This document shows positions 1 to 64,000 of a stretch of 64,000 nt of DNA, piece by piece. The DNA is from Actinokineospora enzanensis DSM 44649 (GTDB lineage Bacteria > Actinomycetota > Actinomycetes > Mycobacteriales > Pseudonocardiaceae). Positions within the stretch are counted from its first letter, which is position 1; the number at the start of each line of letters is the position of its first letter. Below the pieces are notes generated by a model. That model did not search any database and had not been told where the DNA came from. It saw only the letters and a list, made by a program, of their open reading frames with translations. The position numbers were made by a program, and so were the translations under genes. Location: positions 62,001 through 126,000 of the forward strand of contig NZ_KB894421.1 in the NCBI RefSeq assembly GCF_000374445.1, in the 5' to 3' direction.

Positions 1-1
1 C

Positions 2-1582
2 GACGACGCGGTGCTGGCCGCCAACATGATCACCGCCCCGGTCGTTGCGCCGGTGCAGGCGTTCGGCAACGTGATCGGCGCCGCCGCGAACACCGACAGC
101 GACACCGCGCTGGAGAACCAGATCAGCGCGGGCGGCCCGGCGGTCGGCTCCGGCGTCGGCGGCACCGGCTCCGGCAACCTGGTCAACACCCCGGCCGTGC
201 TGCCGGTGCAGGCGTTCGGCCTTGGCGCCACCGCGATCGGCGACGGCAAGGCGGTCGCCTCCAACGTGACCTCCACGTCCGCGGGCGGCTCGTCCACCAG
301 CGACGGCACCGACGGCACGCTGTCCGGCAACGTCGTGCACGGCCCGATCGCGGGCGCGATCCAGCCGTTCGGCTCCTCGGTCGCGCTGCTCGGCGACAAC
401 ACCGCCACCGCGGACAACACCCTGGACATGCTGGCGGGCGGCGGCGCCGACACCACCGGCGAGGACGGCTTCGGCTCCGGCAACCTCATCGCCCCGCAGG
501 CCCTGCCGGTCGTGCAGGCGTTCGGCGACGCGGTGTCCGGTGTCGGCGGCGACAACGTGGCGCACTCGTCCAGCACCACCACCGGCACCACCGGCGGTGA
601 CCTGAACACCAACGGCGACGACGGCTTCCTGTCCGGCAACCTCGCCGACGTGCCCGCCATCGTCGCGGCCCAGCCGCACGGCGACGCGGTCTCCGCGATC
701 GGCAGCGACGCGATCGGCGTGTCGAACAACGACATCACCGGCCAGGCCGGTGGCACCTCCACCACCTCCGGCCACGACGGCAGCCTCAGCGGTATCGACC
801 TGACCGCCCCGGTCAAGGGCAACGCGCCGGTGCGGGACGTGCCGGTCGAGGTGCTCGCGGACGCGCTGACCAGCGCGACCCAGAGCAGCGACCTGACCGT
901 CGGCGAGCACCACGACACCGACCAGGACGGCGCGCTGCGCCTGCCGGAGGCCGGTGGCCTCGGCGTCACCGAGGTGCCGTCGCTGCTGAGCGGCCTGCCG
1001 ATGGCCCGCTCCGCGATGCCCCGCTCGGCCATGGGCAACCCGCTGGGCAACCCGCTCGGTGGCCTGCTGGGCGGTGGTTCGTCGAACCCGCTGACCAGCC
1101 CGCTGACCGGCGGCCTGAGCACCGGCAGCCTGACCGGCGCGCTGCCCACCAGCGACCTGCTGCACGGCCTGCCGGTCGGCGGCGGCCTGCCCGTGGCGGG
1201 CGGCCTGGCCAACGGCCTGCCGATGGCGGGTGGCCTGCCGGTCGCCGGTGACCTGACCGGTGGCCTGCCGGTGCACGTGGTCCCGGGGGTCGGCCGTTCC
1301 TCGGTCAGCCGCTCGGGCGTGCCGTCGCTGCCCGCGGTCCCGGCCCTGCCCGCGGTCTCGTCGGTCCCGGGCCTGGACAACCTGTCCGGTGCCTTCGCGG
1401 GCAACCTGTTCGAGGCGCCGTCGCTCGGTCACCTGCCGGTGCAGGCCCCGATCCAGGCGCCCGCGCTGAACGGTGTGCAGACCCCGGCACTGTCCGGTTT
1501 GGACGCCACCTCGGCGCTGCCGGGCGTCTCCTCGCTGACCGACACCCGGTCGCGGCTGGCGAACCTGTTCGACCTGGGCTGA
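2..1582 (+). CDS. Secreted/surface repeat protein with chaplin-like modules, 5' partial
   Basis: The frame is already open at base 2, so the N-terminus, and probably a signal peptide, lies upstream of the window. The first ~265 visible residues are five clear tandem modules of about 51 residues plus a decayed sixth. Each has SGN, a short spacer, a P-x4-PVQxFG core, a Gly/Asn turn and a Gly/Ser/Thr/Asp linker. The core resembles the chaplin domain of Streptomyces aerial surface proteins, but Phe or His replaces the chaplin cysteines and the modules contain no Cys. Residues ~315-450 are Gly-Leu-Pro low complexity (units like GGLPVAG). The C-terminus, LANLFDLG, has no sortase motif or membrane anchor. 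I infer a secreted structural or adhesive protein; the exact function is unknown. Transcription ends at the hairpin just downstream. Confidence 0.75.
   Translation, partial: DDAVLAANMITAPVVAPVQAFGNVIGAAANTDSDTALENQISAGGPAVGSGVGGTGSGNLVNTPAVLPVQAFGLGATAIGDGKAVASNVTSTSAGGSSTSDGTDGTLSGNVVHGPIAGAIQPFGSSVALLGDNTATADNTLDMLAGGGADTTGEDGFGSGNLIAPQALPVVQAFGDAVSGVGGDNVAHSSSTTTGTTGGDLNTNGDDGFLSGNLADVPAIVAAQPHGDAVSAIGSDAIGVSNNDITGQAGGTSTTSGHDGSLSGIDLTAPVKGNAPVRDVPVEVLADALTSATQSSDLTVGEHHDTDQDGALRLPEAGGLGVTEVPSLLSGLPMARSAMPRSAMGNPLGNPLGGLLGGGSSNPLTSPLTGGLSTGSLTGALPTSDLLHGLPVGGGLPVAGGLANGLPMAGGLPVAGDLTGGLPVHVVPGVGRSSVSRSGVPSLPAVPALPAVSSVPGLDNLSGAFAGNLFEAPSLGHLPVQAPIQAPALNGVQTPALSGLDATSALPGVSSLTDTRSRLANLFDLG
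20..800 (+). repeat. Tandem ~153-bp coding repeats (51-residue modules)
   Basis: Five diverged in-frame repeats, each ending in an SGN triplet, followed by a degenerate sixth. Module length is nearly constant (51-52 residues) while the linker composition varies, which fits old duplication with divergence rather than recent slippage. Confidence 0.7.
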
Positions 1583-1603
1583 CCTAGTCCTGTTCGGATA
1601 GAC

Positions 1604-1642
1604 CGAGACCGGCCCGGGAGCACGACTCCCGGGCCGGTCTCG
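1604..1642. terminator. Bidirectional intrinsic terminator
   Basis: A perfect 17-bp inverted repeat (1604-1620 and 1626-1642) with a 5-base loop sits between two convergent genes. There is no U-run, which is usual for actinomycete hairpin terminators. Confidence 0.8.
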
Positions 1643-1646
1643 CGTC

Positions 1647-2435
1647 TCAGTCGAACTGCCAGGACCGCTTGGCCAGGCCGTACCAGAAGCCGTCGATCAC
1701 CGCGCGCTGTTCCCGCAGGGAGTCCACGCTCGCGCCGAGGGACACGAACAGCGGCGCGAAGTGCTCGGTGCGCGGGTGCGCGAGTCGGGCGGCGGGGGCC
1801 TTGCGCTGGAAGTCGATCAGCGCGTCCAGGTCGTGCGTGGCGATCGCCCGGTCGCCCCAGTCGTCGAACTCGCTGGACCAGCCGGGCGGTTCGTGCCCAG
1901 GGTCGCGGCTCATGCTCACGTCGGACAGGTTGTGCGTGAAGAACCCGCTGCCGATGATCAGCACGCCCTCGTCGCGCAGCGGCGCCAGCCTGCGGCCCAA
2001 CTCGACCAGCCGGGCGGGGTCGAGGGTGGGCATGGAGATCTGCAGCACCGGCACGTCGGCGGCCGGGAACATCTCGACCAGCGGGACGTAGGCGCCATGG
2101 TCAAGGCCGCGCTCGGGATCGTGCGCCACCGGGGTGTCGTGCGCGCGCAGCAGCTTGCGCACCTTCTCGGCCAGCTCGGGTGCGCCGGGCGCGGGGTAGC
2201 GCACGCGGTAGTACCGCTCGGGAAAGCCCCAGAAGTCGTAGGTCAGCGGCACGGTCTCGGTGGCGCCCAGGGTGAGCGGCGCGTCCTCCCAGTGCGCTGA
2301 CACGATCAGGATCGCGGTCGGTTTCGCCAGGTCGGCCGACCAGTTCGCCAACTGCCCGGTCCACAGCGCGTCGTCGGCGAGCGGGGGCGCGCCGTGGCTC
2401 AGGTAGAGCACGGGCTGCCGGGTGGGTGTGGTCAT
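1647..2435 (-). CDS. 4,5-DOPA dioxygenase extradiol-like protein (LigB/YgiD family)
   Basis: This 262-residue cytoplasmic protein has the LigB-type extradiol dioxygenase fold. Conserved metal and active-site segments are visible: YLSHGAPP near the start, IVSAHWE around residue 45, DHGAYVPL around 115 and SGFFTHNL around 165. Family members cleave catechol rings with non-haem iron or zinc; E. coli YgiD opens DOPA, and plant homologues make betalamic acid. Length is normal for the family. It starts at an ATG and is divergent from the RNA-ligase-like gene across ~100 bp. No pathway partner is adjacent, so the natural substrate cannot be inferred. Confidence 0.85.
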   Translation of the reverse strand: MTTPTRQPVLYLSHGAPPLADDALWTGQLANWSADLAKPTAILIVSAHWEDAPLTLGATETVPLTYDFWGFPERYYRVRYPAPGAPELAEKVRKLLRAHDTPVAHDPERGLDHGAYVPLVEMFPAADVPVLQISMPTLDPARLVELGRRLAPLRDEGVLIIGSGFFTHNLSDVSMSRDPGHEPPGWSSEFDDWGDRAIATHDLDALIDFQRKAPAARLAHPRTEHFAPLFVSLGASVDSLREQRAVIDGFWYGLAKRSWQFD

Positions 2436-2533
2436 GGGATCCCCCGCATGGGTGTTGGTTGAACTTTAAACAACATACCCGACGCTTGCCGGTCCGGCAG
2501 TATTCCCGCGACCGAACTCACCCGGAGTTGCCC

Positions 2534-2935
2534 ATGCGCAAGATCCCCACACTTTTCCAGCGCGATCCCGATGACCGGGCACACGTGCTGCCCGAGCCGC
2601 ACCCCGACTGCCGCTGGGTCCTCGCGGGCGAGGGCATGCCCACCCGCAAGTTCGACGGCACCTGCGTCCTGCTCGACGAGGACGGCGTCTGGTGGGCGCG
2701 GCGCGAGGTCAAGCCGGGCAAGCAGGCCCCGGACGGCTACCGGCCGGTGGAGACCGACCAGGTCACCGGCAAGACCATGGGCTGGGAGCCGATCGGGCGG
2801 TCGGCCTTCGCCAAGTACTTCACCGAGGCACTCGCCGACCTGCCACGCGACTTCGCGGGCCTGCGCGCCTGGCTGATGGCCCACCCCGACGGCCGCATGA
2901 CCAAGCTCAAGCGCCGCGACTTCCCGTCCGCCTAG
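2534..2935 (+). CDS. Compact RLIG1-type RNA ligase-like protein (DUF5565 family)
   Basis: The first Met with family similarity is at 2534 (MRKIPTLF), giving 133 residues. The upstream in-frame extension has no similarity. The lysine nucleotidyltransferase motif I is present as RKFDGTC (about residues 37-43), followed by WWARREVKPGKQAP and GWEPIG. These match the start of RLIG1/C12orf29-type 5'-3' RNA ligases, and the tail (PDGRMTKLKRRDFP) matches motif V. As I recall the family, an acidic motif III and an EGIVW-type motif IV normally lie in between. They are absent here, and the protein is well below the 200-325 residues I remember for homologues. It may be an internally deleted, catalytically impaired relative. 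It ends on a TAG that overlaps the stop of the convergent MarR gene. Confidence 0.7.
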   Translation: MRKIPTLFQRDPDDRAHVLPEPHPDCRWVLAGEGMPTRKFDGTCVLLDEDGVWWARREVKPGKQAPDGYRPVETDQVTGKTMGWEPIGRSAFAKYFTEALADLPRDFAGLRAWLMAHPDGRMTKLKRRDFPSA

Positions 2936-3309
2936 GGACTGAGGTTCGCGGCCATTCGTTCCAGGGTGCGGACGGCGGCGGCGTACTCGTCGTCGCTGAT
3001 GCCCGTGACGACCTTGGCGCGTAGGCGGTCCACCTGGGTGGCGGTCTCCGTGCGGTGGGCCAGACCCGCGGCGGTGAGTTCGATGGTGCTGCCGCGGCTG
3101 GCCCAGCCTGCCTCGACCAGGGTGTCGATGACCGGGGCGGTGGTGGGCAGGAACGGTGCCATGGTCCGGTCCACCTCCTCCTGGGTGCCGGGCAGGGCGT
3201 TGAGCACCTGCCACTGCCTGCGGGTCAGCCCGGCGGTGCCGAGCTCCTGTTCAAACCCGGCCTCGATCAGCCGGTCCAACTCCTTGAGCCAGTACCCGAT
3301 CGGTCGCAT
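2932..3309 (-). CDS. MarR-family transcriptional regulator
   Basis: The 125-residue protein starts at the ATG at 3309 (MRPIGYWLKEL), which has a GGAGG ribosome site four to five bases upstream; the longer open frame runs back into the divergent gene. A winged-helix segment is visible (LTRRQWQVLNAL, then an ELTAAGLAH wing). Such proteins bind palindromic operators as dimers, often responding to small aromatic ligands. It is divergent from a second MarR-type gene across 41 bases, and its stop overlaps the stop of the RNA-ligase-like gene. Which genes it controls beyond this locus is not visible. Confidence 0.8.
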   Translation of the reverse strand: MRPIGYWLKELDRLIEAGFEQELGTAGLTRRQWQVLNALPGTQEEVDRTMAPFLPTTAPVIDTLVEAGWASRGSTIELTAAGLAHRTETATQVDRLRAKVVTGISDDEYAAAVRTLERMAANLSP

Positions 3310-3325
3310 GACGCCTCCGAGGTGT

Positions 3326-3346
3326 ATGTATATGGACATGTATATG
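3326..3346. promoter_or_regulatory. Two direct ATGTATATG repeats between divergent MarR genes
   Basis: ATGTATATG occurs at 3326-3334 and 3338-3346, a 12-bp period, in an AT-rich 41-base gap between the two divergent MarR starts. The AT content is exceptional here, so this is probably an overlapping promoter and operator for both genes. Confidence 0.55.
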
Positions 3347-3350
3347 TAAG

Positions 3351-3803
3351 ATGACATGTATGGACGACGAGGCAAGCTCGATCGCGGACGTGGAACGCTC
3401 GATGGTGGCGATCCGGCGGTTGCAGAACCGCCGTGCCCTTGCCGGGCTGAGCGGCGCCCCGGACCCATGGCTGACGGCAGTCGTCGACGTCGTCGAGGAG
3501 AACGAAACCTGCACGGTCGGCGCCGTCGCGACCGCGCTATCCGTCGACCAACCGCGCGCCAGCCGCCTGGTCGCACGCGCGGTCGAGGCGGGGCTGGTGT
3601 GCAGGATGGCGGATCAAGCCGACGCCCGCCGGACGCTTCTGGAACTCACCGCCGAGGGCCGCGCTCACGCGGAGACCGTGCACGCCTTCCGCCGCGCCAC
3701 CTTCGGCCGGGCCATGGCGGACTGGCCCGCTGACCGACAGGCCCAGTTCGCCGCCCTACTCGCCGACTTCGTCGCGTCCTACACGGCCCTGGTCAAGCAG
3801 TAG
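3351..3803 (+). CDS. MarR-family transcriptional regulator
   Basis: A 150-residue protein with a central winged helix: TVGAVATALSVDQPRASRLV is the recognition helix region, followed by DARRTLLELTAEGR, the typical MarR wing. The start is either ATG 3351 or ATG 3360 (MDDEASS); neither has a good ribosome site, so the transcript may be leaderless or nearly so. It is divergent from the other MarR gene and shares its promoter region. The two proteins are not close copies of each other. Regulated targets are unknown. Confidence 0.8.
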   Translation: MTCMDDEASSIADVERSMVAIRRLQNRRALAGLSGAPDPWLTAVVDVVEENETCTVGAVATALSVDQPRASRLVARAVEAGLVCRMADQADARRTLLELTAEGRAHAETVHAFRRATFGRAMADWPADRQAQFAALLADFVASYTALVKQ

Positions 3804-3946
3804 ATCCGCTACCGTTCCGACCAGCCGGACTGTGTCTCATCTCGGAGTTCGGACAGGGAGTCCATGGCGATGGCCAGGCAAGACGCGGGTCCACGCGAAG
3901 TACTGGAGCGCTGGCTGGCAAGACCTGGTGAGACCCGGGCGACGAC

Positions 3947-3979
3947 GAAGGCCGCGCGGCATCTGCTCGCGCGGCCTTC
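3947..3979. terminator. Intrinsic terminator between convergent units
   Basis: A 12-bp perfect stem (3947-3958 and 3968-3979) with a 9-base loop lies between the rightward MarR gene and the leftward ABC operon, and could serve both. The rest of the 3804-4020 gap holds only a short unconvincing reading frame. Confidence 0.7.
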
Positions 3980-4020
3980 GGATGGTCGGGGATCCGGTTG
4001 TCCCGTCGGGACTTCGGCGG

Positions 4021-4821
4021 TCAGTGGGCGGACTCGCGGTTGAACAGGCGCTTCGACCACAGGTAGCCGCCCAGGGCGATGACGGCGCACCAGCCGAGCG
4101 CGAGCCACGCGTTGTTGCCGAGCGGCCGGTCCATCAGCAGCCCGCGCAGCGTCTCGATGATCGGGGTGAACGGCTGGTACTCGGCGAACCAGCGCAGCCC
4201 GGCAGGCATGGAGTCGGTGGGGACGAAGCCGCTGCCAAGGAACGGCAGGAACATCAGCGGCATGGGCAGGTTGCTGGCCGCCTCCACGCTCTTGCTCACC
4301 TGGCCGAGCGCGACGCACAGCCAGACCAGGGCGAAGGTCAGCACCATAAGGAAACCCGCGGTGGCCAGCCAGCCGCCCAGGCCCGCGGTGGGGCGGAAGC
4401 CGACCAGCACGGCGACGCCGGTCACGATCGCCACGCCGAACACCGCCTGGATGACGCTGCCCAGGACGTGGCCGGTCAGCACCGACACGCGGGCGACGTG
4501 CATGGTGCGGAACCGGGCGATGATGCCCTCGGTCATGTCCATGGCCACCGAGATCGCGGTGCCCTGGACGGTGGTGGTCACGGTCATCAGGATGATCGCG
4601 GGCGCCACGTAGTTGGCGTAGTCGGCGCGGCCGCCGCCGAGACCGGCGCCGAGGGTGCCGCCGAAGACGTAGACGAACAGCAGCAGGAAGACGATCGGCA
4701 TGCCGACGAGTAACACCGTCATCGACGGGTAGCGGAGCAGGCGCTTGAGGTTGCGGCGCAGCATTGTGGCCGAGTCGCGCAGTCGGTGGAAGCGGAGATC
4801 GGGACTGGCCAGGGTGGTCAT
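4021..4821 (-). CDS. ABC-2 type exporter permease, DrrB-like
   Basis: A 266-residue integral membrane protein with six predicted helices and an ABC-2 core, including the region around FLPFLGSGFVPTDSMP and WFAEYQPFTPIIETLRGLL, which is typical of DrrB daunorubicin-resistance permeases. Its ATG (MTTLASP) overlaps the TGA of the ATPase gene by four bases, implying translational coupling. With that ATPase it should form an efflux system for a hydrophobic substrate. It is the last gene of a four-gene leftward operon that begins with a ribbon-helix-helix regulator at 7268. Confidence 0.9.
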   Translation of the reverse strand: MTTLASPDLRFHRLRDSATMLRRNLKRLLRYPSMTVLLVGMPIVFLLLFVYVFGGTLGAGLGGGRADYANYVAPAIILMTVTTTVQGTAISVAMDMTEGIIARFRTMHVARVSVLTGHVLGSVIQAVFGVAIVTGVAVLVGFRPTAGLGGWLATAGFLMVLTFALVWLCVALGQVSKSVEAASNLPMPLMFLPFLGSGFVPTDSMPAGLRWFAEYQPFTPIIETLRGLLMDRPLGNNAWLALGWCAVIALGGYLWSKRLFNRESAH

Positions 4822-5774
4822 CGGGGAGTCACCTTCTGGTCGGAGGGGCCGGTGAGGGCGAGGAAGACGTCGTCGAGGTCGGGGGTGTGCACGGACAGCT
4901 CGTCGACCTCGATGGCCCGCTGGTCCAGGTGGTCGATCAGGCCCTTCAGCGCGCGCAGGCTGCCGTCGCTGGGTACCCGCAGGGTGAGCGCGTCGCCGTC
5001 GCGGGTGGCCTGGCCCAGTGCGCGCATGGCCGTGTCGAGGCCCGGCGCGTCGGCGAACCGCAGGCGGATGTGACCGCCGGGGATGCGGCGTTTCAGCTGG
5101 TCCGCCGTGCCTTCGGCGACGAGCCTGCCGCGGTCGAGGACGGCGATCCGGTCGGCCAGCTCGTCCGCCTCCTCCAGGTACTGCGTGGTCAGGAAGATGG
5201 TGACGCCGTCGGCGACCAGCTCCCGGACGATCCGCCACATGCCCCGCCTGCTGCGCGGGTCCAGGCCGGTGGTCGGCTCGTCCAGGAAGATCACCTGGGG
5301 CCTGCCGACCAGGGTCATCGCCAGGTCGAGCCTGCGCCGCATGCCACCGGAGTAGGTGGATACGGGCTTCCTGGCCGCGTCGGTCAGGTCGAACCGGTCG
5401 AGCAGCAGCGCGGTGCGTTGCCGCCGCTCGCCGCGCCCGAGATGGTGCAGATCGGCCATCAGCAGCAGGTTCTCCTGGCCGGTGAGCAGGTTGTCGACCG
5501 CGGAGAACTGGCCGGTGACCCCGATCGCGGCCCGCACCGCGTCCGGTTCGCGGACGAGGTCGTGCCCGGCGACCTGGACCTCGCCCGCGTCCGGACTGAG
5601 CAAAGTGGACAGAATCTTGACCGTGGTGGTCTTGCCCGCGCCGTTCGCGCCGAGCAGCGAGAAGACCGTGCCGCGCGGCACATCCAGGTCGAGGCCGTCG
5701 AGCACGACGTGGTCGCCGAACGACTTCCGCAGGCCGGTCGCGGCGATGGCCGCCCGGGATCGCTTGTCGGACAT
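4818..5774 (-). CDS. ABC transporter ATP-binding protein, DrrA-like
   Basis: A 318-residue ATPase. Walker A is GANGAGKTT (about residues 38-46), the signature is YSGGMRRRLDLA (about 142), and Walker B is VIFLDEPTTGLDP. The C-terminal ~90 residues form the DrrA-type extension. The family energises export of drugs, antibiotics or lipids. It is coupled by a 4-base overlap to the permease and lies 20 bases downstream of the DUF4097 gene. The substrate is unknown; the operon partner pattern suggests envelope stress or drug tolerance rather than a biosynthetic cluster. Confidence 0.92.
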   Translation of the reverse strand: MSDKRSRAAIAATGLRKSFGDHVVLDGLDLDVPRGTVFSLLGANGAGKTTTVKILSTLLSPDAGEVQVAGHDLVREPDAVRAAIGVTGQFSAVDNLLTGQENLLLMADLHHLGRGERRQRTALLLDRFDLTDAARKPVSTYSGGMRRRLDLAMTLVGRPQVIFLDEPTTGLDPRSRRGMWRIVRELVADGVTIFLTTQYLEEADELADRIAVLDRGRLVAEGTADQLKRRIPGGHIRLRFADAPGLDTAMRALGQATRDGDALTLRVPSDGSLRALKGLIDHLDQRAIEVDELSVHTPDLDDVFLALTGPSDQKVTPR

Positions 5775-5794
5775 GGGTTTTCCTCTCGGTGCGA

Positions 5795-6640
5795 TCAGGA
5801 GCGGCGGATGGTGACGTCGCCGTAGGAGGTGCGGCCGCGGATCTCCACGGTCTTGTCGGCCGCATCCGGCTGGGTCGCGTTGTCCAACAGGTTGTGCATG
5901 CGCCCGAACGCGGTGTTCACGTCCAACCAGGCAGCGGTGCCCTCGGCGATGCCGACCTCCAGGTCACCGGTCGCGGTGGCGAGCAGGACCGAGCCGCGCA
6001 CCACCTCACCGAGGTGGATGCTGCCGTTGGACGACTTGGCGTCGACCCCGGCGCCCGCCCGCTCGACGGTGATGTCGCCGTTGGCCGCGCGCACCCGCAC
6101 ATCGCCGGTGACCGCGTCGATCGTGGTGCTGCCGTTGGAGTTCTTGACCACCGCGGTGCCGTCGATCGTGCCGACCCGGACCTTGCCGGAACCGGTGGTG
6201 ATCTCGGCGTGGCCCGCGACGCCCTCGACGGTGACGTGCCCGGTCGAGGTGTCCATGCGCAGCGGCCCGGTCCGGTCGAGCTGGATGTTCCCGACGGCGG
6301 TCTTGAACCGGGACTCCCCCAGTCGGCCTGCGCAGTGGAAGCCGCCCACCTGGACCTGTGCGGACACGTGGGAGCCGGTGGGCAGCTCGATGGTCACGTC
6401 GACCGAGCGGGTCTTGCGGGAGAAGTCGAAGGCGCGCGCCTTCGGGCCGATGACCTGCAGGACGTCGTTGGCGTAGTCGACGCGGACCCGCTGCGCGGCC
6501 TTGACGTCGGACTCGTCGGTGTCGTCGCTTGGGCGGATGTCGACGACGGTGTCGGCGCGGTCGCTCGCGGCGATCCGCACCTCGCCGACGCCGAGCTCGA
6601 CGGTGACGGAGATCGGGTCGGGTGTGTCGAACTTGGGCAT
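5795..6640 (-). CDS. DUF4097-family beta-strand repeat protein
   Basis: A 281-residue protein made of short repeated beta segments such as GHVTVEGVAGHAEITTGSGK and NGSIHLGEVVRG, the regular pattern of DUF4097 right-handed beta repeats. There is no signal peptide or membrane helix, so it is likely cytoplasmic. Members of this family often sit between a small DNA-binding protein and a DrrAB-like ABC transporter in actinomycetes, as here; their biochemical role is unknown. It starts at the ATG at 6640 (MPKFDTPD). The larger open frame upstream only shadows the regulator gene. The 20-base gap to the ATPase supports one operon. Confidence 0.85.
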   Translation of the reverse strand: MPKFDTPDPISVTVELGVGEVRIAASDRADTVVDIRPSDDTDESDVKAAQRVRVDYANDVLQVIGPKARAFDFSRKTRSVDVTIELPTGSHVSAQVQVGGFHCAGRLGESRFKTAVGNIQLDRTGPLRMDTSTGHVTVEGVAGHAEITTGSGKVRVGTIDGTAVVKNSNGSTTIDAVTGDVRVRAANGDITVERAGAGVDAKSSNGSIHLGEVVRGSVLLATATGDLEVGIAEGTAAWLDVNTAFGRMHNLLDNATQPDAADKTVEIRGRTSYGDVTIRRS

Positions 6641-6740
6641 GGCTGTCCCCTCGGAATGGGTCGGTGGGCCGTACCCGCAGGTCAGGGGCACGGTGTGGGA
6701 GAGCTGGAAGTGGCTGGGCGCTGTCCTTGCAGGACAGCGC

Positions 6741-7268
6741 CTAGCGAACCCAGCCGGTGATGCGGTGTTTGGCCCGATGGCCACCGGTGGGGGGCTCGGG
6801 GCGCTGCTCGCGCTCGGACCGCTGCAGGGTCGTGGCCGCCGCCCGGACCAGCCAGGCGTTGACCGAGCGGCCTTCCTTGGCGGCGGCCTCCTCGACCGCG
6901 GCCTTGAGCTGCTCGGGTAGCCGCACGTTGATCCGCGCGGCGGGGCCGTCCTCGCCGAACAACGGACCACCCTCCGGCGCGTCGTCGGCCGCGGTGTCGT
7001 CGGCCGTGTGCCCGGCTGGCTCGGCGGGTGGCGCGGACACGACGAAGTCCGGGTCACGGCCGCGCAGCCGCAACTCCACCGACCCCGGCGCCAGGTCCCG
7101 GGTGATCTCGTCGGCGGCCGCCGACAGCGCGTCCAGCAGCGTCATCCGGATCGCCGACTCCAGCGACCCGGTCAGGCGCTCGACCAGCGCACGCGCCTCG
7201 TCGCCGCCCGCCTCGGCGAGCGTGGCGAACTCGCGGCCGAGGTTGCTCACATACGTGGTCAGGTCCAT
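6741..7268 (-). CDS. Ribbon-helix-helix (HicB-like) DNA-binding protein
   Basis: A 175-residue protein. The C-terminal third contains a ribbon-helix-helix: RINVRLPEQLKAAVEEAA, then KEGRSVNAWLVRAA. The N-terminal ~90 residues are helical and precede an acidic Asp/Ala/Gly linker. Start ATG 7268 (MDLTTYVS) is preferred over the upstream in-frame ATGs, which would place the ORF across the putative operator. No toxin gene is adjacent, so this is more likely an autoregulator of the DUF4097-ABC operon than an antitoxin. An array of TGGCAC hexamers lies immediately upstream. Confidence 0.8.
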   Translation of the reverse strand: MDLTTYVSNLGREFATLAEAGGDEARALVERLTGSLESAIRMTLLDALSAAADEITRDLAPGSVELRLRGRDPDFVVSAPPAEPAGHTADDTAADDAPEGGPLFGEDGPAARINVRLPEQLKAAVEEAAAKEGRSVNAWLVRAAATTLQRSEREQRPEPPTGGHRAKHRITGWVR

Positions 7269-7278
7269 GGCATTACTG

Positions 7279-7357
7279 TGGCACATGAATGGTGCCATCG
7301 CAAGTCACTTTGGCTCAAACGGTGGCACGTGTGGCACCGCTTGGCACACTGTGGCGC
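7279..7357. promoter_or_regulatory. TGGCAC hexamer array, candidate RHH operator
   Basis: TGGCAC occurs at 7279, 7323, 7332 and 7342, with GTGCCA at 7292-7297 and a TGGCGC at 7352. The last four lie 9-10 bp apart, close to one helical turn. Closely spaced hexamers are the usual operator form for ribbon-helix-helix dimers, and the array is directly upstream of the RHH gene. Confidence 0.6.
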
Positions 7358-7402
7358 GAATGCGCTGGTCAGGCGAGTGCTGGGCTGGATTTGGTCGGTG
7401 GG

Positions 7403-8083
7403 TCAGGGCGAGATGCGAGCTCCGATGCCGTCGAGGAGGAAGTCGAGACCGGTCCGGAAGGTCTGGTCAGCGTCCAGGTGTGGGCCGTCGTGGACGACCG
7501 CGGCCAGCGCGGGGAATCGGCCGGTGGCGAAGAGTCGCAGCAGGTACGGCCCATGGGTGACCTGCCACTGCCGCTGGTCCATCCCGGACTCCCGCTCCGC
7601 GCGCCGCTCGGTGATCTCCCGTCGCACCGCGCCGATCACGTACGCGGCGACCGCCGAGACTGCGGGCACCACGACGTCCAGGTCGACATCGCCCATCGCG
7701 GCCAGCACGGCCTCCCCGCCCGTCAGCGTGTTCGGGCCGAGCTGGGGCCGACCGCCGAGCAGGTCGGCGAGCCATTCGTGCCGGTGGGCGGCCCGCCGGG
7801 TGGTTTCGGCGAGGGAGAGCAGCACCTCTCGCCACCCGTCCCCGGTCGGCCGGATCTCGGCGTGGACCGCGTCGACCATCAGGTCGAGCAGCTCCTCCTT
7901 GGTGGCGAGGTAGCCGTAGAGCCGCATCGGCCCGACGTCCAGCTCCGCGGCGACCTTGCGCAGCGACACCGCGTCCAGGCCGTCCGCGTCGGCCAGCCGG
8001 ATCGCCGCCTGGACGATCCGCTCCCGGCTCAGCGGGGCGGGCACCGGTCGATCCGGCGGCTCCGGCCGCTCCCACACCAACAT
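7403..8083 (-). CDS. TetR-family regulator with TetR_C-type domain
   Basis: A 226-residue regulator starting at ATG 8083 (MLVWERPE). The helix-turn-helix is RERIVQAAIRLADADG then SLRKVAAELDVGPMRLYGYL, which resembles true tetracycline-class TetR proteins. The ligand domain follows (residues ~75-226). It is divergent from a TetX-like FAD monooxygenase with an 11-bp palindrome between them, the classic layout of a repressor beside the enzyme it controls. The inducer is likely a substrate of that enzyme; its identity is unknown. Confidence 0.88.
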   Translation of the reverse strand: MLVWERPEPPDRPVPAPLSRERIVQAAIRLADADGLDAVSLRKVAAELDVGPMRLYGYLATKEELLDLMVDAVHAEIRPTGDGWREVLLSLAETTRRAAHRHEWLADLLGGRPQLGPNTLTGGEAVLAAMGDVDLDVVVPAVSAVAAYVIGAVRREITERRAERESGMDQRQWQVTHGPYLLRLFATGRFPALAAVVHDGPHLDADQTFRTGLDFLLDGIGARISP

Positions 8084-8110
8084 GGCGGCGACAGTACAGC
8101 GTGAGGGTTG

Positions 8111-8121
8111 ATACAGTGTAT
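8111..8121. promoter_or_regulatory. ATACA-G-TGTAT palindrome, candidate TetR operator
   Basis: A perfect 11-bp palindrome lies between the divergent TetR (start 8083) and monooxygenase (start 8151) genes, where a repressor would block both promoters. Confidence 0.5.
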
Positions 8122-8150
8122 TGATGGATACGGTGGATCGAGGGGGAACC

Positions 8151-9260
8151 ATGACCATTGCCATCGTCGGAGCGGGCTTAGGCGGCCTGGCCCTTGCCCG
8201 GGTGCTGCACGTGCACGGCATCGACGCCGTCGTGTACGAGCGTGAATCGTCACGGGACGCGCGCGGCCAGGGCGGCATGCTCGACATCCACTCCGGCCAG
8301 CGCGCGCTGCGCGAGGCCGGTCTGATCGACGGGTTCTATGCGATCGCCCGTCGCGAGGGCCAGGACATGCGCCTGCTGGTACCGGACGGCACCTTGCTGC
8401 TCCAAGAGGACACACCCGACGACGCCCCGCTCGCGCGACCCGAGGTAGACCGCGCCGATCTGCGCAAACTGCTGCTGGACTCTCTCCCCGAAGGCGCGGT
8501 GCACTGGGGGCACGCGTTCACGTCCGCCGACAACGGCGTGCTGCACTTCGCCGACGGCAGCAGTGCGACGTATGACCTGCTGGTCGGCGCCGACGGTGCG
8601 AACTCCCAAGTCCGCCCACTGCTCACCGACGCCCGCCCGGCGCACATCGGCCAGAACGCCGTCGAACTCGGCATCCCCGACATCGACCGCACGTACCCCG
8701 ACCTCGCGGCGATGGTCGGCCGCGGCTCCTACTGGGTACTCGGCGACGGGCTGTCCCTGGTGGCGCAACGCAACGGCGACGGCCGGGTCCGCGTCGGCGT
8801 CAGCTTCTGCAACACCCCCAAGGACTGGTTCACCACCATCGGCATCCCGTTCGACGACCCGGCCGCCACCCGGGCCCGACTGATCGACCTGCTGCCCGGC
8901 TGGGACCCGCGGTTCATCGCGCTGATCGAGGCCTGCGACGACACGATCCGGCAGTGGTCGATCAGCACCCTCCCGGTCGGCCTGACCTGGCCGTCGAAGC
9001 CGGACGTCACCCTGGTCGGCGACGCCGCGCACCTGATGCCGCCGGTCGGCGAGGGCGCCAACATGGCCCTGCTCGACGGCGCCCTGCTCGCCCTCGCACT
9101 GGCCGCGCACCCGGACGACCACCCCGCCGCCATCAGGGAGTACGAACAGGAGATGTTCGAGCGCACCAGCGCCGCCGCCCGGATGTCCGCGAGGATCCAG
9201 GACATGCTGACGGCGCCGGACGCCGCCCAGCAGGTGCTCGCCTTCTTCCAGCCCGGCTGA
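8151..9260 (+). CDS. FAD-dependent monooxygenase, TetX-like
   Basis: A 369-residue group A flavoprotein hydroxylase. The ADP-binding fingerprint is VGAGLGGLALARVL near the N-terminus, followed by an acidic residue at the second beta strand (VYERES). The DG motif (LLVGADGANSQVR) is near residue 150 and GDAAHLMPPVGEGANMAL near 290. Relatives hydroxylate aromatic compounds or inactivate tetracyclines (TetX). ATG 8151 is preceded by AGGGGGAA; TTG/ATG starts ~27 bases earlier would overlap the promoter palindrome. Divergence from a TetR-class repressor suggests drug- or aromatic-inducible expression. A tetracycline-degrading role is possible but unproven. Confidence 0.88.
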   Translation: MTIAIVGAGLGGLALARVLHVHGIDAVVYERESSRDARGQGGMLDIHSGQRALREAGLIDGFYAIARREGQDMRLLVPDGTLLLQEDTPDDAPLARPEVDRADLRKLLLDSLPEGAVHWGHAFTSADNGVLHFADGSSATYDLLVGADGANSQVRPLLTDARPAHIGQNAVELGIPDIDRTYPDLAAMVGRGSYWVLGDGLSLVAQRNGDGRVRVGVSFCNTPKDWFTTIGIPFDDPAATRARLIDLLPGWDPRFIALIEACDDTIRQWSISTLPVGLTWPSKPDVTLVGDAAHLMPPVGEGANMALLDGALLALALAAHPDDHPAAIREYEQEMFERTSAAARMSARIQDMLTAPDAAQQVLAFFQPG

Positions 9261-9293
9261 CGATCTGCGCAAGGACCCGGCGCCAGGGCCTGG

Positions 9294-10685
9294 TCAGCCC
9301 TGGGCGAGGTCGGCGAAGCGGCTGTAGTGCAGCTGGTGGGCGACCACGACCGTGGCCGTCGGGCCCGCTCGGTGCTTGGCCAGGATCAGGTCGGCCTCGC
9401 CCGCGCGCGGGTCGTCGCGTTCCCAGGCGTCCGGGCGGTTGATCAGGATGACCATGTCGGCGTCCTGTTCCAGGGAGCCGGACTCACGCAGGTCGGAGAG
9501 CATGGGGCGCTTGTCGGTGCGCTGTTCGGGGCCGCGGTTGAGCTGGCTGATGGCGATGACCGGGACCTCGATCTCCTTGGCCAGCAGCTTGAGCTGGCGG
9601 GAGAACTCGGAGACTTCCTGCTGGCGGGACTCGACGCGCTTGCCCGAGGTCATCAGCTGCATGTAGTCGACCACGACCAGTTTCAGGTCGTGCCGCTGCT
9701 TGAGCCTGCGGGCCTTGGCGCGGATCTCCATCATGGTCATGTTTGGCGAGTCGTCGATGAAGATCGGGGCCTCGCTGATCTCGCTCATCCGGCGGGCCAG
9801 CCTGGTCCAGTCCTCGTCGGTCATCCGGCCGCCGCGCATGTCGCCGAGGCGGATCTTGGCCTCGGCCGAGAGCATCCGCATGACGATCTCGGTGCGGCTC
9901 ATCTCCAGCGAGAAGATGACGCTGGTCAGCTGGTGGCGGATGGAGCAGGAGCGGGCGAAGTCCAGGCCGAGGGTGGACTTGCCGACGCCGGGGCGGGCCG
10001 CCACGATGATCATCTGGCCGGGGTGCAGGCCGTTGGTGATCTCGTCCAGGTCGGCGAAGCCGGTGGGGATGCCCAGGGACTGGCCGCCGCGGGAGGCGAT
10101 GGCGTCGATCTCGTCCATGGTGGGCTGGAGCAGCTCCTCCAGCGCGACGTAGTCCTCGCTCATGCTGCGCTCGGTGACGTCGTAGATGGTGGCCTGGGCG
10201 CGGTCCACGATCTCGGTGACGTCGGCGCCCTCGGCGCCCTGGTAGCCCAGCTGCACGATGCGGGTGCCCGCCTCGACCAGCCTGCGCAGGATGGCCTTCT
10301 CGGCGACGATCTCCGCGTAATAGCCTGCGTTGGCCGCGGTGGGCACGGCGGACAGCAGGTTGTGCACGTACGGGGTGCCGCCGACCCGGCGCAGGTCGCC
10401 GCGCCGGTCCAGCTCGGCGGCCACGGTGATCGGGTCGGCCGGTTCGCCGCGGCCGTAGAGGTCCAGGATGCAGTCGTAGATGACCTGGTGCTTGGGCATG
10501 TAGAAGTCGGTCGGGCTGAGCGCCTCGATGACGTCGGCGATGGCGTCCTTGGACAGCATCATGCCGCCGAGCACGCTCTGCTCGGCGTCCAGGTCCTGCG
10601 GCGGCTTGCGGTCGAGGCCGTGCCCCTGGCCGGGTCCCGGCTCGTTCGGCATGGGCGGCGTGGAAAGGTCGTCGGCGAGCGCCAC
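9294..10685 (-). CDS. dnaB: Replicative DNA helicase DnaB
   Basis: A 463-residue hexameric 5'-3' helicase that unwinds the replication fork and loads primase. The N-terminal domain (residues ~30-135, DLDAEQSVLGGMM...) precedes the RecA-like motor with Walker A ARPGVGKST (about 232-240) and Walker B LVVVDYMQL. The SGSLEQDADMVILINR segment and a conserved C-terminus follow. No intein is present, although dnaB inteins are common in actinobacteria. GTG start with GGAGGGG eight bases upstream. It ends in convergence with the monooxygenase gene, and a DnaA-box cluster lies in the 547-base gap upstream. Confidence 0.97.
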   Translation of the reverse strand: MALADDLSTPPMPNEPGPGQGHGLDRKPPQDLDAEQSVLGGMMLSKDAIADVIEALSPTDFYMPKHQVIYDCILDLYGRGEPADPITVAAELDRRGDLRRVGGTPYVHNLLSAVPTAANAGYYAEIVAEKAILRRLVEAGTRIVQLGYQGAEGADVTEIVDRAQATIYDVTERSMSEDYVALEELLQPTMDEIDAIASRGGQSLGIPTGFADLDEITNGLHPGQMIIVAARPGVGKSTLGLDFARSCSIRHQLTSVIFSLEMSRTEIVMRMLSAEAKIRLGDMRGGRMTDEDWTRLARRMSEISEAPIFIDDSPNMTMMEIRAKARRLKQRHDLKLVVVDYMQLMTSGKRVESRQQEVSEFSRQLKLLAKEIEVPVIAISQLNRGPEQRTDKRPMLSDLRESGSLEQDADMVILINRPDAWERDDPRAGEADLILAKHRAGPTATVVVAHQLHYSRFADLAQG

Positions 10686-10943
10686 GGCGCTGTCCCCTCC
10701 TTCGAGTCGGACCCCGCGGGACCGCCGCGCGCGCCCGAGGGCTCCCTACCCCGCGCGCACCCGGAACCCCGCTCTCTTCCCCGGACCGGTCCCCTGCCCC
10801 GGCCCCGACTGTCGCACACCTGTTCGATACGACGATACGTGCCCGCTACGACATCCGGGTGATCTCCCCCGGTCCGGTGGCAGGTCGCCAAGCGACGCTA
10901 GAACCCCCGAACGGCCTCTTGCAAACGGCCTTGGGGACAGGCC

Positions 10944-11168
10944 TGTGGATAACTTGGGGATGGATTGGCTGAGCTGAGCACAGGTGCGCCGGAGCCTGTG
11001 GACAACCTGGGGACAACTAACGACGTTGGCGACGAAACCCCAGGTCAGAGCCTGTGGACAAGTTGTGGAGAAATTCCCGCTCCGAGTCCTCGGCGTGTCG
11101 CGCTCGCGACGCTTTTCGGCGTGTCGCGGACCGGTTCGCTCACGCGGGTGACCACTACCTGTGGACAA
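10944..11168. promoter_or_regulatory. Cluster of five DnaA-box-like 9-mers
   Basis: TGTGGATAA at 10944, TGTGGACAA at 10997, 11053 and 11160, and TGTGGAGAA at 11064, all in the same orientation. These are the reverse complements of the E. coli (TTATCCACA) and actinomycete (TTGTCCACA) DnaA boxes. The rest of the 10686-11232 gap shows no gene; it holds the dnaB leader at one end and the rplI terminator at the other. Confidence 0.65.
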
Positions 11169-11180
11169 CTCGGCACAATG

Positions 11181-11219
11181 AGAACCGCCCCACTCAGCGT
11201 GACCGAGCGGGGCGGTTCT
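11181..11219. terminator. Terminator of the rpsF-ssb-rpsR-rplI operon
   Basis: An 11-bp perfect stem (11181-11191 and 11209-11219) lies 14 bases downstream of the rplI stop in the leftward direction. Confidence 0.75.
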
Positions 11220-11232
11220 GTCGTACGAGGGA

Positions 11233-11688
11233 TCAGCTCGCGGCCGCGACGTGCACCGTGAACGCCGCGGTGACCTCGGGGTGCAGACGCACGCTGACCG
11301 AGTGCTTGCCGACGGTCTTGATGTGCCCGGCGACCTCGATGGCGCGCTTGTCCAGCACCGGGCCACCGGCGGCCTTGACCGCGGCGACGATGTCGGCGCT
11401 GGTGACCGAGCCGAACAGCTTGCCGGACCCGGCGGCGGCCTTGGCCTTCAGCGGGACGGAGCCCAGCGCGCCGAGCGCGGCCTTGACCTCCTTCGCGTGG
11501 TCCAGGTTGCGGATCCGGCTGGCCTCCTGGGCCCGGCGGATGACCTGCACCTGCTTCTCCGCGCCCTTGGTCGCCGGGATGGCGAACCCGCGCGGCAGCA
11601 GGTAGTTGCGGCCGTAGCCGTCCTTGACCTCGACGAGGTCGCCCGGACCGCCCAGGCCGCTGACGTCGGTGGTGAGGATGAGCTTCAT
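11233..11688 (-). CDS. rplI: 50S ribosomal protein L9
   Basis: A 151-residue protein with the canonical L9 start ([34 protein letters not shown], given here only by its ends), a connecting long helix and a C-terminal rRNA-binding domain ending FTVHVAAAS. It binds 23S rRNA at the base of the L1 stalk and limits frameshifting. Last gene of the leftward rpsF-ssb-rpsR-rplI operon, 16 bases after rpsR, followed by a strong hairpin. Confidence 0.97.
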
Positions 11689-11704
11689 GATCGTCCCCTC
11701 CTGG

Positions 11705-11953
11705 TCAGCGGGCGGTCGAGGTGTACGGGAGCAGAGCGACCTCGCGGGCGTTCTTCACCGCGATGGCCACGTCGCGCTGGTGCTGGCTGCAGTTGCCGGT
11801 CACCCGTCGCGCACGGATCTTGCCGCGGTCGGAGATGTACTTCCGCAGCAGCGTGGTGTCCTTGTAGTCGATGTTGACCGGACGGTCCTTCTTGACGTCC
11901 TTGCAGAAGACGCAGACCTTCTTCTTCGGCTTGCGGGGGGGTGGCTTGGCCAC
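11705..11953 (-). CDS. rpsR: 30S ribosomal protein S18, zinc-ribbon (C+) form
   Basis: An 82-residue S18 with a CVFC pair near residue 14 and a C-x2-H element (GNCSQHQ) near 54, the metal-binding version. Actinomycetes often carry a second, cysteine-free paralogue that replaces this one under zinc limitation; none is in the window. S18 pairs with S6 on the 30S platform, matching its operon with rpsF. GTG start with AGGAG seven bases upstream. Confidence 0.96.
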
Positions 11954-12012
11954 GGTGAAACTCCTGAGTGGTGTCTGTGAGAGAGGCGTCTAGGGAGGGG
12001 TGCGTTGCCCGG

Positions 12013-12537
12013 TCAGAAGGGCGGTTCGTCGTTGAAGCCGCCGCCACCGCCGCCACCTGCGGGCGGTGCGGAGCCCCACGGGTCGTCGGGGGGCGCGGGC
12101 GGGCCGCTGTAGCTACCGCCACCGCCGCCACCACCGCTGTACCCGCCGCCACCGCCACCGCCACCGGTGCCTCGGCTGACCTTGTTCACCTTCGCGGTCG
12201 CGTACTTCAGGGAGGGGCCGACCTCGTCGACCTCCAGCTCCATGACGGTGCGCTTCTCGCCCTCGCGGGTCTCGAACGAGCGCTGCTTGAGCCTGCCGGT
12301 CACCAGCACGCGAGCGCCCCTGGTCAGCGACTCGGCCACGTTCTCCGCCGCCTGGCGCCAGATGTTGCAGCGCAGGAACAGCGCCTCGCCGTCCTTCCAC
12401 TCGCCGCTCTGGCGGTCGAAGGTGCGCGGGGTGGACGCGACGGTGAAGCTGGCCACGGCCGCCCCGGAGGGGGTGAAGCGCAGCTCGGGGTCCGCGGTGA
12501 GGTTGCCGACCACCGTGATGATCGTGTCGCCCGCCAT
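12013..12537 (-). CDS. ssb: Single-stranded DNA-binding protein
   Basis: A 174-residue SSB. The OB fold covers residues ~1-115 ([15 protein letters not shown], then [12 protein letters not shown]). A long Gly-rich tail with Tyr/Ser/Pro insertions follows, ending in the acidic FNDEPPF tip that recruits replication and repair proteins. It is translated two bases after rpsF. Tail length and glycine content are typical of actinomycete SsbA. Confidence 0.97.
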
Positions 12538-12539
12538 GG

Positions 12540-12830
12540 TCAGGCCGTCTCGCGGCGCATGACCTTGGTCCGCAGCACGGACTCCTGCAGCGTGAGCTGG
12601 CGATCGAGCTCCTTGACCGCGTCCGGCTCGGCGTTCACGTCGAGCACCGCGTAGATGCCCTCGCTGTGCTTCTTGATCTCGAACGAGAGCCGACGCTTGC
12701 CCCAGATCTCGACGTTCTCCACATTGCCGCCCGACGTGCGGATGACGTTGAGGAACGTGTCGAGCGACGGTGCGACGGTGCGCTCGTCGAGTGTGGGATC
12801 AAGGATGACCATGACCTCGTAATGACGCAT
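12540..12830 (-). CDS. rpsF: 30S ribosomal protein S6
   Basis: A 96-residue S6 ([18 protein letters not shown] at the N-terminus, [12 protein letters not shown] at the end). It forms a heterodimer with S18 on the small subunit. Two starts are possible: ATG 12830, twelve bases after AGGAGG, or GTG 12839, only three bases after it. ATG is favoured by the conserved MRHYE N-terminus. First gene of the rpsF-ssb-rpsR-rplI operon; S6 autoregulates this operon in other bacteria. Confidence 0.95.
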
Positions 12831-12916
12831 GAAGACCACTCACCTCCTGTGGACTCGGCGGCCACGGACTTTCCGTGGCAGGAGGGGTCTGCCGGGGCAG
12901 CGTAACAGTGGGCCGG

Positions 12917-13771
12917 TCACGCCCGGCGCAGCACCCAGGTCCGGACCAGCGCACCGGTGACCGCGGACAACGCGAGAACGGCCAGCATGACCGGCAGGCC
13001 GACACTGCCGACCGGGGTCACCGGCAGCGCGTATGCCTCACCGGCCGGGCGGAACGTGGCCCGGTCCGCGCCGAGGAGACCGAACTCCGGCGCGTAGCCG
13101 GGAACGCCGTAGCGGGCGTCCGGTTCTGGCGCGTAGTGGCCCGCTCGGGCGTAGGGGACTGTCGTGTAATCGTGCGGGCCTGCGGCGAGTGCCGTCGGGT
13201 CGTAGAGGGAGAAGTCCGGCGGCGCGCTCGGATTGCCGCCGACCGGCTGGGTGCTCGGCGAGGTCGCGGGCGGGGGGTTGGGCTGGTGGCCGGGCGGCGG
13301 CGGAGGCTGTTGCGGGGCAGGCTCGGTCGCATCGAGGGCGCGCAGGGCCATGCCGCGCTTCTCGGTGACCAGCGCGTGCACCGCGGCCGTCACCGCGTCG
13401 GCGTCCGGGGCGATCTCCGGCAACGGGCGCACCACCGCGGCCACCGCGTCGGCGACCGCCGAACCGGGGATCTCGCCGGTGCCGTCGGGCACGGTGCCCA
13501 CCGGGATCGCGGGGCCGAGCGGGAAGGTCGCGCCGACCGTGGTGGAGCGCAGCAGTCCCAGCTTCGGGTTCTCGCGGATCGCCTGGGTGACCAGGCCGAC
13601 CACGGCGACGCGGCCGAGCTGGACCGGTTGGCCCTTGAACGCGGCCACGTGCTGGGCGCAGTCGACGGCGAGGAACGGCAGTGGTTCGGCGGCGGCTGTG
13701 CTGGGTGCGAGTAGCCCGCCCGTGGTCACCAGACCGAGTGCTGCCACCGCCGCGCCCACGCGTGCTCTCAC
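12917..13771 (-). CDS. Secreted tail-anchored protein (paralogue A)
   Basis: About 284 residues from GTG 13771 (VRARVGAA), which has GGAAGGA six bases upstream; an in-frame GTG at 13786 is the alternative. A signal peptide ends near STAAAEP. Features are one Cys (VDCAQ), a mixed alpha/beta region, a Pro-rich linker (residues ~155-190), a Tyr-rich module (DYTTVPYARAGHYAPEPDAR, then PGYAPEFGLLG) and a final membrane helix followed by RRA. That layout suggests an extracytoplasmic protein held by a C-terminal anchor. The same Tyr module, helix and WVLRR tail occur in the neighbour at 14014-15042, so the two are tandem paralogues. No known family was recognised. Confidence 0.75.
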   Translation of the reverse strand: MRARVGAAVAALGLVTTGGLLAPSTAAAEPLPFLAVDCAQHVAAFKGQPVQLGRVAVVGLVTQAIRENPKLGLLRSTTVGATFPLGPAIPVGTVPDGTGEIPGSAVADAVAAVVRPLPEIAPDADAVTAAVHALVTEKRGMALRALDATEPAPQQPPPPPGHQPNPPPATSPSTQPVGGNPSAPPDFSLYDPTALAAGPHDYTTVPYARAGHYAPEPDARYGVPGYAPEFGLLGADRATFRPAGEAYALPVTPVGSVGLPVMLAVLALSAVTGALVRTWVLRRA

Positions 13772-13830
13772 CGACTGTCCTTCCACTCGCCTTGTTTCCC
13801 CTGTACGAGATCCTTCGTTCAGGTGAAACT

Positions 13831-13841
13831 TACTGGCGAGT
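13831..13841. promoter_or_regulatory. TACTGGCGAGT element, copy 1
   Basis: The same 11 bases occur upstream of both secreted paralogues, here 60 bases before GTG 13771. It is a candidate shared promoter or operator element. Confidence 0.35.
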
Positions 13842-13847
13842 CAAGCT

Positions 13848-14010
13848 AGTGGTGCGACCCAGAACGTTGACCGCGTCTCGACCCGCCCACGACGTGCCTG
13901 ACGGCACCGCCGAAACGACCAAGTACATCCAGTACGAGGCCGTTCCGGCGGCACCGTCAGCCACGCCGTGGACCCGCCGATACACGGCCAACGTTCTGAG
14001 TCGCACCACT
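13848..14010. repeat. 163-base long inverted repeat, 79-base arms
   Basis: Arms 13848-13926 and 13932-14010 are each exactly 79 bases with a 5-base loop. Aligned by eye they differ at about 16 positions (~80% identity), and several differences would be G-U pairs in one RNA strand. The element fills most of the gap between the two paralogues, starting 4 bases past the stop of the upstream gene. It contains no ORF. Confidence 0.75.
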
Positions 14011-14013
14011 GGG

Positions 14014-15042
14014 TCAGGTGGTGGCGCGGCGCAACACCCAGGTGCGCACGAGCGCCGCCGTGACCCCGGCGAGGGCGAACACGGCCAGCAGCACCGGCAG
14101 TTCGATTCCCCTGCTCGCGGGCGCGTCCATCACCTCCGCGTGCCCGGCCGCCTGCACGCCGTCGGCGTCCCCAGAGCCGAGGATGCCGAACTGCGGTGAG
14201 TAGCCCGGGACCGCGCCGCCGTACCGCACGCCCGGCGCCGGGGAGTACAGCCCGGCCGACGAGAAGGGGATGGACGAGTAGTCGGTCATCGGCGAGCGGC
14301 CGAAGCCCAGGTCGGAGCCGTAGAGCGGGAGGCCGCCGGGCAGCAGGCCGCCGATCACCTGGCTGTTCGCGCCGGGCAGGCCGCCGGAACCGCCGGGGGT
14401 GCCGCCGGGCTGCGGCGTGCCGCCGGGACCCGGGTTCGTGCCGGGGTTGGTGCCCGGCTTGGTCGGCACGCCCGGGGCGCCGGGGATCAGGTTGGGCAGG
14501 CTCGGCAGCGCGGCCGCACCCTGTTCCACCGCGCCCGCGACGGCGCCTGCGCCGCTCTGGACGGGCGCGGCGGCCGAGTTGACCACCGTCACGGTGATCG
14601 CGCAGCCGGTGGCGAGGGTGCTCTGGACCTGGCCGATGACGCCGCCGAGCACCGGGCCGAGCACGGGTATCCCGCTCAGTGCGGATTGGATCCGCGGGAC
14701 GGCGGCCGCGGCGATGGTGCTGCCGGAGATGGTGGAGTTGGTGCCCGGGATGGCGCCGAGCGGGATGTCGCCCATGCCCGCCAGCGCACTACGGACCTGT
14801 CCGGACAGTCCGGGGCCGATCAGCGGGACGGCGTTGACGATCCGCAGCACCGGGTCGAGCACCGCGGTGGGGCTCAGCGCGATCGGGGTGCCGGGGGCGC
14901 CCTGGATCGTGGTGGCGCAGCTGCCGACGACCACCGGGGGCGGGGCCGCCGCGGCCGGGCCGCTGCCCGCCAGCAGGCTCGCGGTCGCGCCGCCGAGCAC
15001 CAGGGTCAATCCGGCCGCGACCTGCCGGGCACGCCATCGCAT
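14014..15042 (-). CDS. Secreted tail-anchored protein (paralogue B)
   Basis: A 342-residue protein with signal peptide (cleavage near GPAAAAPP), a central Gly/Ala/Pro-rich region containing two Cys (GSCATT and ATGCAIT) and repeated IPxLGP/GxIPG-like turns. A Gly-Pro linker (residues ~190-225) follows, then the Tyr module (DYSSIPFSSAGLYSPAPGVR, PGYSPQFGILG) and a terminal membrane helix with RTWVLRRATT. ATG 15042 is preceded by GGAGG five bases upstream. The C-terminal ~110 residues match paralogue A; the N-terminal halves differ. I infer cell-envelope localisation; no enzyme motif is visible. Confidence 0.78.
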   Translation of the reverse strand: MRWRARQVAAGLTLVLGGATASLLAGSGPAAAAPPPVVVGSCATTIQGAPGTPIALSPTAVLDPVLRIVNAVPLIGPGLSGQVRSALAGMGDIPLGAIPGTNSTISGSTIAAAAVPRIQSALSGIPVLGPVLGGVIGQVQSTLATGCAITVTVVNSAAAPVQSGAGAVAGAVEQGAAALPSLPNLIPGAPGVPTKPGTNPGTNPGPGGTPQPGGTPGGSGGLPGANSQVIGGLLPGGLPLYGSDLGFGRSPMTDYSSIPFSSAGLYSPAPGVRYGGAVPGYSPQFGILGSGDADGVQAAGHAEVMDAPASRGIELPVLLAVFALAGVTAALVRTWVLRRATT

Positions 15043-15055
15043 GAAGTCCTCCGGA

Positions 15056-15066
15056 TACTGGCGAGT
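15056..15066. promoter_or_regulatory. TACTGGCGAGT element, copy 2
   Basis: Second copy of the 11-mer, 14 bases upstream of ATG 15042. The differing distance to the two starts argues against its being simply a ribosome-site feature. Confidence 0.35.
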
Positions 15067-15303
15067 AGCTTCACTCGGAGAAACGACTGTAACTCTTCAA
15101 GGTGACGTCAGCGCGCCAGGTTTCCCCGAAAGGGGTTCGTATTAGCCCGGTTGGACCACACCGAACGTGTTGATTAACAGTTGACCCTCACCTGACCCGG
15201 GCGCGGCCGGTCCGGATCGGGCGCGCACCGGACGGCACACGGCCGACAACTCGGGCGTCCCGAGGGGTTCCACCGTGGGTACCGACGACTACCCTTCCTG
15301 GCC

Positions 15304-16074
15304 ATGAGCATCGGCGCCCACGTCCGCGATGACGACCCGCTCGCCGCCGCACACGAGCGCGGCGCCGAGGTCGTGCAGTTCTTCCTCGCCGACCCGCAGG
15401 ACTGGAAGGCGCCCAAGCCGCACCCGCGCACGGACGAGCTGCTGGCCACCGACCTGACCCTGTTCGTGCACTCTCCCTACGTGGTCAACCTGGCCTCGAC
15501 CAACAACCGCATCCGGATCCCCTCCCGCAAGCTGATCACCCAGCACGCGGAGGCCGCAGCCAAGGTCGGCGCGCAGGGGCTGATCGTGCACGGCGGGCAC
15601 GTCAACAAGGGCGAGGACCCGCAGGTCGGCATCGACAACTGGCGCAAGTTCTTCGAGCGGCAGCACGCCGAGGGCGGCTTCGGGGTGCCGATCCTGATCG
15701 AGAACACCGCGGGCGGCGACAACGCCATGGCCCGCCGGTTCGACATGCTGGCCCGGCTCTGGGACGCGGTCGCCGAGTTCGGCGCGGGCTTCTGCCTGGA
15801 CACCTGCCACGCGTTCGCCGCGGGCGAGGACCTGGTGGGCATCGTGGACCGGGTGAGGTCGATCACCGGTCGGATCGACCTGGTGCACCTGAACAGCTCG
15901 CGGGACGAGTTCGGCTCGGCCCGCGACCGGCACGACAACATCGCGACCGGCACCATCGATGCCGACCAACTGGTCGGGGTGGTGGCCGCGGCCGGGGCCC
16001 CGGTGGTGGTCGAGACGCCCGCCGAGGGGCAGGCCGCGGACATCGCGTTCCTGCGCGAGGCCGTCGGGCAGTGA
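15304..16074 (+). CDS. nfo: Deoxyribonuclease IV (endonuclease IV, AP endonuclease)
   Basis: A 256-residue TIM-barrel AP endonuclease. Metal-binding segments are visible: IGAHV at the start, LFVHSPY (about 53), IVHGGHVNKG (about 97), ILIENTAGG (about 133), FCLDTCHAFAAG (about 162), LVHLNSS (about 196) and VVVETPAEG at the end. It cleaves 5' to abasic sites in base-excision repair. Length is slightly short but within the actinobacterial range. Its TGA overlaps the GTG of the next gene, suggesting co-transcription with the GT87 protein and DUF3052 gene. Confidence 0.93.
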   Translation: MSIGAHVRDDDPLAAAHERGAEVVQFFLADPQDWKAPKPHPRTDELLATDLTLFVHSPYVVNLASTNNRIRIPSRKLITQHAEAAAKVGAQGLIVHGGHVNKGEDPQVGIDNWRKFFERQHAEGGFGVPILIENTAGGDNAMARRFDMLARLWDAVAEFGAGFCLDTCHAFAAGEDLVGIVDRVRSITGRIDLVHLNSSRDEFGSARDRHDNIATGTIDADQLVGVVAAAGAPVVVETPAEGQAADIAFLREAVGQ

Positions 16075-17537
16075 ACACCGTGCCCGCGGGTGTCACGGAC
16101 TCCGGGAAGGTGGACACCGTGACCGCAGCCGCCGCCGCCCCCGGCCGGTCGCCGGTGGCGCGGCTGGGTCGGGCCGCGCTGGTGGTGCTGACGCTGCTCT
16201 GCGGGCTGACGCTGTTGATCGGGTTCGCCAACAAGGACCGGTGCACCGGTCCGAAGTTCGACTCCTGGGGCCGCAGCGAGCCGGGCTTCGACGAGCGCAA
16301 GTACGCCGAGGTCTGCTACTCGGACATCCAGTTCCTGTGGATCGGCCGGGACATCGACCGGCACGTGTTCCCGTACGTGCACGGCGGGATCAACGGCAAG
16401 GGCGAGCTGTACGGGGGCACGGTCGAGTACCCGGTGCTCACCGGCTTGCTGATCTGGGCGGGCGCGTTGTTCGCGCACACCGACGCGGAGTTCCTGCTCG
16501 CCTCGGCGTTGATCATGGCGCCGTTCGGGTTGGTGAGCGCGTGGCTGCTGGGCAGGCTGTCGCGGTGGCGGGCGTTGATCTGGGCGCTGTCACCACCGCT
16601 CGTGCTCTACGCCTTCCACAACTGGGAGCTGCCGGTCGTGGCCTGCGCGGTCGCGGCCGTCTACGTCGTGCACCGTGGTTGGGGCAAACGCGGACCCAGC
16701 CGTCCGCTGCTTCACCGGGCGTTGGTCAGCGCGGTGCTACTCGGGCTGGGGTTCGCGTTCAAGCTTTACCCGGCGATCTTCGTGCTGCCGTTGATGCTCT
16801 ACGTGCTCACCGGCGGCCAAGGCGGCCGCGAGCTGCCCGCGGGCAAACGCCGCGACATCGCCGGGATGATCAAGGTCGGGCTGGTGGCGCTGGGCACCGC
16901 GACCGCGGTCAACCTGCCGTTCGCCATCGCCGGGTTCGACGGCTGGCTGGCCTCGTTCGTCTTCCAGGGGCAGCGCAAGGCCGACATCACCGCCAACTCG
17001 ATCTGGTTCTGGGGCCTGCGCCCGGGGTCCGACCCGCAGAACGGGACGGTGCACGCGCTGATCGGCGTGGTCTCCCCGGTGCTGGTGTTCGCCTCGTTCG
17101 CGGTCGCGTGCGTGGTGGGCTGGTTCCGGTATCAGCGCGAGGGCACCTACCCGTGGATCCCGGTGTCGGCGGCGATGCTGTGCGGGTTCCTGTTGCTGCA
17201 CAAGGTGCACTCGCCGCAGTACACGCTGTGGCTGGTGCCGATGTTCGTGCTGGTCAACCTGCGCTGGGGCTGGGTCACCGCGTACTTCATCGCCGACCTG
17301 GCCATGGGCGTCGGCATCTTCCTGTGGTTCGCGCAGATCGCGGCCAAGCAGCCGTCCGGCATCTATGAGGGGTTCGCCGCGCAGGCGGTGATGATCGGCG
17401 TGTGGGGGCGGGCGGCCCTGCTCGTCGGCATGTTCATCGCGTTCCTGTCCGCCCAGGACACGGTCAGCGACCAGCTGGACAGCGCACCGTCACCCGTGGG
17501 CGGCAGGCTCGGGCCCGCACTGCCGTCCCCAGCATGA
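16071..17537 (+). CDS. GT87-family membrane glycosyltransferase (mannosyltransferase-like)
   Basis: A 488-residue polytopic protein with about 10-12 hydrophobic helices. After the first helix comes a conserved loop CYSDIQFLWIGRDIDRHVFP, then VEYPVLTG, the acidic/aromatic loop region of GT87 polyprenyl-phosphate-dependent transferases. FKLYPAIFVLPL and HKVHSPQYTLWLVP are other family marks. Such enzymes add mannose or arabinose to lipid-linked glycans on the outer membrane face. GTG 16071 overlaps nfo; the conserved part starts about residue 30, so the start is uncertain. A related protein is encoded at 19013-20638. Confidence 0.85.
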   Translation: MNTVPAGVTDSGKVDTVTAAAAAPGRSPVARLGRAALVVLTLLCGLTLLIGFANKDRCTGPKFDSWGRSEPGFDERKYAEVCYSDIQFLWIGRDIDRHVFPYVHGGINGKGELYGGTVEYPVLTGLLIWAGALFAHTDAEFLLASALIMAPFGLVSAWLLGRLSRWRALIWALSPPLVLYAFHNWELPVVACAVAAVYVVHRGWGKRGPSRPLLHRALVSAVLLGLGFAFKLYPAIFVLPLMLYVLTGGQGGRELPAGKRRDIAGMIKVGLVALGTATAVNLPFAIAGFDGWLASFVFQGQRKADITANSIWFWGLRPGSDPQNGTVHALIGVVSPVLVFASFAVACVVGWFRYQREGTYPWIPVSAAMLCGFLLLHKVHSPQYTLWLVPMFVLVNLRWGWVTAYFIADLAMGVGIFLWFAQIAAKQPSGIYEGFAAQAVMIGVWGRAALLVGMFIAFLSAQDTVSDQLDSAPSPVGGRLGPALPSPA

Positions 17538-17923
17538 CCGCCGGGTACTCCGGCAAGCCGCTCGCGGCGAAGCTGGGCGTGAAACAGGGATCCCGGGTGC
17601 TGGTGACCGGTGCGCCCGACGGGTTCGACCCGGGGTGCCCGCACCACCGCCGCGCGGGCCGCGACCCGTACGACGTGATCCTCTTGTTCTGCCCCTGGCA
17701 CGCCGATCTGGTGCGCGGCTACGCCCCGGCGGTGGCGCGGCTGGTGGTCAACGGCGGGCTCTGGGTGGCCTGGCCGAAGAAGGCCGCGAAGGTGCCGACC
17801 GACCTGGGCGAGAACGGAGTCCGTGCGTACGCCCTCGACCACGGCCTGGTCGACGTGAAGGTGTGCGCGATCGACGCGGTGTGGTCCGGCCTGAAACTCG
17901 TGCGCCGCCTATCCGATCGTTAG
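17534..17923 (+). CDS. DUF3052-family protein
   Basis: A 129-residue cytoplasmic protein beginning MTAGYSGKPLAAKLGVK, with KQGSRVLVTGAP and GLWVAWPKKAAKVPTDLGEN, the features of DUF3052 (small proteins with a methyltransferase-like alpha/beta look but no SAM motif). Function unknown; M. tuberculosis relatives lie near cell-envelope genes. It starts inside the GT87 stop (ATGA overlap). It ends convergent with rarD across 12 bases without an obvious hairpin. Confidence 0.8.
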   Translation: MTAGYSGKPLAAKLGVKQGSRVLVTGAPDGFDPGCPHHRRAGRDPYDVILLFCPWHADLVRGYAPAVARLVVNGGLWVAWPKKAAKVPTDLGENGVRAYALDHGLVDVKVCAIDAVWSGLKLVRRLSDR

Positions 17924-17935
17924 TGGTGCCGACCG

Positions 17936-18847
17936 CTAGACCAACTCGGGCTCCGGTCGAACGACCCGGCGCGGCCCGGTCCGGCGGGCCACCAGCGACT
18001 CGGTGGTGATCACGACCAGGGCCAGCCACACCAGGCCGAACCCGACCCAGCGGGCGGTGGACATCTGCTCGTGGAAGACCACCAGGCCGATCACGAACTG
18101 GATCGTCGGCACCATGTACTGCAGCAGCCCCAGGGTGATCAACGGCACCCGGGTCGCGGCGGCGCCGAAGAGCAGCAGCGGGATCGCGGTGATCACCCCG
18201 GTGCCGATGAGCAGCAACGCGTTGCCCCAGCCCGCGTACCCGAACGTGCCATGACCGGTGACGTGCAGATAGACGAGGTAGCCGATGGCCAGCGGGGTGA
18301 GCGCGGCGCTCTCCAGGGCCAGGCCCTCGGCCGAGCCGATGTTGGCCTTCTTCTTCATCAGGCCGTAGGTGCCGAACGAGAACGCCAGGGTGAGCGCCAG
18401 CCAGGGCAGGCGGCCGTAGTCGAAGGTCAGCTCCACCACGGCGGCCAGCGCGATGGCCAGGCCCAGCCACTGCGCTGGCCGCAGCCGCTCGCCGAGGAAC
18501 ACCACCCCGAGCAGGATCGTGACCAGCGGGTTGATGAAGTACCCGAGGGCGGTCTCCACCACTTGGCCGCTGGTGACGCCGTAGATGTACATGCCCCAGT
18601 TCATGCCGATGGTCAGCGCGCCGACGGCGATGAAGCCGAGCTGCTTGCGGGTGACCGCGCGCAGGTAGGACCAGCGCCGAGCCACCACGACCAGGCCGAT
18701 GACGGCGGCCAGCGACCAGAAGATCCGGTGCGCCAGGATCTCGACCGGGCCCGCCGGGGCGAGCAGCGGCCAGTAGAGCGGGAAGAAACCCCAGCTGAGG
18801 TAGGCGAGGAAGCCGAGCCAGAACCCCTGCCGCTGCCCCACGGCCAC
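17936..18847 (-). CDS. rarD: RarD-type EamA transporter
   Basis: A 303-residue inner-membrane protein with ten predicted helices in two EamA repeats. The RarD signature is clear: FLAYLSWGFFPLYW at the start, LAHRIFWSL, NWGMYIYGVTSGQVVETALG, and YFINPLVTILLGVVFLGERL. It belongs to the drug/metabolite exporter superfamily; substrate unknown (E. coli RarD is linked to chloramphenicol sensitivity). ATG start. Single gene between convergent DUF3052 and a downstream GT87 unit. Confidence 0.9.
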   Translation of the reverse strand: MAVGQRQGFWLGFLAYLSWGFFPLYWPLLAPAGPVEILAHRIFWSLAAVIGLVVVARRWSYLRAVTRKQLGFIAVGALTIGMNWGMYIYGVTSGQVVETALGYFINPLVTILLGVVFLGERLRPAQWLGLAIALAAVVELTFDYGRLPWLALTLAFSFGTYGLMKKKANIGSAEGLALESAALTPLAIGYLVYLHVTGHGTFGYAGWGNALLLIGTGVITAIPLLLFGAAATRVPLITLGLLQYMVPTIQFVIGLVVFHEQMSTARWVGFGLVWLALVVITTESLVARRTGPRRVVRPEPELV

Positions 18848-18946
18848 CCTCCGATCATCCCATCACTACCCGGTTCAGTGTCCCATCGGAACATCGGCGG
18901 ACGGGCCCGATTTATGCCCGACCGCGGGTGTGACGGTCCGAACGCG

Positions 18947-18980
18947 ACCGTCCCCGGTGGGCGGACCCACCGGGGACGGT
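18947..18980. terminator. Intrinsic terminator
   Basis: A 15-bp perfect stem (18947-18961 and 18966-18980) with a 4-base loop, 33 bases past the stop of the leftward GT87 gene. It also lies upstream of the rarD start, separating the two transcripts. Confidence 0.8.
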
Positions 18981-19012
18981 TCATGTCATGGCCGGTTCGT
19001 GCGACGCGAAGG

Positions 19013-20638
19013 TCAGCTCGACGCGGCACCCACCGGCTGCTCGGACTCCGGCGCCTGCTCGACCGGCGCGGGGGTCCGGCGCCTGCCCAGCACGAACCTG
19101 TCCGGCACGTCCTCGAACACGCCGCCGCCGGGGTCGTCGGTCAGGTGCCTGCGCACCCGGTCGACCGCCGGGTGGTAGATCTCGTAGATGATCAGCGCGC
19201 AGAGGCCGAGCACGGCCAGGTCGCGCAGCACGACCATACCGAGGAACCACTCCTGCGGCAGGCCCTTGTGGTCCTCGCCCAGGTAGAACATCATCCGCGG
19301 CACCCACACCAGGGCGTCGATCATCATCCAGGCCAGCAGCAGCTTCCACCGCGGCAGCGCCAGGATGGCCAGCGGCACCAGCCAGATCGAGTACTGCGGG
19401 CTCCACACCTTGTTGGTGACCAGGAACGCCGCGATCACCAGGAAGCACAGCTGCGCCAGCCGCGGCCGCACCGGGGCGTGCAGGCCGATGAACGCGATGA
19501 CCACACAGCACACGATGAACAGCACCGCGCTGACCGTGTTCAACACCTCGGGCGTCTGCCCGAACGCCAGCTGGCCGTCGAAGCCCTCCCAGCCGGTGAA
19601 CTGCATGATCACGTTGTAGAGCGAGTCCGGGTCGGCGCCCCGGGTGGTGTTCAGCCGGAAGAACTCCCGCCAGCCGTCCGGGAACAGCAGCATCAGCCAC
19701 AGGTTGCAGACCAGCCAGGTGACCGCCGTGGTCGCCGCGGCCTGCCACCACTGCCGCATCTTCCCGGTGCGCAGGCACAGGATCAGCATCGGGCCGAGCA
19801 GGAACACCGGATACAGCTTGGTCGCCACGCCCAGGCCGAGCAGCACACCCGCGAGCAAGGGCCGTTTGCGCGACCAGGCCAGTAGGCCGCCCGCCGCGCA
19901 GGCGGTGGCGAGCGTGTCGAAGTTGGTGAACGCGTGCACCATGATCAGCGGGGACAGCGCCACGAACGCCACGTCCCACGGCCGATGTCGGGCGGTGCGG
20001 CCGGTGGCCCAGATGGTGATCAGCCAGGCCAGCGCCAGCCAGAACGCGGTGATCGAGAAGTAGATCACCACCGGCAGCCCGGTCGGCAGCCACGACTGCC
20101 CGATCCAGCCCTGGGTCAGCTTGGCGTTGACCCACTGGAATATCCCGGTCATCACCGGGTACTCCATGTAGCGGACGTGCGCGGTCGGCTTGCCCTCGTC
20201 GTCGATCCACGACGTCTTGTACGGGAAGGTGCCGTCCTGGTCGAGCCGTTCGGCGCCGTAGAGCGGGACGATGTCCGAGTAGCACATCGCCACGTACGGC
20301 CTGCTCGACCGCCAGTCCAGGGACAGCTGGCCGTTGCCTGGGTCGAACTGCTGCACGCAGGCCGCCTTGCCGAACCAGCCCAGCGCCAGCGCCACCAGCG
20401 CGAGCAGCAGGCCGACCCGCAGCGGCGTCCAGAACCAGTGCCTGCCGACCACCGCGTGCTCGCCGAGCGGGCCGCCGATCGGCGCGGCCGCGTGCCGGGC
20501 CAGCGACTCGTCCCACGACGGCCGCACGCGCTGCTCCGGGCTCAGCGAGTCGGTGTCCCCGACCTCGCCCGGCTCGGGCGCGCGCACGCTCCCGGTGGGG
20601 GACTCGACCTCTGCGGGCCCAAGTGGATCGCCTGGCAC
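19013..20638 (-). CDS. GT87-family membrane glycosyltransferase (Rv0051-like)
   Basis: About 541 residues from GTG 20638 (VPGDPLGP). A TAGCAT hexamer seven bases upstream would make the message leaderless; a TTG at 20689 is the alternative. An N-terminal cytoplasmic extension of ~80 residues is followed by ~11 helices. The CYSDIVPLYGAERL loop and YMEYPVMTG correspond to the GT87 acidic loops, and TKLYPVFLLGP and NKVWSPQYSIWLVPL are shared with the 16071 protein. The C-terminal ~60 residues are cytoplasmic. It sits next to ponA as Rv0051 does, consistent with envelope glycan synthesis. Confidence 0.85.
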   Translation of the reverse strand: MPGDPLGPAEVESPTGSVRAPEPGEVGDTDSLSPEQRVRPSWDESLARHAAAPIGGPLGEHAVVGRHWFWTPLRVGLLLALVALALGWFGKAACVQQFDPGNGQLSLDWRSSRPYVAMCYSDIVPLYGAERLDQDGTFPYKTSWIDDEGKPTAHVRYMEYPVMTGIFQWVNAKLTQGWIGQSWLPTGLPVVIYFSITAFWLALAWLITIWATGRTARHRPWDVAFVALSPLIMVHAFTNFDTLATACAAGGLLAWSRKRPLLAGVLLGLGVATKLYPVFLLGPMLILCLRTGKMRQWWQAAATTAVTWLVCNLWLMLLFPDGWREFFRLNTTRGADPDSLYNVIMQFTGWEGFDGQLAFGQTPEVLNTVSAVLFIVCCVVIAFIGLHAPVRPRLAQLCFLVIAAFLVTNKVWSPQYSIWLVPLAILALPRWKLLLAWMMIDALVWVPRMMFYLGEDHKGLPQEWFLGMVVLRDLAVLGLCALIIYEIYHPAVDRVRRHLTDDPGGGVFEDVPDRFVLGRRRTPAPVEQAPESEQPVGAASS

Positions 20639-20691
20639 GCGGCGAATGCTACGGCCTGCGGTGTGCGAATGGGGTAGGTCCGACGGCAAAT

Positions 20692-20732
20692 AACCGGCGG
20701 GCCGGGGACTGCGCGTCCCCGGCCCGCCGGTT
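20692..20732. terminator. Terminator of the ponA transcript
   Basis: A 17-bp perfect stem (20692-20708 and 20716-20732) with a 7-base loop directly downstream of the leftward ponA stop. Confidence 0.85.
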
Positions 20733-20759
20733 GTCTCGATCAGCCGAACGTCGGCTCAG

Positions 20760-23700
20760 CTAACCGTTTTGTCCTGGTATCGGTATCACCGTGCCGCCGG
20801 TCGGTGGCGTCCTGGTCGTGGTGGTCGCACCACCGCCACCGCCGCCATGCTTGGTGGTGGTCGTGGTGGTGGTCTCGCCGTCCTCGGTGGTGGTCGTGGG
20901 AACGGTCGGCTGGTTCGCGGTGGTGGTCGTCGTCGCAGGCGCCTCGGCCGTGGTGGTCTTCGGCGCGACGGTCGTCGGCTTGGTCGTCTCGCCGATCGCC
21001 ACGTACTTCCCGAAGTCCACCTTGGGCGCCTGGGCCAGGTAGCTGTTCATGAACTGCTGCCAGATGTGACCGGGCAGGCCGGAACCGTAGAACGTCCTGC
21101 CGGTCTTGTCCTTCAACGGCTCGCTGTCCTGGGTGGCCATGCCCACCGCAGCGGAGATCTGCGGGGTGTAGCCGACCATCCACGCCTTGCCGTTGTCCTT
21201 GGTCTCCACGCCCTCGCGGTTGACGTACTGGTGCGTACCGGTCTTGCCCGCGCAGTCCCGGCCGCCCGCGCACGGGATGCCGGAGGACTGCGGGATCGGG
21301 CGCAGCGACTCGGTGACGTTGCGGGCGATCTTCTGGTTGTGGTCCGGGTCGTTCTCGTCGAACGCCGGGGCCTCCTTGTACCGCTCCTCGGTGGCCGCCT
21401 CCCAGGCCGTGCCGCCGTTCGGAAACTCGATCTTGGCGACCAGGTGCGACGGGCGGCGGGTGCCGCCGTCGGCGAAGGTGGCGAACGCGGTGGCCATGTC
21501 CCGGACGGTGACCCGGGTGTCGCCACCGCCGATGGCGATGTTGAGGGTCTCCGCCTTGGACAGGTCCGAGGTGACGCCCGCGTCCCGGGCGGCCTGGGCG
21601 ACCGCCTCCGGTTTCACGTCCGTCATCACCATGCGGGTGAACACGGTGTTCAGCGATTCCTTCATCGCCTGGGCCACCGGGCACTCCGCGCCGCAGCTGG
21701 TCTTCCCCGCGTTGGTGACGGTGATCGGCTTCTTCGAACCCGGGTTGATCGTGACCGGCCCGCTGTCGTACGTCTTGGTCAGGCCCTCGCCCTTGCGCAG
21801 CAGCCCGACCAGGTCGAACGGCTTGAACGACGAACCGGGTTGGATCGCGCTGCCCGCCCAGTCCGTGCCGTTCGGATCCGCGCCGCCGTAGTACGCGAGC
21901 ACGCTGCCGGTGGCCGGGTCGACCGCGACCAGGCCGGGCCGCAGGTTGTCCGGCTGGCCCAGCATCACCTTGCTGACCGCTTCCTCGGCCAGCTGCTGGG
22001 CCCGCGGGTCGATGGTCGTGGTGATCTTGTAGCCGTTCTTCTTGATCCGGTCCTCGTCGTAGCCCAGGCTCTCCAGCTCGTTCTGCACCAGGATCGGGAT
22101 CCGGGCCCGCGGCCCGGTCAGCGAGGCGGCCTTGGTCTTGTCGTTGGTGATCGGCTCCGGGAAGGTGGCCTCGGCCTTCTCCGCCGGGGTCATCCAGCCG
22201 TTGTCCACCATCCGGCCGGTCACGTACTTCCAGCGGCTCTGCTGGTAGCCGATGTCCTTGCCGCGGGACGGGGTCTGGATCATGCCCGCGAGCACCGCCG
22301 CCTGCGACTTGGTGATCTTGGTCAGGTCGGTCTCGCCGTAGTAGGCCTTGGCCGCCGCCGCGATGCCGTAGGCGCCGCGGCCGAAGTAGATCGTGTTCAG
22401 GTAGGCGGTGATGATGTCCTTCTTGTCGTAGGTCTTGGTCATCTTGTACGCCTTGACGACCTCCACCCACTTCCGGGTCAACGTCGGGTCGTCGTTGCCG
22501 GTGGCCTTCTTGATGTACTGCTGGCTGATCGTCGACCCGCCGCCGCCACCGCCGGTGACGTTGTTCCAGGCGGCACGCAGGATGCCGGTGATGTCGAAGC
22601 CGGAGTTCGTCTCGAACGTCTGGTCCTCGGCCGCGTACACCGCGTGCTTGATGGTGTCCGGGATCTCCTCCGGCTTGAGCATCACCCGGTTCGCCTCGGC
22701 GGTGCCGATCTTCGACATCTCCGAGCCGTCCGCGTACAGCAGCGTGACGACCTTGTCCTGGTCGCGCGCGATGTCCTGCGGGTTGTCCACGTCGACGAGC
22801 TGGTAGGTGATGAAGAAGGCCAGGATCGGGCCGATGATCATCAGCCCGGCCAGCACGTAGCAGGTCCGCCGGACCCGGCGCCAGATCTTCTTCCGGCGCT
22901 TCTTGCGCAGCTCTTCCTCGGTCGGCGCGTCGGCTTCCATCTCGGCCTCGTCTTGGTAGCCGTCGTCCAGGTCCGGCTCGGGCTCGCGGTGGGTCAGCAG
23001 CTGTGGTTCGGAGCGGGACTGACCCGGGTTCTTCGGCATGAACACGGTCGGCGCCTCGCCCGCGGCACCTGCGGCGCCCGCCACGCCCGCCGTCTTGAGC
23101 GCGACCGTGCGGTCGTCGCGCGGCGGGGTGACGGCCATCGTCGGGGCGTCGGGACCCGGACCACCAGGGCCACCAGGGCCGTTGGGTCCGCCGGGCCTAC
23201 CGGGTCCGGGACCACCGGGACCGGGGCGGGCCGGACCGCCGGGTCCGCCGACCACGACTGTCGCGCCACCACCAGGTCCGCCCGGTCCGCCGGGGCCACG
23301 GCCACCCGGTCCGCCATTGCCATTGGGGCCACCCGGCCCACCAGGCCCGTTCGGTCCGCCCGGTCCCCCGGGTCCGCGGCCGCCGGGCGCGCCCGGTCCG
23401 CCGGGGCCCGCGGGGCCGTTCTGTCCGTTCTGCCCATTGGGGCCCGGCCTGCCGGGCACCGGGGCACCGCCCGGCCCGGTACCCGGACCGCCGGAGCCGT
23501 TGGGTCCGCCGGGTCCGTTGGAACCGCCAGGTCGACCGGGTCCGCCCGGTGCACCAGGTCCGCCGGACCCGGTGGGTCCACCAGGTCCACCAGGTCCACC
23601 AGGTGCCGGTGCGCCGGGGCGCCCGCCGGGCGCGCCGCCGCGGGCCGGACCGTCCACAGTGCCCGGTCCGGCCGCACCGGGGCGCGGTCCGGCTGGGCCG

Positions 23701-23885
23701 CCGGGTGCTGGCCTGCTCGCCTGCACCGTCTTGCCGTCCTCGTCCTCGTCCTCCCACAGCGGGTTCCAGAACCCGGTGCGCTCCTCCGGCGGTTGTTGGC
23801 CCGCACGCGGTTTGCCCGCGTCCGGGTCGTCACCGGTGGGCCACTCGGGCTCCGGCCGTCGACGTTGGTCACTGTGGTCGTTCAC
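20760..23885 (-). CDS. ponA: Bifunctional class A penicillin-binding protein with collagen-like N-terminal tail
   Basis: A 1041-residue peptidoglycan synthase. The cytoplasmic head of ~340 residues contains ~190 residues of Gly-Pro-Gly/GPX collagen-like sequence (about 60-247). A basic stretch ([13 protein letters not shown]) and one membrane helix (about 340-362) follow. The GT51 domain has [15 protein letters not shown] (about 412) and [13 protein letters not shown]. The transpeptidase has SSFKP (active Ser about 684), SLN (about 745) and KTGTH (about 880). The tail is Thr-rich and Gly-rich. Length exceeds M. tuberculosis PonA1 (~680-820) mainly because of the head. It polymerises and cross-links glycan at the outer membrane face; the repeat head probably contacts cytoplasmic growth factors. 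DUF5318 lies upstream, GT87 downstream. Confidence 0.93.
23145..23711 (-). repeat. Collagen-like GPX coding repeat in ponA
   Basis: Roughly 190 codons dominated by GGP, GPG, PGG and occasional N/A/T/D. The repeated CCG/GGT/CCA units also give a GPP-rich reading on the opposite strand. Slippage-prone, so length may vary between strains. Confidence 0.8.
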
Positions 23886-23983
23886 GAAAAAGCCTCCCAG
23901 ACCGGCGCCCCGGGGCGGGGTGCCGTTCGGTGGTCATGCGCGGCAGTAGCGGCGCCCGGGTCGGGACCTGGGGCGCGGGCACC

Positions 23984-24388
23984 TCACTCTGCTGCCGTCC
24001 TCCTGCGGGTTTTGGGCGTGCGAACGCCCCCCGTACCCAGGACGTATGACTGCACCAGGTGGTTCCACGAACATGTCCGGCAGACCTCGACCGTATACAC
24101 GGTGAACTCCGCGAACATCGTCGCCATCCGGGCCAGTTCCTCTGGGGTCCTGGCCGAGCCGGAGGCGTGCTTGAGCTCGTCGCCGTACACCCAGCTCACG
24201 TGGGTGAGGTGTTCCTTGCGGCAGACCGGGCAGGCCACCTCGGTGGGCAGGCCGTGGAACTTCGCGGCGCGCAGCAGGTACGGGTTGGCGTCGCACACCT
24301 CGTCGGTGCCGACGCGACCCGCGTGGACCTCCGCGAGCAGCGACCGGCGCTGCAACGCGTAGTCGACCATCTGCCGCTGCGTTCGCAC
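23984..24388 (-). CDS. DUF5318-family small zinc-ribbon-like protein
   Basis: A 134-residue protein with an N-terminal helix (MVDYALQRRSLLAEVHAGRV), then VCDANPYLLRAAKFHG, a CPVC pair (about residue 53) and a VCRTCSWNH element (about 102). The four cysteines probably bind one metal. Homologues occur directly upstream of ponA in mycobacteria (Rv0049). Function unknown; conservation of the gene pair suggests a role linked to cell-wall synthesis. ATG start; ~98 bases separate it from ponA. Confidence 0.82.
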   Translation of the reverse strand: MRTQRQMVDYALQRRSLLAEVHAGRVGTDEVCDANPYLLRAAKFHGLPTEVACPVCRKEHLTHVSWVYGDELKHASGSARTPEELARMATMFAEFTVYTVEVCRTCSWNHLVQSYVLGTGGVRTPKTRRRTAAE

Positions 24389-24660
24389 GACGACAGCCTA
24401 CGCGGAGCCGTTATCACGGGGGTGAGCCGATCGGCCGCGCCGACATGCTCGGCGGGGTGCATTCGTGACCTGGGGGTGCGCTGACCGGGGACAACGTGTG
24501 ATCTTCCGGCACCGGGCGCCACCTGCGCGGTTCACGTGTCGATTGACACAGGCTCCCGAGTTGGCCACCCTGGCGATGTATCGGCACGATATAAGCAGCG
24601 AGTAGGTCGACTGACTAGCTCACACCACGTCGTGCCGCGAGAGTCAGAGGGGGTGTGCCC

Positions 24661-25206
24661 GTGCTGGAGTTCGCGATCCTCGGGCTGCTCCACGAGGCCC
24701 CGATGCACGGCTACGAGCTGCGCAAGCGCTTGCACGACCTGCTCGGGACCCTGCGGACGTTCTCCTACGGTTCCCTCTACCCGACGCTGCGGCGGCTGCT
24801 GCGGTCCGGGTGGATCGTCGAGGAGACACCGGAGCCGGAGACGCGGACGTGGGGCAGGCGCGGCAAGCGCGTGTACAAGCTCACCGCGGAGGGCAAGGAG
24901 CACTTCGCCGGGCTGCTGGTCGATACCGGCCCGCAGACCTGGGACGACGAGGGTTTCGGCGTCCACCTGGCCTTCTTCTCCCGGACCCCGGCCGAGGTCA
25001 GGATGCGCATCCTGGAGGGCAGGCGGCGCCGGGTCGAGGAGCGCCGGGAGGGCCTGCGCTCGTCGCTGGCCCGTGCGGGTGAGCAGATCGACCGGTACAC
25101 GCGGGAGTTGCACCGGATGGGCCTGGAAGCAAGTGAGCGCGAAGTGCGTTGGTTGAACGAGTTGATCGCGCACGAGCAGAGCGAGCAGCGCGATCCAGGC
25201 GACTGA
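24661..25206 (+). CDS. PadR-family transcriptional regulator
   Basis: About 181 residues from GTG 24661 ([10 protein letters not shown]), eight bases after AGAGGGGG; an in-frame GTG at 24655 is too close to that site. The PadR winged helix is clear: [18 protein letters not shown], then [18 protein letters not shown]. The helical C-terminal domain (about 95-181) carries basic dimerisation helices. It lies 80 bases upstream of inositol-phosphate synthase in the same direction, as the mycobacterial PadR gene Rv0047c accompanies ino1. It probably regulates itself and perhaps ino1. Confidence 0.9.
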
Positions 25207-25285
25207 CACGGGATTGACCGCCAGGGCAGGCCAGACGCCTGTGCCCCCGCGCGAGCGGGGCTGGAACACGAGAAGGAGAACCGGC

Positions 25286-26377
25286 ATGGGCGAGAACCGC
25301 CACAGCGTGCGGGTGGCCATCGTCGGCGTCGGCAACTGCGCGGCGTCGCTTGTGCAGGGTGTGCACTACTACCGCGACGCGGATCCGACCACGCGCGTGC
25401 CCGGCCTGATGCACGTCCAGTTCGGCGACTACCACGTGCGCGACATCGAGTTCGTTGCCGCCTTCGACGTGGACGCCAAGAAGGTCGGCCGTGACCTGTC
25501 CGAGGCGATCGTGGCCAGCGAGAACAACACGATCAAGATCTGCGACGTGCCGCCGCTCGGCGTCACGGTGCAGCGCGGGCACACCTACGACGGGCTCGGC
25601 GAGTACTACCGGGAGATCATCACCGAATCGGACGAGCAGCCCGTCGACGTGGTCTCGGTGCTGCGCGAGGCCGAGGTCGACGTGCTGGTGTCGTACCTGC
25701 CGGTGGGCTCCGAGGACGCCGACCGGTTCTACGCGCAGTGCGCGATCGACGCGGGCGTGGCGTTCGTCAACGCGCTGCCGGTGTTCATCGCCTCCGACCC
25801 GGAGTGGGCGGCGAAGTTCACCGCGGCGGGCGTGCCGATCGTCGGCGACGACATCAAGTCCCAGGTCGGCGCGACCATCACGCACCGGGTGATGGCCAAG
25901 CTGTTCGAGGACCGCGGGGTGGAGCTGCAGCGCACCTACCAGCTCAACTTCGGCGGCAACATGGACTTCATGAACATGCTGGAGCGCAAGCGGCTGCAGT
26001 CCAAGAAGATCTCCAAGACGCAATCGGTGACCTCGCAGATCCCGCACGAGATGGCCAAGGCTGACGTGCACATCGGTCCGTCCGACCACGTGCCGTGGCT
26101 GGACGACCGCAAGTGGGCGTACGTGCGGCTGGAGGGCCGCTCGTTCGGCGACACCCCGCTGAACCTGGAGTACAAGCTGGAGGTCTGGGACTCGCCGAAC
26201 TCGGCGGGCGTGATCATCGACGCGGTGCGCGCGGCGAAGATCGCCCTGGACCGGGGCATCGGCGGCCCGATCCTGTCGGCGTCGAGCTACTTCATGAAGT
26301 CCCCGCCCGAGCAGTACGCCGACGATGACGCCTTCGAGGCGGTCGAGGCGTTCATTCGCGGCGAGGTCGAGCGGTAG
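25286..26377 (+). CDS. ino1: Inositol-3-phosphate synthase
   Basis: A 363-residue enzyme converting glucose 6-phosphate to 1L-myo-inositol 1-phosphate with bound NAD. This is the first step toward phosphatidylinositol, PIMs and mycothiol. The NAD fold begins [16 protein letters not shown]; family blocks are [48 protein letters not shown] and [15 protein letters not shown] with catalytic lysines in [16 protein letters not shown] 25286 follows GAAGGAGAA. Length matches the short actinobacterial type. A strong terminator follows. Confidence 0.96.
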
Positions 26378-26398
26378 GCACTCCGTCAGGATTTCCAC

Positions 26399-26440
26399 CG
26401 CGGGAGGCCGCCATCCGGGTCCGGATGGCGGCCTCCCGCG
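26399..26440. terminator. Terminator of ino1
   Basis: A ~20-bp perfect stem (26399-26418 and 26421-26440) with a tight turn, 22 bases after the ino1 stop. Confidence 0.85.
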
Positions 26441-26507
26441 TTCCGGGGTGTCACGGGTCGGTCGCGCAGCGCGAGAAGCAGGCGGGATCCGGGGGAGTTT
26501 GCCCGCT

Positions 26508-26555
26508 GTTCACCGCGATGTCCGCTTCAACTGGTTTGTGCCTTCTAGGTTCACG
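26508..26555 (+). promoter_or_regulatory. Candidate PHO-box half sites upstream of phoX
   Basis: GTTCACC at 26508-26514 and GTTCACG at 26549-26555 (followed by CCGTTCCCACC) resemble the GTTCACC direct-repeat units bound by PhoP in Streptomyces. They lie 40-90 bases before the phoX start. Spacing is not the ideal 11 bp between the two, so support is moderate. Confidence 0.4.
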
Positions 26556-26596
26556 CCGTTCCCACCTGACCACGATGCCCGAATCCCGGAGGCTCC

Positions 26597-28669
26597 GTGT
26601 CCCCCACCGACGGCCGGATCTCGCTGCCGCTGCTGCCGCCCAACCACCCGCTCGGCAGGTCCGCGGTGACCTGCCAGTACCGCTGCGCGAACGCGTGCAG
26701 CCATGAGGCGCCCAACCCCTCCGACAACGCCTACTTCGGCGATGTCGTCAGGTCGATCGTCAACCGCCGGGGCATGCTCAAGGCGGGTGCGGTGCTGGCT
26801 GTCACCGGCGCGGGGGTCGCAGGCCTGGCGGGCACCGCCGCGGCGCACGACCTCGGCCCGGACGGGCGCGGGCACGGCGGGTCGCGCGGGCCCAAGGGCC
26901 TGGACTTCAAGGCCGTGGCGCCCAACCGCGAGGACCGGATCGTCACGCCGGACGGCTACCACAACGCGGTCGTCATCCGCTGGGGCGACGCGGTGCTGCC
27001 CGGCGCGCCCGCGTTCGACTTCGACAAGCAGACCGCCGCGGCGCAGGCCAAGCAGTTCGGCTACAACAACGACTTCTGCGGCCTGGTCCCGCTCGGCCAC
27101 GACGCGTACCTGATGGGCTCGAACCACGAGTACACGACCGAGTCGTTCATGTTCAAGGGCTACGCGGTGGCCAACCCCACCGAGGAGCAGGTCAGGATCG
27201 GCTGGGCGGCGCACGGCTTCTCCGTGGTGCGGGTCGAGCGCGAGCGGCGCAGCGGCAAGCTGGTGCCCCGGGTCGACCGCAAGTACAACCGCCGGATCAC
27301 CGTGACCACGCCGTTCGAGTTCGTCGGGCCGGTCGCGGGCAGCAAGTTCCTGCGCACCAACGCCGACCCGTCCGGCCGCAAGGTGCTCGGCACGTTCGGC
27401 AACTGCGCGGGCGGCGTGACCCCGTGGGGCACGATCCTGTCCGGCGAGGAGAACTTCAACGGCTACTTCGCCAACGGTGAGAAGGTCACCGACGCGGCGG
27501 CCGTCCCGCGGATCGCCCGCTACGGCACCCCGAAGGGCGAGAGCGTCCGCAAGTGGGAGCGGTTCGACCCGCGCTTCGACCTGGCCAAGGACCCGAACGA
27601 GTTCAACCGGCACGGCTGGGTCGTGGAGATCGACCCGCTTGAGCCGACCTCCACCCCGGTGAAGCACACCGCGCTCGGCCGGTTCAAGCACGAGGGCGCC
27701 ACCATCCAGGTCGCCCGCGACGGCCGCGTGGTCTGCTACATGGGCGACGACGAGCGCTTCGACTACATCTACAAGTTCGTCTCCAAGGACCGCTACCGGC
27801 CGGGCAACAGCCCGTCGACCCGCGCGCACAACAAGAAGCTGCTGACCGAGGGCACCCTCTACGTTGCCCAGTTCACCGGCGACAGCCCGGCCGCGGAGAT
27901 CGACGGCACCGGCAAGCTGCCCGCCGACGGTCAGTTCGACGGCACCGGTAAGTGGATCAAGCTGGTGTCCGGGGACCGGTCGTTCGTCGAGGGCTTCACC
28001 GCCGAGGAGGTGTACGTCTTCACCCGGCTCGCCGCGGACAAGGTGGGCGCCACCAAGATGGACCGCCCCGAGGACGTGCAGCCCAACCCGGTCAACGGCC
28101 GGATCTACGCCGCGCTCACCAACAACACCGACCGCGGCAAGGTGGGCGCCAAGGAAGGCCCGACCGAGATCAACCCGCGCAACGGCAACAAGCACGGCCA
28201 CGTGCTGGAGTGGGAGGAGAGCCGCGGTGACCACACCGCGACCACGTTCTCCTGGCGCCTGCTGCTGGTCTGCGGCGACCCGAACTCGGCCGACACCTAC
28301 TTCGGCGGCTACGACAAGACCCAGGTCAGCCCGATCTCCTGCCCGGACAACGTGGCCTTCGACCGCTTCGGCAACCTGTGGATCGCCACCGACGGCAACG
28401 CGCTCGGCTCCAACGACGGCCTGTTCGCGGTGCCGGTCGACGGCCGCTACCGGGGCTACCTCAAGCAGTTCCTCACCGTGCCGGTCGGCGCGGAGACCTG
28501 CGGCCCGGTCGTCGAGGACGACTTCGTGCTGGTGTCCGTGCAGCACCCGGGTGAGTTGGACGGCGCCAGCGCGGACAACCCGCTCGCGCACTGGCCCGAC
28601 GGTGGCACCGCCCAGCCGCGGCCCGCGGTCGCGGTGATCTGGAAGTCCGGCTGCCGCGTCGGCGAGTGA
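26597..28669 (+). CDS. phoX: PhoX-family alkaline phosphatase, Tat-exported
   Basis: A 690-residue DUF839/PhoX protein. The N-terminal ~55 residues precede a twin-arginine signal (VNRRGMLKAGAV), the long n-region usual in this family. Beta-propeller blocks include FGYNNDFCGLVPL, SNHEYTTESFMF, NCAGGVTPWGTILSGEEN, YMGDDERFDYIYKFVS, RPEDVQPNP and CPDNVAFDRFGNLWIATDG, which carry the Ca/Fe ligands of PhoX. It hydrolyses phosphomonoesters outside the cell during phosphate starvation. GTG 26597 has GGAGG four bases upstream. Monocistronic, with a hairpin after it and PHO-box-like sequences before it. Confidence 0.92.
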   Translation: MSPTDGRISLPLLPPNHPLGRSAVTCQYRCANACSHEAPNPSDNAYFGDVVRSIVNRRGMLKAGAVLAVTGAGVAGLAGTAAAHDLGPDGRGHGGSRGPKGLDFKAVAPNREDRIVTPDGYHNAVVIRWGDAVLPGAPAFDFDKQTAAAQAKQFGYNNDFCGLVPLGHDAYLMGSNHEYTTESFMFKGYAVANPTEEQVRIGWAAHGFSVVRVERERRSGKLVPRVDRKYNRRITVTTPFEFVGPVAGSKFLRTNADPSGRKVLGTFGNCAGGVTPWGTILSGEENFNGYFANGEKVTDAAAVPRIARYGTPKGESVRKWERFDPRFDLAKDPNEFNRHGWVVEIDPLEPTSTPVKHTALGRFKHEGATIQVARDGRVVCYMGDDERFDYIYKFVSKDRYRPGNSPSTRAHNKKLLTEGTLYVAQFTGDSPAAEIDGTGKLPADGQFDGTGKWIKLVSGDRSFVEGFTAEEVYVFTRLAADKVGATKMDRPEDVQPNPVNGRIYAALTNNTDRGKVGAKEGPTEINPRNGNKHGHVLEWEESRGDHTATTFSWRLLLVCGDPNSADTYFGGYDKTQVSPISCPDNVAFDRFGNLWIATDGNALGSNDGLFAVPVDGRYRGYLKQFLTVPVGAETCGPVVEDDFVLVSVQHPGELDGASADNPLAHWPDGGTAQPRPAVAVIWKSGCRVGE

Positions 28670-28681
28670 CCTATGACCTAC

Positions 28682-28715
28682 AGGGCCCGCGCATCCCACG
28701 GGGTGCGCGGGCCCT
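28682..28715. terminator. Terminator of phoX
   Basis: A 12-bp perfect stem (28682-28693 and 28704-28715), extendable inward by three or four pairs, 12 bases after the phoX stop. Confidence 0.75.
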
Positions 28716-28726
28716 AGGTTGTTTTC

Positions 28727-29410
28727 ATGCCCCTGGCTCTGATCACCGGCGCGTCCCGCGGCATCGGCGCGGCCACCGCCCGCACTCTCGCAGGCACCCA
28801 CTCGCTCCTGCTGGGCGGCCGCGACCTGCCCGCGTTGCAGGCGTTGGCCGAGGAACTCCCGGACGCCCGACCGTGGCCGGTGGAGCTGACCGACCCGACC
28901 GCACTGGCCGCCGCCACCTCCGGTTTGTCCACTGTGGACGTCCTGGTGCATTCGGCAGGCGTGGCCAGGGTCGGCCCGCTGACCGCGGCGCCCGCCGATC
29001 TGTGGCGCGGCATCTACGAGATCAACGTGGTCGCCGTCGCCGAGCTGACCCGCCTGCTGCTCCCCGCCCTGCGCGCGGCCAAGGGGCACGTCGTCCTGGT
29101 CAACTCCGGCGCTGGCCGATCCGCGAACCCCGGCTGGGGACCGTACGCGGCCAGCAAGTTCGCCCTCCGCGCCTACGCCGACGTGCTGCGCGGCGAGGAG
29201 GAGTCCGCGGGCATCCGGGTCACCTCGGTGTATCCCGGCCGCACCGACACCGACATGCAACGCACCGTCCGCGCCGACGAGGGCGGCGAGTACCAGCCGG
29301 AGCGGTACCTGCGCCCGGAGTCGGTGGCCGAGGCCATCCGCGCGGCGATCGCCGCCACCCCCGACGCCCACCCCACGGAGCTGGACCTGCGCTCCCGCCC
29401 GGTCCGCTAG
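28727..29410 (+). CDS. Short-chain dehydrogenase/reductase
   Basis: A 227-residue classical SDR. The dinucleotide motif is LITGASRGIGAATA at the N-terminus, HSAG follows at strand 4 (about 79), the catalytic serine is in VLVNSGAG, and the YAASK motif gives Tyr/Lys (about 143-147). PGRTDTDM follows. It oxidises or reduces an alcohol/ketone of unknown identity with NAD(P). The ribosome site is weak. A TCCACTGTGGA palindrome interrupts the coding region near 28929. It is convergent with the amidohydrolase gene, with only 7 bases between stops. Confidence 0.88.
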   Translation: MPLALITGASRGIGAATARTLAGTHSLLLGGRDLPALQALAEELPDARPWPVELTDPTALAAATSGLSTVDVLVHSAGVARVGPLTAAPADLWRGIYEINVVAVAELTRLLLPALRAAKGHVVLVNSGAGRSANPGWGPYAASKFALRAYADVLRGEEESAGIRVTSVYPGRTDTDMQRTVRADEGGEYQPERYLRPESVAEAIRAAIAATPDAHPTELDLRSRPVR

Positions 29411-29417
29411 CGAGTCA

Positions 29418-30725
29418 CTAGCCGACCAGCCTGCCGATCGCCGCGCGGGCCGCCCGCAGGGACTCGTCCCAGGGGACGCGGGTGGGTCGGGCGTCGGTGA
29501 TCACCGGTTCGCCCGCCACCCAGACGTCGCGGACGGTCCGGGAGCCCGCCGCCCAGACGAGGTTGGACAGCAGGTGGTCGTCGGCGATGTCCAGGCCCGC
29601 GGCGAAGGCCGGGTCGTCCACGCCGATGTGCACCAGGTCGGCCCAGCGACCGGGCTCCAGGGCGCCGATGTCGTCCCGGGACAGGGCCGCGGCGCCGCCC
29701 CGGGTGGCCAGGAGCAGGAGGTCGGCGGCGCGCAGGATGGTCGAGTCCATTGTGGAGACTCGACCGAGGAGTCCGGCCAGGCGCATGTCCTCCCAGAGGT
29801 CCAGGTCGTCGTTGCTGGCCGGGCCGTCGGTGCCCAGGCCGAGCGCGACGCCCGCCGCGCGCAGGTCGCCGACGCGGGCGATACCGGAGGCCAGCTTGGT
29901 GTTGGAGCCCGGACAGTGGGCCACGCCCACCTCGCGGCGGGCGAAGAGGGCGATGTCCTCGTCGGAGAGGTGCACCGAGTGGGCGGCCAGCACCCGGCCG
30001 CCGAGCAGCCCTGCCTTTTCCAGGAGCGCGGGCACCGATCCGTGCTCGGCGCGCTGCGCCACGTCTTCCGGGAGGGACTCGGCCACGTGGATCTGGATCA
30101 GGGCGTTTCGCTCTCGGGCGGCCGCGCCGATCTCGGTCAACGCCTCGGGAGGCAGGGTGTAGGCCGAATGCGGGCCGTAGCCCAGTTCGATTCGCTCTCC
30201 CGGGCCGGATCGCAGGCCGTCCGCGTCGATCCAGGCGTTGGTTTCGGCGAGCTGTTTGCGCCAGTCCCAGCCGGGGGCGTCGATGATCGCCGGGGCCAGC
30301 ACCACGCGGCTGCCGGTGGCAAGGGCGGCGCGAACCAGTTCTTCGCCGTGGAAGTACATCTCGGCGCTGGTGGTCACGCCCGCTCGAAGCATCTCCAGGG
30401 AGCCCAGGACCATGCCGGTGTGCACGTCCGATGGGTCGAGGCGGGCTTCCGCGGGCCAGATGACCTCGGTCAGCCAGCGCATCAGGGGGAGGTCGCCGCC
30501 CATGCCGCGCAGCAGCGTCATGGGGCTGTGGGCGTGGGTGTTGACCAGGCCCGGGATGAGAATGCCGGACAGCTCCCTGGTCGGTGCGTCCGTCGCCGGG
30601 GCGGTGCTTGTCGGTCCACAGTGGAGGATTCGGCCCGCTTCGTCGATATCGACGACGCCGTCTCGCACTACGGAGCATGCCGGATCGCAGGGCAGCACGA
30701 TGGGAGCGTGCAGACGCAGACTCAT
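29418..30725 (-). CDS. Amidohydrolase, MtaD/TrzN-like deaminase
   Basis: A 435-residue metal-dependent hydrolase from ATG 30725 (MSLRLHAPIVL). Metal ligands are visible in NTHAHSPMTLLRGM (about 64), IHVAES (about 208), AAHSVHLSD (about 242) and LGTDGPASNDDLDL (about 293); the C-terminal sandwich ends the chain. The family deaminates S-adenosylhomocysteine, methylthioadenosine, guanine-like or triazine compounds. PGSNTKLASGIARV is typical of the SAH/MTA deaminase branch. It lies 95 bases downstream of the NOS-like gene in the same direction and may be co-transcribed. The substrate cannot be fixed from sequence alone. Confidence 0.88.
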   Translation of the reverse strand: MSLRLHAPIVLPCDPACSVVRDGVVDIDEAGRILHCGPTSTAPATDAPTRELSGILIPGLVNTHAHSPMTLLRGMGGDLPLMRWLTEVIWPAEARLDPSDVHTGMVLGSLEMLRAGVTTSAEMYFHGEELVRAALATGSRVVLAPAIIDAPGWDWRKQLAETNAWIDADGLRSGPGERIELGYGPHSAYTLPPEALTEIGAAARERNALIQIHVAESLPEDVAQRAEHGSVPALLEKAGLLGGRVLAAHSVHLSDEDIALFARREVGVAHCPGSNTKLASGIARVGDLRAAGVALGLGTDGPASNDDLDLWEDMRLAGLLGRVSTMDSTILRAADLLLLATRGGAAALSRDDIGALEPGRWADLVHIGVDDPAFAAGLDIADDHLLSNLVWAAGSRTVRDVWVAGEPVITDARPTRVPWDESLRAARAAIGRLVG

Positions 30726-30820
30726 GGCGAGATTCTGCCACGCTTCTTCCGGCTGCGGTTTGTGGGGCGTGCGGCGCGATTTCGTTGATTGCCGGATGGC
30801 TGTGTCTCTGGAAAGGCCTG

Positions 30821-31873
30821 CTAGCCAGGGATCGGGGCCTGGCGTAGGAAGGCCGGGTGGTGCGGGGTTTCGGTGGCGGGGGCATAGACATCTGCGGAGT
30901 GTTCGATGCTCACGCCTGCGGTGTCGAAGGAGTGCAGCACCGCGCGGTTGAGTTCCAGGGCTGCCCGGTCGCGCCAGAGGGTGCGTTCGTTGGTGGTGTC
31001 CAGGCCCAGTTCGGTGGCTACCGTGGTGGCCATCCCGTATGCCGCTTCCTCGCCCAGCACGTCTTCGCCGATTGCCCGGCAGATGTAGACGCCGTTGTAG
31101 GGGGCGGCCGGATAGTTGATGCCGCCAATATGCAGGCGCATGTTGCTGATCACCGGAACGGCGTGCCAGCGGAGGTCGAGGCGGGTGAACCAGTCGAACT
31201 CGGGGTGGGTCAGCTCGACTTCGCGGACCGCGTCCCTGGGGATGGGGAACAGGCGGACGCCGTCGTCGTCGGTTTCGATTACCAAGGGGAGCAGGTCGAA
31301 TGGGCCGTGCGGGGTGGGTGGGAGCCAGCCAAGGCGGCAGACGCCGGTGGTGAACTCTATGTAGCGGCGGTCGCCGACGACGCCGCCGTTTTCCCGATAG
31401 CCCGCGTAGCGGACCAGTTGGTCGTTGCGGATTCGCGGGCCGAGGCGCCAGGGCGAGTCGGGGGCGAAGATGCTGACGACCGGGCGGACGGCGCCGTCGC
31501 CCGCCGCCATGCGGAGGTGGTGGACGCATTCGGCGGCCACGGCGGCCGCGTCGCGGACCTCCCGAAGATCCCGGACGAGCAGGCCGCGCCAAGGCACCGT
31601 GTCGGGGCACCAGCCGGTTTCGCGGAGGGCGACGCGGGCGCCGAAGGCGAGCTCGGCTGGGGTGTGCCGGTAGGTGCCGGTGGCCGCGATCTCGGCGCGG
31701 ACCTTGGCCAGCCGGGTGTCCAGCGGACCTGCCTTGGGGCGCGCCTCGTGGAACATCCGCAGGAAGCGTTCCGCCATGGCGAACAGCGGGTTGGTCGCCG
31801 AGCGGTCCGGGGGTGCCGGGGCGCGGTCGGTGGCGCGGGTGATTCCGTGGATGTCATCGCGCAGGGCGGTCAC
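30821..31873 (-). CDS. Divergent nitric-oxide-synthase-oxygenase-like haem protein
   Basis: A 350-residue protein clearly in the bacterial NOS oxygenase fold: LVRYAGYRENGG, FDLLPLVIETDDDG, LRWHAVPVISNMRLHIGGI, PAAPYNGVYI and ERTLWRDRAALELNRAVLHS. Cys89 aligns with the haem-thiolate cysteine. However, the usual AWRN-x2-RCIGR context is ALRE-TG-WCPDT, so the proximal Trp is Leu. The substrate-binding Glu of GWYM-x-TEIG is Ala (VYICRAIG, about residue 267). The chain also stops soon after AGVSIEH, missing the ~55-residue C-terminal pterin-binding segment. Canonical arginine-to-NO chemistry is therefore doubtful. No reductase gene is nearby; an amidohydrolase follows 95 bases downstream. Confidence 0.82.
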   Translation of the reverse strand: MTALRDDIHGITRATDRAPAPPDRSATNPLFAMAERFLRMFHEARPKAGPLDTRLAKVRAEIAATGTYRHTPAELAFGARVALRETGWCPDTVPWRGLLVRDLREVRDAAAVAAECVHHLRMAAGDGAVRPVVSIFAPDSPWRLGPRIRNDQLVRYAGYRENGGVVGDRRYIEFTTGVCRLGWLPPTPHGPFDLLPLVIETDDDGVRLFPIPRDAVREVELTHPEFDWFTRLDLRWHAVPVISNMRLHIGGINYPAAPYNGVYICRAIGEDVLGEEAAYGMATTVATELGLDTTNERTLWRDRAALELNRAVLHSFDTAGVSIEHSADVYAPATETPHHPAFLRQAPIPG

Positions 31874-31952
31874 ATCACTGAATATCGGTACCCGCGGCGC
31901 GCGCCTCGACTACTCGGACGTGTGGTGCTCACCGAACCGTCGTCACCGACGG

Positions 31953-32678
31953 TCAGTTCTTCACTCGTTCGAAGATGAGATCCCTGCTGATCCGACCCTC
32001 GACCCGGGCGCGGGACTCGAACTTGGTCACCGGCCGCCACTCGGGGCGCGGGGCCCAGCCGTCGAACCTGTTGCGCAGCAAGGGCTCCGCGGACAGCACT
32101 TCCAGCATCTGCTCGGCGTAGTTCTCCCAGTCCGTCGCCAGGTGCAGGGTGCCGCCGGGGGCGAGGCGACTGGCCAGCAGGGACACGAACCCGGGCTGCA
32201 CGAGCCGTCGCTTGTGGTGCTTCTTCTTCGGCCACGGGTCCGGGAAGAAGATCCGCACCCCGGACAGCGAGTCGGCGGCGATGTGCTGGGTGAGCAGGAC
32301 GACCGCGTCACCGCGCAGCAGCCGGACGTTGTCCAGGCCCATCTCCTCGACGCGCAGCATCAGCTGGGCGAGGCCGGGTTCGTAGACCTCCACGGCCAGG
32401 TAGTTCAGCTCGGGCGCGGCCTGGGCCAGTCGGGCGGTGGTCTCCCCCATGCCCGAGCCGATCTCCAACAGCACCGGCGCGGCACGGTCGAACCAGGTAT
32501 CCGTGTCCAGCGGGCCTGCGGGCAGCTCGGCGACCTGCCTGCCCCACCGCGGCCACGACCGTTCCCACGCCTTGCCCTGGCCGACGGTCATCCGTCCACC
32601 GCGGTGCACGAAACTCACGACGCCGCGCCTGCGCGGCTCGGTGGTGGTCTGGTCGGGCAGTCGGTCGGGCTGAGTCAC
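31953..32678 (-). CDS. trmB: tRNA (guanine-N7-)-methyltransferase
   Basis: About 241 residues from GTG 32678 (VTQPDRLP); a GTG at 32708 is the alternative. The SAM site is LLEIGSGMGETTARLA and the hallmark FFPDPWPKKKHHKRRLVQ is complete, followed by LHLATDWENYAEQM. It methylates G46 of tRNAs. The N-terminal region (RRRGVVSFVHRGGRMTVGQ) is typical of the actinobacterial form. A 7-bp hairpin just past the stop may be a weak terminator. Confidence 0.94.
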   Translation of the reverse strand: MTQPDRLPDQTTTEPRRRGVVSFVHRGGRMTVGQGKAWERSWPRWGRQVAELPAGPLDTDTWFDRAAPVLLEIGSGMGETTARLAQAAPELNYLAVEVYEPGLAQLMLRVEEMGLDNVRLLRGDAVVLLTQHIAADSLSGVRIFFPDPWPKKKHHKRRLVQPGFVSLLASRLAPGGTLHLATDWENYAEQMLEVLSAEPLLRNRFDGWAPRPEWRPVTKFESRARVEGRISRDLIFERVKN

Positions 32679-32751
32679 CCGGACAGCGTGCCACCTGCCG
32701 GTGCGCACGCCTCAGCGCGCCCCGGGCCCGCCGGGGCGCGGACCACGCCGC

Positions 32752-33315
32752 TCACGGTCGCAGGGATTCCAACCGGGACAGATTGGCGCGCAGGTCGGGC
32801 AGGCCCGCCACGGCGATCGGCGCGGGGGCCGGGCCCGCGTGCACCGCCAGCACGTCGATCCAGCCGCTGTGCCGGTGGGTGTGCGCGAGGGTGGTCGGCA
32901 TGCCCGGTTCCGTCAGGGCCCGCTCGGAGGGCATGTACTCCCAGTACCCCGCGTCGCCGTCGCTGGCCCACGGCACGAAGACCCAGCCGGGGCGGGCGTC
33001 GAGCAGCTTGGCGACCCGGTCCTCGACCGCGAAGCCCTCGCGCCGGGAGCCGAGCGTGCCCGCCGCGACCGCGTGCAGCCACCAGGGCGCGGACAACGTC
33101 GGCTGGGCGGCGGCGACGGCCCGGTACAGGGACAGCACCTGTGGTTCCGGTGCCCGGTGCACCCAGGTCCGGCGGCCCGCCGCCGGGGACTCGGGCGCCA
33201 GGCCGCTGGGTTGCTCCAGCGCCTCGGACCATTCCAGGCCGATCAGCGGCTCGACGTGCAGGCCACGCTGGATGGGCACGGCGTGCCGCTGGGTGTTGGC
33301 GTCAAGCACCGTCAA
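32752..33315 (-). CDS. Hypothetical protein
   Basis: A 187-residue soluble protein with no recognised family. It starts at TTG 33315, six bases after GGAGGTGG, or GTG 33309. Visible segments are EPLIGLEWSEALEQPSG, RVAKLLDARPGWVFVPWASD, YWEYMPSERAL and a final WIDVLAVHAGP. There is no signal peptide, membrane helix or Cys pair. Codon usage is typical of neighbours. It lies upstream of trmB in the same direction, 73 bases away. Confidence 0.65.
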   Translation of the reverse strand: MTVLDANTQRHAVPIQRGLHVEPLIGLEWSEALEQPSGLAPESPAAGRRTWVHRAPEPQVLSLYRAVAAAQPTLSAPWWLHAVAAGTLGSRREGFAVEDRVAKLLDARPGWVFVPWASDGDAGYWEYMPSERALTEPGMPTTLAHTHRHSGWIDVLAVHAGPAPAPIAVAGLPDLRANLSRLESLRP

Positions 33316-33477
33316 GGTCCACCTCCAAGGGTTCCGAGACGGGTCTGTGTGTCCATCTGACCCCGGGACGGGTGGGAAGTCCGTAACGTGTGTGGGGCCT
33401 CACACCTTCTTAACGTGGTCTTAATCCCAACCCTTGTTGTAAGAAAAGCCACGCCCCCGCGCCAGAGGCGGAAGTCC

Positions 33478-34224
33478 TCAGGCGTCGCGGCGAGTAGCCG
33501 AGAAGATCCCCGCGGTGAGCACGGCCAGCGCGATGACGGCGAAGTACAGCAGGTAGCCCCATGGGGTCAGCGGCAGGTCGACGACCTCCCTGGCGCCGTT
33601 GTCCCGGCCCACCCCGATGAACCGGTCGGCGGCGAAGAACGGCAGCCAGTGCTGGATGTCCTGGCCCACCTTGGGGATCAGCGTGACCAGGCTCTCCACC
33701 AGCAGCGAGTACACCAGCAGCAGCGCCACCGCGCCCGCGGTCTGCCGCACCAGGATGCCGACGCCGAGCGCGAGCAGCGCGGCGAGCGCGAACACCAGGG
33801 CCTGCCCGGCCACCGTGCGCCAGTCCTGCCCGGAGTCCAGTGCCAGGCCCGCGTTCGGCTTGATCAGCCGGAACATGGCCCAGCAGCCGAACCCGACGCA
33901 GGCGCCGATGACCCCGGTCAGCCCGGCCACCACGAGCGCCTTGGCCAGCAGCGCGGCCGACCGGTTGGGCACCGCCTGGAAGGTGCTGCGGATGGTGCCG
34001 AAGCGGTACTCGCTGGTCACCGCGAGCGCGGCCAGCACCAGCACGACCGACCGGCCGAGGCCCGCGGTCAGCTGGGTGGCGCCGATGTCGATCTCCAGGT
34101 CGCCGCCGGCCTGCGCGGCCAGCAGCGCGGTGAAGGCCACCGGCAACGCGATCGCCAGCAGTCCGCAGGCCCATGGCGAGCGGGTGCTGAACAGCTTGAT
34201 GCGCTCGGCGCTCACCAGGCTCAT
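33478..34224 (-). CDS. ABC-2 transporter permease (cassette 2)
   Basis: A 248-residue membrane protein with six predicted helices. The MSLVSAERIKLFSTRSPW N-terminus, TSEYRFGTIRSTFQAVPNR and SATRRDA C-terminus are nearly repeated in the two permeases at 35300 and 36025. Its ATG overlaps the stop of the ATPase gene by four bases. It is related to BcrB/NatB-type exporters of peptides or ions. Together with the 34221 ATPase it forms one complete exporter. Substrate unknown. Confidence 0.88.
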   Translation of the reverse strand: MSLVSAERIKLFSTRSPWACGLLAIALPVAFTALLAAQAGGDLEIDIGATQLTAGLGRSVVLVLAALAVTSEYRFGTIRSTFQAVPNRSAALLAKALVVAGLTGVIGACVGFGCWAMFRLIKPNAGLALDSGQDWRTVAGQALVFALAALLALGVGILVRQTAGAVALLLVYSLLVESLVTLIPKVGQDIQHWLPFFAADRFIGVGRDNGAREVVDLPLTPWGYLLYFAVIALAVLTAGIFSATRRDA

Positions 34225-35147
34225 GCGGACGAGGCCTCCTCGTGCGTGTGGTATTCGACGGCATCGCCGGTGAGCTGCATGAACGCCTGCTCCAGCGAGC
34301 CGACCTGGGGGTTGAGCTCGTGCAGCACGATCCCGTTCGCGGCGGCCAGCTCGCCGATCTCCGCACTGTCCATTCCGGACACCCGGAGTCCCGGCGGGGT
34401 GCCGGTGTCCGGGGCCACCGTGCCGCCGCCGATGCGCAGCAGCTCGGCCAGCGCGTCCAGCTGTGGGCTGCGCACCAGGACCGTGGTCTCGGTGGCGTGC
34501 GCGATGAAGTCCTCGACCGTGCCCTGGTAGATCAGCTTGCCGCGGCCGATGACTACCAGGTCCTGCGCGGTCTGCGCCATCTCGGAGAGCAGGTGGCTGG
34601 AGACGAAGACCGTGCGGCCGTTCTCCGCGAGCTGGTGCATGAACCGGCGGATCCACAGGATGCCCTCGGGGTCCAGACCGTTGACCGGTTCGTCGAACAG
34701 CAGCACCTGCGGGTCGCCCAGGAGCGCGGCGGCGATACCCAGCCGCTGGGACATGCCCAGCGAGAAACCGCCCGCGTTCTTCTTTGCCACCGAGGTGAGC
34801 CCGACCAGGTCGAGCACCTCGTCCACGCGCGAGGTCGGCAGCTTGTTCGAGGCGGCGAGCCAGCGCAGGTGCGCGCGGGCGGACCGGTTGGGGTGCACCC
34901 ACTTGGCGTCCAGCAGCGCGCCGACGGTACGCAGCGGTTGGTGCAGGTTGCGGTAGTGCTTGCCGTCCAGCAGCACGTCACCGGAGGTCGGGCGGTCCAG
35001 GCCGAGGATCATTCGCATGGTGGTGGACTTCCCGGCGCCGTTCGGGCCAAGGAACCCGGTGACCCGGCCCTCGCCGACGGTGAAAGACAGGTTGTCGACC
35101 GCGACGGTGCGGCCATAGCGCTTCGTCAGACCGGACGCCTCGATCAT
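34221..35147 (-). CDS. ABC transporter ATP-binding protein, BcrA-like (cassette 2)
   Basis: A 308-residue ATPase starting ATG 35147 (MIEASGLTKRYG). Walker A is GPNGAGKSTT, the signature FSLGMSQRLGIAAA, and Walker B VLLFDEPVNGLDPEGI. The C-terminal ~90 residues contain the VLHELNPQVGSLEQAFMQLT ending typical of BcrA-type bacitracin exporters. It is a paralogue of the 36794 ATPase, with long identical stretches such as GALLDAKWVHPNRSARAH. Translationally coupled to its permease. Confidence 0.92.
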   Translation of the reverse strand: MIEASGLTKRYGRTVAVDNLSFTVGEGRVTGFLGPNGAGKSTTMRMILGLDRPTSGDVLLDGKHYRNLHQPLRTVGALLDAKWVHPNRSARAHLRWLAASNKLPTSRVDEVLDLVGLTSVAKKNAGGFSLGMSQRLGIAAALLGDPQVLLFDEPVNGLDPEGILWIRRFMHQLAENGRTVFVSSHLLSEMAQTAQDLVVIGRGKLIYQGTVEDFIAHATETTVLVRSPQLDALAELLRIGGGTVAPDTGTPPGLRVSGMDSAEIGELAAANGIVLHELNPQVGSLEQAFMQLTGDAVEYHTHEEASSA

Positions 35148-35210
35148 GCGCCCGATGGTCGCACGCACCAGCCCACCGCGCTAACGGACAGCTAAAGGTC
35201 GAACGAGCGG

Positions 35211-35245
35211 AGCCCGGGTCGCCTCCCCGTAAGGCGACCCGGGCT
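35211..35245. terminator. Terminator of ABC cassette 1
   Basis: A 13-bp perfect stem (35211-35223 and 35233-35245) with a 9-base loop separates the two duplicated ABC cassettes. Confidence 0.8.
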
Positions 35246-35299
35246 CTTTCCCCGTGGTGGTCCCGCCGCTCCCCGAATGATCGGCGGGACCGGGTGGAC

Positions 35300-36025
35300 C
35301 TACGCGTCGCGCTTGTTCGCGACGACCAGTGCGGCGATCAGCAGTGCTGCCGTGACCCCGGCGAAGTAGAGCAGCGAGCCCCAGGGGGACTGCGGCGCCT
35401 CCGGCACCGGGTTGAGGAACCGCCCGGCGTTGATGAACGGCATCCAGTCCTGGATGTCCCGGCCGACATTGGGGATCAGCGCGACCAGGTTCTCCACCAG
35501 CAGCGGCCAGATCAGCAGGATGGACAGGGCGCCCGCGGACTGGCGGACCAGCACGCCGACGGCCACCGAGAGCACCGCCGCGAGAGCGAAGACCAGCCCG
35601 GCGCCCGCGACCATGCGCAGGTCGTCGCCGGTGCTGATGGCCAGCTCCGGGCTGCTGTCGATCATCCGCGCGACCGCCCAGGAGCCGAACGCGGCGATCT
35701 CGCCGAGCACGCCTGCCAGCACGGCGACCACCACGCACTTGGCCAGCAGCACGCCGCTGCGGTTGGGCACCGCCTGGAAGGTGGTCCGGATGGTGGCGAA
35801 GCGGTACTCGGTGGTGATGGCCAGCGCGGCCATCACGGTGATGATCATCAGGCCGAACTGGATGCCGAACTGGCTGTGCTCCACCCGCAGCGGGTTGTTC
35901 CCGCCGTGGTTGAGCGCGACCATCACGGCCATGCCGATGGTGAGGCCGAGCGCGAGCAGCGCGGACCACCATGGCGAGCGAGTGGTGAACAGCTTGATCC
36001 GCTCGGTGGCGAGCAGCGTGGTCAT
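35300..36025 (-). CDS. ABC-2 transporter permease (cassette 1, second)
   Basis: A 241-residue permease (MTTLLATERIKLFTTRSPWW ... VANKRDA) with six predicted helices and the conserved TTEYRFATIRTTFQAVPNR loop. It overlaps the stop of the preceding permease by a TGATG junction, so the two are translated together. Two unequal permeases with one ATPase suggest a heterodimeric channel. A terminator follows within 55 bases of the stop. Confidence 0.87.
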   Translation of the reverse strand: MTTLLATERIKLFTTRSPWWSALLALGLTIGMAVMVALNHGGNNPLRVEHSQFGIQFGLMIITVMAALAITTEYRFATIRTTFQAVPNRSGVLLAKCVVVAVLAGVLGEIAAFGSWAVARMIDSSPELAISTGDDLRMVAGAGLVFALAAVLSVAVGVLVRQSAGALSILLIWPLLVENLVALIPNVGRDIQDWMPFINAGRFLNPVPEAPQSPWGSLLYFAGVTAALLIAALVVANKRDA

Positions 36026-36789
36026 CAGGCATCCCTCCGCTTGGCCGTGGTGATGGCGATGACCAGTACGACCACGGCGAAGGCCGCGAAGTAGAGCAGC
36101 GCGGGCCACGGGCCAAGGCCCGCCTCGGCGGGCGGCGGCCCCTCGTTGATCGGGCGCGTGGTGATGTCCGCGTCCCCGGTGATGAACGCGTTGGACATGT
36201 TGAACGGCAGCCAACGGTGGATCTTCGGACCGATCGTGGGGATCAGCGTGACCAGGCCCTCGACCAGGTTGGTGTAGATCAGCAGCAGCGCGATGGCGCC
36301 CGCCGAGTGCCGCACCAGCACGCCGACGCCGACCGCGATCACGGCCGCGATGGCGTACACCAGGCCGACGCCTGCCACCGCGCGCCACTCGTAGGCGGTG
36401 TCGATGCCAAGGTCGGCACTGGACTTGATCAGCTTGCTGATGCCCCAGGAGCCGAACGCGCACAGCTCGCCGACGATCCCGGCCAGGATCGCCACCACGG
36501 CCGTCTTGGCCAGCAGCGCGGTCGGGCGGTTGGGCACGGCCAGGAAGGTGGCCCGGATGGTGGAGAACCGGTACTCGGTGGTGATCGCCAGCGCGGCCAT
36601 CACCATCACCACGACCAGGCCGAAGGTATAGCCGAACTGGGTGGCGGCGACGTTCATCGGGGACGCGGCGTTCGAGGTGCCGGACATCAGCGCGCCGAAC
36701 CCGATCGTGATGGCGAGCGCGATCGCGGTGCACCACCAGGGCGAGCGGGTGGAGAACAGCTTCATCCGCTCGACAGCGAGGAGAGTCAT
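36025..36789 (-). CDS. ABC-2 transporter permease (cassette 1, first)
   Basis: A 254-residue permease (MTLLAVERMKLFSTRSPWW ... TTAKRRDA), paralogous to the two other permeases here. It has six predicted helices, with an extra loop containing Pro-rich NEGPPPAEAG before the last helix. It lies four bases after the ATPase gene and overlaps the next permease. The role is in the same exporter; substrate unknown. Confidence 0.87.
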   Translation of the reverse strand: MTLLAVERMKLFSTRSPWWCTAIALAITIGFGALMSGTSNAASPMNVAATQFGYTFGLVVVMVMAALAITTEYRFSTIRATFLAVPNRPTALLAKTAVVAILAGIVGELCAFGSWGISKLIKSSADLGIDTAYEWRAVAGVGLVYAIAAVIAVGVGVLVRHSAGAIALLLIYTNLVEGLVTLIPTIGPKIHRWLPFNMSNAFITGDADITTRPINEGPPPAEAGLGPWPALLYFAAFAVVVLVIAITTAKRRDA

Positions 36790-36793
36790 GTCG

Positions 36794-37738
36794 TCACTTC
36801 CCCGCAGGCACGAGCGTGGCCGGGGTCTGACCGTCGGTCAGCTCCGTGTGGTACTCCACCGAATCGCCGGTGAGCTGCATGAACGCCTCTTCCAGGGAGC
36901 CGCGCTGTGGGCTCAGCTCGTGCAGCACGACGCCCTCGCGGGCGGCCAGCTCGCCGATGTCGGCGCAGTCCATACCGGAGACGACCAGGTTCTCGCCCTC
37001 GTCGCGCAGGTTCGCGCCGAGCCTGCCCAGCGCGCCGCGCAGGACGGCCAGCTGCGGGCTGCGTACCCGCACGGTGTTCTCGGTGGCCTGGGCCACGAAG
37101 TCCTCGGTGCTGCTCTGCGAGATCAGCTTGCCGCGGCCGATGACGACCAGCTCCTGCGCGGTCAGCGCCATCTCGGAGAGCAGGTGGCTGGAGACGAAGA
37201 CGGTGCGGCCCTCGTCGGCCAGCCGGTGCATGAACTTGCGGATCCAGAGAATGCCCTCCGGGTCCAGGCCGTTGACCGGTTCGTCGAACAGCAGCACCTG
37301 CGGGTCGCCGAGCAGCGCGGCGGCGATGCCCAGCCGCTGCGACATGCCCAGCGAGAAACCGCCCGCGCGCTTGCCCGCGACGGCGGTCAGGCCGACGATC
37401 TCCAGCACCTCGTCCACCCGGCGGGCCGGGAGCTTGTTGGACTTGGCCATCCACTGCAGGTGGGCGCGGGCGGACCGGTTGGGGTGCACCCACTTGGCGT
37501 CCAGCAGCGCGCCGACGGTGCGCAGCGGCTGGTGTAAGTCGCGGTAGCGCTTGCCGTCGATGAGCGCCGAACCCCCGGTCGGGGTGTCCAGCCCCAGGAT
37601 CATCCGCATGGTGGTGGACTTCCCGGCGCCGTTCGGCCCCAGGAACCCGGTCACCCGGCCCGTGGGGACCGAGAACGACAGGTTGTCGACGGCGAGCGTC
37701 TTGCCGTAGCGCTTGGTGAGGCCGACTGCCTCGATCAT
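36794..37738 (-). CDS. ABC transporter ATP-binding protein, BcrA-like (cassette 1)
   Basis: A 314-residue ATPase (MIEAVGLTKRYGKTLAV). Walker A is GPNGAGKSTT, signature FSLGMSQRLGIAAA, Walker B VLLFDEPVNGLDPEGI. GAGGAG lies six bases before ATG 37738. It is highly similar to the cassette 2 ATPase across its whole length, apart from a short C-terminal extension. First gene of a leftward three-gene operon, divergent from a TetR gene 246 bases away whose promoter carries a 22-bp palindrome. Confidence 0.93.
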   Translation of the reverse strand: MIEAVGLTKRYGKTLAVDNLSFSVPTGRVTGFLGPNGAGKSTTMRMILGLDTPTGGSALIDGKRYRDLHQPLRTVGALLDAKWVHPNRSARAHLQWMAKSNKLPARRVDEVLEIVGLTAVAGKRAGGFSLGMSQRLGIAAALLGDPQVLLFDEPVNGLDPEGILWIRKFMHRLADEGRTVFVSSHLLSEMALTAQELVVIGRGKLISQSSTEDFVAQATENTVRVRSPQLAVLRGALGRLGANLRDEGENLVVSGMDCADIGELAAREGVVLHELSPQRGSLEEAFMQLTGDSVEYHTELTDGQTPATLVPAGK

Positions 37739-37958
37739 GGTGACTCCTCTTAAGCCTGGCTGGTGCGCACCTCCCCTGGCACGCCCCCCCGTTCTGACAC
37801 CAGGATGCCGCCACCCGCGCTCTCGCGCGTCGTCCTGTGGTCGCCCCTCGGGGTCAGCTTTCAGGAGTAGCCTGCCGCACCCGCCGTGGCCCGGGGTATC
37901 GGGTACGACCCTGAGTGGACCCTGATCCGCGCGCCTGGTCCGGATGAGTGGCCAGGGG

Positions 37959-37980
37959 TTATTGAACTGTGCTTCAATAA
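37959..37980. promoter_or_regulatory. TTATTGAA-N6-TTCAATAA palindrome, TetR operator
   Basis: A perfect 8+6+8 palindrome, very AT-rich for this genome, ends four bases before the TetR gene start at 37985. Its position predicts direct autorepression. Confidence 0.7.
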
Positions 37981-37984
37981 TGGG

Positions 37985-38563
37985 GTGGCCCGCCCGAGAA
38001 CCATCTCCGACCAGCAGATACTGGACGCTGCCTCGGTGGTCATCGGGCGCGTGGGGCCGGGCTTCACCCTGGCTCAGACAGCCGCCGAGGCCGGGGTCTC
38101 GGTTGGCACGGTGGCGCAGCGCTTCGGCTCCAAGGACGGCCTGCTGCTGGCGATCTTCGACCACGCGACGGCCGAGGTCGCCGGTGCGATGCGCGCCGCC
38201 GCCGAGGTCGAGCCCGACCCGGTGGCGGGTGTCCGGGCCGCCGTGCTGCGCACTTTTGCATCGCTGGGCGACGCCGAGACCGCGGGCAACCACCTGGGAC
38301 AGCTCGGCGTCGACCTGATGGACCCGCACCTGCGCGCCAGGCTCGGCGTGCACTTCACCGCGATGCAGGCGGAACTACGCCGCGCGCTGGACCGGGCGCG
38401 GCCGCACCTGCCCGGCGCCCCGGCCGTGGACGTGGCAGCGCGGGTGCTGCTTTCCCTGGTGAACGGGGTCGCCATCGACTGGTCCGTCCGTCCGCACGGA
38501 CGCCTCGCGGACCGGATGACCGAGGACGTGGACGCGGTGCTGGAGGCGTGGCGCCGCGGGTGA
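37985..38563 (+). CDS. TetR-family transcriptional regulator
   Basis: A 192-residue regulator from GTG 37985 (VARPRTISDQQILDAA). The upstream open frame runs through the palindrome and is rejected. The HTH is FTLAQTAAEAGVSVGTVAQR followed by FGSKDGLLLAIFDHA. The C-terminal domain is all-helical with no recognised ligand signature. With no leader after the palindrome, the message is probably leaderless. The SDR gene begins ten bases after its stop and is likely co-transcribed. It may also control the divergent ABC operon. Confidence 0.87.
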   Translation: MARPRTISDQQILDAASVVIGRVGPGFTLAQTAAEAGVSVGTVAQRFGSKDGLLLAIFDHATAEVAGAMRAAAEVEPDPVAGVRAAVLRTFASLGDAETAGNHLGQLGVDLMDPHLRARLGVHFTAMQAELRRALDRARPHLPGAPAVDVAARVLLSLVNGVAIDWSVRPHGRLADRMTEDVDAVLEAWRRG

Positions 38564-38572
38564 GGGGAGGAC

Positions 38573-39574
38573 ATGACGGTGGATGACCAGACTGTGACGG
38601 ACAGTGCTGTTACAGACGGTGCTGTTGTAGACGGTGCGGCGGCTGTAGACGGTGCGGCGGCGGACGGTGCGTTGGCGGGTCGGGTCGCGGTGGTGACCGG
38701 TGCGACCCGGGGCTGCGGTCGGGGTATCGCGGTGGAGCTGGGCGCGGCGGGGGCGACGGTCTACGTCACCGGGCGCACGACCCGGGACAGCGCCTCGCCG
38801 ATGAAGCGCGCGGAGACGATCGAGGAGACTGCGGAGCTGGTCGACGCGGCGGGCGGCACGGGCATCCCGGTCCGCTGCGACTTCTCGGTGGTGTCCGATG
38901 TGGACGCCCTGCGCGACCGGATCGAGGCCGAGCACGGCCGGATCGACGTGTTGGTCGACGACGTCTGGGGCGGCGACCCGTTCGTCGACTTCGAGGCGTC
39001 CTATTGGGAGTCCTCTTTGGACAACGCGGTCCAGGTCGTGCGCAACGGCCTGGAGACCCACCTGATCACCCTGCACCGGCTGCTGCCCCTGGTCGTCAAG
39101 CGGCGCGGCGGGCTGGTGGTCGAGGTGACCGACGGCGACACCGAGCGGTACTGGGGCACCGGGATCCCGTACTACCTGGTGAAGTCCGGCGTCCGGGCGA
39201 TCGGCCGGGCCCTCGGCGCGGACCTCGCCGAGCACGGGGTCACCGGCCTGTCGGTCACCCCCGGTTTCCTGCGCTCGGAGATGATGCTCGAACACTTCGG
39301 CGTCACCGAGGAGAACTGGCGGGACGGCGCGGCGAAGGACCCGCACTACGTCATGGCCGAGTCGCCCCGCTACGTCGGCCGGGCCATCGCCGCGCTCGCC
39401 GCCGACCCGGACGTCTCCCGGTTCGCGGGCCGCACCATGGCCAGCTGGACGCTGATGCGCGAGTACGGGTTCACCGATGTGGACGGCAGCCGCCCGGACT
39501 GGGGCCGCTGGTTCGAGGAGGTCTACGAGACGAAGACCGACCCGACCACCGTGGACCCCGCCCGGTACCGGTGA
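38573..39574 (+). CDS. SDR-family oxidoreductase with repetitive N-terminal extension
   Basis: A 333-residue SDR (MTVDDQTVTD), with GGGGAGG just before the ATG. Residues ~8-32 are imperfect V-x-DGA repeats with no family counterpart. The SDR core starts at about residue 37: VVTGATRGCGRGIAVEL (NAD(P) site), RTTRD, VDDVWGGD at the NNAG position, and the YYLVKSG active Tyr/Lys. TPGFLRSEMM follows. The core resembles the large SDRs with a C-terminal TRP/GRW tail (SRPDWGRWFEEVY). Substrate unknown. Immediately downstream of a TetR gene. Confidence 0.85.
   Translation: MTVDDQTVTDSAVTDGAVVDGAAAVDGAAADGALAGRVAVVTGATRGCGRGIAVELGAAGATVYVTGRTTRDSASPMKRAETIEETAELVDAAGGTGIPVRCDFSVVSDVDALRDRIEAEHGRIDVLVDDVWGGDPFVDFEASYWESSLDNAVQVVRNGLETHLITLHRLLPLVVKRRGGLVVEVTDGDTERYWGTGIPYYLVKSGVRAIGRALGADLAEHGVTGLSVTPGFLRSEMMLEHFGVTEENWRDGAAKDPHYVMAESPRYVGRAIAALAADPDVSRFAGRTMASWTLMREYGFTDVDGSRPDWGRWFEEVYETKTDPTTVDPARYR
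38594..38668 (+). repeat. 15-18-bp in-frame microrepeat
   Basis: Five diverged units ending in GACGGT or GACAGT (for example 38606-38620 and 38621-38635) encode V-x-DGA-like pentapeptides at the N-terminus of the SDR. The number of units is a whole multiple of three bases, so length change keeps the frame. Confidence 0.6.
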
Positions 39575-39575
39575 C

Positions 39576-40241
39576 TCACACGTCCCCTGGCCGCACCAGA
39601 CCGGTCTCGTAGGCCAGCACCACCGCCTGCACCCGGTCCCGCAGCTCCAGCTTGGACAGCACCCGGCCCACGTGCGTCTTCACGGTGGCCTCGGACAGGA
39701 ACAGCTTGCGGGCGATCTCGGTGTTCGACAGCCCCTGGGCCATCAGCACGAGCACCTCGCGCTCCCGCTCGGTGAGCACGTCGAGCACCGACGCGTCGCG
39801 CAGCTCGCCGCCGCCCGGACCGAGGAACCGGTCCAGCAGCCTGCGGGTCACGCTCGGCGAGACCACCGCGTCGCCGCTGGCCACCGAGCGCAGCGCGGAG
39901 ACCAGGTGGCTGGGCGGGGTGTCCTTGAGCAGGAAGCCGCTGGCGCCGTTGCGCAGCGCCGACAGGGCGTACTCGTCCAGGTCGAAGGTGGTCATCACGA
40001 GGACCTTGGAGGTGCCCTGCTCGGTGATCACCCTGGTCGCCTCGACGCCGTCCAGCACCGGCATCCGGACATCCATCAGCACCACGTCCGGGCGCAGCTT
40101 GTCGGCCAGCTCGATGGCGGCCCGGCCGTCACCCGCCTCGCCGACGACCTCCATGTCCTCCTGGGCACCGAGGACCATCCGGAAGCCGACGCGCATGAGT
40201 TCCTGGTCGTCCACCAGCACCACCCTGATCACGTGGCCCAA
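39576..40241 (-). CDS. NarL/LuxR-family response regulator
   Basis: A 219-221-residue regulator. The receiver has DDQ near the N-terminus, phospho-acceptor Asp in VVLMDVRMPVLDG (about 57), Thr in VMTTF and Lys in FLLKDTPP. The LuxR HTH is LTEREREVLVLMAQGLSNTE then TVKTHVGRVLSKL. TTG 40241 lies seven bases after GGAGG; GTG 40232 is the alternative. It follows its kinase 11 bases downstream and should be phosphorylated by it. Its stop is one base from the convergent SDR stop. Confidence 0.94.
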   Translation of the reverse strand: MGHVIRVVLVDDQELMRVGFRMVLGAQEDMEVVGEAGDGRAAIELADKLRPDVVLMDVRMPVLDGVEATRVITEQGTSKVLVMTTFDLDEYALSALRNGASGFLLKDTPPSHLVSALRSVASGDAVVSPSVTRRLLDRFLGPGGGELRDASVLDVLTEREREVLVLMAQGLSNTEIARKLFLSEATVKTHVGRVLSKLELRDRVQAVVLAYETGLVRPGDV

Positions 40242-40252
40242 CCTAACGCCTC

Positions 40253-41449
40253 CTACGCGGTGGACACCGGTAGCACTGCTCGGACGCGCCAGCCGCCTTC
40301 CGTGTGCGGGCCTGCCTGGAGCGTGCCGCCGAAGACGTTGGCGCGTTCGCGCATGCCGATGAGGCCGTTGCCGCCGACCGATGACAGGGCGGCGAGCCGG
40401 GGGTGCCGGTCGGTGCCGGGGCCGCGGTCGGTGATGTCCAGCTCCACCCGGTCACCGATCCGCTGCACGTGCACGGCCGCGGTCGCGCCGGGGCCCGCGT
40501 GCTTGATCGTGTTGGTCAGCGCCTCCTGGACGATCCGGTAGATGCCCAGGCCGACGCCCGCGGGCAGGTCGTCCAGCTCGCCGGTCAGGTCCAGCCGCAC
40601 CGGCACGCCGATGGCCCGGACCCGCTCGGCCAGGTCCGAGATGGACTGTGCGCCCGGCTGCGGCGCGCGGTCGGACTCGCCGTCGTCGCTGCGCAGCACG
40701 CCGAGCAGGCGGCGCAGCTCGGTCAGCGCCTCGCGGCCGGTGGCGGAGATGGTGTTGATGGCCCGTTCGGCCACGTCGGGCTGGGACCGGACCGCGTAGG
40801 CGGCGCCGTCGGCCTGGACCACGATGACGCTGACCGCGTGCGCGACCACGTCGTGCAGCTCGCGGGCGATCCGGGCGCGCTCCTGGCCGACGGCGATCCG
40901 TGCCTGTTGGTCGCGCTCGGTCTCCAGCAGCGCCAGCCTGCGCTCCACCTCCGCGTGGTAGGCCCGGCGGGCACCGGAGAACTCGCCGAGCGACCAGCAG
41001 AACCCGAAGATCACCACGATCACCACGGTGGGCGTCACCGCGCCAGGGAAGCCCTGCCGCCAGACCGCCCAGGCCGTGGTGCCGACGGCCAGCCACAGCA
41101 CGTACAGCGCGCCCTGCCGCCTGCTCACATAGGCGACCACGGTGTACAGCGAGATGCCCAGCGCGATGTCCGCGCCGCGCATCCGGGCGTCGATGCCGCC
41201 GAGGTTCGGTCCGTGCGTGAGCAGCTGCACGAAGCCTGCGCCCAGCACCAGGTACGCGGACAGCAGCGGGTACCGCCTGCGGATCACCAGCGGTCCCAGC
41301 AGTCCCAGCCCGACCAGCCAGAACACCACCGGGTTCACCCCGCCGGGCATGGCGAAGGCGGAGATCGACTCCAGGGCGCCGAGCACGGCGGCGATGACGC
41401 TGTCCCCGGCGATCGGGTGCGCCTTCATCCACAAGCTCAGTCTCCGCAC
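40253..41449 (-). CDS. Two-component sensor histidine kinase (HisKA_3/NarX type)
   Basis: About 398 residues from GTG 41449 (VRRLSLWM); ATG 41428 is an alternative. The N-terminal half has four to five membrane helices with short loops, i.e. intramembrane sensing. The dimerisation helix contains ERARIARELHDVVAHAVSV (phospho-His), then the N-box IVQEALTNTIKHAGPG and G-boxes (ITDRGPG, GGNGLIGMRERA). It pairs with the NarL regulator downstream. Kinases of this group in actinomycetes often control adjacent ABC exporters, but no target site could be assigned. Confidence 0.93.
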   Translation of the reverse strand: MRRLSLWMKAHPIAGDSVIAAVLGALESISAFAMPGGVNPVVFWLVGLGLLGPLVIRRRYPLLSAYLVLGAGFVQLLTHGPNLGGIDARMRGADIALGISLYTVVAYVSRRQGALYVLWLAVGTTAWAVWRQGFPGAVTPTVVIVVIFGFCWSLGEFSGARRAYHAEVERRLALLETERDQQARIAVGQERARIARELHDVVAHAVSVIVVQADGAAYAVRSQPDVAERAINTISATGREALTELRRLLGVLRSDDGESDRAPQPGAQSISDLAERVRAIGVPVRLDLTGELDDLPAGVGLGIYRIVQEALTNTIKHAGPGATAAVHVQRIGDRVELDITDRGPGTDRHPRLAALSSVGGNGLIGMRERANVFGGTLQAGPHTEGGWRVRAVLPVSTA

Positions 41450-41679
41450 GGTCCGAGCGTAGGCACTGTCGGCGCCGGTCCGCGTCCTCCCGGCGTCGCA
41501 TTGCCCGGTCCGACCGCAGGCGGACCGGGCCAGCGGCTCCCCCGGCGCTCCCCCAGCGCACGGTGTCGGCGGACCGAACCAGGCGAGTGTGGACACGCCG
41601 GGGCCCCGGTCATGGCACGATGCGGGGCGACCGACGGAGGGGAATCGGCCGGGTGCGCTCCGGCCGGGGAGGAATCGGC

Positions 41680-43287
41680 TTGTCGACCGAGCAGCAGCAC
41701 CTGGCCGGCCCGTTGTCCGCCGCGGTGGCCAACCTCTGCCAGCGCCTGCAGCCCCAGGTGTCCGCACGCACCGCCGCCGGGTTCCGCGAGGTGCTGCGCA
41801 GGTTGTCCGCCCCGTTGCAGGTAGCGGTCGCCGGGCGGATCAAGTCCGGGAAGTCCACGCTGGTCAACGCGTTGATCGGGCGCCGGGTCGCGCCCACCGA
41901 CGTCGGCGAGTGCACCCGGCTGGTGACCCGCTTCCAGTACGGCACGGTGGACCGGGTGGAGCTGGTCTTCTTCGACGGTCGCAAGCAGGTGCTGCCGTTC
42001 GACGTCGGCGGCATGATCCCGAAGGACCTGGAGGTCGACTTCGACAAGGTCTCGCACCTGGAGGCCTACCTGACCAACGCGGTGCTGCGGGACCTGACCG
42101 TGATCGACACCCCCGGCCTCGGCTCGCTGGACCTGGCCTCGGTGAAGCGCACCGAGCAGCTGCTGGGCGCGGCCAAGCACCGCAAGTCCGACGACGACCC
42201 GGACGCTGCCGAGGGCGACCGGGCCGCGGACGGGGACGCGGACACCGACGAGGACGACGGCGAGCTGGACGACACCTCGCGCAACGCCGTGGCGGGCGCC
42301 GAGGCCGTGCTCTACGTGGTGACCCAGGGCGTGCGGGCCGACGACCAGCAGGCGTTGGCCGCGTTCACCGCCGCCACGGCCAGCCGGGAGGCGGGCCCGG
42401 TCAACGCCATCGCGGTGCTCAACAAGGCCGACACGATCACCCCGGAGTCGGTGACCGGCAGCGACGGCGACGTGTGGAAGGCGGCCACGCTGCTGGCCGA
42501 GAAGCAGGCGGCCACGCTCAAGCCGCGGGTCGCCGACGTCATCCCGGTGATCGGCCTGCTCGCCGAGTCCGCCGAGTCCGGCAACTTCACCTCCGCCGAC
42601 GCGGACGCGCTGCGCCAGCTGGCCCAGCTCGACGACGGCACCTGGGAGACGATGCTGATCTCCGCGGACATCTTCACCAGCTGGGAGTGCGAGGTGCCCA
42701 CCGGCACCCGGGTGCGGCTGCTGGAGAAGCTGGACCTGTACGGCATCCGCTGCGCGGTGGACACGCTGCGCGCCGAGCCGGACCTGACCGCGGGCGCGCT
42801 GCGCCGCAAGCTGCTGGACGCCTCCGGCCTGGCGGGCGTGCGCACCCGGCTGGACGCGGTGTTCCGGGTCCGCGCGGACGGCATCAAGGCGGCCGCCGCG
42901 CTGGCCTCGGTGACCGCGCTCGCGCACGCCTCCGGCGACCCGGGCGAGCGGCAGCGGGTGCACGACGCGATCGAGGTGCTGCTGGCCAAGCCGGAGGCGC
43001 ACCAGCTGCGGTTGCTGGAGGCGCTGACCCTGGTCACCTCGGGCGCGGTGAACATGCCGGAGGACCTGGCCGAGGAGGTGCTGCGGGTGGGCGGCAGCGC
43101 CGAGGTGGGCGAGCAGCTTGGCATGCGCGGCCGCCCGCACAAGGAGCTGTCCGCGTACGCGCTGGAGCGCGCGGGCTGGTGGCGGTCGTTCGCCTCGTTC
43201 GGCGCGACCCCGGCGCAGAGCCGGGTGGCGCACGTGGTGCACCGGGCCTACTTCCTCATCTGGCAGCAGCTGAAGGCACAGGCCTGA
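41680..43287 (+). CDS. Dynamin-family GTPase (first of pair)
   Basis: About 535 residues from TTG 41680, preceded six bases upstream by GGGGAGGA; a GTG at 41653 with its own similar site is possible. The GTPase domain has G1 GRIKSGKST (about 50), G3 DTPGLG and G4 LNKAD. Between G3 and G4 is an acidic insertion (about residues 170-198, Asp/Glu-rich). The C-terminal half is helical (stalk-like) without an obvious membrane helix. Bacterial dynamins remodel membranes, for example in sporulation septation (DynA/B) or isoniazid-induced stress (IniA/C). Followed by a GrpE-like gene and a second dynamin. Confidence 0.88.
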   Translation: MSTEQQHLAGPLSAAVANLCQRLQPQVSARTAAGFREVLRRLSAPLQVAVAGRIKSGKSTLVNALIGRRVAPTDVGECTRLVTRFQYGTVDRVELVFFDGRKQVLPFDVGGMIPKDLEVDFDKVSHLEAYLTNAVLRDLTVIDTPGLGSLDLASVKRTEQLLGAAKHRKSDDDPDAAEGDRAADGDADTDEDDGELDDTSRNAVAGAEAVLYVVTQGVRADDQQALAAFTAATASREAGPVNAIAVLNKADTITPESVTGSDGDVWKAATLLAEKQAATLKPRVADVIPVIGLLAESAESGNFTSADADALRQLAQLDDGTWETMLISADIFTSWECEVPTGTRVRLLEKLDLYGIRCAVDTLRAEPDLTAGALRRKLLDASGLAGVRTRLDAVFRVRADGIKAAAALASVTALAHASGDPGERQRVHDAIEVLLAKPEAHQLRLLEALTLVTSGAVNMPEDLAEEVLRVGGSAEVGEQLGMRGRPHKELSAYALERAGWWRSFASFGATPAQSRVAHVVHRAYFLIWQQLKAQA

Positions 43288-43394
43288 TCGCCCGCTGATG
43301 ATCACCTCCGGGCTGCCGGAACCGCCGTGGCGCGGCCGCCCGGCGCTATACGATTCGGCATCGGTCGGGGTGTGAGCAGGCTGGGTGAGGCGGA

Positions 43395-43967
43395 ATGGCG
43401 TCCTGGTTCAAGGGCAAGCGCAAAGACGGCTTCCGGACGGAAGCAGGCTCGGATGACTCTTATGGCTCCAATGATTCCTACGACATGGCGGGCGAGGGCG
43501 CGGTGACCGGCGGGGGTATCGAGGACGTGCTGCGACCGGTCGGCGAGCCGACCGTCGAGTTGCGACCGGTGGCGGCGGCCGAACCCGCGCCGGAGGTGGC
43601 CCCGGCGGACGGGTTCGACGAGTTCGACGCGGACGGCATGGCTGGTGCGGCCGAGGTGTACGAGCAGACGGTGGCCGACCGGCGCGCCTTGGTAGCGCTG
43701 TGCCTGTACGCGCACGACCGGGCACGCAGCTCGGGCGTGGCCGAGCGGATCGAGGAGGGGCTGGCGGGCGTCGGGGTGACCGCGCTGCGGCCGGAGGGCG
43801 AGCGGTTCGACCCGGCGGTGCACGAGGCGGGCGGCACGGTCGGCACCGAGGACGAGAGCCTGGACGGCATGGTCGCGGAGACCGAGGTGGTCGGCTTCAG
43901 CGACCGCGGCCACCTGCTGCGCGCGCCGATCGTCACCGTTTACACCAGCCGGGCGACCACGGCATGA
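43395..43967 (+). CDS. GrpE-like nucleotide-exchange domain protein in dynamin operon
   Basis: A 190-residue protein. The N-terminus (MASWFKGKRKDGF) is basic and followed by a Gly/Asp/Ser and Ala/Pro/Glu disordered stretch to about residue 80. A helix (VYEQTVADRRALVALCLYAH) leads into a C-terminal part with GrpE beta-domain features: LAGVGVTALRPEGERFDP, VHEAGG and LLRAPIVTVYT. Classical GrpE exchanges nucleotide on DnaK; this one lacks the long N-terminal helix pair. Its stop overlaps the ATG of the second dynamin. It may couple an Hsp70-type ATPase encoded elsewhere to the dynamin pair. Confidence 0.75.
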   Translation: MASWFKGKRKDGFRTEAGSDDSYGSNDSYDMAGEGAVTGGGIEDVLRPVGEPTVELRPVAAAEPAPEVAPADGFDEFDADGMAGAAEVYEQTVADRRALVALCLYAHDRARSSGVAERIEEGLAGVGVTALRPEGERFDPAVHEAGGTVGTEDESLDGMVAETEVVGFSDRGHLLRAPIVTVYTSRATTA

Positions 43968-45799
43968 CCCAGCCGAAGCAGCCGCTGTCGCTGCCCAAGC
44001 AGGTCGCCCAGACTCGCGAGCAGCTGCTCGCGCTGCTGCGCGAGGCCGCGCCGGAGTCGGCGACCTGGGTGGAGGAGATCCGCGCCCGGCGCCGCAAGAA
44101 GCCCGCGGTCGTGGTCGTCGGGGAGACCAACCGGGGGAAGAGCTCGCTGGTCAACGCCATGATCGACCGGCCGGGTCTGTCCCCGGTCGACGCCGACGTG
44201 GCGACCGCGACCTACCTGCTGTTCGGGCATGCGGAGCAGTGGGAGGCGCGCGCCTGCTACCCGGGCCAGCTGGCGCCGGTCCCGGTGGAGCTGGACCGGC
44301 TGGTCAACTGGGTGTCCGCGGCGCACGACCTGCCCGAGGGCGAGCTGCCGCCGCGCTACGTCGAGGTCGACGGCCCGGTGCCGCTGCTGGAGAAGCTGGT
44401 CGTGGTGGACACCCCGGGTGTCGGCGGCCTGGAGTCGATGCACGGCGAGCTGGCGATCGAGGCCGCCGCGACGGCCACCGCGCTGCTGTTCGTGGTGGAC
44501 GCCTCCGCGCCGTTCACCGCGGGCGAGCTGAACTTCCTCGCCAATGTCGGCGAGCGGGTCGAGACCGTCGTGTTCGCACTGTCCAAAGTGGATGCCTACC
44601 GGGGCTGGCGGCAGGTGCAGGAGGCCAACCAGGCGCTGCTGGCCGAGCACGCGCCGCGGTTCAAGGGCGCCACCTTCCACCCGGTGTCCTCCCGGATGTA
44701 CGAGATGGCGGCCAAGGCGCCCAACCCGGAGGCCGCCGAGATGCTGCGCGACCGCTCCGGGGTGCCGCAGCTGGTGACCGCGCTGGAGGCACTGCTGGTC
44801 GGCCGCTCGGCCATGCTCGGCGAGGCCAACACCCTGCGCGCGCTGTCCTCCGCGCTCGGCGAGCTGAAGGTCACCCTGGACAACGAGCGTCGCGCGCTGA
44901 CCACCGGCGAGGCCGAGGCGGAGGCGCTGCGCGGACGCAAGGACGAACTGACCGTCGAGCGTCGCTCGTCCACCCGTGGCTGGCAGGTCAAGCTGCGCAG
45001 CGAGATCCAGCGCGCCCGGCTGGAGAACTCGCACGAGGTCAGCAAGGAGATGCGGGACCTGCAGTCCTGGTTCCGGCAGGCCATCGACCACGCCGACAAG
45101 GACCGGCTGCGCGAGCTGCCCGGCCAGGTCGACGCCGCCATGCAGGTGGTCAGCGGCCGGGTCGGCCAGTCGGTGAGCACCAGGATGAACCAGGTGGCCG
45201 ACTCGGTCCTGAGTGAACTGTTCAGTGCGGACGAGCTGGAGGTCATCCGGGCCCAGTTCGCGCGGACCGGACCGTCCCAGGTGGTCGTGCGCACCGCGGA
45301 GAAGCGGATCCCGACCGCCGAGGACAAGCTGCTGGTGTTCATGGGTGTGTCCGGCGGCATCGGCGCGGGCAAGATGGCCACCATCCCGCTCGCGGGCGCC
45401 ATCGCCGCGCCCATCCTGCTGGTGCCGACGATCATCATCGGGCTGGGCGCGGGCTGGTGGATCGCGCGCACCCGCAAGCACACCGCGGACAAGCAGCACA
45501 TGAAGCTGTGGCTCAACGAGTCCATCGCGGACGCTCGGTCCACATTGGACCAACTGGTCGCCGAGCAGCTGATCGACGCCGAGTCCCAGCTGTCGTTGGC
45601 GCTGGACGAGGCGCTCGGCAAGCGCATCTCGGGCATCGAGGAACAGCTCCGCGAGGTGGACAAGGCATTACGACTCGACGTGAGCGAGCGGCAGAAGCGC
45701 GTGACCGTGGTAAACAAGCGCCTGGCAGACGTGCTCGCGGGCCGCGATCGGGCGGAGAAGCTGCTTGCCGGCATCCGCACGGTTCGGGACAAGAACTAA
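43964..45799 (+). CDS. Dynamin-family GTPase (second of pair, membrane-anchored)
   Basis: A 611-residue GTPase. G1 is GETNRGKSS (about 50), G3 DTPGVGG (about 150), and G4 SKVD (about 207). A long coiled-coil stalk occupies about residues 300-450 and 520-611. A hydrophobic hairpin (about 466-507, PLAGAIAAPILLVPTIIIGL) should insert in the membrane, as in BDLP paddles. Start ATG 43964 overlaps the GrpE-like gene by four bases. The pair probably assembles as a hetero-oligomer on the membrane, by analogy to IniA/IniC and DynA/DynB. Confidence 0.9.
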   Translation: MTQPKQPLSLPKQVAQTREQLLALLREAAPESATWVEEIRARRRKKPAVVVVGETNRGKSSLVNAMIDRPGLSPVDADVATATYLLFGHAEQWEARACYPGQLAPVPVELDRLVNWVSAAHDLPEGELPPRYVEVDGPVPLLEKLVVVDTPGVGGLESMHGELAIEAAATATALLFVVDASAPFTAGELNFLANVGERVETVVFALSKVDAYRGWRQVQEANQALLAEHAPRFKGATFHPVSSRMYEMAAKAPNPEAAEMLRDRSGVPQLVTALEALLVGRSAMLGEANTLRALSSALGELKVTLDNERRALTTGEAEAEALRGRKDELTVERRSSTRGWQVKLRSEIQRARLENSHEVSKEMRDLQSWFRQAIDHADKDRLRELPGQVDAAMQVVSGRVGQSVSTRMNQVADSVLSELFSADELEVIRAQFARTGPSQVVVRTAEKRIPTAEDKLLVFMGVSGGIGAGKMATIPLAGAIAAPILLVPTIIIGLGAGWWIARTRKHTADKQHMKLWLNESIADARSTLDQLVAEQLIDAESQLSLALDEALGKRISGIEEQLREVDKALRLDVSERQKRVTVVNKRLADVLAGRDRAEKLLAGIRTVRDKN

Positions 45800-45899
45800 C
45801 CTCGTAACACCGGGAACCGGCTGGGCGAAGCGTCAGTCATATCAGCCGAACAAGCCAGTGATAATCCCCATTCAGGGATTGAGCCAGAGGGGGCTACCC

Positions 45900-46676
45900 G
45901 TGTACGTGGACGAGACCGGCGCCGACGTCAGCGACAACGCCGCGGACGACACCACCCACGACGAGATGACCGTCGAGGTGGATGGCCAGGAGTACGAGGT
46001 CCAGGAGAACTACGACTTCGACCACGACGGCCACAACGACACCACGGTCGTGCAGTCCGGGGACGGGTACATGGCCTTCACCGACACCGACGGTGACGGC
46101 ACCGCCGACACCGTGGTCGAGCTGGACCACGACGGCAACGTGGTGGCCGCGGGCGAGTACAACGAGTCCACCGGCGAGTGGACCGAGGCCGACCCGAACT
46201 CGGTGGAGAACCCCTCCGGCGACGGCACCGACAACGGCGCAGGCCACAGCTCCAGCCACGACACGGGCGACGATTCCGGTACGCACACGGGCACGCACAG
46301 TGGCGACGACTCGGGCGAGCACACCACCCAGACCTCGCACTCCACCGGCGGTGAGGACATCACCGTCGACACCAAGGACGGCGACGTCACCGCGGGCGCC
46401 GCGGAGTACGACGCGGACGGCGACGGCACCAACGACACCGCCGTGGTCACCGACCAGCAGGGCAACACCTACGCGTTCACCGACGTGGACGGCGACGGCC
46501 AGGCCGACGAGGCCGTGGTGATCGAGTCCGACGGCGACGTGACGGTGGCCCAGCACACCGGCGACGAGGAGTGGACCACGGTGGAGACCGGCCACCTGAG
46601 CGCCGACGGCACCTACGAGTCCGACCACACCGGCGCGGCCACCACCTCCGGCTCGGACGCCGCCTGGCAGGGCTGA
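45900..46676 (+). CDS. Asp-rich calcium-binding-like repeat protein
   Basis: A 258-residue acidic protein from GTG 45900 (VYVDETGADV), seven bases after AGAGGGGG. Two ~80-residue modules each contain paired loops of D-x-D-x-D-G type: DFDHDGHNDTT and DTDGDGTADTV in the first, DADGDGTNDTA and DVDGDGQADEA in the second. Such loops bind Ca2+ in FG-GAP, thrombospondin-3 and dockerin proteins. A Gly/Ser/Thr/His-rich linker (about 115-155) separates the modules. There is no signal peptide, Cys or membrane helix. Similar actinomycete proteins are known only as DUFs. It follows the dynamin operon by 100 bases and may belong to it. Confidence 0.72.
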   Translation: MYVDETGADVSDNAADDTTHDEMTVEVDGQEYEVQENYDFDHDGHNDTTVVQSGDGYMAFTDTDGDGTADTVVELDHDGNVVAAGEYNESTGEWTEADPNSVENPSGDGTDNGAGHSSSHDTGDDSGTHTGTHSGDDSGEHTTQTSHSTGGEDITVDTKDGDVTAGAAEYDADGDGTNDTAVVTDQQGNTYAFTDVDGDGQADEAVVIESDGDVTVAQHTGDEEWTTVETGHLSADGTYESDHTGAATTSGSDAAWQG

Positions 46677-46749
46677 GTGTGATCGTGGTCGCGCGGGCCC
46701 GGGTGGGAGCGGTGCCCGTGTCGATCACGCCACGCTGAGTGAGACAGGA

Positions 46750-46786
46750 AAAGATCCCGGTACGCCGAGCGCGGGCCGGGATCTTT
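46750..46786. terminator. Terminator of the dynamin / repeat-protein unit
   Basis: An 11-bp perfect stem (46750-46760 and 46776-46786) with a 15-base loop, ending in TTT, 73 bases past the stop. Confidence 0.75.
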
Positions 46787-46902
46787 CTCGTTTCCGCCCA
46801 GGTGCGGCGAACATTCACGTAGGGTCACCAGTGTTCGGCAGACGGACGCCGGATCGGCGGAATCCGGGCCTCGCAAGTGGGTACTGAATCGATCCCCTTA
46901 TC

Positions 46903-46918
46903 GTTCTTGTGAGAGAAC
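46903..46918. promoter_or_regulatory. GTTCT-N6-AGAAC palindrome upstream of pckG
   Basis: A perfect 5+6+5 palindrome 176 bases before the pckG start, in an otherwise gene-free gap (46677-47093). It is a candidate regulator site; the binding protein is not identifiable. Confidence 0.4.
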
Positions 46919-46984
46919 CGACAGGCAAGGTCTCGGTTACCTGGCGGCTACTTCGCTAACCTCAGTGCATCCCTTCACGCATAC

Positions 46985-47002
46985 ACCCGCCTCGGGGCGG
47001 GT
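46985..47002 (+). promoter_or_regulatory. Leader hairpin before pckG
   Basis: A 7-bp GC stem (46985-46991 and 46996-47002) with a TCGG tetraloop lies in the probable 5' leader, 91 bases before the ATG. No riboswitch class was recognised. Confidence 0.3.
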
Positions 47003-47093
47003 AATGCGCCATTCGGTTAGGACGCCGCCGTCCCCGGTCAGGTCAGCGGTGTCCCGATCGGCATTTCGGCGTTCAGTCAGGAGACGAGGCGAG

Positions 47094-48929
47094 ATGACGG
47101 CAGTGACAACCCCTGGCGTTGACCAGGCACCGACGACACACCAACGACTCCTGGCGTGGGTGCGCGAGGTGGCCGAGCTGACCACTCCGGACCGGATCGT
47201 GTGGGTGGACGGCTCGGACGAGGAGTGGACCCGTCTGACCGACCAGCTGGTGGCCGCGGGCACGTTCACCCGCCTGGCGAAGCAGCCGAACTCGTTCTAC
47301 GCGGCCTCCGACCCCAACGACGTCGCCAGGGTCGAGGAGCGCACCTTCATCTGCTCGGTCGACGAGGCCGACTCGGGTCCCACCAACAACTGGATGGACC
47401 CGGCCGAGATGAAGGCCGTCATGACCGAGCTGTACCGCGGCTGCATGCGCGGCCGCACCATGTACGTGATCCCGTTCTGCATGGGCCCGCTGGACGCGGC
47501 GAAACCCATGCTGGGCGTGGAGATCACCGACTCCGAGTACGTCGTGGTCTCGATGAAGATCATGACCCGGATGGGCACCAAGGCGCTGGAGAAGTTCTTC
47601 GACGCCGAGGGCAACGAGCGGGAGTTCGTGCCCGCGCTGCACTCCATCGGCGCTCCGCTGGAGCCGGGTCAGGCTGACGTTGCGTGGCCGTGCAACGACA
47701 CCAAGTACATCGTGCACTTTCCGGAGGAGCGGCTGATCTGGAGCTTCGGCTCCGGCTACGGCGGCAACGCGCTGCTGGGCAAGAAGTGCTACTCGCTGCG
47801 CATCGCCTCGGCCATCGGCCGGGACGAGGGCTGGCTGGCCGAGCACATGCTGATCCTCAAGCTGACCTCCCCCGAGGACAAGGTCTACTACGTCGCGGCC
47901 GCGTTCCCCAGCGCCTGCGGCAAGACCAACCTGGCCATGCTGGACCCGACCATCCCGGGCTGGAAGGTCGAGACCATCGGCGACGACATCGCCTGGATGC
48001 GCTTCGGCGAGGACGGCCGCCTGTACGCGGTGAACCCGGAGAACGGGTTCTTCGGGGTGGCGCCGGGCACCGACTACCACACCAACCCGAACGCGATGCG
48101 CACCATCGCCAAGGGCAACTCGCTGTTCACCAACGTCGGCCTGACCGACGACGGCGACGTGTGGTGGGAGGGCATGGGCGAGCCGCCCGCGCACCTGACG
48201 TCCTGGAAGAAGGCGGATTGGACACCGCAGTCTGGACGCGATACCGGTGAGAAGGCGGCGCACCCGAACTCGCGCTACTGCACGCCGATCGACCAGTGCG
48301 ACACCAAGGCGCCGGAGTGGGACGACCCGCAGGGCGTGCCGATCTCGGCGATCTTCTTCGGCGGCCGCCGGGCCACCACCATCCCGCTGGTGACCGAGTC
48401 CCGGGACTGGCAGCACGGCACCTTCATGGGCGCCACGCTGTCCAGCGAGACCACCGCGGCCGCGGTCGGCGCGGTCGGCGTGGTGCGCCGCGACCCGATG
48501 GCGATGCTGCCGTTCATCGGCTACAACGCCGGTGATTACTTCAACCACTGGATCGAGACCGGCAAGCGCGCGGACGCGACCAAGCTGCCGAAGATCTTCT
48601 ACGTCAACTGGTTCCGCCGCGGCGCCGACAAGCGCTTCCTGTGGCCCGGGTTCGGCGAGAACAGCCGCATCCTGAAGTGGGCGATCGAGCGGATCGAGGG
48701 CAAGGCGGCCGCCCAGGAGACCCCGATCGGCTGGGTGCCCACGGCGGACGAGCTGGACCTGTCCGGTTTGGACGCCTCGCGCGCGGACATCGAGGCGGCG
48801 CTGGAGTTCTCCGCCGACGAGTGGCGGGCCGAGCTGCCGCTGATCGACGAGTGGTTCGACAAGATCGGCGACAAGCTGCCGACCCCGCTGCGGGACGAGC
48901 TCGCCGCGCTGAAGCAGCGCCTGGGCTGA
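47094..48929 (+). CDS. pckG: Phosphoenolpyruvate carboxykinase (GTP)
   Basis: A 611-residue GTP-dependent PEPCK interconverting oxaloacetate and PEP for gluconeogenesis or anaplerosis. Key segments: [15 protein letters not shown] (substrate loop), [16 protein letters not shown] with the P-loop and active-site Cys, [20 protein letters not shown] (metal-binding kinase-2), [11 protein letters not shown], and [12 protein letters not shown] (guanine site). ATG 47094 is preceded by AGGAGACGAGG. Length is standard. Single-gene unit with a terminator at each end. Confidence 0.97.
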
Positions 48930-48957
48930 TCCCCCGGGCAAGGTCCACAAGACACGG

Positions 48958-48989
48958 ATGGCCCCCACCGCCTCGGCGGTGGGGGCCAT
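48958..48989. terminator. Terminator of pckG
   Basis: A perfect 15-base inverted repeat (48958-48972 and 48975-48989) closing on a short CTCG-type loop and followed by TTG, 29 bases past the stop. Confidence 0.8.
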
Positions 48990-49068
48990 CTTGTGTATCC
49001 CGCGTCACCCATCCCGGGTTGTCCTGTCTGAGAAGGTAGGGCGGCACGAGAGCAGGGGAGTCGGCGAA

Positions 49069-49296
49069 GTGAGCGGGAGACAGGCGCGGACGTGGCGCTG
49101 GCAGCTGTCCGGGTACGACGAGCGGGTGCACGCGTTCCCCGCGGACGAGCGGCCCGCGAGCTTCGTGGAGGCCGCCTGCGCACACACCGTGCCGTTCGCC
49201 CGGATCAGCCGTACGCACGCCGGACCGCGGTGCGTCCGCTGTCTGCTGATCTTCGGGGACCAGCTGGCGGCCGCAGCCGGGCCGCCTGTGGATTGA
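49069..49296 (+). CDS. Small Cys/His protein
   Basis: A 75-residue protein from GTG 49069 (VSGRQARTWRW), with GGGGAG eight bases upstream. It contains CAHTVPF (about residue 39), then GPRCVRCLLIFGDQLA (about 52). The three cysteines and one or two histidines could bind zinc. Similar short proteins are frequent hypothetical genes in actinomycetes. Its coding end lies in the first of several DnaA-box-like sequences. No partner is evident. Confidence 0.65.
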   Translation: MSGRQARTWRWQLSGYDERVHAFPADERPASFVEAACAHTVPFARISRTHAGPRCVRCLLIFGDQLAAAAGPPVD

Positions 49297-49417
49297 GTTG
49301 TGGACTACCTGTGGATAACTTTTCTTAGCGCTGACCTGGCGATCCAGCCGAAACTGCGGCCGTGAACCCCGAGTTGTCCACAGGCTGTGGATAAGGTTGT
49401 GCACAGCCTGTGGACTC
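49287..49417. promoter_or_regulatory. Second cluster of DnaA-box-like 9-mers
   Basis: TGTGGATAA at 49310 and 49386 and TTGTCCACA at 49374 match DnaA box consensus exactly. TGTGGATTG (49287), TGTGGACTA (49299) and TGTGGACTC (49409) differ at one or two end positions. TTGTCCACA and TGTGGATAA face each other three bases apart. The 49297-49532 gap holds these and the DUF3311 promoter. Confidence 0.65.
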
Positions 49418-49532
49418 CTCGCCTCGGGAAAAGTTGACCGGCGGTCGGCAATTGACGGCAACCGGTGACGAGCGGCCCGGTTGGCCCTAGTGTTTCTCCG
49501 CAACAGATCTGTCACGGAGAGCGAGGAACACG

Positions 49533-49802
49533 ATGACCCGACCCGCTCCGCCCAGCATCCGCTGGACCAACTGGAACCTGTTACTGCTGATCCCGCTGTT
49601 CATGCTGGTCACGCCGATCTTCAACCGGAGCGGCCCAGCCCTGTTCGGCATCCCGTTCTTCTACTGGTTCCAGCTGGCCGGGGTCGCCTCCGGCGTGCTG
49701 GCCACCTCGATCGTCTACGTCAAGACCCGCACCGCGCCGACCGCGACCCCGCCCGGACCCGAGCCGGACGTGGACACCCTGGACGAGGGGGCGGTCCGAT
49801 GA
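49533..49802 (+). CDS. DUF3311 small membrane subunit
   Basis: An 89-residue protein with two membrane helices (LLLLIPLFMLVTPIF and the GIPFFYWFQLAGVASGVLAT region) and an acidic C-terminal tail. DUF3311 proteins are encoded directly before sodium:solute symporters and are thought to be accessory subunits, as in mctP-type monocarboxylate transport. Its TGA overlaps the ATG of the symporter. It is preceded by a GAGAGCGAGGA ribosome site. Confidence 0.85.
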   Translation: MTRPAPPSIRWTNWNLLLLIPLFMLVTPIFNRSGPALFGIPFFYWFQLAGVASGVLATSIVYVKTRTAPTATPPGPEPDVDTLDEGAVR

Positions 49803-51433
49803 GGTGGACCGAGCTGGTCGTCTTCGTGCTGCTGTTCGGCGCGGTCACCGTGCTGGGCTTCGTCGCCGCCAAGTGGAAGGCGGGCGGCACGCTGGACCAC
49901 CTGGACGAGTGGGGCCTGGGCGGGCGCAAGTTCGGCTCGTGGGTCACCTGGTTCCTGATCGGCGGCGACGTGTACACCGCGTACACCTTCGTCGCGGTGC
50001 CCGCGCTGATGTTCAGCGCGGGCGCGGCCGGGTACTTCGCGCTGCCGTACACCGTGATCGTCTACCCGCTGGTGTTCATGCCGCTGCTGCGCATCTGGTC
50101 GGTATCGCGCGCTCGCGGCTACGTCACCCCGGCCGACTTCGTCCGCGGCCGCTACGGCTCGTCGGTGCTGGCCCTGCTCATCGCGCTGACCGGCATCGTG
50201 GCCACGATGCCCTACATCGCGCTGCAGCTGGTCGGTCTGGAGGCGGTGCTGCGCACGCTGGGGCTCAACGGGTCCGGCATCGTCGGGCACCTGCCGCTGT
50301 TGATCGCGTTCGTGATCCTGGCCGGTTACACCTACCAGTCGGGACTGCGCGCGCCCGCGCTGATCGCCTTCGTCAAGGACATCCTGGTCTACCTGGTGAT
50401 CATCGTTGCGGTCGTCTACCTGCCGATCAAGCTGGGCGGCTGGAGCACGATCTTCGGTGCGGCCGACGCCAAGTTCCGGGCCACCCCGGCACCCGGCGAC
50501 GGTCTGCTGCTCAACGCCAACAACCAGCTGCAGTACGCCACGCTGGCGCTGGGCTCGGCACTCGCGCTGTTCCTCTACCCGCACTCGCTGACCGGCGTGC
50601 TCGCCTCGCGCGGGCGCAACGTGATCAAGCGGAACATGTCGGCGCTGCCCGCGTACTCGTTCATGCTCGGCATGCTCGCGCTGCTCGGGTTCGTGGCCAT
50701 CGCGGCCAAGACCACCCCGTTGGTCAACCAGGCCACCGGCAACCCGGACACGAACACGATCATCCCGAACCTGTTCGCGCAGCAGTTCCCGGCCTGGTTC
50801 GCGGGCATCGCGTTCGCCGCCATCGGCATCGGCGCGCTGGTCCCGGCGGCGATCATGTCCATCGCGGCGGCCAACCTGTGGACCCGCAACGTCTACAAGG
50901 AGTACCTGCGCAAGCGGGCCACCCCGGCCGAGGAGGCCAGGCAGGCCAAGCTGGCCTCACTGGTGGTGAAGTTCGGCGCGGTCGCGTTCGTGCTGTTCAT
51001 CGACCCGCAGTTCTCCATCGACCTGCAGCTCATCGGCACCGTGATGATCCTGCAGACGCTGCCCGCGGTGGCCATAGCGCTCTACACCCGCTGGTTCCAC
51101 ATCTGGGGCCTGGTCGCGGGCTGGGTGGTCGGCATGGGCTGGGGGATGGTGATGCTCTACAACATCCCCAGCCCGGACGGGAAGCGCGCGCACTTCGGCA
51201 CCTCGGCGCTGAAGCTGGGCGAGCTGAGCCTGTTCGGCTGGCACCCGTTCGCCGGGTCGCCTGCGCAGATCTACGTCGGCTTCCTGGCGCTGGTCGCCAA
51301 CCTGCTGGTCGCGGTGGTGGTGACGGTCATCGCCCGGCGGCTGCGGGTGTTCAACGGCCTGGACGAGACCACGGTCGCCGACTACCACGTGGACGAGGGG
51401 GCGAAGGAGCTCCGCCCGGTCGCCGCACATTGA
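49799..51433 (+). CDS. Sodium:solute symporter family, monocarboxylate type
   Basis: A 544-residue permease with 13 predicted helices. SSS family features are EWGLGGRKFGSWVTWFLIGG, YTAYTFVAVPALMF, RGYVTPADFVRGRYGS, LAGYTYQSGLRAPALIAFVK and FLYPHSLTGVLASR. This pattern and the DUF3311 partner match MctP-like uptake systems for lactate, pyruvate and alanine. Location after PEP carboxykinase suits gluconeogenic carbon uptake, though the two are separate transcripts. Confidence 0.9.
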   Translation: MRWTELVVFVLLFGAVTVLGFVAAKWKAGGTLDHLDEWGLGGRKFGSWVTWFLIGGDVYTAYTFVAVPALMFSAGAAGYFALPYTVIVYPLVFMPLLRIWSVSRARGYVTPADFVRGRYGSSVLALLIALTGIVATMPYIALQLVGLEAVLRTLGLNGSGIVGHLPLLIAFVILAGYTYQSGLRAPALIAFVKDILVYLVIIVAVVYLPIKLGGWSTIFGAADAKFRATPAPGDGLLLNANNQLQYATLALGSALALFLYPHSLTGVLASRGRNVIKRNMSALPAYSFMLGMLALLGFVAIAAKTTPLVNQATGNPDTNTIIPNLFAQQFPAWFAGIAFAAIGIGALVPAAIMSIAAANLWTRNVYKEYLRKRATPAEEARQAKLASLVVKFGAVAFVLFIDPQFSIDLQLIGTVMILQTLPAVAIALYTRWFHIWGLVAGWVVGMGWGMVMLYNIPSPDGKRAHFGTSALKLGELSLFGWHPFAGSPAQIYVGFLALVANLLVAVVVTVIARRLRVFNGLDETTVADYHVDEGAKELRPVAAH

Positions 51434-51448
51434 GCGGGGGAGAACGCG

Positions 51449-51487
51449 GAACGGGCGGGTCCCCGACTCTGGGGGGCCCGCCCGTTC
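51449..51487. terminator. Terminator between convergent genes
   Basis: A 16-bp stem with one bulge (51449-51464 and 51471-51487) and a 6-base loop between the symporter and the leftward hypothetical gene. Confidence 0.8.
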
Positions 51488-51506
51488 AGGTTCGCGCGCC
51501 CGCGGC

Positions 51507-51839
51507 TCAGCGCTTGCGCAGGCTCACCAGTGCGGTCAGCAGCGCGGCGCTGATCAGCGCGGGCACCGCCCCGACCACGAGCGCGATCACCACAAGACCC
51601 GCCAGCACGAGCGCCACCAGCAGCAACGCCAGGTGCAGGGTCGGTGCCCAGTCACCGAACATCCGCTCGGCGACGACCAAGACCCGCTCCTGTGCGGACC
51701 GCCGCGGCTTCGGCTGGTCGGTCATCGCCGGGCGCGGCGCCGGTAGCGGCGGTGCGGGCGGCGGGGTGCGGTCGGGTTCCTCGAACGTGAGGTGGAGGGT
51801 GCGGCGGCTTTCCGTGCGTACGGACTCCGTTCCGGTCAC
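51507..51839 (-). CDS. Hypothetical membrane protein
   Basis: About 110 residues if started at GTG 51839 (VTGTESVRTES); TTG 51845, nine bases after AAGGAG, is equally possible. The longer frame back to 51968 is not supported. A Pro-rich cytoplasmic part (about residues 25-40) and a basic stretch (TDQPKPRRSAQERV) precede two adjacent membrane helices (ALLLVALVLAGLVVIALVV and VPALISAALLTALV), ending LRKR. No family was recognised. Confidence 0.6.
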   Translation of the reverse strand: MTGTESVRTESRRTLHLTFEEPDRTPPPAPPLPAPRPAMTDQPKPRRSAQERVLVVAERMFGDWAPTLHLALLLVALVLAGLVVIALVVGAVPALISAALLTALVSLRKR

Positions 51840-52073
51840 GGCCAAAGTGTCGGGCTCCTTCGTGGTACTGCGACTACTGATCAGTTTCCCCCGCAACGGT
51901 CGTTGGACAGGGTGACTACTGGGTAGTAGACGATAAGCGGAGCGTGTTCGTCGGTAAACGGCAGCCATGTGACGCCGCTCACCTATTGGGTGACGCTATG
52001 ACCGTCGGCTACGACAGATGGCCTACGACGACCACCATCGATCGGCTGTAGAACTGAACGGGTGGAGTAGTGG

Positions 52074-52098
52074 GTGTCCGATTGGCGTAATCGGACAC
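52074..52098. repeat. 10-bp stem, 5-base loop hairpin
   Basis: GTGTCCGATT (52074-52083) pairs perfectly with AATCGGACAC (52089-52098). The loop falls in one copy of the TTGGCGTAAT repeat. Confidence 0.55.
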
Positions 52099-52394
52099 CA
52101 AGCCCGGGATATCCCCGAGTGACCGGCGAGCCGGTGTGTATCAGTGTCTGTTTCATCCGCTTGGCGTAATGCCGCGATCATGAAGGGGAATCGCCGTTCG
52201 TCGTGTCGGCCGCGCCCTTGGTCGACCGTTCGACGATGGAGAGATCGTTTGGGGCCCACGACGGGGCCCGCTGTGGCACGCTGCGGACGACCGGTCCGCG
52301 GGCATAAGGAAACCCCGCAGTGCTGCCAGGTCGGGGGTCCGCCAGCACTACGGGGTCAACCGGAACATCGTGCGCCGTCCCGGTGGTGTTACAC

Positions 52395-52430
52395 GGATCC
52401 AGAATGTGCCCTGCATCACATTCTGGATCC
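52395..52430. terminator. 14-bp perfect hairpin past the 47-residue gene
   Basis: GGATCCAGAATGTG (52395-52408) and its complement (52417-52430) flank an 8-base loop. It starts 11 bases beyond the stop of the small leftward gene, so a terminator role is likely. Confidence 0.6.
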
Positions 52431-52441
52431 TGTTCGAGCGA

Positions 52442-52585
52442 TCAGCGCCAGAGGTTCTGCGCCTGCGCGAGCGAGATCAGCTCGTGGCGCATCGCCGGAG
52501 TGGCGGCCTGGTCGATGGCGCGGGTGATCGCCTTGCGGGTGCGGGCCTCGGCGCGACGGGCACGGAGCTTGGCGGTGACGTTCAT
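52442..52585 (-). CDS. Small basic helical protein (47 residues)
   Basis: Begins ATG 52585 (MNVTAKLRARRAEARTRKAI) and ends QAQNLWR, with AGAGGGG about ten bases upstream of the ATG. The composition is helical, with a strongly basic first half and an amphipathic second half (PAMRHELISLAQAQ). Third positions are highly GC-biased, as in real genes here. Similar short proteins occur as conserved hypotheticals in actinomycetes; function unknown. Too short for usual ORF thresholds. Confidence 0.6.
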   Translation of the reverse strand: MNVTAKLRARRAEARTRKAITRAIDQAATPAMRHELISLAQAQNLWR

Positions 52586-52882
52586 GGTCGTGCATCCCCT
52601 CTAGGTCTTGCTGCGCCGTCCTGGCTGGGCGGGCATGACTCAATTATGCACCCGTGACCAGGCAAGCGCACGCGTTTATCCGGTGAAGTGGCGCACAGAC
52701 CGATGAATCGTCGGCAGTGACCTGGACCTCACCGGATGGTGTCCGGTATGGCGTGATCCAGGGAACACCGCGTTTCGCGCAGGCATCCGACGGGCGGTCG
52801 ATTGTGTCTTCTACATATATCTAGTGAATTCACTATATAAACCCAGACGGCGCGATGAGCCTCCTGGCCAGGGGAAACGGTG
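52586..52882. other. Non-coding interval with an AT-rich island
   Basis: Upstream region of the 47-residue gene and 3' flank of the AAA ATPase gene. It is featureless except for the AT-rich palindrome at 52822-52835 and its flanks (about 52803-52840), strikingly low in GC for this genome. Confidence 0.5.
52822..52835. promoter_or_regulatory. TAGTGAATTCACTA palindrome in AT-rich island
   Basis: A perfect 14-bp palindrome, extendable with a two-base bulge into flanking ATAT/TATA. It is a likely protein-binding site, but no gene start is adjacent. Confidence 0.45.
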
Positions 52883-54079
52883 TTACTCGGCCATATTCAG
52901 CAGGTAGCGGCCGAAGTGCGGCACGGTGAAGGCGATGCGCCCGCGCTCGGCGGAGTACACCAGGCCCTTCTTGATCAGGCTGTCCCGCGCAGGCGACAGC
53001 GAGGACGGCTTGCGGCCCAGGTAGACCGCCACGTCCGCGGTGCCGACGCCCTCGTCCCGGCCCTCGGTCAGCTCGGCCATCGCGCGCAGGTACTCGCGTT
53101 CCGCCGGGGTCGCCCGCTCGTACCGGGACCCGAAGAAGCCGACCGCCAGCTCGGCCTCCGCCTCCGGCGCGGCCACCGCGACATCCTCGGCGGTGATCGG
53201 GTCGGCTGGCGCGGCGTCCCAGGCAGCCTTGCCGAACGCCTGGATGAAGTACGGGTACCCACCGGAGCGCTCGAACAGCGCCGCCAGCGCATCCGGGGAG
53301 ATCTCCGCGTCCTCCCGGTCCACCGGCACCAGTACCGCCTGGTCGGCGTCCTCCCGATCCAGCCGGTCGATCCGCACGTACCGGAACAGCCGCTCGGAGT
53401 AGGACTTGCTGGCCGAGAGCACCGCGGGCAGGTGCGGCAGACCGGCGCCCACGACCACCAGCGGCGCCCCGGACTGGGACAGCTCGTGGCAGGCCGCGCA
53501 GAGCGCGGAGATGTCGTCGGCGCCGATGTCCTGCATCTCGTCGATCAGCACCGCCACCCCGGTGCCCACGTCCTGGGCTAGCTCGGCCACCTCGGTGAAC
53601 AGCTCCACCAGGTCGATCTCGATGTCCCCGGAGTCGGCCCGGCCCTGGGTGGCTGGCACGTCGATGCCCGGCTGCCAGCGGTCGCGCAGCTTGGCGTCAC
53701 CCGGGTTGGCCCTGAGTGCGAACGCCTTGAGCGTGCCAAGCACCTGCTCGACCCGCTCCGGCGCGCGGTGCCGCACGGCCAGGTCGCGGATCGCCCGGTG
53801 CAGCGCGGCGGACAGCGGCCTGCGCAGGTCGGAGTCCGGCCGGGCCTCGATCTTGCCCGCGCCCCAGCCGCGCCGGACGGCCATTGATCGCAGCTCGCCG
53901 AGCAGCACGGTCTTGCCGACACCGCGCAGGCCGGTGAGCACCAGGCTGCGTTCGGGGCGGCCTCGGGCCACCCGCTCCAGCACGACCTCGAACGCCCGGA
54001 GCTCCTTCTCCCGGCCCGCGAGCTCCGGGGGGCGCTGTCCGGCACCGGGGGCGAACGGGTTGCGCACCGGGTCCATCAT
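52883..54079 (-). CDS. Orphan AAA ATPase with C-terminal winged helix (Orc1/Cdc6-like, AAA_16)
   Basis: A 398-residue protein. The N-terminus (FAPGAGQRPPELAGREKEL) leads to Walker A LTGLRGVGKTVLL (about 50), Walker B VAVLIDEMQDIG (about 178), sensor 1 (VVVGAGLPHLP), and a lid (RLDREDADQAVLVP, SGGYPYFIQAFGKA). The final ~80 residues form a winged helix (TADVAVYLGRKPSSLSPARDSL, given only in part). The layout resembles archaeal Orc1/Cdc6-like and phage-linked ATPases. Role unknown: transcription control, replication or defence are all possible. It stands alone, flanked by AT-rich palindromes on both sides. No mobile-element gene is present. Confidence 0.8.
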   Translation of the reverse strand: MMDPVRNPFAPGAGQRPPELAGREKELRAFEVVLERVARGRPERSLVLTGLRGVGKTVLLGELRSMAVRRGWGAGKIEARPDSDLRRPLSAALHRAIRDLAVRHRAPERVEQVLGTLKAFALRANPGDAKLRDRWQPGIDVPATQGRADSGDIEIDLVELFTEVAELAQDVGTGVAVLIDEMQDIGADDISALCAACHELSQSGAPLVVVGAGLPHLPAVLSASKSYSERLFRYVRIDRLDREDADQAVLVPVDREDAEISPDALAALFERSGGYPYFIQAFGKAAWDAAPADPITAEDVAVAAPEAEAELAVGFFGSRYERATPAEREYLRAMAELTEGRDEGVGTADVAVYLGRKPSSLSPARDSLIKKGLVYSAERGRIAFTVPHFGRYLLNMAE

Positions 54080-54153
54080 CCGACCGTATCGGGGAATCTA
54101 GGGTCAGCCCGATATTTCCGGCGGCGTGCCCACTCGATCACGGTTTCTACTGC

Positions 54154-54175
54154 TATCTAGCGTTTGACCTAGATA
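54154..54175. promoter_or_regulatory. TATCTAG-N8-CTAGATA palindrome
   Basis: A perfect 7+8+7 inverted repeat overlaps the thiolase stop codon and lies 75 bases upstream of the AAA ATPase start. CTAG, rare in this window, occurs twice in it. Confidence 0.5.
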
Positions 54176-55461
54176 TTGGGAGAATGTTCCAGGATCGCGC
54201 AGACGCCCTGGCCACCGGCCGCGCAGATGGAGATCAGGCCGCGCCCTGACCCGCGCTCATGCAGCAGCTTCGCCAGGGTTGCCACGATCCGGCCGCCGGT
54301 CGCGGCGAATGGGTGGCCTGCGGCCAGCGAGGAACCGACCACGTTGAGCCTGGACCGGTCGATCGGGCCGAGCGGCTCGGCCAGGCCCAGCCGTTCCGTG
54401 GCGAAGGCCGGGTCTTCCCAGGCGGCGAGGGTGCACAGGACCTGGGCGGCGAACGCCTCGTGGATCTCGTAGAAGTCGAAGTCCTGGAGCGTGAGACCCG
54501 CGCGGGCGAGCATCCGGGGCACGGCGTAGGCGGGGGCCATGAGCAGGCCCGCACCACCGTGGACGTAGTCGACGGCGGCGGTCTCGGAGAAGGTCAGGTA
54601 GGCCAGGACCGGCAGCCTCCGCTCGGCGGCCCACTCCTCGCTCGCGAGCAGGACGGCAGAGGCGCCATCGGACAACGGGGTCGAGTTGCCAGCGGTCATC
54701 GTGCCGTCGGGGCCGCCGAACGCGGGCTTGAGCGTGGCGAGCTTCTCGGCCGAGGAGTCCGGGCGCAGGTTCTGGTCGCGGGTCCGGCCCTGGAACGGGG
54801 TGACCAGGTCGTCGAAGAACCCTCGCTCGTAGGCGGCGGCCAGCTTCCGGTGGCTCGCGGCCGCCAACTCGTCCTGCGCCTCGCGGCTGATCCCCCACTC
54901 CTTCGCGGTCAGCGCCGCGTGCTCCCCCATCGACAGCCCGGTGCGCGGCTCGGCGTTGCGCGGGATGTCCGGCACGATGTGGCCGGGCCGGATCCTGGCC
55001 AGCAACCTCAGGCGTTGACCCACAGTCCTGGCGCTGTTGAGCCCGATGAGGATCCGCCGGAGATCGTCGTTGACCTGCAACGGTGCGTCGCTGGTCGTGT
55101 CGACTCCGCCTGCGATGGCGGCGTCGAGCTGACCGAGGGCGATCTTGTTGGCCACCTGGATGATCGCCTGGAGCCCGGTGCCGCAGGCCTGCTGCACGTC
55201 GTAGGCCGGGGTGTCCGGGGCCAGGCCGCTGCCCAGCACGCACTCGCGGGCGAGGTTGAAGTCCCGGCTGTGCTTGAGCACCGCGCCCGCCGCGACCTCG
55301 CCCAACCGCACCCCGCGCAACCCGAACCTGGCCACCAGCCCGTCCAGTGCGGCGGTGAACATGTCCTGATTGGACGCTTGCGCGTAGGGGCCGCCTGCGC
55401 GCGCGAAGGGGATGCGGTTCCCGCCGAGGACCGCGACCCGGCGCCCGTGACTCGCGTTCAT
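54169..55461 (-). CDS. Acetyl-CoA C-acyltransferase (FadA2/FadI-like thiolase)
   Basis: A 430-residue degradative-type thiolase cleaving or forming beta-ketoacyl-CoA. The nucleophile is Cys in YDVQQACGTGLQAI (about 92). The histidines are in FDFYEIHEAFAAQ and SSLAAGHPFAATGGR, and the second Cys is in SICAAGGQGVCAILE. ATG 55461 has GGGAGG five bases upstream. It is divergent from fabG4/htdX-like genes, exactly as Rv0243 (fadA2) is next to Rv0242c and Rv0241c in M. tuberculosis. The shared promoter contains a TetR-type palindrome. Confidence 0.93.
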   Translation of the reverse strand: MNASHGRRVAVLGGNRIPFARAGGPYAQASNQDMFTAALDGLVARFGLRGVRLGEVAAGAVLKHSRDFNLARECVLGSGLAPDTPAYDVQQACGTGLQAIIQVANKIALGQLDAAIAGGVDTTSDAPLQVNDDLRRILIGLNSARTVGQRLRLLARIRPGHIVPDIPRNAEPRTGLSMGEHAALTAKEWGISREAQDELAAASHRKLAAAYERGFFDDLVTPFQGRTRDQNLRPDSSAEKLATLKPAFGGPDGTMTAGNSTPLSDGASAVLLASEEWAAERRLPVLAYLTFSETAAVDYVHGGAGLLMAPAYAVPRMLARAGLTLQDFDFYEIHEAFAAQVLCTLAAWEDPAFATERLGLAEPLGPIDRSRLNVVGSSLAAGHPFAATGGRIVATLAKLLHERGSGRGLISICAAGGQGVCAILEHSPNI

Positions 55462-55494
55462 GCCATCCTCCCGTGCCGGCTGCGGTAGCATTCT

Positions 55495-55514
55495 AACCTA
55501 CTTGTCAGTAGGTT
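55495..55514. promoter_or_regulatory. AACCTACT-N4-AGTAGGTT operator
   Basis: A perfect 8+4+8 palindrome between the divergent thiolase and FabG4-like genes. The same core (CCTACT-N4-AGTAGG) recurs at the TetR gene promoter at 59248. Confidence 0.75.
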
Positions 55515-55530
55515 CAGGAGGCGAACACCG

Positions 55531-56844
55531 ATGGACCGCTACCAGCAGTTCACCACCTCGGGCGTCGGGCGGGTCCTGGTCAAACGCCTCGGTCTGCCGA
55601 ACCCGGTCCCGCTGCGTCGGTACCGGCCTGGCGAACCCGTGCTGACCGGCCCGGCGTTGGTGGGTGGTGGCCCACTGTCCGAAGTGGTCGCCCGGGTCCT
55701 GGCGGGGGCAGGGATCGAGACCTGTGTGGAACCTGTTGCCACGCATGGCGCCTTGGTGTTCGACGCCTCCGATCTGTCTACTGTGGAGGATCTAGGGCAG
55801 CTGCACGACTTCTTCCACCCGGTGCTGCGCAGCCTGGACCGGTGCGGGCGGGTCGTCGTGCTCGGTGCGCTCCCGGAACGGGTGGACGGGGTCGCGCGGG
55901 TGGCGCAGCGGGCGTTGGCGGGGTTCGTCCGGTCGGTGGGCAAGGAACTCGGCCGTGGGTCGACGGCGCAGCTGGTGTACGCGGCACCGGGGGCCGAGAT
56001 CGAGTCGACTCTCCGGTTCCTGCTCTCGGCCCGATCCGCGTATGTCGACGGCCAGGTGATCCGGGTCGGCGCTCATGGCGGGTCAGCGGCGCCGGTCGAC
56101 TGGAACGCTCCGCTGGCGGGCAAGACCGCGCTGGTCACCGGTGCTTCTCGGGGAATCGGTGCCGCGATCGCCGAGGTGCTGGCCCGGGAGGGGGCGCACG
56201 TCGTCGCCCTCGATATTCCGGCTCAGGGGGCTGACCTTGCCGCAGTCGCCAACCGGGTCGGTGGCACCTCGTTGCAGCTGGACATCACCTCGCCGGAGGC
56301 GCCCGTGCGGCTGGCCGATCATCTGCGGATCCGGCATGGCGGGGTGGACATCGTCGTGCACAACGCAGGGATCACGCGGGACAAGAAGCTGGCGAACATG
56401 AAGCGGGGCGCGTGGGATTCGGTGGTGGCGGTGAACCTGGCCAGCCAACTTCGGATCAACGATGCTTTGCTGGCCGAGGATGTGCTGTGTCCTGGTGGGC
56501 GGATCGTCGGGGTGTCGTCGATCGCGGGTATCGCGGGGAATACCGGGCAGGCCAACTACGCGACCAGCAAGGCCGGGGTTATCGGCATGGTTGACGCTTA
56601 CGCTGCTCGGCTCGCCGAGCGTGGATGCACGATCAACGCAGTCGCGCCTGGGTTCATCGAGACCAGGATGACGGCGGCGGTTCCGCTGTTGATCCGGGAG
56701 GCTGGGCGACGGATGAACAGTCTGGCGCAGGGCGGCTTGCCGGTGGATGTGGCGGAAACCGTTGCCTGGTATGCGAATCCTGGGTCTGGTGCGGTGAACG
56801 GCAACGTGGTTCGGGTGTGCGGGCAGAGCTTGTTGGGGGCGTGA
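55531..56844 (+). CDS. 3-oxoacyl-ACP/CoA reductase, FabG4-like
   Basis: A 437-residue two-domain SDR. The N-terminal ~190 residues form a degenerate flavodoxin-like or inactive SDR domain. The C-terminal half is the active reductase: LVTGASRGIGAAIAEVL (about 204), NAG in VVHNAGITRDKK, Ser in GVSSIAGIAGN and YATSKAG with Tyr/Lys. FabG4-type enzymes are NADH-dependent and act on long-chain substrates. ATG 55531 has CAGGAGG ten bases upstream. It overlaps the downstream MaoC gene. It is divergent from the thiolase and controlled by the shared operator. Confidence 0.92.
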   Translation: MDRYQQFTTSGVGRVLVKRLGLPNPVPLRRYRPGEPVLTGPALVGGGPLSEVVARVLAGAGIETCVEPVATHGALVFDASDLSTVEDLGQLHDFFHPVLRSLDRCGRVVVLGALPERVDGVARVAQRALAGFVRSVGKELGRGSTAQLVYAAPGAEIESTLRFLLSARSAYVDGQVIRVGAHGGSAAPVDWNAPLAGKTALVTGASRGIGAAIAEVLAREGAHVVALDIPAQGADLAAVANRVGGTSLQLDITSPEAPVRLADHLRIRHGGVDIVVHNAGITRDKKLANMKRGAWDSVVAVNLASQLRINDALLAEDVLCPGGRIVGVSSIAGIAGNTGQANYATSKAGVIGMVDAYAARLAERGCTINAVAPGFIETRMTAAVPLLIREAGRRMNSLAQGGLPVDVAETVAWYANPGSGAVNGNVVRVCGQSLLGA

Positions 56845-57632
56845 TGGAGCTCGGGGTGGTGGTCGGTGCGCTGGCCGGGTTCGCCAAGCGTGGGGGTGAG
56901 TTACCGGGGCGGGTCGTTGAGCGGCAGGGGGTGCGGGTTGACCCTTCGCGGCTTGCTGCTTATGGGCGGGTGTGCGGGTTTCGGGTGGCTGATGAGTTGC
57001 CGGTGACTTATCCGCATGTGTTGGCATTTCCGTTGCAGATGCGGTTGATGGCTGGGCGGGACTTTCCCTATCCGGTGATGGGGGTGGTGCACGTGGCCAA
57101 TCGGATCGTGCAGCATCGGCCGTTGCTTGTTGGGGAGCTGCTTGATCTGCGGGTTCGTGCAGAGGATGCGCGGCCGCATCCGAAGGGGACACAGTTTGAC
57201 GTGGTCAGCGAGGTGATCTCTGCGGGGGCGGTGGTTTGGGAGGACCGCAGCACGTATTTGTGGCGTCGTGCGGGGAAGTCCGAAAAGGCTCCTCGTGAAC
57301 CCGTTGAGCTGCCTGCTTCCGTTGCTGTCTGGGAGGTGCCTCGGGATATCGGTCGACGGTATGCGGCGGTGTCTGGTGACCATAACCCAATCCATCTGCA
57401 TCCCTTGACCGCGCGACTGTTTGGGTTTCCGTGCGCTATCGCGCATGGGATGTGGTCGAAGGCCCGCTGTCTGGCTGCGTTTGAGGGGCGGTTGGCGGAC
57501 GCGTTCGCGGTAGAGGTCGGCTTCAAGCTTCCCTTGCTGCTTCCCGCGACGGTGAGGTTCCATGCAGGTGGTGACATGTTCGCACTTGCTGATGTTAATC
57601 GCTTGTACCTGACTGGCAGGATCACCTTATGA
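56844..57632 (+). CDS. MaoC-like 3-hydroxyacyl dehydratase, HtdX-like
   Basis: A 262-residue protein from ATG 56844 (MELGVVVGAL), overlapping the FabG4-like stop in a TGATG junction. The second half carries the hydratase-2 motif YAAVSGDHNPIHLHPLTARL followed by FPCAIAHGMWSKAR, with catalytic Asp and His. The first half is a non-catalytic hot-dog domain. It dehydrates 3-hydroxyacyl-ACP/CoA after the reductase. Codon third positions are noticeably less GC-biased than in neighbouring genes (many T-ending codons). Confidence 0.9.
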   Translation: MELGVVVGALAGFAKRGGELPGRVVERQGVRVDPSRLAAYGRVCGFRVADELPVTYPHVLAFPLQMRLMAGRDFPYPVMGVVHVANRIVQHRPLLVGELLDLRVRAEDARPHPKGTQFDVVSEVISAGAVVWEDRSTYLWRRAGKSEKAPREPVELPASVAVWEVPRDIGRRYAAVSGDHNPIHLHPLTARLFGFPCAIAHGMWSKARCLAAFEGRLADAFAVEVGFKLPLLLPATVRFHAGGDMFALADVNRLYLTGRITL

Positions 57633-58177
57633 CCCGAGATCGCATGGTGCGGAGTGAGTGGTATCAGGATGGGCCGGGGCTGCTTGCGGATCGGCGGCGG
57701 TGTTGGCGGGCGCTGAACAGGTTCAACGCGACCGGGCCCGAGGATGATGAGGAACGGTGGGAGATCCTGGCTGGGCTGTTCGGCTCGCTTGGTGCCGGGA
57801 CGGTCGTGCTGCCGCGATTTCAGTGCAGCTATGGGCCACAGATTCGTGTGGGTGTTTCCACGTTCATCAACAGTGACGTGCTCTTCATGGATGACGCCTC
57901 GATCGTTGTCGGTGATGACGTGTTGATCGGCCCTCGGGTGCAGTTGCTTACCGCGCTGCATCCGGTCGAGGATCATGAACGGCGGCGGGCGGGGTGGGAG
58001 CGGGCTTTGCCCATCGCTATCGGGGCGAACTCGTGGCTGGGAGCTGGGGTGATTGTTTGCCCTGGGGTGAGTATTGGGTCTGAGGTCGTTGTCGGGGCTG
58101 GGAGTGTTGTCACTCGGGATGTTGAGGATCGGGTATTTGTTGCCGGGAATCCAGCTCGGGTGGTTCGCCCGCTCTGA
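57629..58177 (+). CDS. Left-handed beta-helix acetyltransferase (maltose O-acetyltransferase-like)
   Basis: A 182-residue hexapeptide-repeat enzyme. An N-terminal helical part (DRRRCWRALNRFN) is followed by repeats such as IVVGDDVLIGP, PIAIGANSWLGAGVIVCPG and VSIGSEVVVGAGSVV. Catalytic His is in TALHPVEDHERRR, and the C-terminus is VAGNPARVVRPL. It acetylates a sugar or similar hydroxyl with acetyl-CoA. It overlaps the MaoC gene (ATGA), so it is co-transcribed with the lipid genes, an unusual fusion of roles. GC bias at third positions is lowered here as well. Confidence 0.88.
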   Translation: MTRDRMVRSEWYQDGPGLLADRRRCWRALNRFNATGPEDDEERWEILAGLFGSLGAGTVVLPRFQCSYGPQIRVGVSTFINSDVLFMDDASIVVGDDVLIGPRVQLLTALHPVEDHERRRAGWERALPIAIGANSWLGAGVIVCPGVSIGSEVVVGAGSVVTRDVEDRVFVAGNPARVVRPL

Positions 58178-58250
58178 GGTCCGCGTGCTTCGAGCAGCGG
58201 CGTTGTGCGCATATGTCGGGAAGTCGCTGGTAGGGGGCGGGGAGGTTGGT

Positions 58251-58565
58251 GTGGGTGGGGGTGTGGATCAAGATGGTGGGGTGGGTTTACCGGTGTGGGT
58301 GGCGGATCGGTGTGCGGAGGCCTGTGCTGGGGTTTTCGGCCTGGGTGGGCCGGAGGAGGCGCGGGCGTGGCTGGACGAGTTGATCGTTCGGCGGGGGGTG
58401 GTAAGCAACCAGGTTGTCGGGCGGCGGAGTCCGTCGAGGTATTTCCTTGTGGTGGAGGGACTTCTGCTGCTGCCGTTGGTGGCCGAGGCCGACCGGTGGG
58501 TGGCGGTGAACTGCCTGGTGTTCCCGGGGGTCACTCCGGTGTCGGGGTCCAGACTGTCCCGTTGA
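58251..58565 (+). CDS. Small hypothetical protein
   Basis: About 104 residues from GTG 58251, five bases after GGAGG; the first ~12 residues are Gly/Val-rich. The body reads VWVADRCAEACAGVFGLGGP, EEARAWLDELIVRRGVVSN, RYFLVVEGLLLLPLVAEADR and WVAVNCLVFPG. It resembles short actinomycete hypotheticals of similar helix-then-strand pattern, but no function is known. Its 3' end overlaps the convergent TetR stop by 35 bases. Third-position GC is about 80%. Confidence 0.55.
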   Translation: MGGGVDQDGGVGLPVWVADRCAEACAGVFGLGGPEEARAWLDELIVRRGVVSNQVVGRRSPSRYFLVVEGLLLLPLVAEADRWVAVNCLVFPGVTPVSGSRLSR

Positions 58566-59190
58566 CCAGGTTGCCGAGGCCCATCCAGACGAGGTTCATC
58601 AGCCAGGAGGCGACGGTCTTCTCCGGGATCTCGGGGTGGTCCAGCCACCAGTCGGCGAGGGATTCGCCCGCGCCGACCAGGGCGGCGGCGTGCGCCTCGG
58701 TCGAGCTGGTGGCGGCATCGTCCAGGCCGCGGGCGGTGGCGTAGCGGACCAGCAGGGCGTCGACGAGGGTGATGGCCCTGGTGCGCATGGCCAGGAGCTC
58801 GTCGCTGAACGGGCCGCCCTGGGAGATGGCTTGGCGGTGCAGGACGCGCCAGCTCTCGCGTTGGGTGGCGACGAAGTGGAAGAAGGCGCGCAGGCCGTGC
58901 CAGAGCTGCATGTCCGGCGGGAGGTCGGCCTGAACGCTCGCGGCGATGGCCTCCATCAGGAGGCCTGCCTCGCGGCGGATGCAGGCAGCGAACAGGTCCT
59001 CCTTGTGGCCGAGGTAGGCGTAGATCATCGGCTTGGAGACGCCCGCGACCTCGGAGATCTCGTCCATGGACGCGTTGTGGTAGCCGTGCTGGGAGAACAC
59101 CCGGACCGCGGCGTCCAGGATCTGGCGTTCCCGGACCTCCCGGGGCAGCCGCTTCACGCGCGGGGGTCGACTCTGTTCGTCGACGCTCAC
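58531..59190 (-). CDS. TetR-family regulator of the lipid island
   Basis: A 219-residue regulator. GTG 59190 (VSVDEQSRPPR) has GGAGGTG five bases upstream. The HTH is REVRERQILDAAVRVFSQHG then ASMDEISEVAGVSKPMIYAY followed by LGHKEDLFAAC. The ligand domain is helical and large enough for an acyl-CoA. Its promoter carries CCTACT-N4-AGTAGG, the same core as between the thiolase and FabG4-like genes. It is therefore very likely autoregulated and the repressor of those genes, in the manner of FadR-type TetR proteins. Confidence 0.88.
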   Translation of the reverse strand: MSVDEQSRPPRVKRLPREVRERQILDAAVRVFSQHGYHNASMDEISEVAGVSKPMIYAYLGHKEDLFAACIRREAGLLMEAIAASVQADLPPDMQLWHGLRAFFHFVATQRESWRVLHRQAISQGGPFSDELLAMRTRAITLVDALLVRYATARGLDDAATSSTEAHAAALVGAGESLADWWLDHPEIPEKTVASWLMNLVWMGLGNLVNGTVWTPTPE

Positions 59191-59247
59191 GCCGCCACCT
59201 CCGCTCGTAGCCGGGAAATGCCTGCCGCCGAAGCCGCCCATCCGAAG

Positions 59248-59263
59248 CCTACTTGCTAGTAGG
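59248..59263. promoter_or_regulatory. CCTACT-N4-AGTAGG operator
   Basis: A perfect 6+4+6 palindrome 57 bases upstream of the TetR start, matching the core of the 55495-55514 operator (spacer TGCT here, TGTC there). Confidence 0.72.
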
Positions 59264-59599
59264 TATGGCGGAGGTCGGGTCGGTGCGCACAGAACCGCCG
59301 GGCACCATTGGCCCGGCGCACATCGGCGTAAATGGTATCGGTCGGCCGGGTCCGCCGCCCCGACTTCGCCCAGGAAAGCTGCTTCGACCCGCGCTGTCCT
59401 GAACATGCGGAAGCCCGGGGCCCACACCCCCCAGGGTGGGCCCCGGGATCCACGTGCGCCGCTCGGGCGCCCGCGCCTTTTCTTGTCCGCCAACGCGAAC
59501 CACTCTCTGGTTTGGTCTTCGGAGCGGTACCCGTCGAGGGTTGGTGTCCCCTGAAGGAAGTACCTGAGGTGACAGTGCGCGGTCGGGTCTGCACGATGT
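59264..59599. other. Gene-free interval with a strong hairpin
   Basis: No gene was found. CCCGGGGCCCA (59414-59424) pairs with its complement at 59437-59447 over a 12-base loop. It could end a transcript from the TetR side or act as a leader element of the downstream gene. Confidence 0.4.
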
Positions 59600-60250
59600 G
59601 TGCCTGTGGCGGTGTGTGGCAGCACGAGGACGCCGGACGGGCGGCGATGCCGCAACCCGGTGCGGCGGCGGGGGCGACGCTGTCCCGAGCACACCCTCTT
59701 CGGCCTACTGTTCCGCCGCCGACCCCGGACGCCCCCGACGGAGCGGCTGGTACCCGAGCAGTCCCTGCGGACGCCCGCGCAGCCGATGCGGTCGGCGACC
59801 CGGACCGCGGGCCTGCGCATCGCGACTCGGGACTGGCGGACCGCGGTATCCACCCAGGCCAGGAGCGCGGTGGACGGGGAGACCTGGACCGCGCTGGTCA
59901 CCGGGGACCCGGCCGCCGCCTGCACCAGGTTCGCCCAGCTGGCCAACTCGCTGCTGGACGAGGAGCTCGGGCAGGAGCTCGTGGACCGGCTGCTGGACCA
60001 GGCGGCAGGCGACGGCGCCGTGGCCCGCGCGGTGGCTGGCCAGGTCACCCGGCGGTTGGCCGAGGTGGGCGCCGCCCAGGCCGACATCGTCGCCGACTCG
60101 CTGCGGGTGCTCGGCGTACACACCTGCGCTATCCGGGACCGCGACCTCGCCGACTGCCGCTGCCTGCGTGATCTGATCGAGGCGCACGGCCTGGCCGCCA
60201 CCAAGCAGAAGCTCCAGGACGGCCTGTCCGCGCTGCTCCCCGCCCGGTGA
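59600..60250 (+). CDS. Hypothetical protein with N-terminal Cys-knuckle
   Basis: 216 residues from GTG 59600 (GTGs at 59606 and 59612 are alternatives; none has a good ribosome site). The N-terminus VCGSTRTPDGRRCRNPVRRR then GRRCPEH has three Cys and one His spaced like a small zinc knuckle common in actinomycete hypotheticals. Residues ~75-216 are helical, with LDEELGQELVDRLLDQAAG and CAIRDRDLADCRCLRDLI. No domain family was recognised. Monocistronic; convergent with the redoxin gene with no gap. Confidence 0.65.
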   Translation: MPVAVCGSTRTPDGRRCRNPVRRRGRRCPEHTLFGLLFRRRPRTPPTERLVPEQSLRTPAQPMRSATRTAGLRIATRDWRTAVSTQARSAVDGETWTALVTGDPAAACTRFAQLANSLLDEELGQELVDRLLDQAAGDGAVARAVAGQVTRRLAEVGAAQADIVADSLRVLGVHTCAIRDRDLADCRCLRDLIEAHGLAATKQKLQDGLSALLPAR

Positions 60251-60790
60251 TCAGCTCTCCGCGGCCACCGCGCGGACCCGCGGCGTCAGTTCGGAGGCCA
60301 GGACACCGCCGATGAATACGGACGCGACCCGGTGCTTGCGGTCGAGGACGAGCGTCGTCGGCACCGCGACACCCCGGTACCTGCCCAGGTTCACCAGCAC
60401 CCGACCGGCCGGGTCGTAGATCGACGGGTAGTCCACCGCGCGGTCGCGGACGAAGTCCTCGGCGTAGGTGCGGTCGTTGTCGCGCACGTCGATGCCCAGG
60501 TAGCGGACCGGCAGGTCGTCGGTGGCGCGCTTGGCCTCGGCCAGCTGCGGGGTCTCGGTCCGGCACGGCCCGCACCACGCGCCCCAGATGTTGAGCACCA
60601 CGACCCGGTCGGCGAAGTCCGCCAGCGCGGTCGTCTTGCCCGGCTCCAGCAGTGTGTCGCCCGCGAGATCGGACACCGGGACGCGCGCATCGCCCGCGAT
60701 GTCCACCCGGGGCGCCGGTTTTTCCGGCGCGGACCCGCAACCGGTAGCCATCGCCGCGGCCGAGAGGACCGCCAACCAGCGCTTCCGCAT
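60251..60790 (-). CDS. Lipoprotein thioredoxin-like protein (TlpA/ResA family)
   Basis: A 179-residue lipoprotein. The signal ends in a lipobox MATGC (Cys about residue 18), then a short linker and a thioredoxin fold with WGAWCGPCRTE (about 69-79). The cis-Pro is in VAVPTTLVLD. LGIDVRDNDRTYAEDFV is typical of TlpA/ResA. It reduces or oxidises extracytoplasmic thiols, for example in cytochrome c maturation, though no ccm genes are nearby. ATG 60790 with a GGGGG stretch upstream. It lies downstream of the dehydrogenase genes but is separated from them by a terminator. Confidence 0.9.
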   Translation of the reverse strand: MRKRWLAVLSAAAMATGCGSAPEKPAPRVDIAGDARVPVSDLAGDTLLEPGKTTALADFADRVVVLNIWGAWCGPCRTETPQLAEAKRATDDLPVRYLGIDVRDNDRTYAEDFVRDRAVDYPSIYDPAGRVLVNLGRYRGVAVPTTLVLDRKHRVASVFIGGVLASELTPRVRAVAAES

Positions 60791-60829
60791 GATCAACCCC
60801 CAGTGTCCCGGGGATGATCTTAGAAGCGC

Positions 60830-60865
60830 GGAGTGCGGGGAGCCCGTCCGGGCTCCCCGCACTCC
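60830..60865. terminator. Terminator of the 2-oxoacid dehydrogenase operon
   Basis: A 16-bp perfect stem (60830-60845 and 60850-60865) with a GTCC loop, 19 bases past the E2 stop. Confidence 0.85.
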
Positions 60866-60884
60866 TTCGGCCAGTACGCGGGCC

Positions 60885-62276
60885 CTAGTAGGTGATGGCC
60901 AGCGCCGGATCGGCGAGCAGCGCGCCGACATCGGCCAGGAACTCCGAACCCTGCTGGCCGTCGACCAGCCGGTGGTCGAAGCTCAACGCCAGCTGGCACA
61001 CCTTGCGAATGGTGATCTCGCCGTCCACCACCCACGGCGTGTCCCGGATGGCGCCGAACGCCAGGATCGCCGACTCCCCCGGGTTGATGATCGGGGTGCC
61101 GGTGTCCACGCCGAACACGCCGACGTTGGTGATCGTGATGGTGCCGTTGACCATGTCCGCGGGCGGGGTCTTGCCATCGCGCGCGACGGTCGTCAGTTGC
61201 TCCAGCGCGATCGCCAGCTCACGCAGTGACAGCGACTCCGCGTCCCGGATCTTCGGCACGATCAGGCCGCGCGGCGTGGCCGCCGCGATGCCCAGGTGCA
61301 CGTAGTCCTTGAACACGATCTCCTGGGCCGCCTCGTCCCAGGCGCTGTTGACCTCCGGGGTGCGCCGTGTCGCCATGGCCACCGCCTTGGCGCAGAACGC
61401 CAACGGGGTGAGCTTGACGTCGCGGAAGTCCCGGTGGTTCTTCAGTCGGGCGCGCAGCTCCATCATCGGTGTGACGTCCACGGTCAGGAACTCCGTGACG
61501 TGCGGCGCGGTGAACGCGCTGCTGACCATGGCCTGCGCGGTGACCTTGCGGACGCCCTTGATCGGCACCCGGCGCTCGCGCGCGCCCGCCGGGACCGGGG
61601 TCGTGGGGGCGGGCGCTTCCTCGGTCGCCGCCTGCTCGACGTCGGCGCGGGTGATCACGCCGCCGTAGCCGGACCCGGTGAGCGTGCGCAGGTCGATGCC
61701 CAGGTCCTTGGCCAGCTTGCGGATCGGCGGCTTGGCCAGCGGGACGTACCCGCCGGGCTGGTCCACCGGCTCGGCGGGGATGGCCGGAACCGCGGCCGCC
61801 CCATTCCCGTTCTCCTCCGGCAGCGGACCGCGCTCGTGCTCGAATGCGGCGGCCACCGTGCTCTGCGCCGCGGCGGCCGCCGGCTCGGCGGGCACCGCAG
61901 GACCCTTGCGCGCGCGGCGTTTCGCGGTGACCACCTTGGCGCCGTAGCCGACCAGCGGCTTCATCTCCTCCTCGCCCTCGGCCGCCGGGGCGGGCGCGGT
62001 GGGAGCGGCGGCCGGGGCCGCCGACCCGCCCGGGTCGACGTCCACGGTGAGGATGGGGGTGCCGACATCGACGGTCTGACCGGGCTGGACGTGCAGCTCG
62101 GTGACCACGCCCGCCCACGGGCAGGGCAGCTCGACGGCGGCCTTGGCGGTCTCGATCTCGACGATGATCTGGTTGACGGTGACCGGGTCCCCCGGCTTGA
62201 CGTGCCAGGTGAGGATCTCGGCCTCGGTCAGCCCCTCGGCCGTGTCGGGCAGCGGGAAGCTCTTGTAGTCAGGCAT
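60885..62276 (-). CDS. Dihydrolipoamide acyltransferase (E2)
   Basis: A 463-residue E2. One lipoyl domain (residues 1-78) has the lipoylated Lys45 in IETAKAAVELP. An Ala/Pro/Glu linker follows, then the peripheral-subunit-binding domain (PPIRKLAKDLGIDLRTLTGS, about 178-200). The catalytic domain contains RKVTAQAMV, TPLAFCAKAVAMA and the terminal SFDHRLVDGQQGSEF with His and Asp. A single lipoyl domain and strong E1alpha/E1beta linkage suit a branched-chain 2-oxoacid or pyruvate complex; the sequence does not settle which. Four bases separate it from the E1beta stop. Confidence 0.93.
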   Translation of the reverse strand: MPDYKSFPLPDTAEGLTEAEILTWHVKPGDPVTVNQIIVEIETAKAAVELPCPWAGVVTELHVQPGQTVDVGTPILTVDVDPGGSAAPAAAPTAPAPAAEGEEEMKPLVGYGAKVVTAKRRARKGPAVPAEPAAAAAQSTVAAAFEHERGPLPEENGNGAAAVPAIPAEPVDQPGGYVPLAKPPIRKLAKDLGIDLRTLTGSGYGGVITRADVEQAATEEAPAPTTPVPAGARERRVPIKGVRKVTAQAMVSSAFTAPHVTEFLTVDVTPMMELRARLKNHRDFRDVKLTPLAFCAKAVAMATRRTPEVNSAWDEAAQEIVFKDYVHLGIAAATPRGLIVPKIRDAESLSLRELAIALEQLTTVARDGKTPPADMVNGTITITNVGVFGVDTGTPIINPGESAILAFGAIRDTPWVVDGEITIRKVCQLALSFDHRLVDGQQGSEFLADVGALLADPALAITY

Positions 62277-62279
62277 CGC

Positions 62280-63290
62280 TCACCAGGCCAGGGATCGGTC
62301 GACGGCGTCCAGGACTCGGTCAAGGTCGGGCAGGAAGTGCTCCTCCAGCTTCGCGGGCGGGTACGGCGTGTCGAATCCGGTGACGCGCAGTACCGGGGCC
62401 TGTAGCGAGTAGAAGCACTCCTGCTGCACCCGGGCGGCGATCTCCGAGGTGAGCGAGGACTCCGAGGGCGCCTCGCTGACCACGATGAGGTGACCGGTGC
62501 GGCGCACCGACTCGAACACCGGGTCGAGGTCCAGCGGGGACAACGCGCGCAGGTCGATGACCTCCAACGAGTGCCCGTCCTCCTCGGCCGCGGTGGCCGC
62601 GTCCAGCGCCACCTTCACCGACGGGCCGTAGGCGACCAGGGTCGCGGTGCTACCGCGGCGCACCACGCGGGCGGCGAACAGCGGGTCCGGCGTGGCCGAG
62701 GTGTCCACTTCGGACTTCATGAAGCCGGAGTGGTAGTAGCGCTTCGGCTCGAAGAACAGCACCGGGTCGTCGCTCTGGATGGCCTGCTGGATCATCCAGT
62801 ACGCGTCCACCGCGTTCGAGCAGGACACCACCTTGAGCCCGGCGGTGTGCGCGAAGTATGACTCGGGGGACTCGGAGTGGTGCTCCACCGCGCCGATCCC
62901 GCCGCCGAACGGCACCCGGATCACCAGCGGCACCCGGACCCGGCCGTGCGTGCGGGCGTGCAGCTTGGCGACCTGGGAGACGATCTGGTCGAAGCCGGGG
63001 AAGATGAACCCGTCGAACTGGATCTCGCACACCGGCCGGAAGCCGCGCACGGCCAGGCCGACCGCGGTGCCGATGATGCCCGACTCGGCCAGCGGCGTGT
63101 CCAGCACGCGGTGCTCGCCGAAGTCCTTCTGCAGCCCGTCGGTGATCCGGAAGACGCCGCCGAGCCTGCCGACGTCCTCGCCCATCACGATGACCTTGGG
63201 GTCGCGCTCCATGGCGGTGCGCAGGCCAAGGTTGAGCGCCTTGCCCAGGGTGAGCGACTGGACCGGGCCGGGGTTGGTCTCGGGGGCCAT
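62280..63290 (-). CDS. 2-oxoacid dehydrogenase E1 beta subunit
   Basis: A 336-residue transketolase-type subunit: VIVMGEDVGRLGGVFR, DTPLAESGIIGTAVGLAVRG, EIQFDGFIFPGFDQIV, PFGGGIGAVEHHSESPESYF and VVSEAPSESSLTSEIAARVQ. It pairs with E1 alpha to decarboxylate a 2-oxoacid with thiamine diphosphate and acylate E2. The ATG overlaps the stop of E1 alpha. Length is standard. Confidence 0.95.
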   Translation of the reverse strand: MAPETNPGPVQSLTLGKALNLGLRTAMERDPKVIVMGEDVGRLGGVFRITDGLQKDFGEHRVLDTPLAESGIIGTAVGLAVRGFRPVCEIQFDGFIFPGFDQIVSQVAKLHARTHGRVRVPLVIRVPFGGGIGAVEHHSESPESYFAHTAGLKVVSCSNAVDAYWMIQQAIQSDDPVLFFEPKRYYHSGFMKSEVDTSATPDPLFAARVVRRGSTATLVAYGPSVKVALDAATAAEEDGHSLEVIDLRALSPLDLDPVFESVRRTGHLIVVSEAPSESSLTSEIAARVQQECFYSLQAPVLRVTGFDTPYPPAKLEEHFLPDLDRVLDAVDRSLAW

Positions 63291-64000
63291 CAGTGGTCAC
63301 CGCCCGCGAAGTCGTCGTGGTACGCCAGGAACTCGGCGCGCTGGGCGCTGACGAACGGGCTGGGTTCGGCGTAGACGTGGTCGAAGATCTGCCCAACCGG
63401 CGGCTGCGGCATGGCGAAGCAGAACTCGCGCAGGTCCCTGGCCAGCTCGTCGGCCTCGGCCTGCACCGAGTCGAAGAAGTCCTGGTCGGCGTCGCCGTGC
63501 CGGACCAGGTTGACCCGCACGCGCTCGATCGGGTCCTTGAGCTTCCACGCCTCCAGCTCGTCGGAATGCCGGTAGCGGGTGGGGTCGTCGGTGGTGGTGT
63601 GCGCGTCCATCCGGTAGGTGAACGCCTCGATCAGCACCGGGCCGTTGCCGTGCCTGCACTCCGCCAGCGCCCAGCGCGCGACCGCGAGCGTGGCCAGCAC
63701 GTCGTTGCCGTCGACCCGGATGCCCGGGAAGCCGTAGCCGCGGGCGCGCTGGTAGAGCGGCAGCCGCGACTGGCGCTCGGTCGGCTCGGAGATGGCCCAC
63801 TGGTTGTTCTGGCAGAAGAACACCAGCGGTGCGTCGTACACCGCCGCCCACACGAAGCCCTCGTGCACATCGCCCTGGCTGGTGGCGCCGTCGCCGAAGA
63901 AGACCATGGTGGCCTCGCCGTCGTCGCCGCCCACCTTGCCCTCGAACCGCTGGCCCATCGCGTAACCCGCCGCGTTGAGCACCTGGTTGCCGATCACGAT
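63290..64000 (-). CDS. 2-oxoacid dehydrogenase E1 alpha subunit, N-terminal part missing
   Basis: The frame runs off the right edge of the window, so the N-terminal ~130-150 residues are absent. The thiamine-diphosphate motif is intact: FFGDGATSQGDVHEG followed by CQNNQWAIS. The phosphorylation-loop region is YRMDAHTTTDDPTRYRH, typical of actinobacterial BkdA/PdhA-type E1 alpha. First gene of the visible E1alpha-E1beta-E2 operon. E3 is not in the window. Confidence 0.94.
   Translation of the reverse strand: MVIGNQVLNAAGYAMGQRFEGKVGGDDGEATMVFFGDGATSQGDVHEGFVWAAVYDAPLVFFCQNNQWAISEPTERQSRLPLYQRARGYGFPGIRVDGNDVLATLAVARWALAECRHGNGPVLIEAFTYRMDAHTTTDDPTRYRHSDELEAWKLKDPIERVRVNLVRHGDADQDFFDSVQAEADELARDLREFCFAMPQPPVGQIFDHVYAEPSPFVSAQRAEFLAYHDDFAGGDH

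Follow-up and report, generated by a model that had tools for sequence, protein, structure and literature searches.

A nitric oxide synthase (NOS) fold has probably been repurposed within one bacterial family, the Pseudonocardiaceae, where it would have become a pterin-free heme-thiolate protein that does not act on arginine, recognizable by the motifs WCP, NGVY, and IGE[DE], and subsequently a form with tyrosine in place of the heme cysteine. The gene at issue lies on the minus strand at positions 30,821–31,873 of the window, by which we mean the whole 64,000-nucleotide stretch of Actinokineospora enzanensis DSM 44649 DNA that was analyzed. Its open reading frame of 350 amino acids encodes a homolog of NOS oxygenases that carries the substitutions listed in the original prediction, which was made from the nucleotide sequence. 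As that prediction also held, the frame is intact, running uninterrupted from a GTG start, and codon usage is normal: GC content at the three codon positions is 0.72, 0.52, and 0.87, close to the 0.75, 0.52, and 0.89 of the adjoining amidohydrolase gene. Pfam profile PF02898 matches the protein with 318.4 bits over profile positions 4–299 of 362, identifying the NOS oxygenase fold, and orthologs were recovered, most of which share the N terminus MTALRD. NCBIfam named neither this protein nor the canonical and G-type proteins (defined below) searched alongside it, and a scan of 30,600–32,100 found neither promoter nor terminator. The host genome, of 8.1 Mb, contains a second, canonical NOS on another contig.

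To place the gene among its relatives, NOS proteins were gathered from the family, order, and class; rows with identical cores (164 reduced to 111 in one collection) and matches under 120 or 80 bits were dropped beforehand, 171 different proteins were aligned, and removal of 6 fragments left 165 rows. Rows were sorted by their states at positions 83, 89, and 267 (window protein numbering), and per-group counts at these three positions therefore hold by construction; all other columns are independent of the sorting. The groups comprise 92 canonical rows with Trp, Cys, and Glu, 42 G-type rows in which an acid is kept and the proximal Trp is gone, 23 X-type rows (the group of the window gene) with Cys present and the acid gone, a separate Glu-less group of 3 rows, and 5 rows without Cys. 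Beyond the family, sampled genomes numbered 348 from the order and 345 from the class, both including some family members, and part of their matches was read. Outside the family, no match in these sampled genomes scored above 390 bits and the X rows score at least 514, a range that leaves room for G-type proteins outside the family.

Aligned residue by residue with Geobacillus NOS (PDB 2flq), the window protein retains the heme thiolate ligand: Cys89 (31,607–31,609; all codons given here are on the minus strand) falls on the Geobacillus cysteine and, by construction of the groups, is present in 23 of 23 X rows; it is also present in all 16 Actinokineospora genes. Six residues earlier, Leu83 (31,625–31,627) occupies the position of the proximal Trp, where X rows have Leu (21) or Val (2); this Trp is missing throughout the divergent clade described below (43 rows) and present in all 69 other rows of the tree. 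W88-C89-P90-D91-T92 aligns with R-C-I-G-R of the Geobacillus enzyme. Both W88 and P90 are invariant in the 23 X rows, and W88 is present in 40 of 42 G rows; canonical rows have Arg (86) or Lys (6) at this position. On the substrate side, Ala267 (31,073–31,075) aligns with the Glu of TEIGARN, the arginine-binding residue. X rows, sorted on this position, have Ala (19), Thr (2), Gly (1), or Ser (1), with an acid in none of the 16 Actinokineospora genes, and G rows have Glu (38) or Asp (4). Val262 (31,088–31,090) stands at the substrate-site Trp of NGWY, a position that is Val (22) or Ile (1) in X rows and Trp in 88 of 92 canonical and 41 of 42 G rows. The roles of the proximal Trp, substrate Trp, and substrate Glu are those that we take the aligned positions to have. 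The original prediction had called the retained heme cysteine, the changes of Trp to Leu and Glu to Ala, and the replacement of RCIGR by WCPDT, and the alignment bears out all four.

The X group has also acquired residues of its own. An acidic pair, Glu270-Asp271 (31,061–31,066), is fixed in the site table, with Glu at 270 in all 23 X rows and Asp (21) or Glu (2) at 271; in canonical rows position 270 is Ala in 75 of 92 and position 271 is Arg in 92 of 92, as it is in 40 of 42 G rows. We take this Arg to be the pterin-side Arg of canonical NOS. The pair lies three and four residues past the lost Glu, one helix turn on. Elsewhere in the pocket, P240, N260, G261, and Y263 are each found in 23 of 23 X rows and Q152 and I242 each in 22; of these, Q152, Y263, and P240 are presumably substrate-side residues. 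Two AlphaFold2 models built from 22 sequences (mean pLDDT 66 and 71) give a clear fold with an unreliable pocket, pLDDT being below 50 at residues 261–264 in the first model and 261–270 in the second; the first predicts a helix at 265–274. By its spacing in that helix the E270/D271 pair may be a relocated substrate acid, which would count against the original prediction, in a region where both models are unreliable.

At the C terminus, alignment and a tail count place a short tail with PAFLR (residues 325–350; 30,824–30,901, minus strand) where canonical enzymes have the pterin segment, WSWIVPP. The WSW/WTW motif occurs in 0 of 23 X rows and 0 of 42 G rows and in 91 of 92 canonical rows; with Asp or Glu at 271 in addition, both the Arg and the segment of the pterin site are missing from all 23 X rows. 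The one canonical exception, from a Pseudonocardia metagenome-assembled genome (L064), has a frame that leaves the family before the pterin segment and may reflect a sequencing error. The original estimate that about 55 C-terminal residues are missing is roughly right, as the last 63 of the 362 profile positions are uncovered, but plain truncation is perhaps the wrong description. A P-x-F type motif is present in the tail of 22 of 23 X rows, the PAFLR tail is common to most relatives, and it may match canonical TPVFHR, so that an internal deletion plus a short tail may describe the change better.

Could the gene simply be a decayed copy? An X ortholog is present in each of the 16 Actinokineospora genomes examined (this one included), 66–81% identical to the window protein in the 15 others, and a canonical NOS, 53–57% identical, accompanies it in 11 of the 16; such recurrence is much more than chance would give. 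In the alignment, each of the 16 frames stays open as far as the same C-terminal region, the single stop marked in five matches (L005 and L007–L010) being the gene's own stop at the end of the match. By the Nei-Gojobori method, which is rough on genes this rich in GC, median dN/dS is 0.388 among X genes (120 pairs) and 0.371 among canonical genes (55 pairs), with 0.12–0.23 for the six closest X pairs. A lone decayed copy, the outcome that would have undone the original prediction, is ruled out by the 16 orthologs and by a dN/dS close to that of the canonical paralog. That the gene is a decaying duplicate of no function at all is hardly credible: catalytic residues have been lost stepwise and one copy in the Cys-less genus described below is broken, but the frames are open in all 16 genomes and the substitutions fixed across the genus.

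The tree was built from 112 of the 165 rows after near-copies were thinned, with columns 83–97 and 260–272 left out. The X and G rows group with one Cys-less row in a single 43-row clade (support 100/93), nested inside the canonical NOSs of the Pseudonocardiaceae; within it, 21 X rows and that Cys-less row make up a clade of 22 (support 100/99). The clade that the original prediction had proposed to look for, one sharing these substitutions, thus exists and is well supported. The tree shows one change of the proximal Trp, two of the acid at 267, and three of the Cys, one of them in the clade of 43; the pterin motif changes three times, once for the clade of 43. Read as an order of loss, the proximal Trp and the pterin segment went first, the substrate Glu followed on two occasions, and the Cys went last, in one genus. 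The separate Glu-less group is placed within the G rows and is a second, independent loss of Glu inside that type (L159, L178, and L183, from genomes G016–G018), with GGTVGSRD or GGTVGTRD and with Trp262 kept.

The genus in which the Cys is lost (g22, eight genomes) has its gene between trmB and an amidohydrolase gene, with Tyr at the Cys position (for example, GVYTDG). Seven of seven intact copies carry this change (L236–L242; genomes G212–G217 and G219), and the eighth, in G218, is broken (L243, L258). The Cys-to-Tyr genes have lost the distal Pro/Ile motif and are under purifying selection, with a median dN/dS of 0.158. Six of the eight genomes contain an intact canonical NOS, a pterin-free G-type gene that keeps Glu or Asp, and the Cys-to-Tyr form together. 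Cys is also replaced elsewhere. A second family of the order has NOS relatives with Gly at this position (L195–L197 in G423, G401, and G431, reading ADRGIGRLRW or ADKGIGRLRW; G414 was also matched), which keep the Glu, lack the pterin segment, and read 324–329 amino acids. Separately, a very divergent NOS relative on an end branch of length 2.1 (L161, G322) has Leu.

Upstream of the window gene, on the same strand, is a trmB-like tRNA methyltransferase gene (31,953–32,708, minus strand; Pfam Methyltransf_4, the trmB label being ours), which lies within 300 bp of the X gene at 15 of 16 Actinokineospora loci, as measured, like all distances here, between matched stretches and not exact gene ends. 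Further upstream, ORFs at 33,478–36,789 of the window resemble ABC permeases and an ATPase (labels again ours), and homologs of these occur near the NOS-like gene at the 15 other Actinokineospora loci. Downstream is a TRZ/ATZ-like amidohydrolase (29,418–30,725, minus strand; Pfam Amidohydro_1) whose best NCBIfam match is to the TRZ/ATZ family, below every cut-off among those listed. The original suggestion that the two proteins work together has weakened. At 11 of 16 Actinokineospora loci the amidohydrolase gene follows after 17–99 bp; the remaining five genomes carry it 11–23 kb away on the opposite strand, or on a different contig. A homologous gene also adjoins the canonical NOS of Pseudonocardia and, in other parts of the family, NOS-like genes that retain the Glu, so the amidohydrolase is probably no partner. 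The trmB-amidohydrolase neighborhood itself is occupied by a canonical NOS in Pseudonocardia and by the G type in other members of the family, and trmB is in place in 26 of 28 G contexts examined.

Sister-type loci suggested a histidine kinase instead. Among 31 such loci (28 G and 3 of the second Glu-less group), the G loci having been picked from top matches and not at random, a histidine-kinase homolog lies within 1 kb downstream on the same strand in 14 and at 4–5.1 kb in 9, these being counts of similarity to two members of a common family; it is absent up to 5.1 kb downstream in 8, of which 3 have VanZ/RDD membrane proteins and 5 have neither. At the 14 loci (L108, L111, L114, L135, and others) the kinase homolog lies about 260–850 bp after the NOS-like match, and Pfam confirmed the copy at L108. 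At none of the 16 Actinokineospora X loci did such a homolog turn up on the same strand in the 5 kb downstream, and we set the kinase aside as a partner of the X gene. The G-type NOS-like gene and histidine kinase nonetheless merit attention as a candidate signaling pair.

What might the X-type protein do? With changes to the arginine site, to the pterin site, and to the proximal contact alike, it is unlikely to synthesize NO from arginine. Judging from its residues, it most likely binds heme: the heme side is kept, and the new residues are fixed rather than scattered, which favors heme binding with a different ligand. The pair of readings that the original prediction put forward, a new heme-thiolate activity or a regulatory NOS-like protein, remains the right one, both members being candidates at the level of sequence. 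Our tentative preference is for a regulatory, ligand-binding heme protein, a pseudo-NOS, for a small ligand other than arginine, with the regulatory role as the least certain part. A NOS paralog of the Pseudonocardiaceae adjoining trmB lost the proximal Trp and pterin segment once; the branch with the window gene then lost the arginine-binding Glu and the substrate-site Trp and gained the acidic pair. With its heme-thiolate Cys and most distal pocket residues retained, such a protein would bind heme and would not turn arginine into NO; the enlarged distal pocket could admit the small ligand, and the altered proximal side could retune the heme. We lean toward regulation because a sensor kinase is often the neighbor of the sister type and because the gene persists in a related lineage that has lost the Cys. 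Against this, the absence of the kinase from the X loci means that the sole hint of signaling belongs to the sister group, and the invariant C89, W88, P90, and E270, together with the distal residues, are no less compatible with an active enzyme.

Such an enzyme is the main rival and, although somewhat doubtful, deserves to be taken seriously. In a new heme-thiolate oxygenase or peroxygenase, the changes of Trp to Val and Glu to Ala could open the pocket to a larger substrate, to be oxidized without pterin by means of peroxide or some electron donor. The nearly invariant distal residues and the fixation of W88, P90, E270, and D/E271 in all X rows look like gain and not decay, and constraint about equals that on canonical NOS. 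However, neither immediate neighbor is a constant enzyme partner (trmB at 15 of 16 loci, the amidohydrolase at 11), and the gene persists in a lineage at the base of the X clade after both the Cys-to-Tyr change and the loss of the distal Pro/Ile motif. That same lineage, with Tyr and a disrupted distal motif under purifying selection in all its intact genes, and the Cys-to-Gly relatives in another family, would be consistent with a heme-free scaffold or binding protein in which the fold serves protein-protein contact. For the X group itself this is unlikely, given its nearly invariant distal pocket and its Cys in every Actinokineospora gene; moreover, Tyr is a heme ligand in other heme proteins and could itself take over from Cys. 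More improbable still is a residual NOS-like enzyme in which the acid, shifted to E270/D271, would hold the guanidine group, so that NO could form in the absence of pterin by way of the second step or a peroxide shunt. All X rows do have the pair, which coincides with the loss of the acid at 267, and the presumed substrate-side residues Q152, Y263, and P240 are kept, but the Trp-to-Val and Arg271-to-Asp/Glu changes and the loss of the pterin segment and proximal Trp all count against it, as does the canonical NOS already present in 11 of 16 genomes. If the NOS fold has been repurposed as proposed at the outset, the family holds a natural series that leads step by step from NO synthase to a heme or binding protein with a new ligand.

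The lineage is of interest since it loses key NOS elements in a readable order while its genes stay intact, so that the role of each can be asked in a NOS fold without arginine, pterin, or the Cys-Trp pair. NOS chemistry depends on a triangle of heme, pterin, and arginine, with a Cys-Trp contact thought to tune the heme, and the catalytic pocket is described as highly conserved in all NOSs (PMC9500659). Among the titles and abstract openings listed in searches of open-license literature, none described the X/G clade, an absence that shows little. A practical consequence is that an actinobacterial match to PF02898 is no evidence of NO synthesis, as a protein lacking the proximal Trp, the substrate Glu, and the pterin segment can reach 318 bits.

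How does the protein compare with known systems? The arrangement of a heme sensor with a histidine kinase is not seen in the 5 kb downstream, same strand, of the 16 X loci. The G-type paralog of other Pseudonocardiaceae genera has the trmB neighborhood and the loss of proximal Trp and pterin segment in common with the X type, but differs in its acid at 267, its Trp262, and the histidine kinase that often follows. The genome's own canonical NOS (contig C42, loci L001/L019) is 54% identical to the window protein over residues 9–324; it lies at a different locus and retains what the window protein lacks, namely the proximal Trp, the Glu, the Arg, and the pterin segment. The biosynthetic enzymes TxtD, RufN, PtnF, and Laj3 are, like the window gene product, actinobacterial NOS homologs; they are described as making the NO used in nitration and in further NO-dependent reactions, and the catalytic centers of TxtD, RufN, and PtnF as conserved (PMC9500659, PMC10831120), whereas the window protein has lost those residues. 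With the bacterial NOS oxygenases (PF02898; Geobacillus and Bacillus NOS, PDB 2flq and 1m7v) it shares the fold, the heme Cys, Gln152, Tyr263, Pro240, and Ile242, but it is without the proximal Trp, the substrate Glu and Trp, and WSWIVPP, and has WCPDT for RCIGR and Asp/Glu for Arg at 271. Judged by its sequence, the protein thus belongs to the NOS superfamily by fold and cysteine and, by its proximal Trp position, Glu position, and pterin site, falls short of being a NOS.
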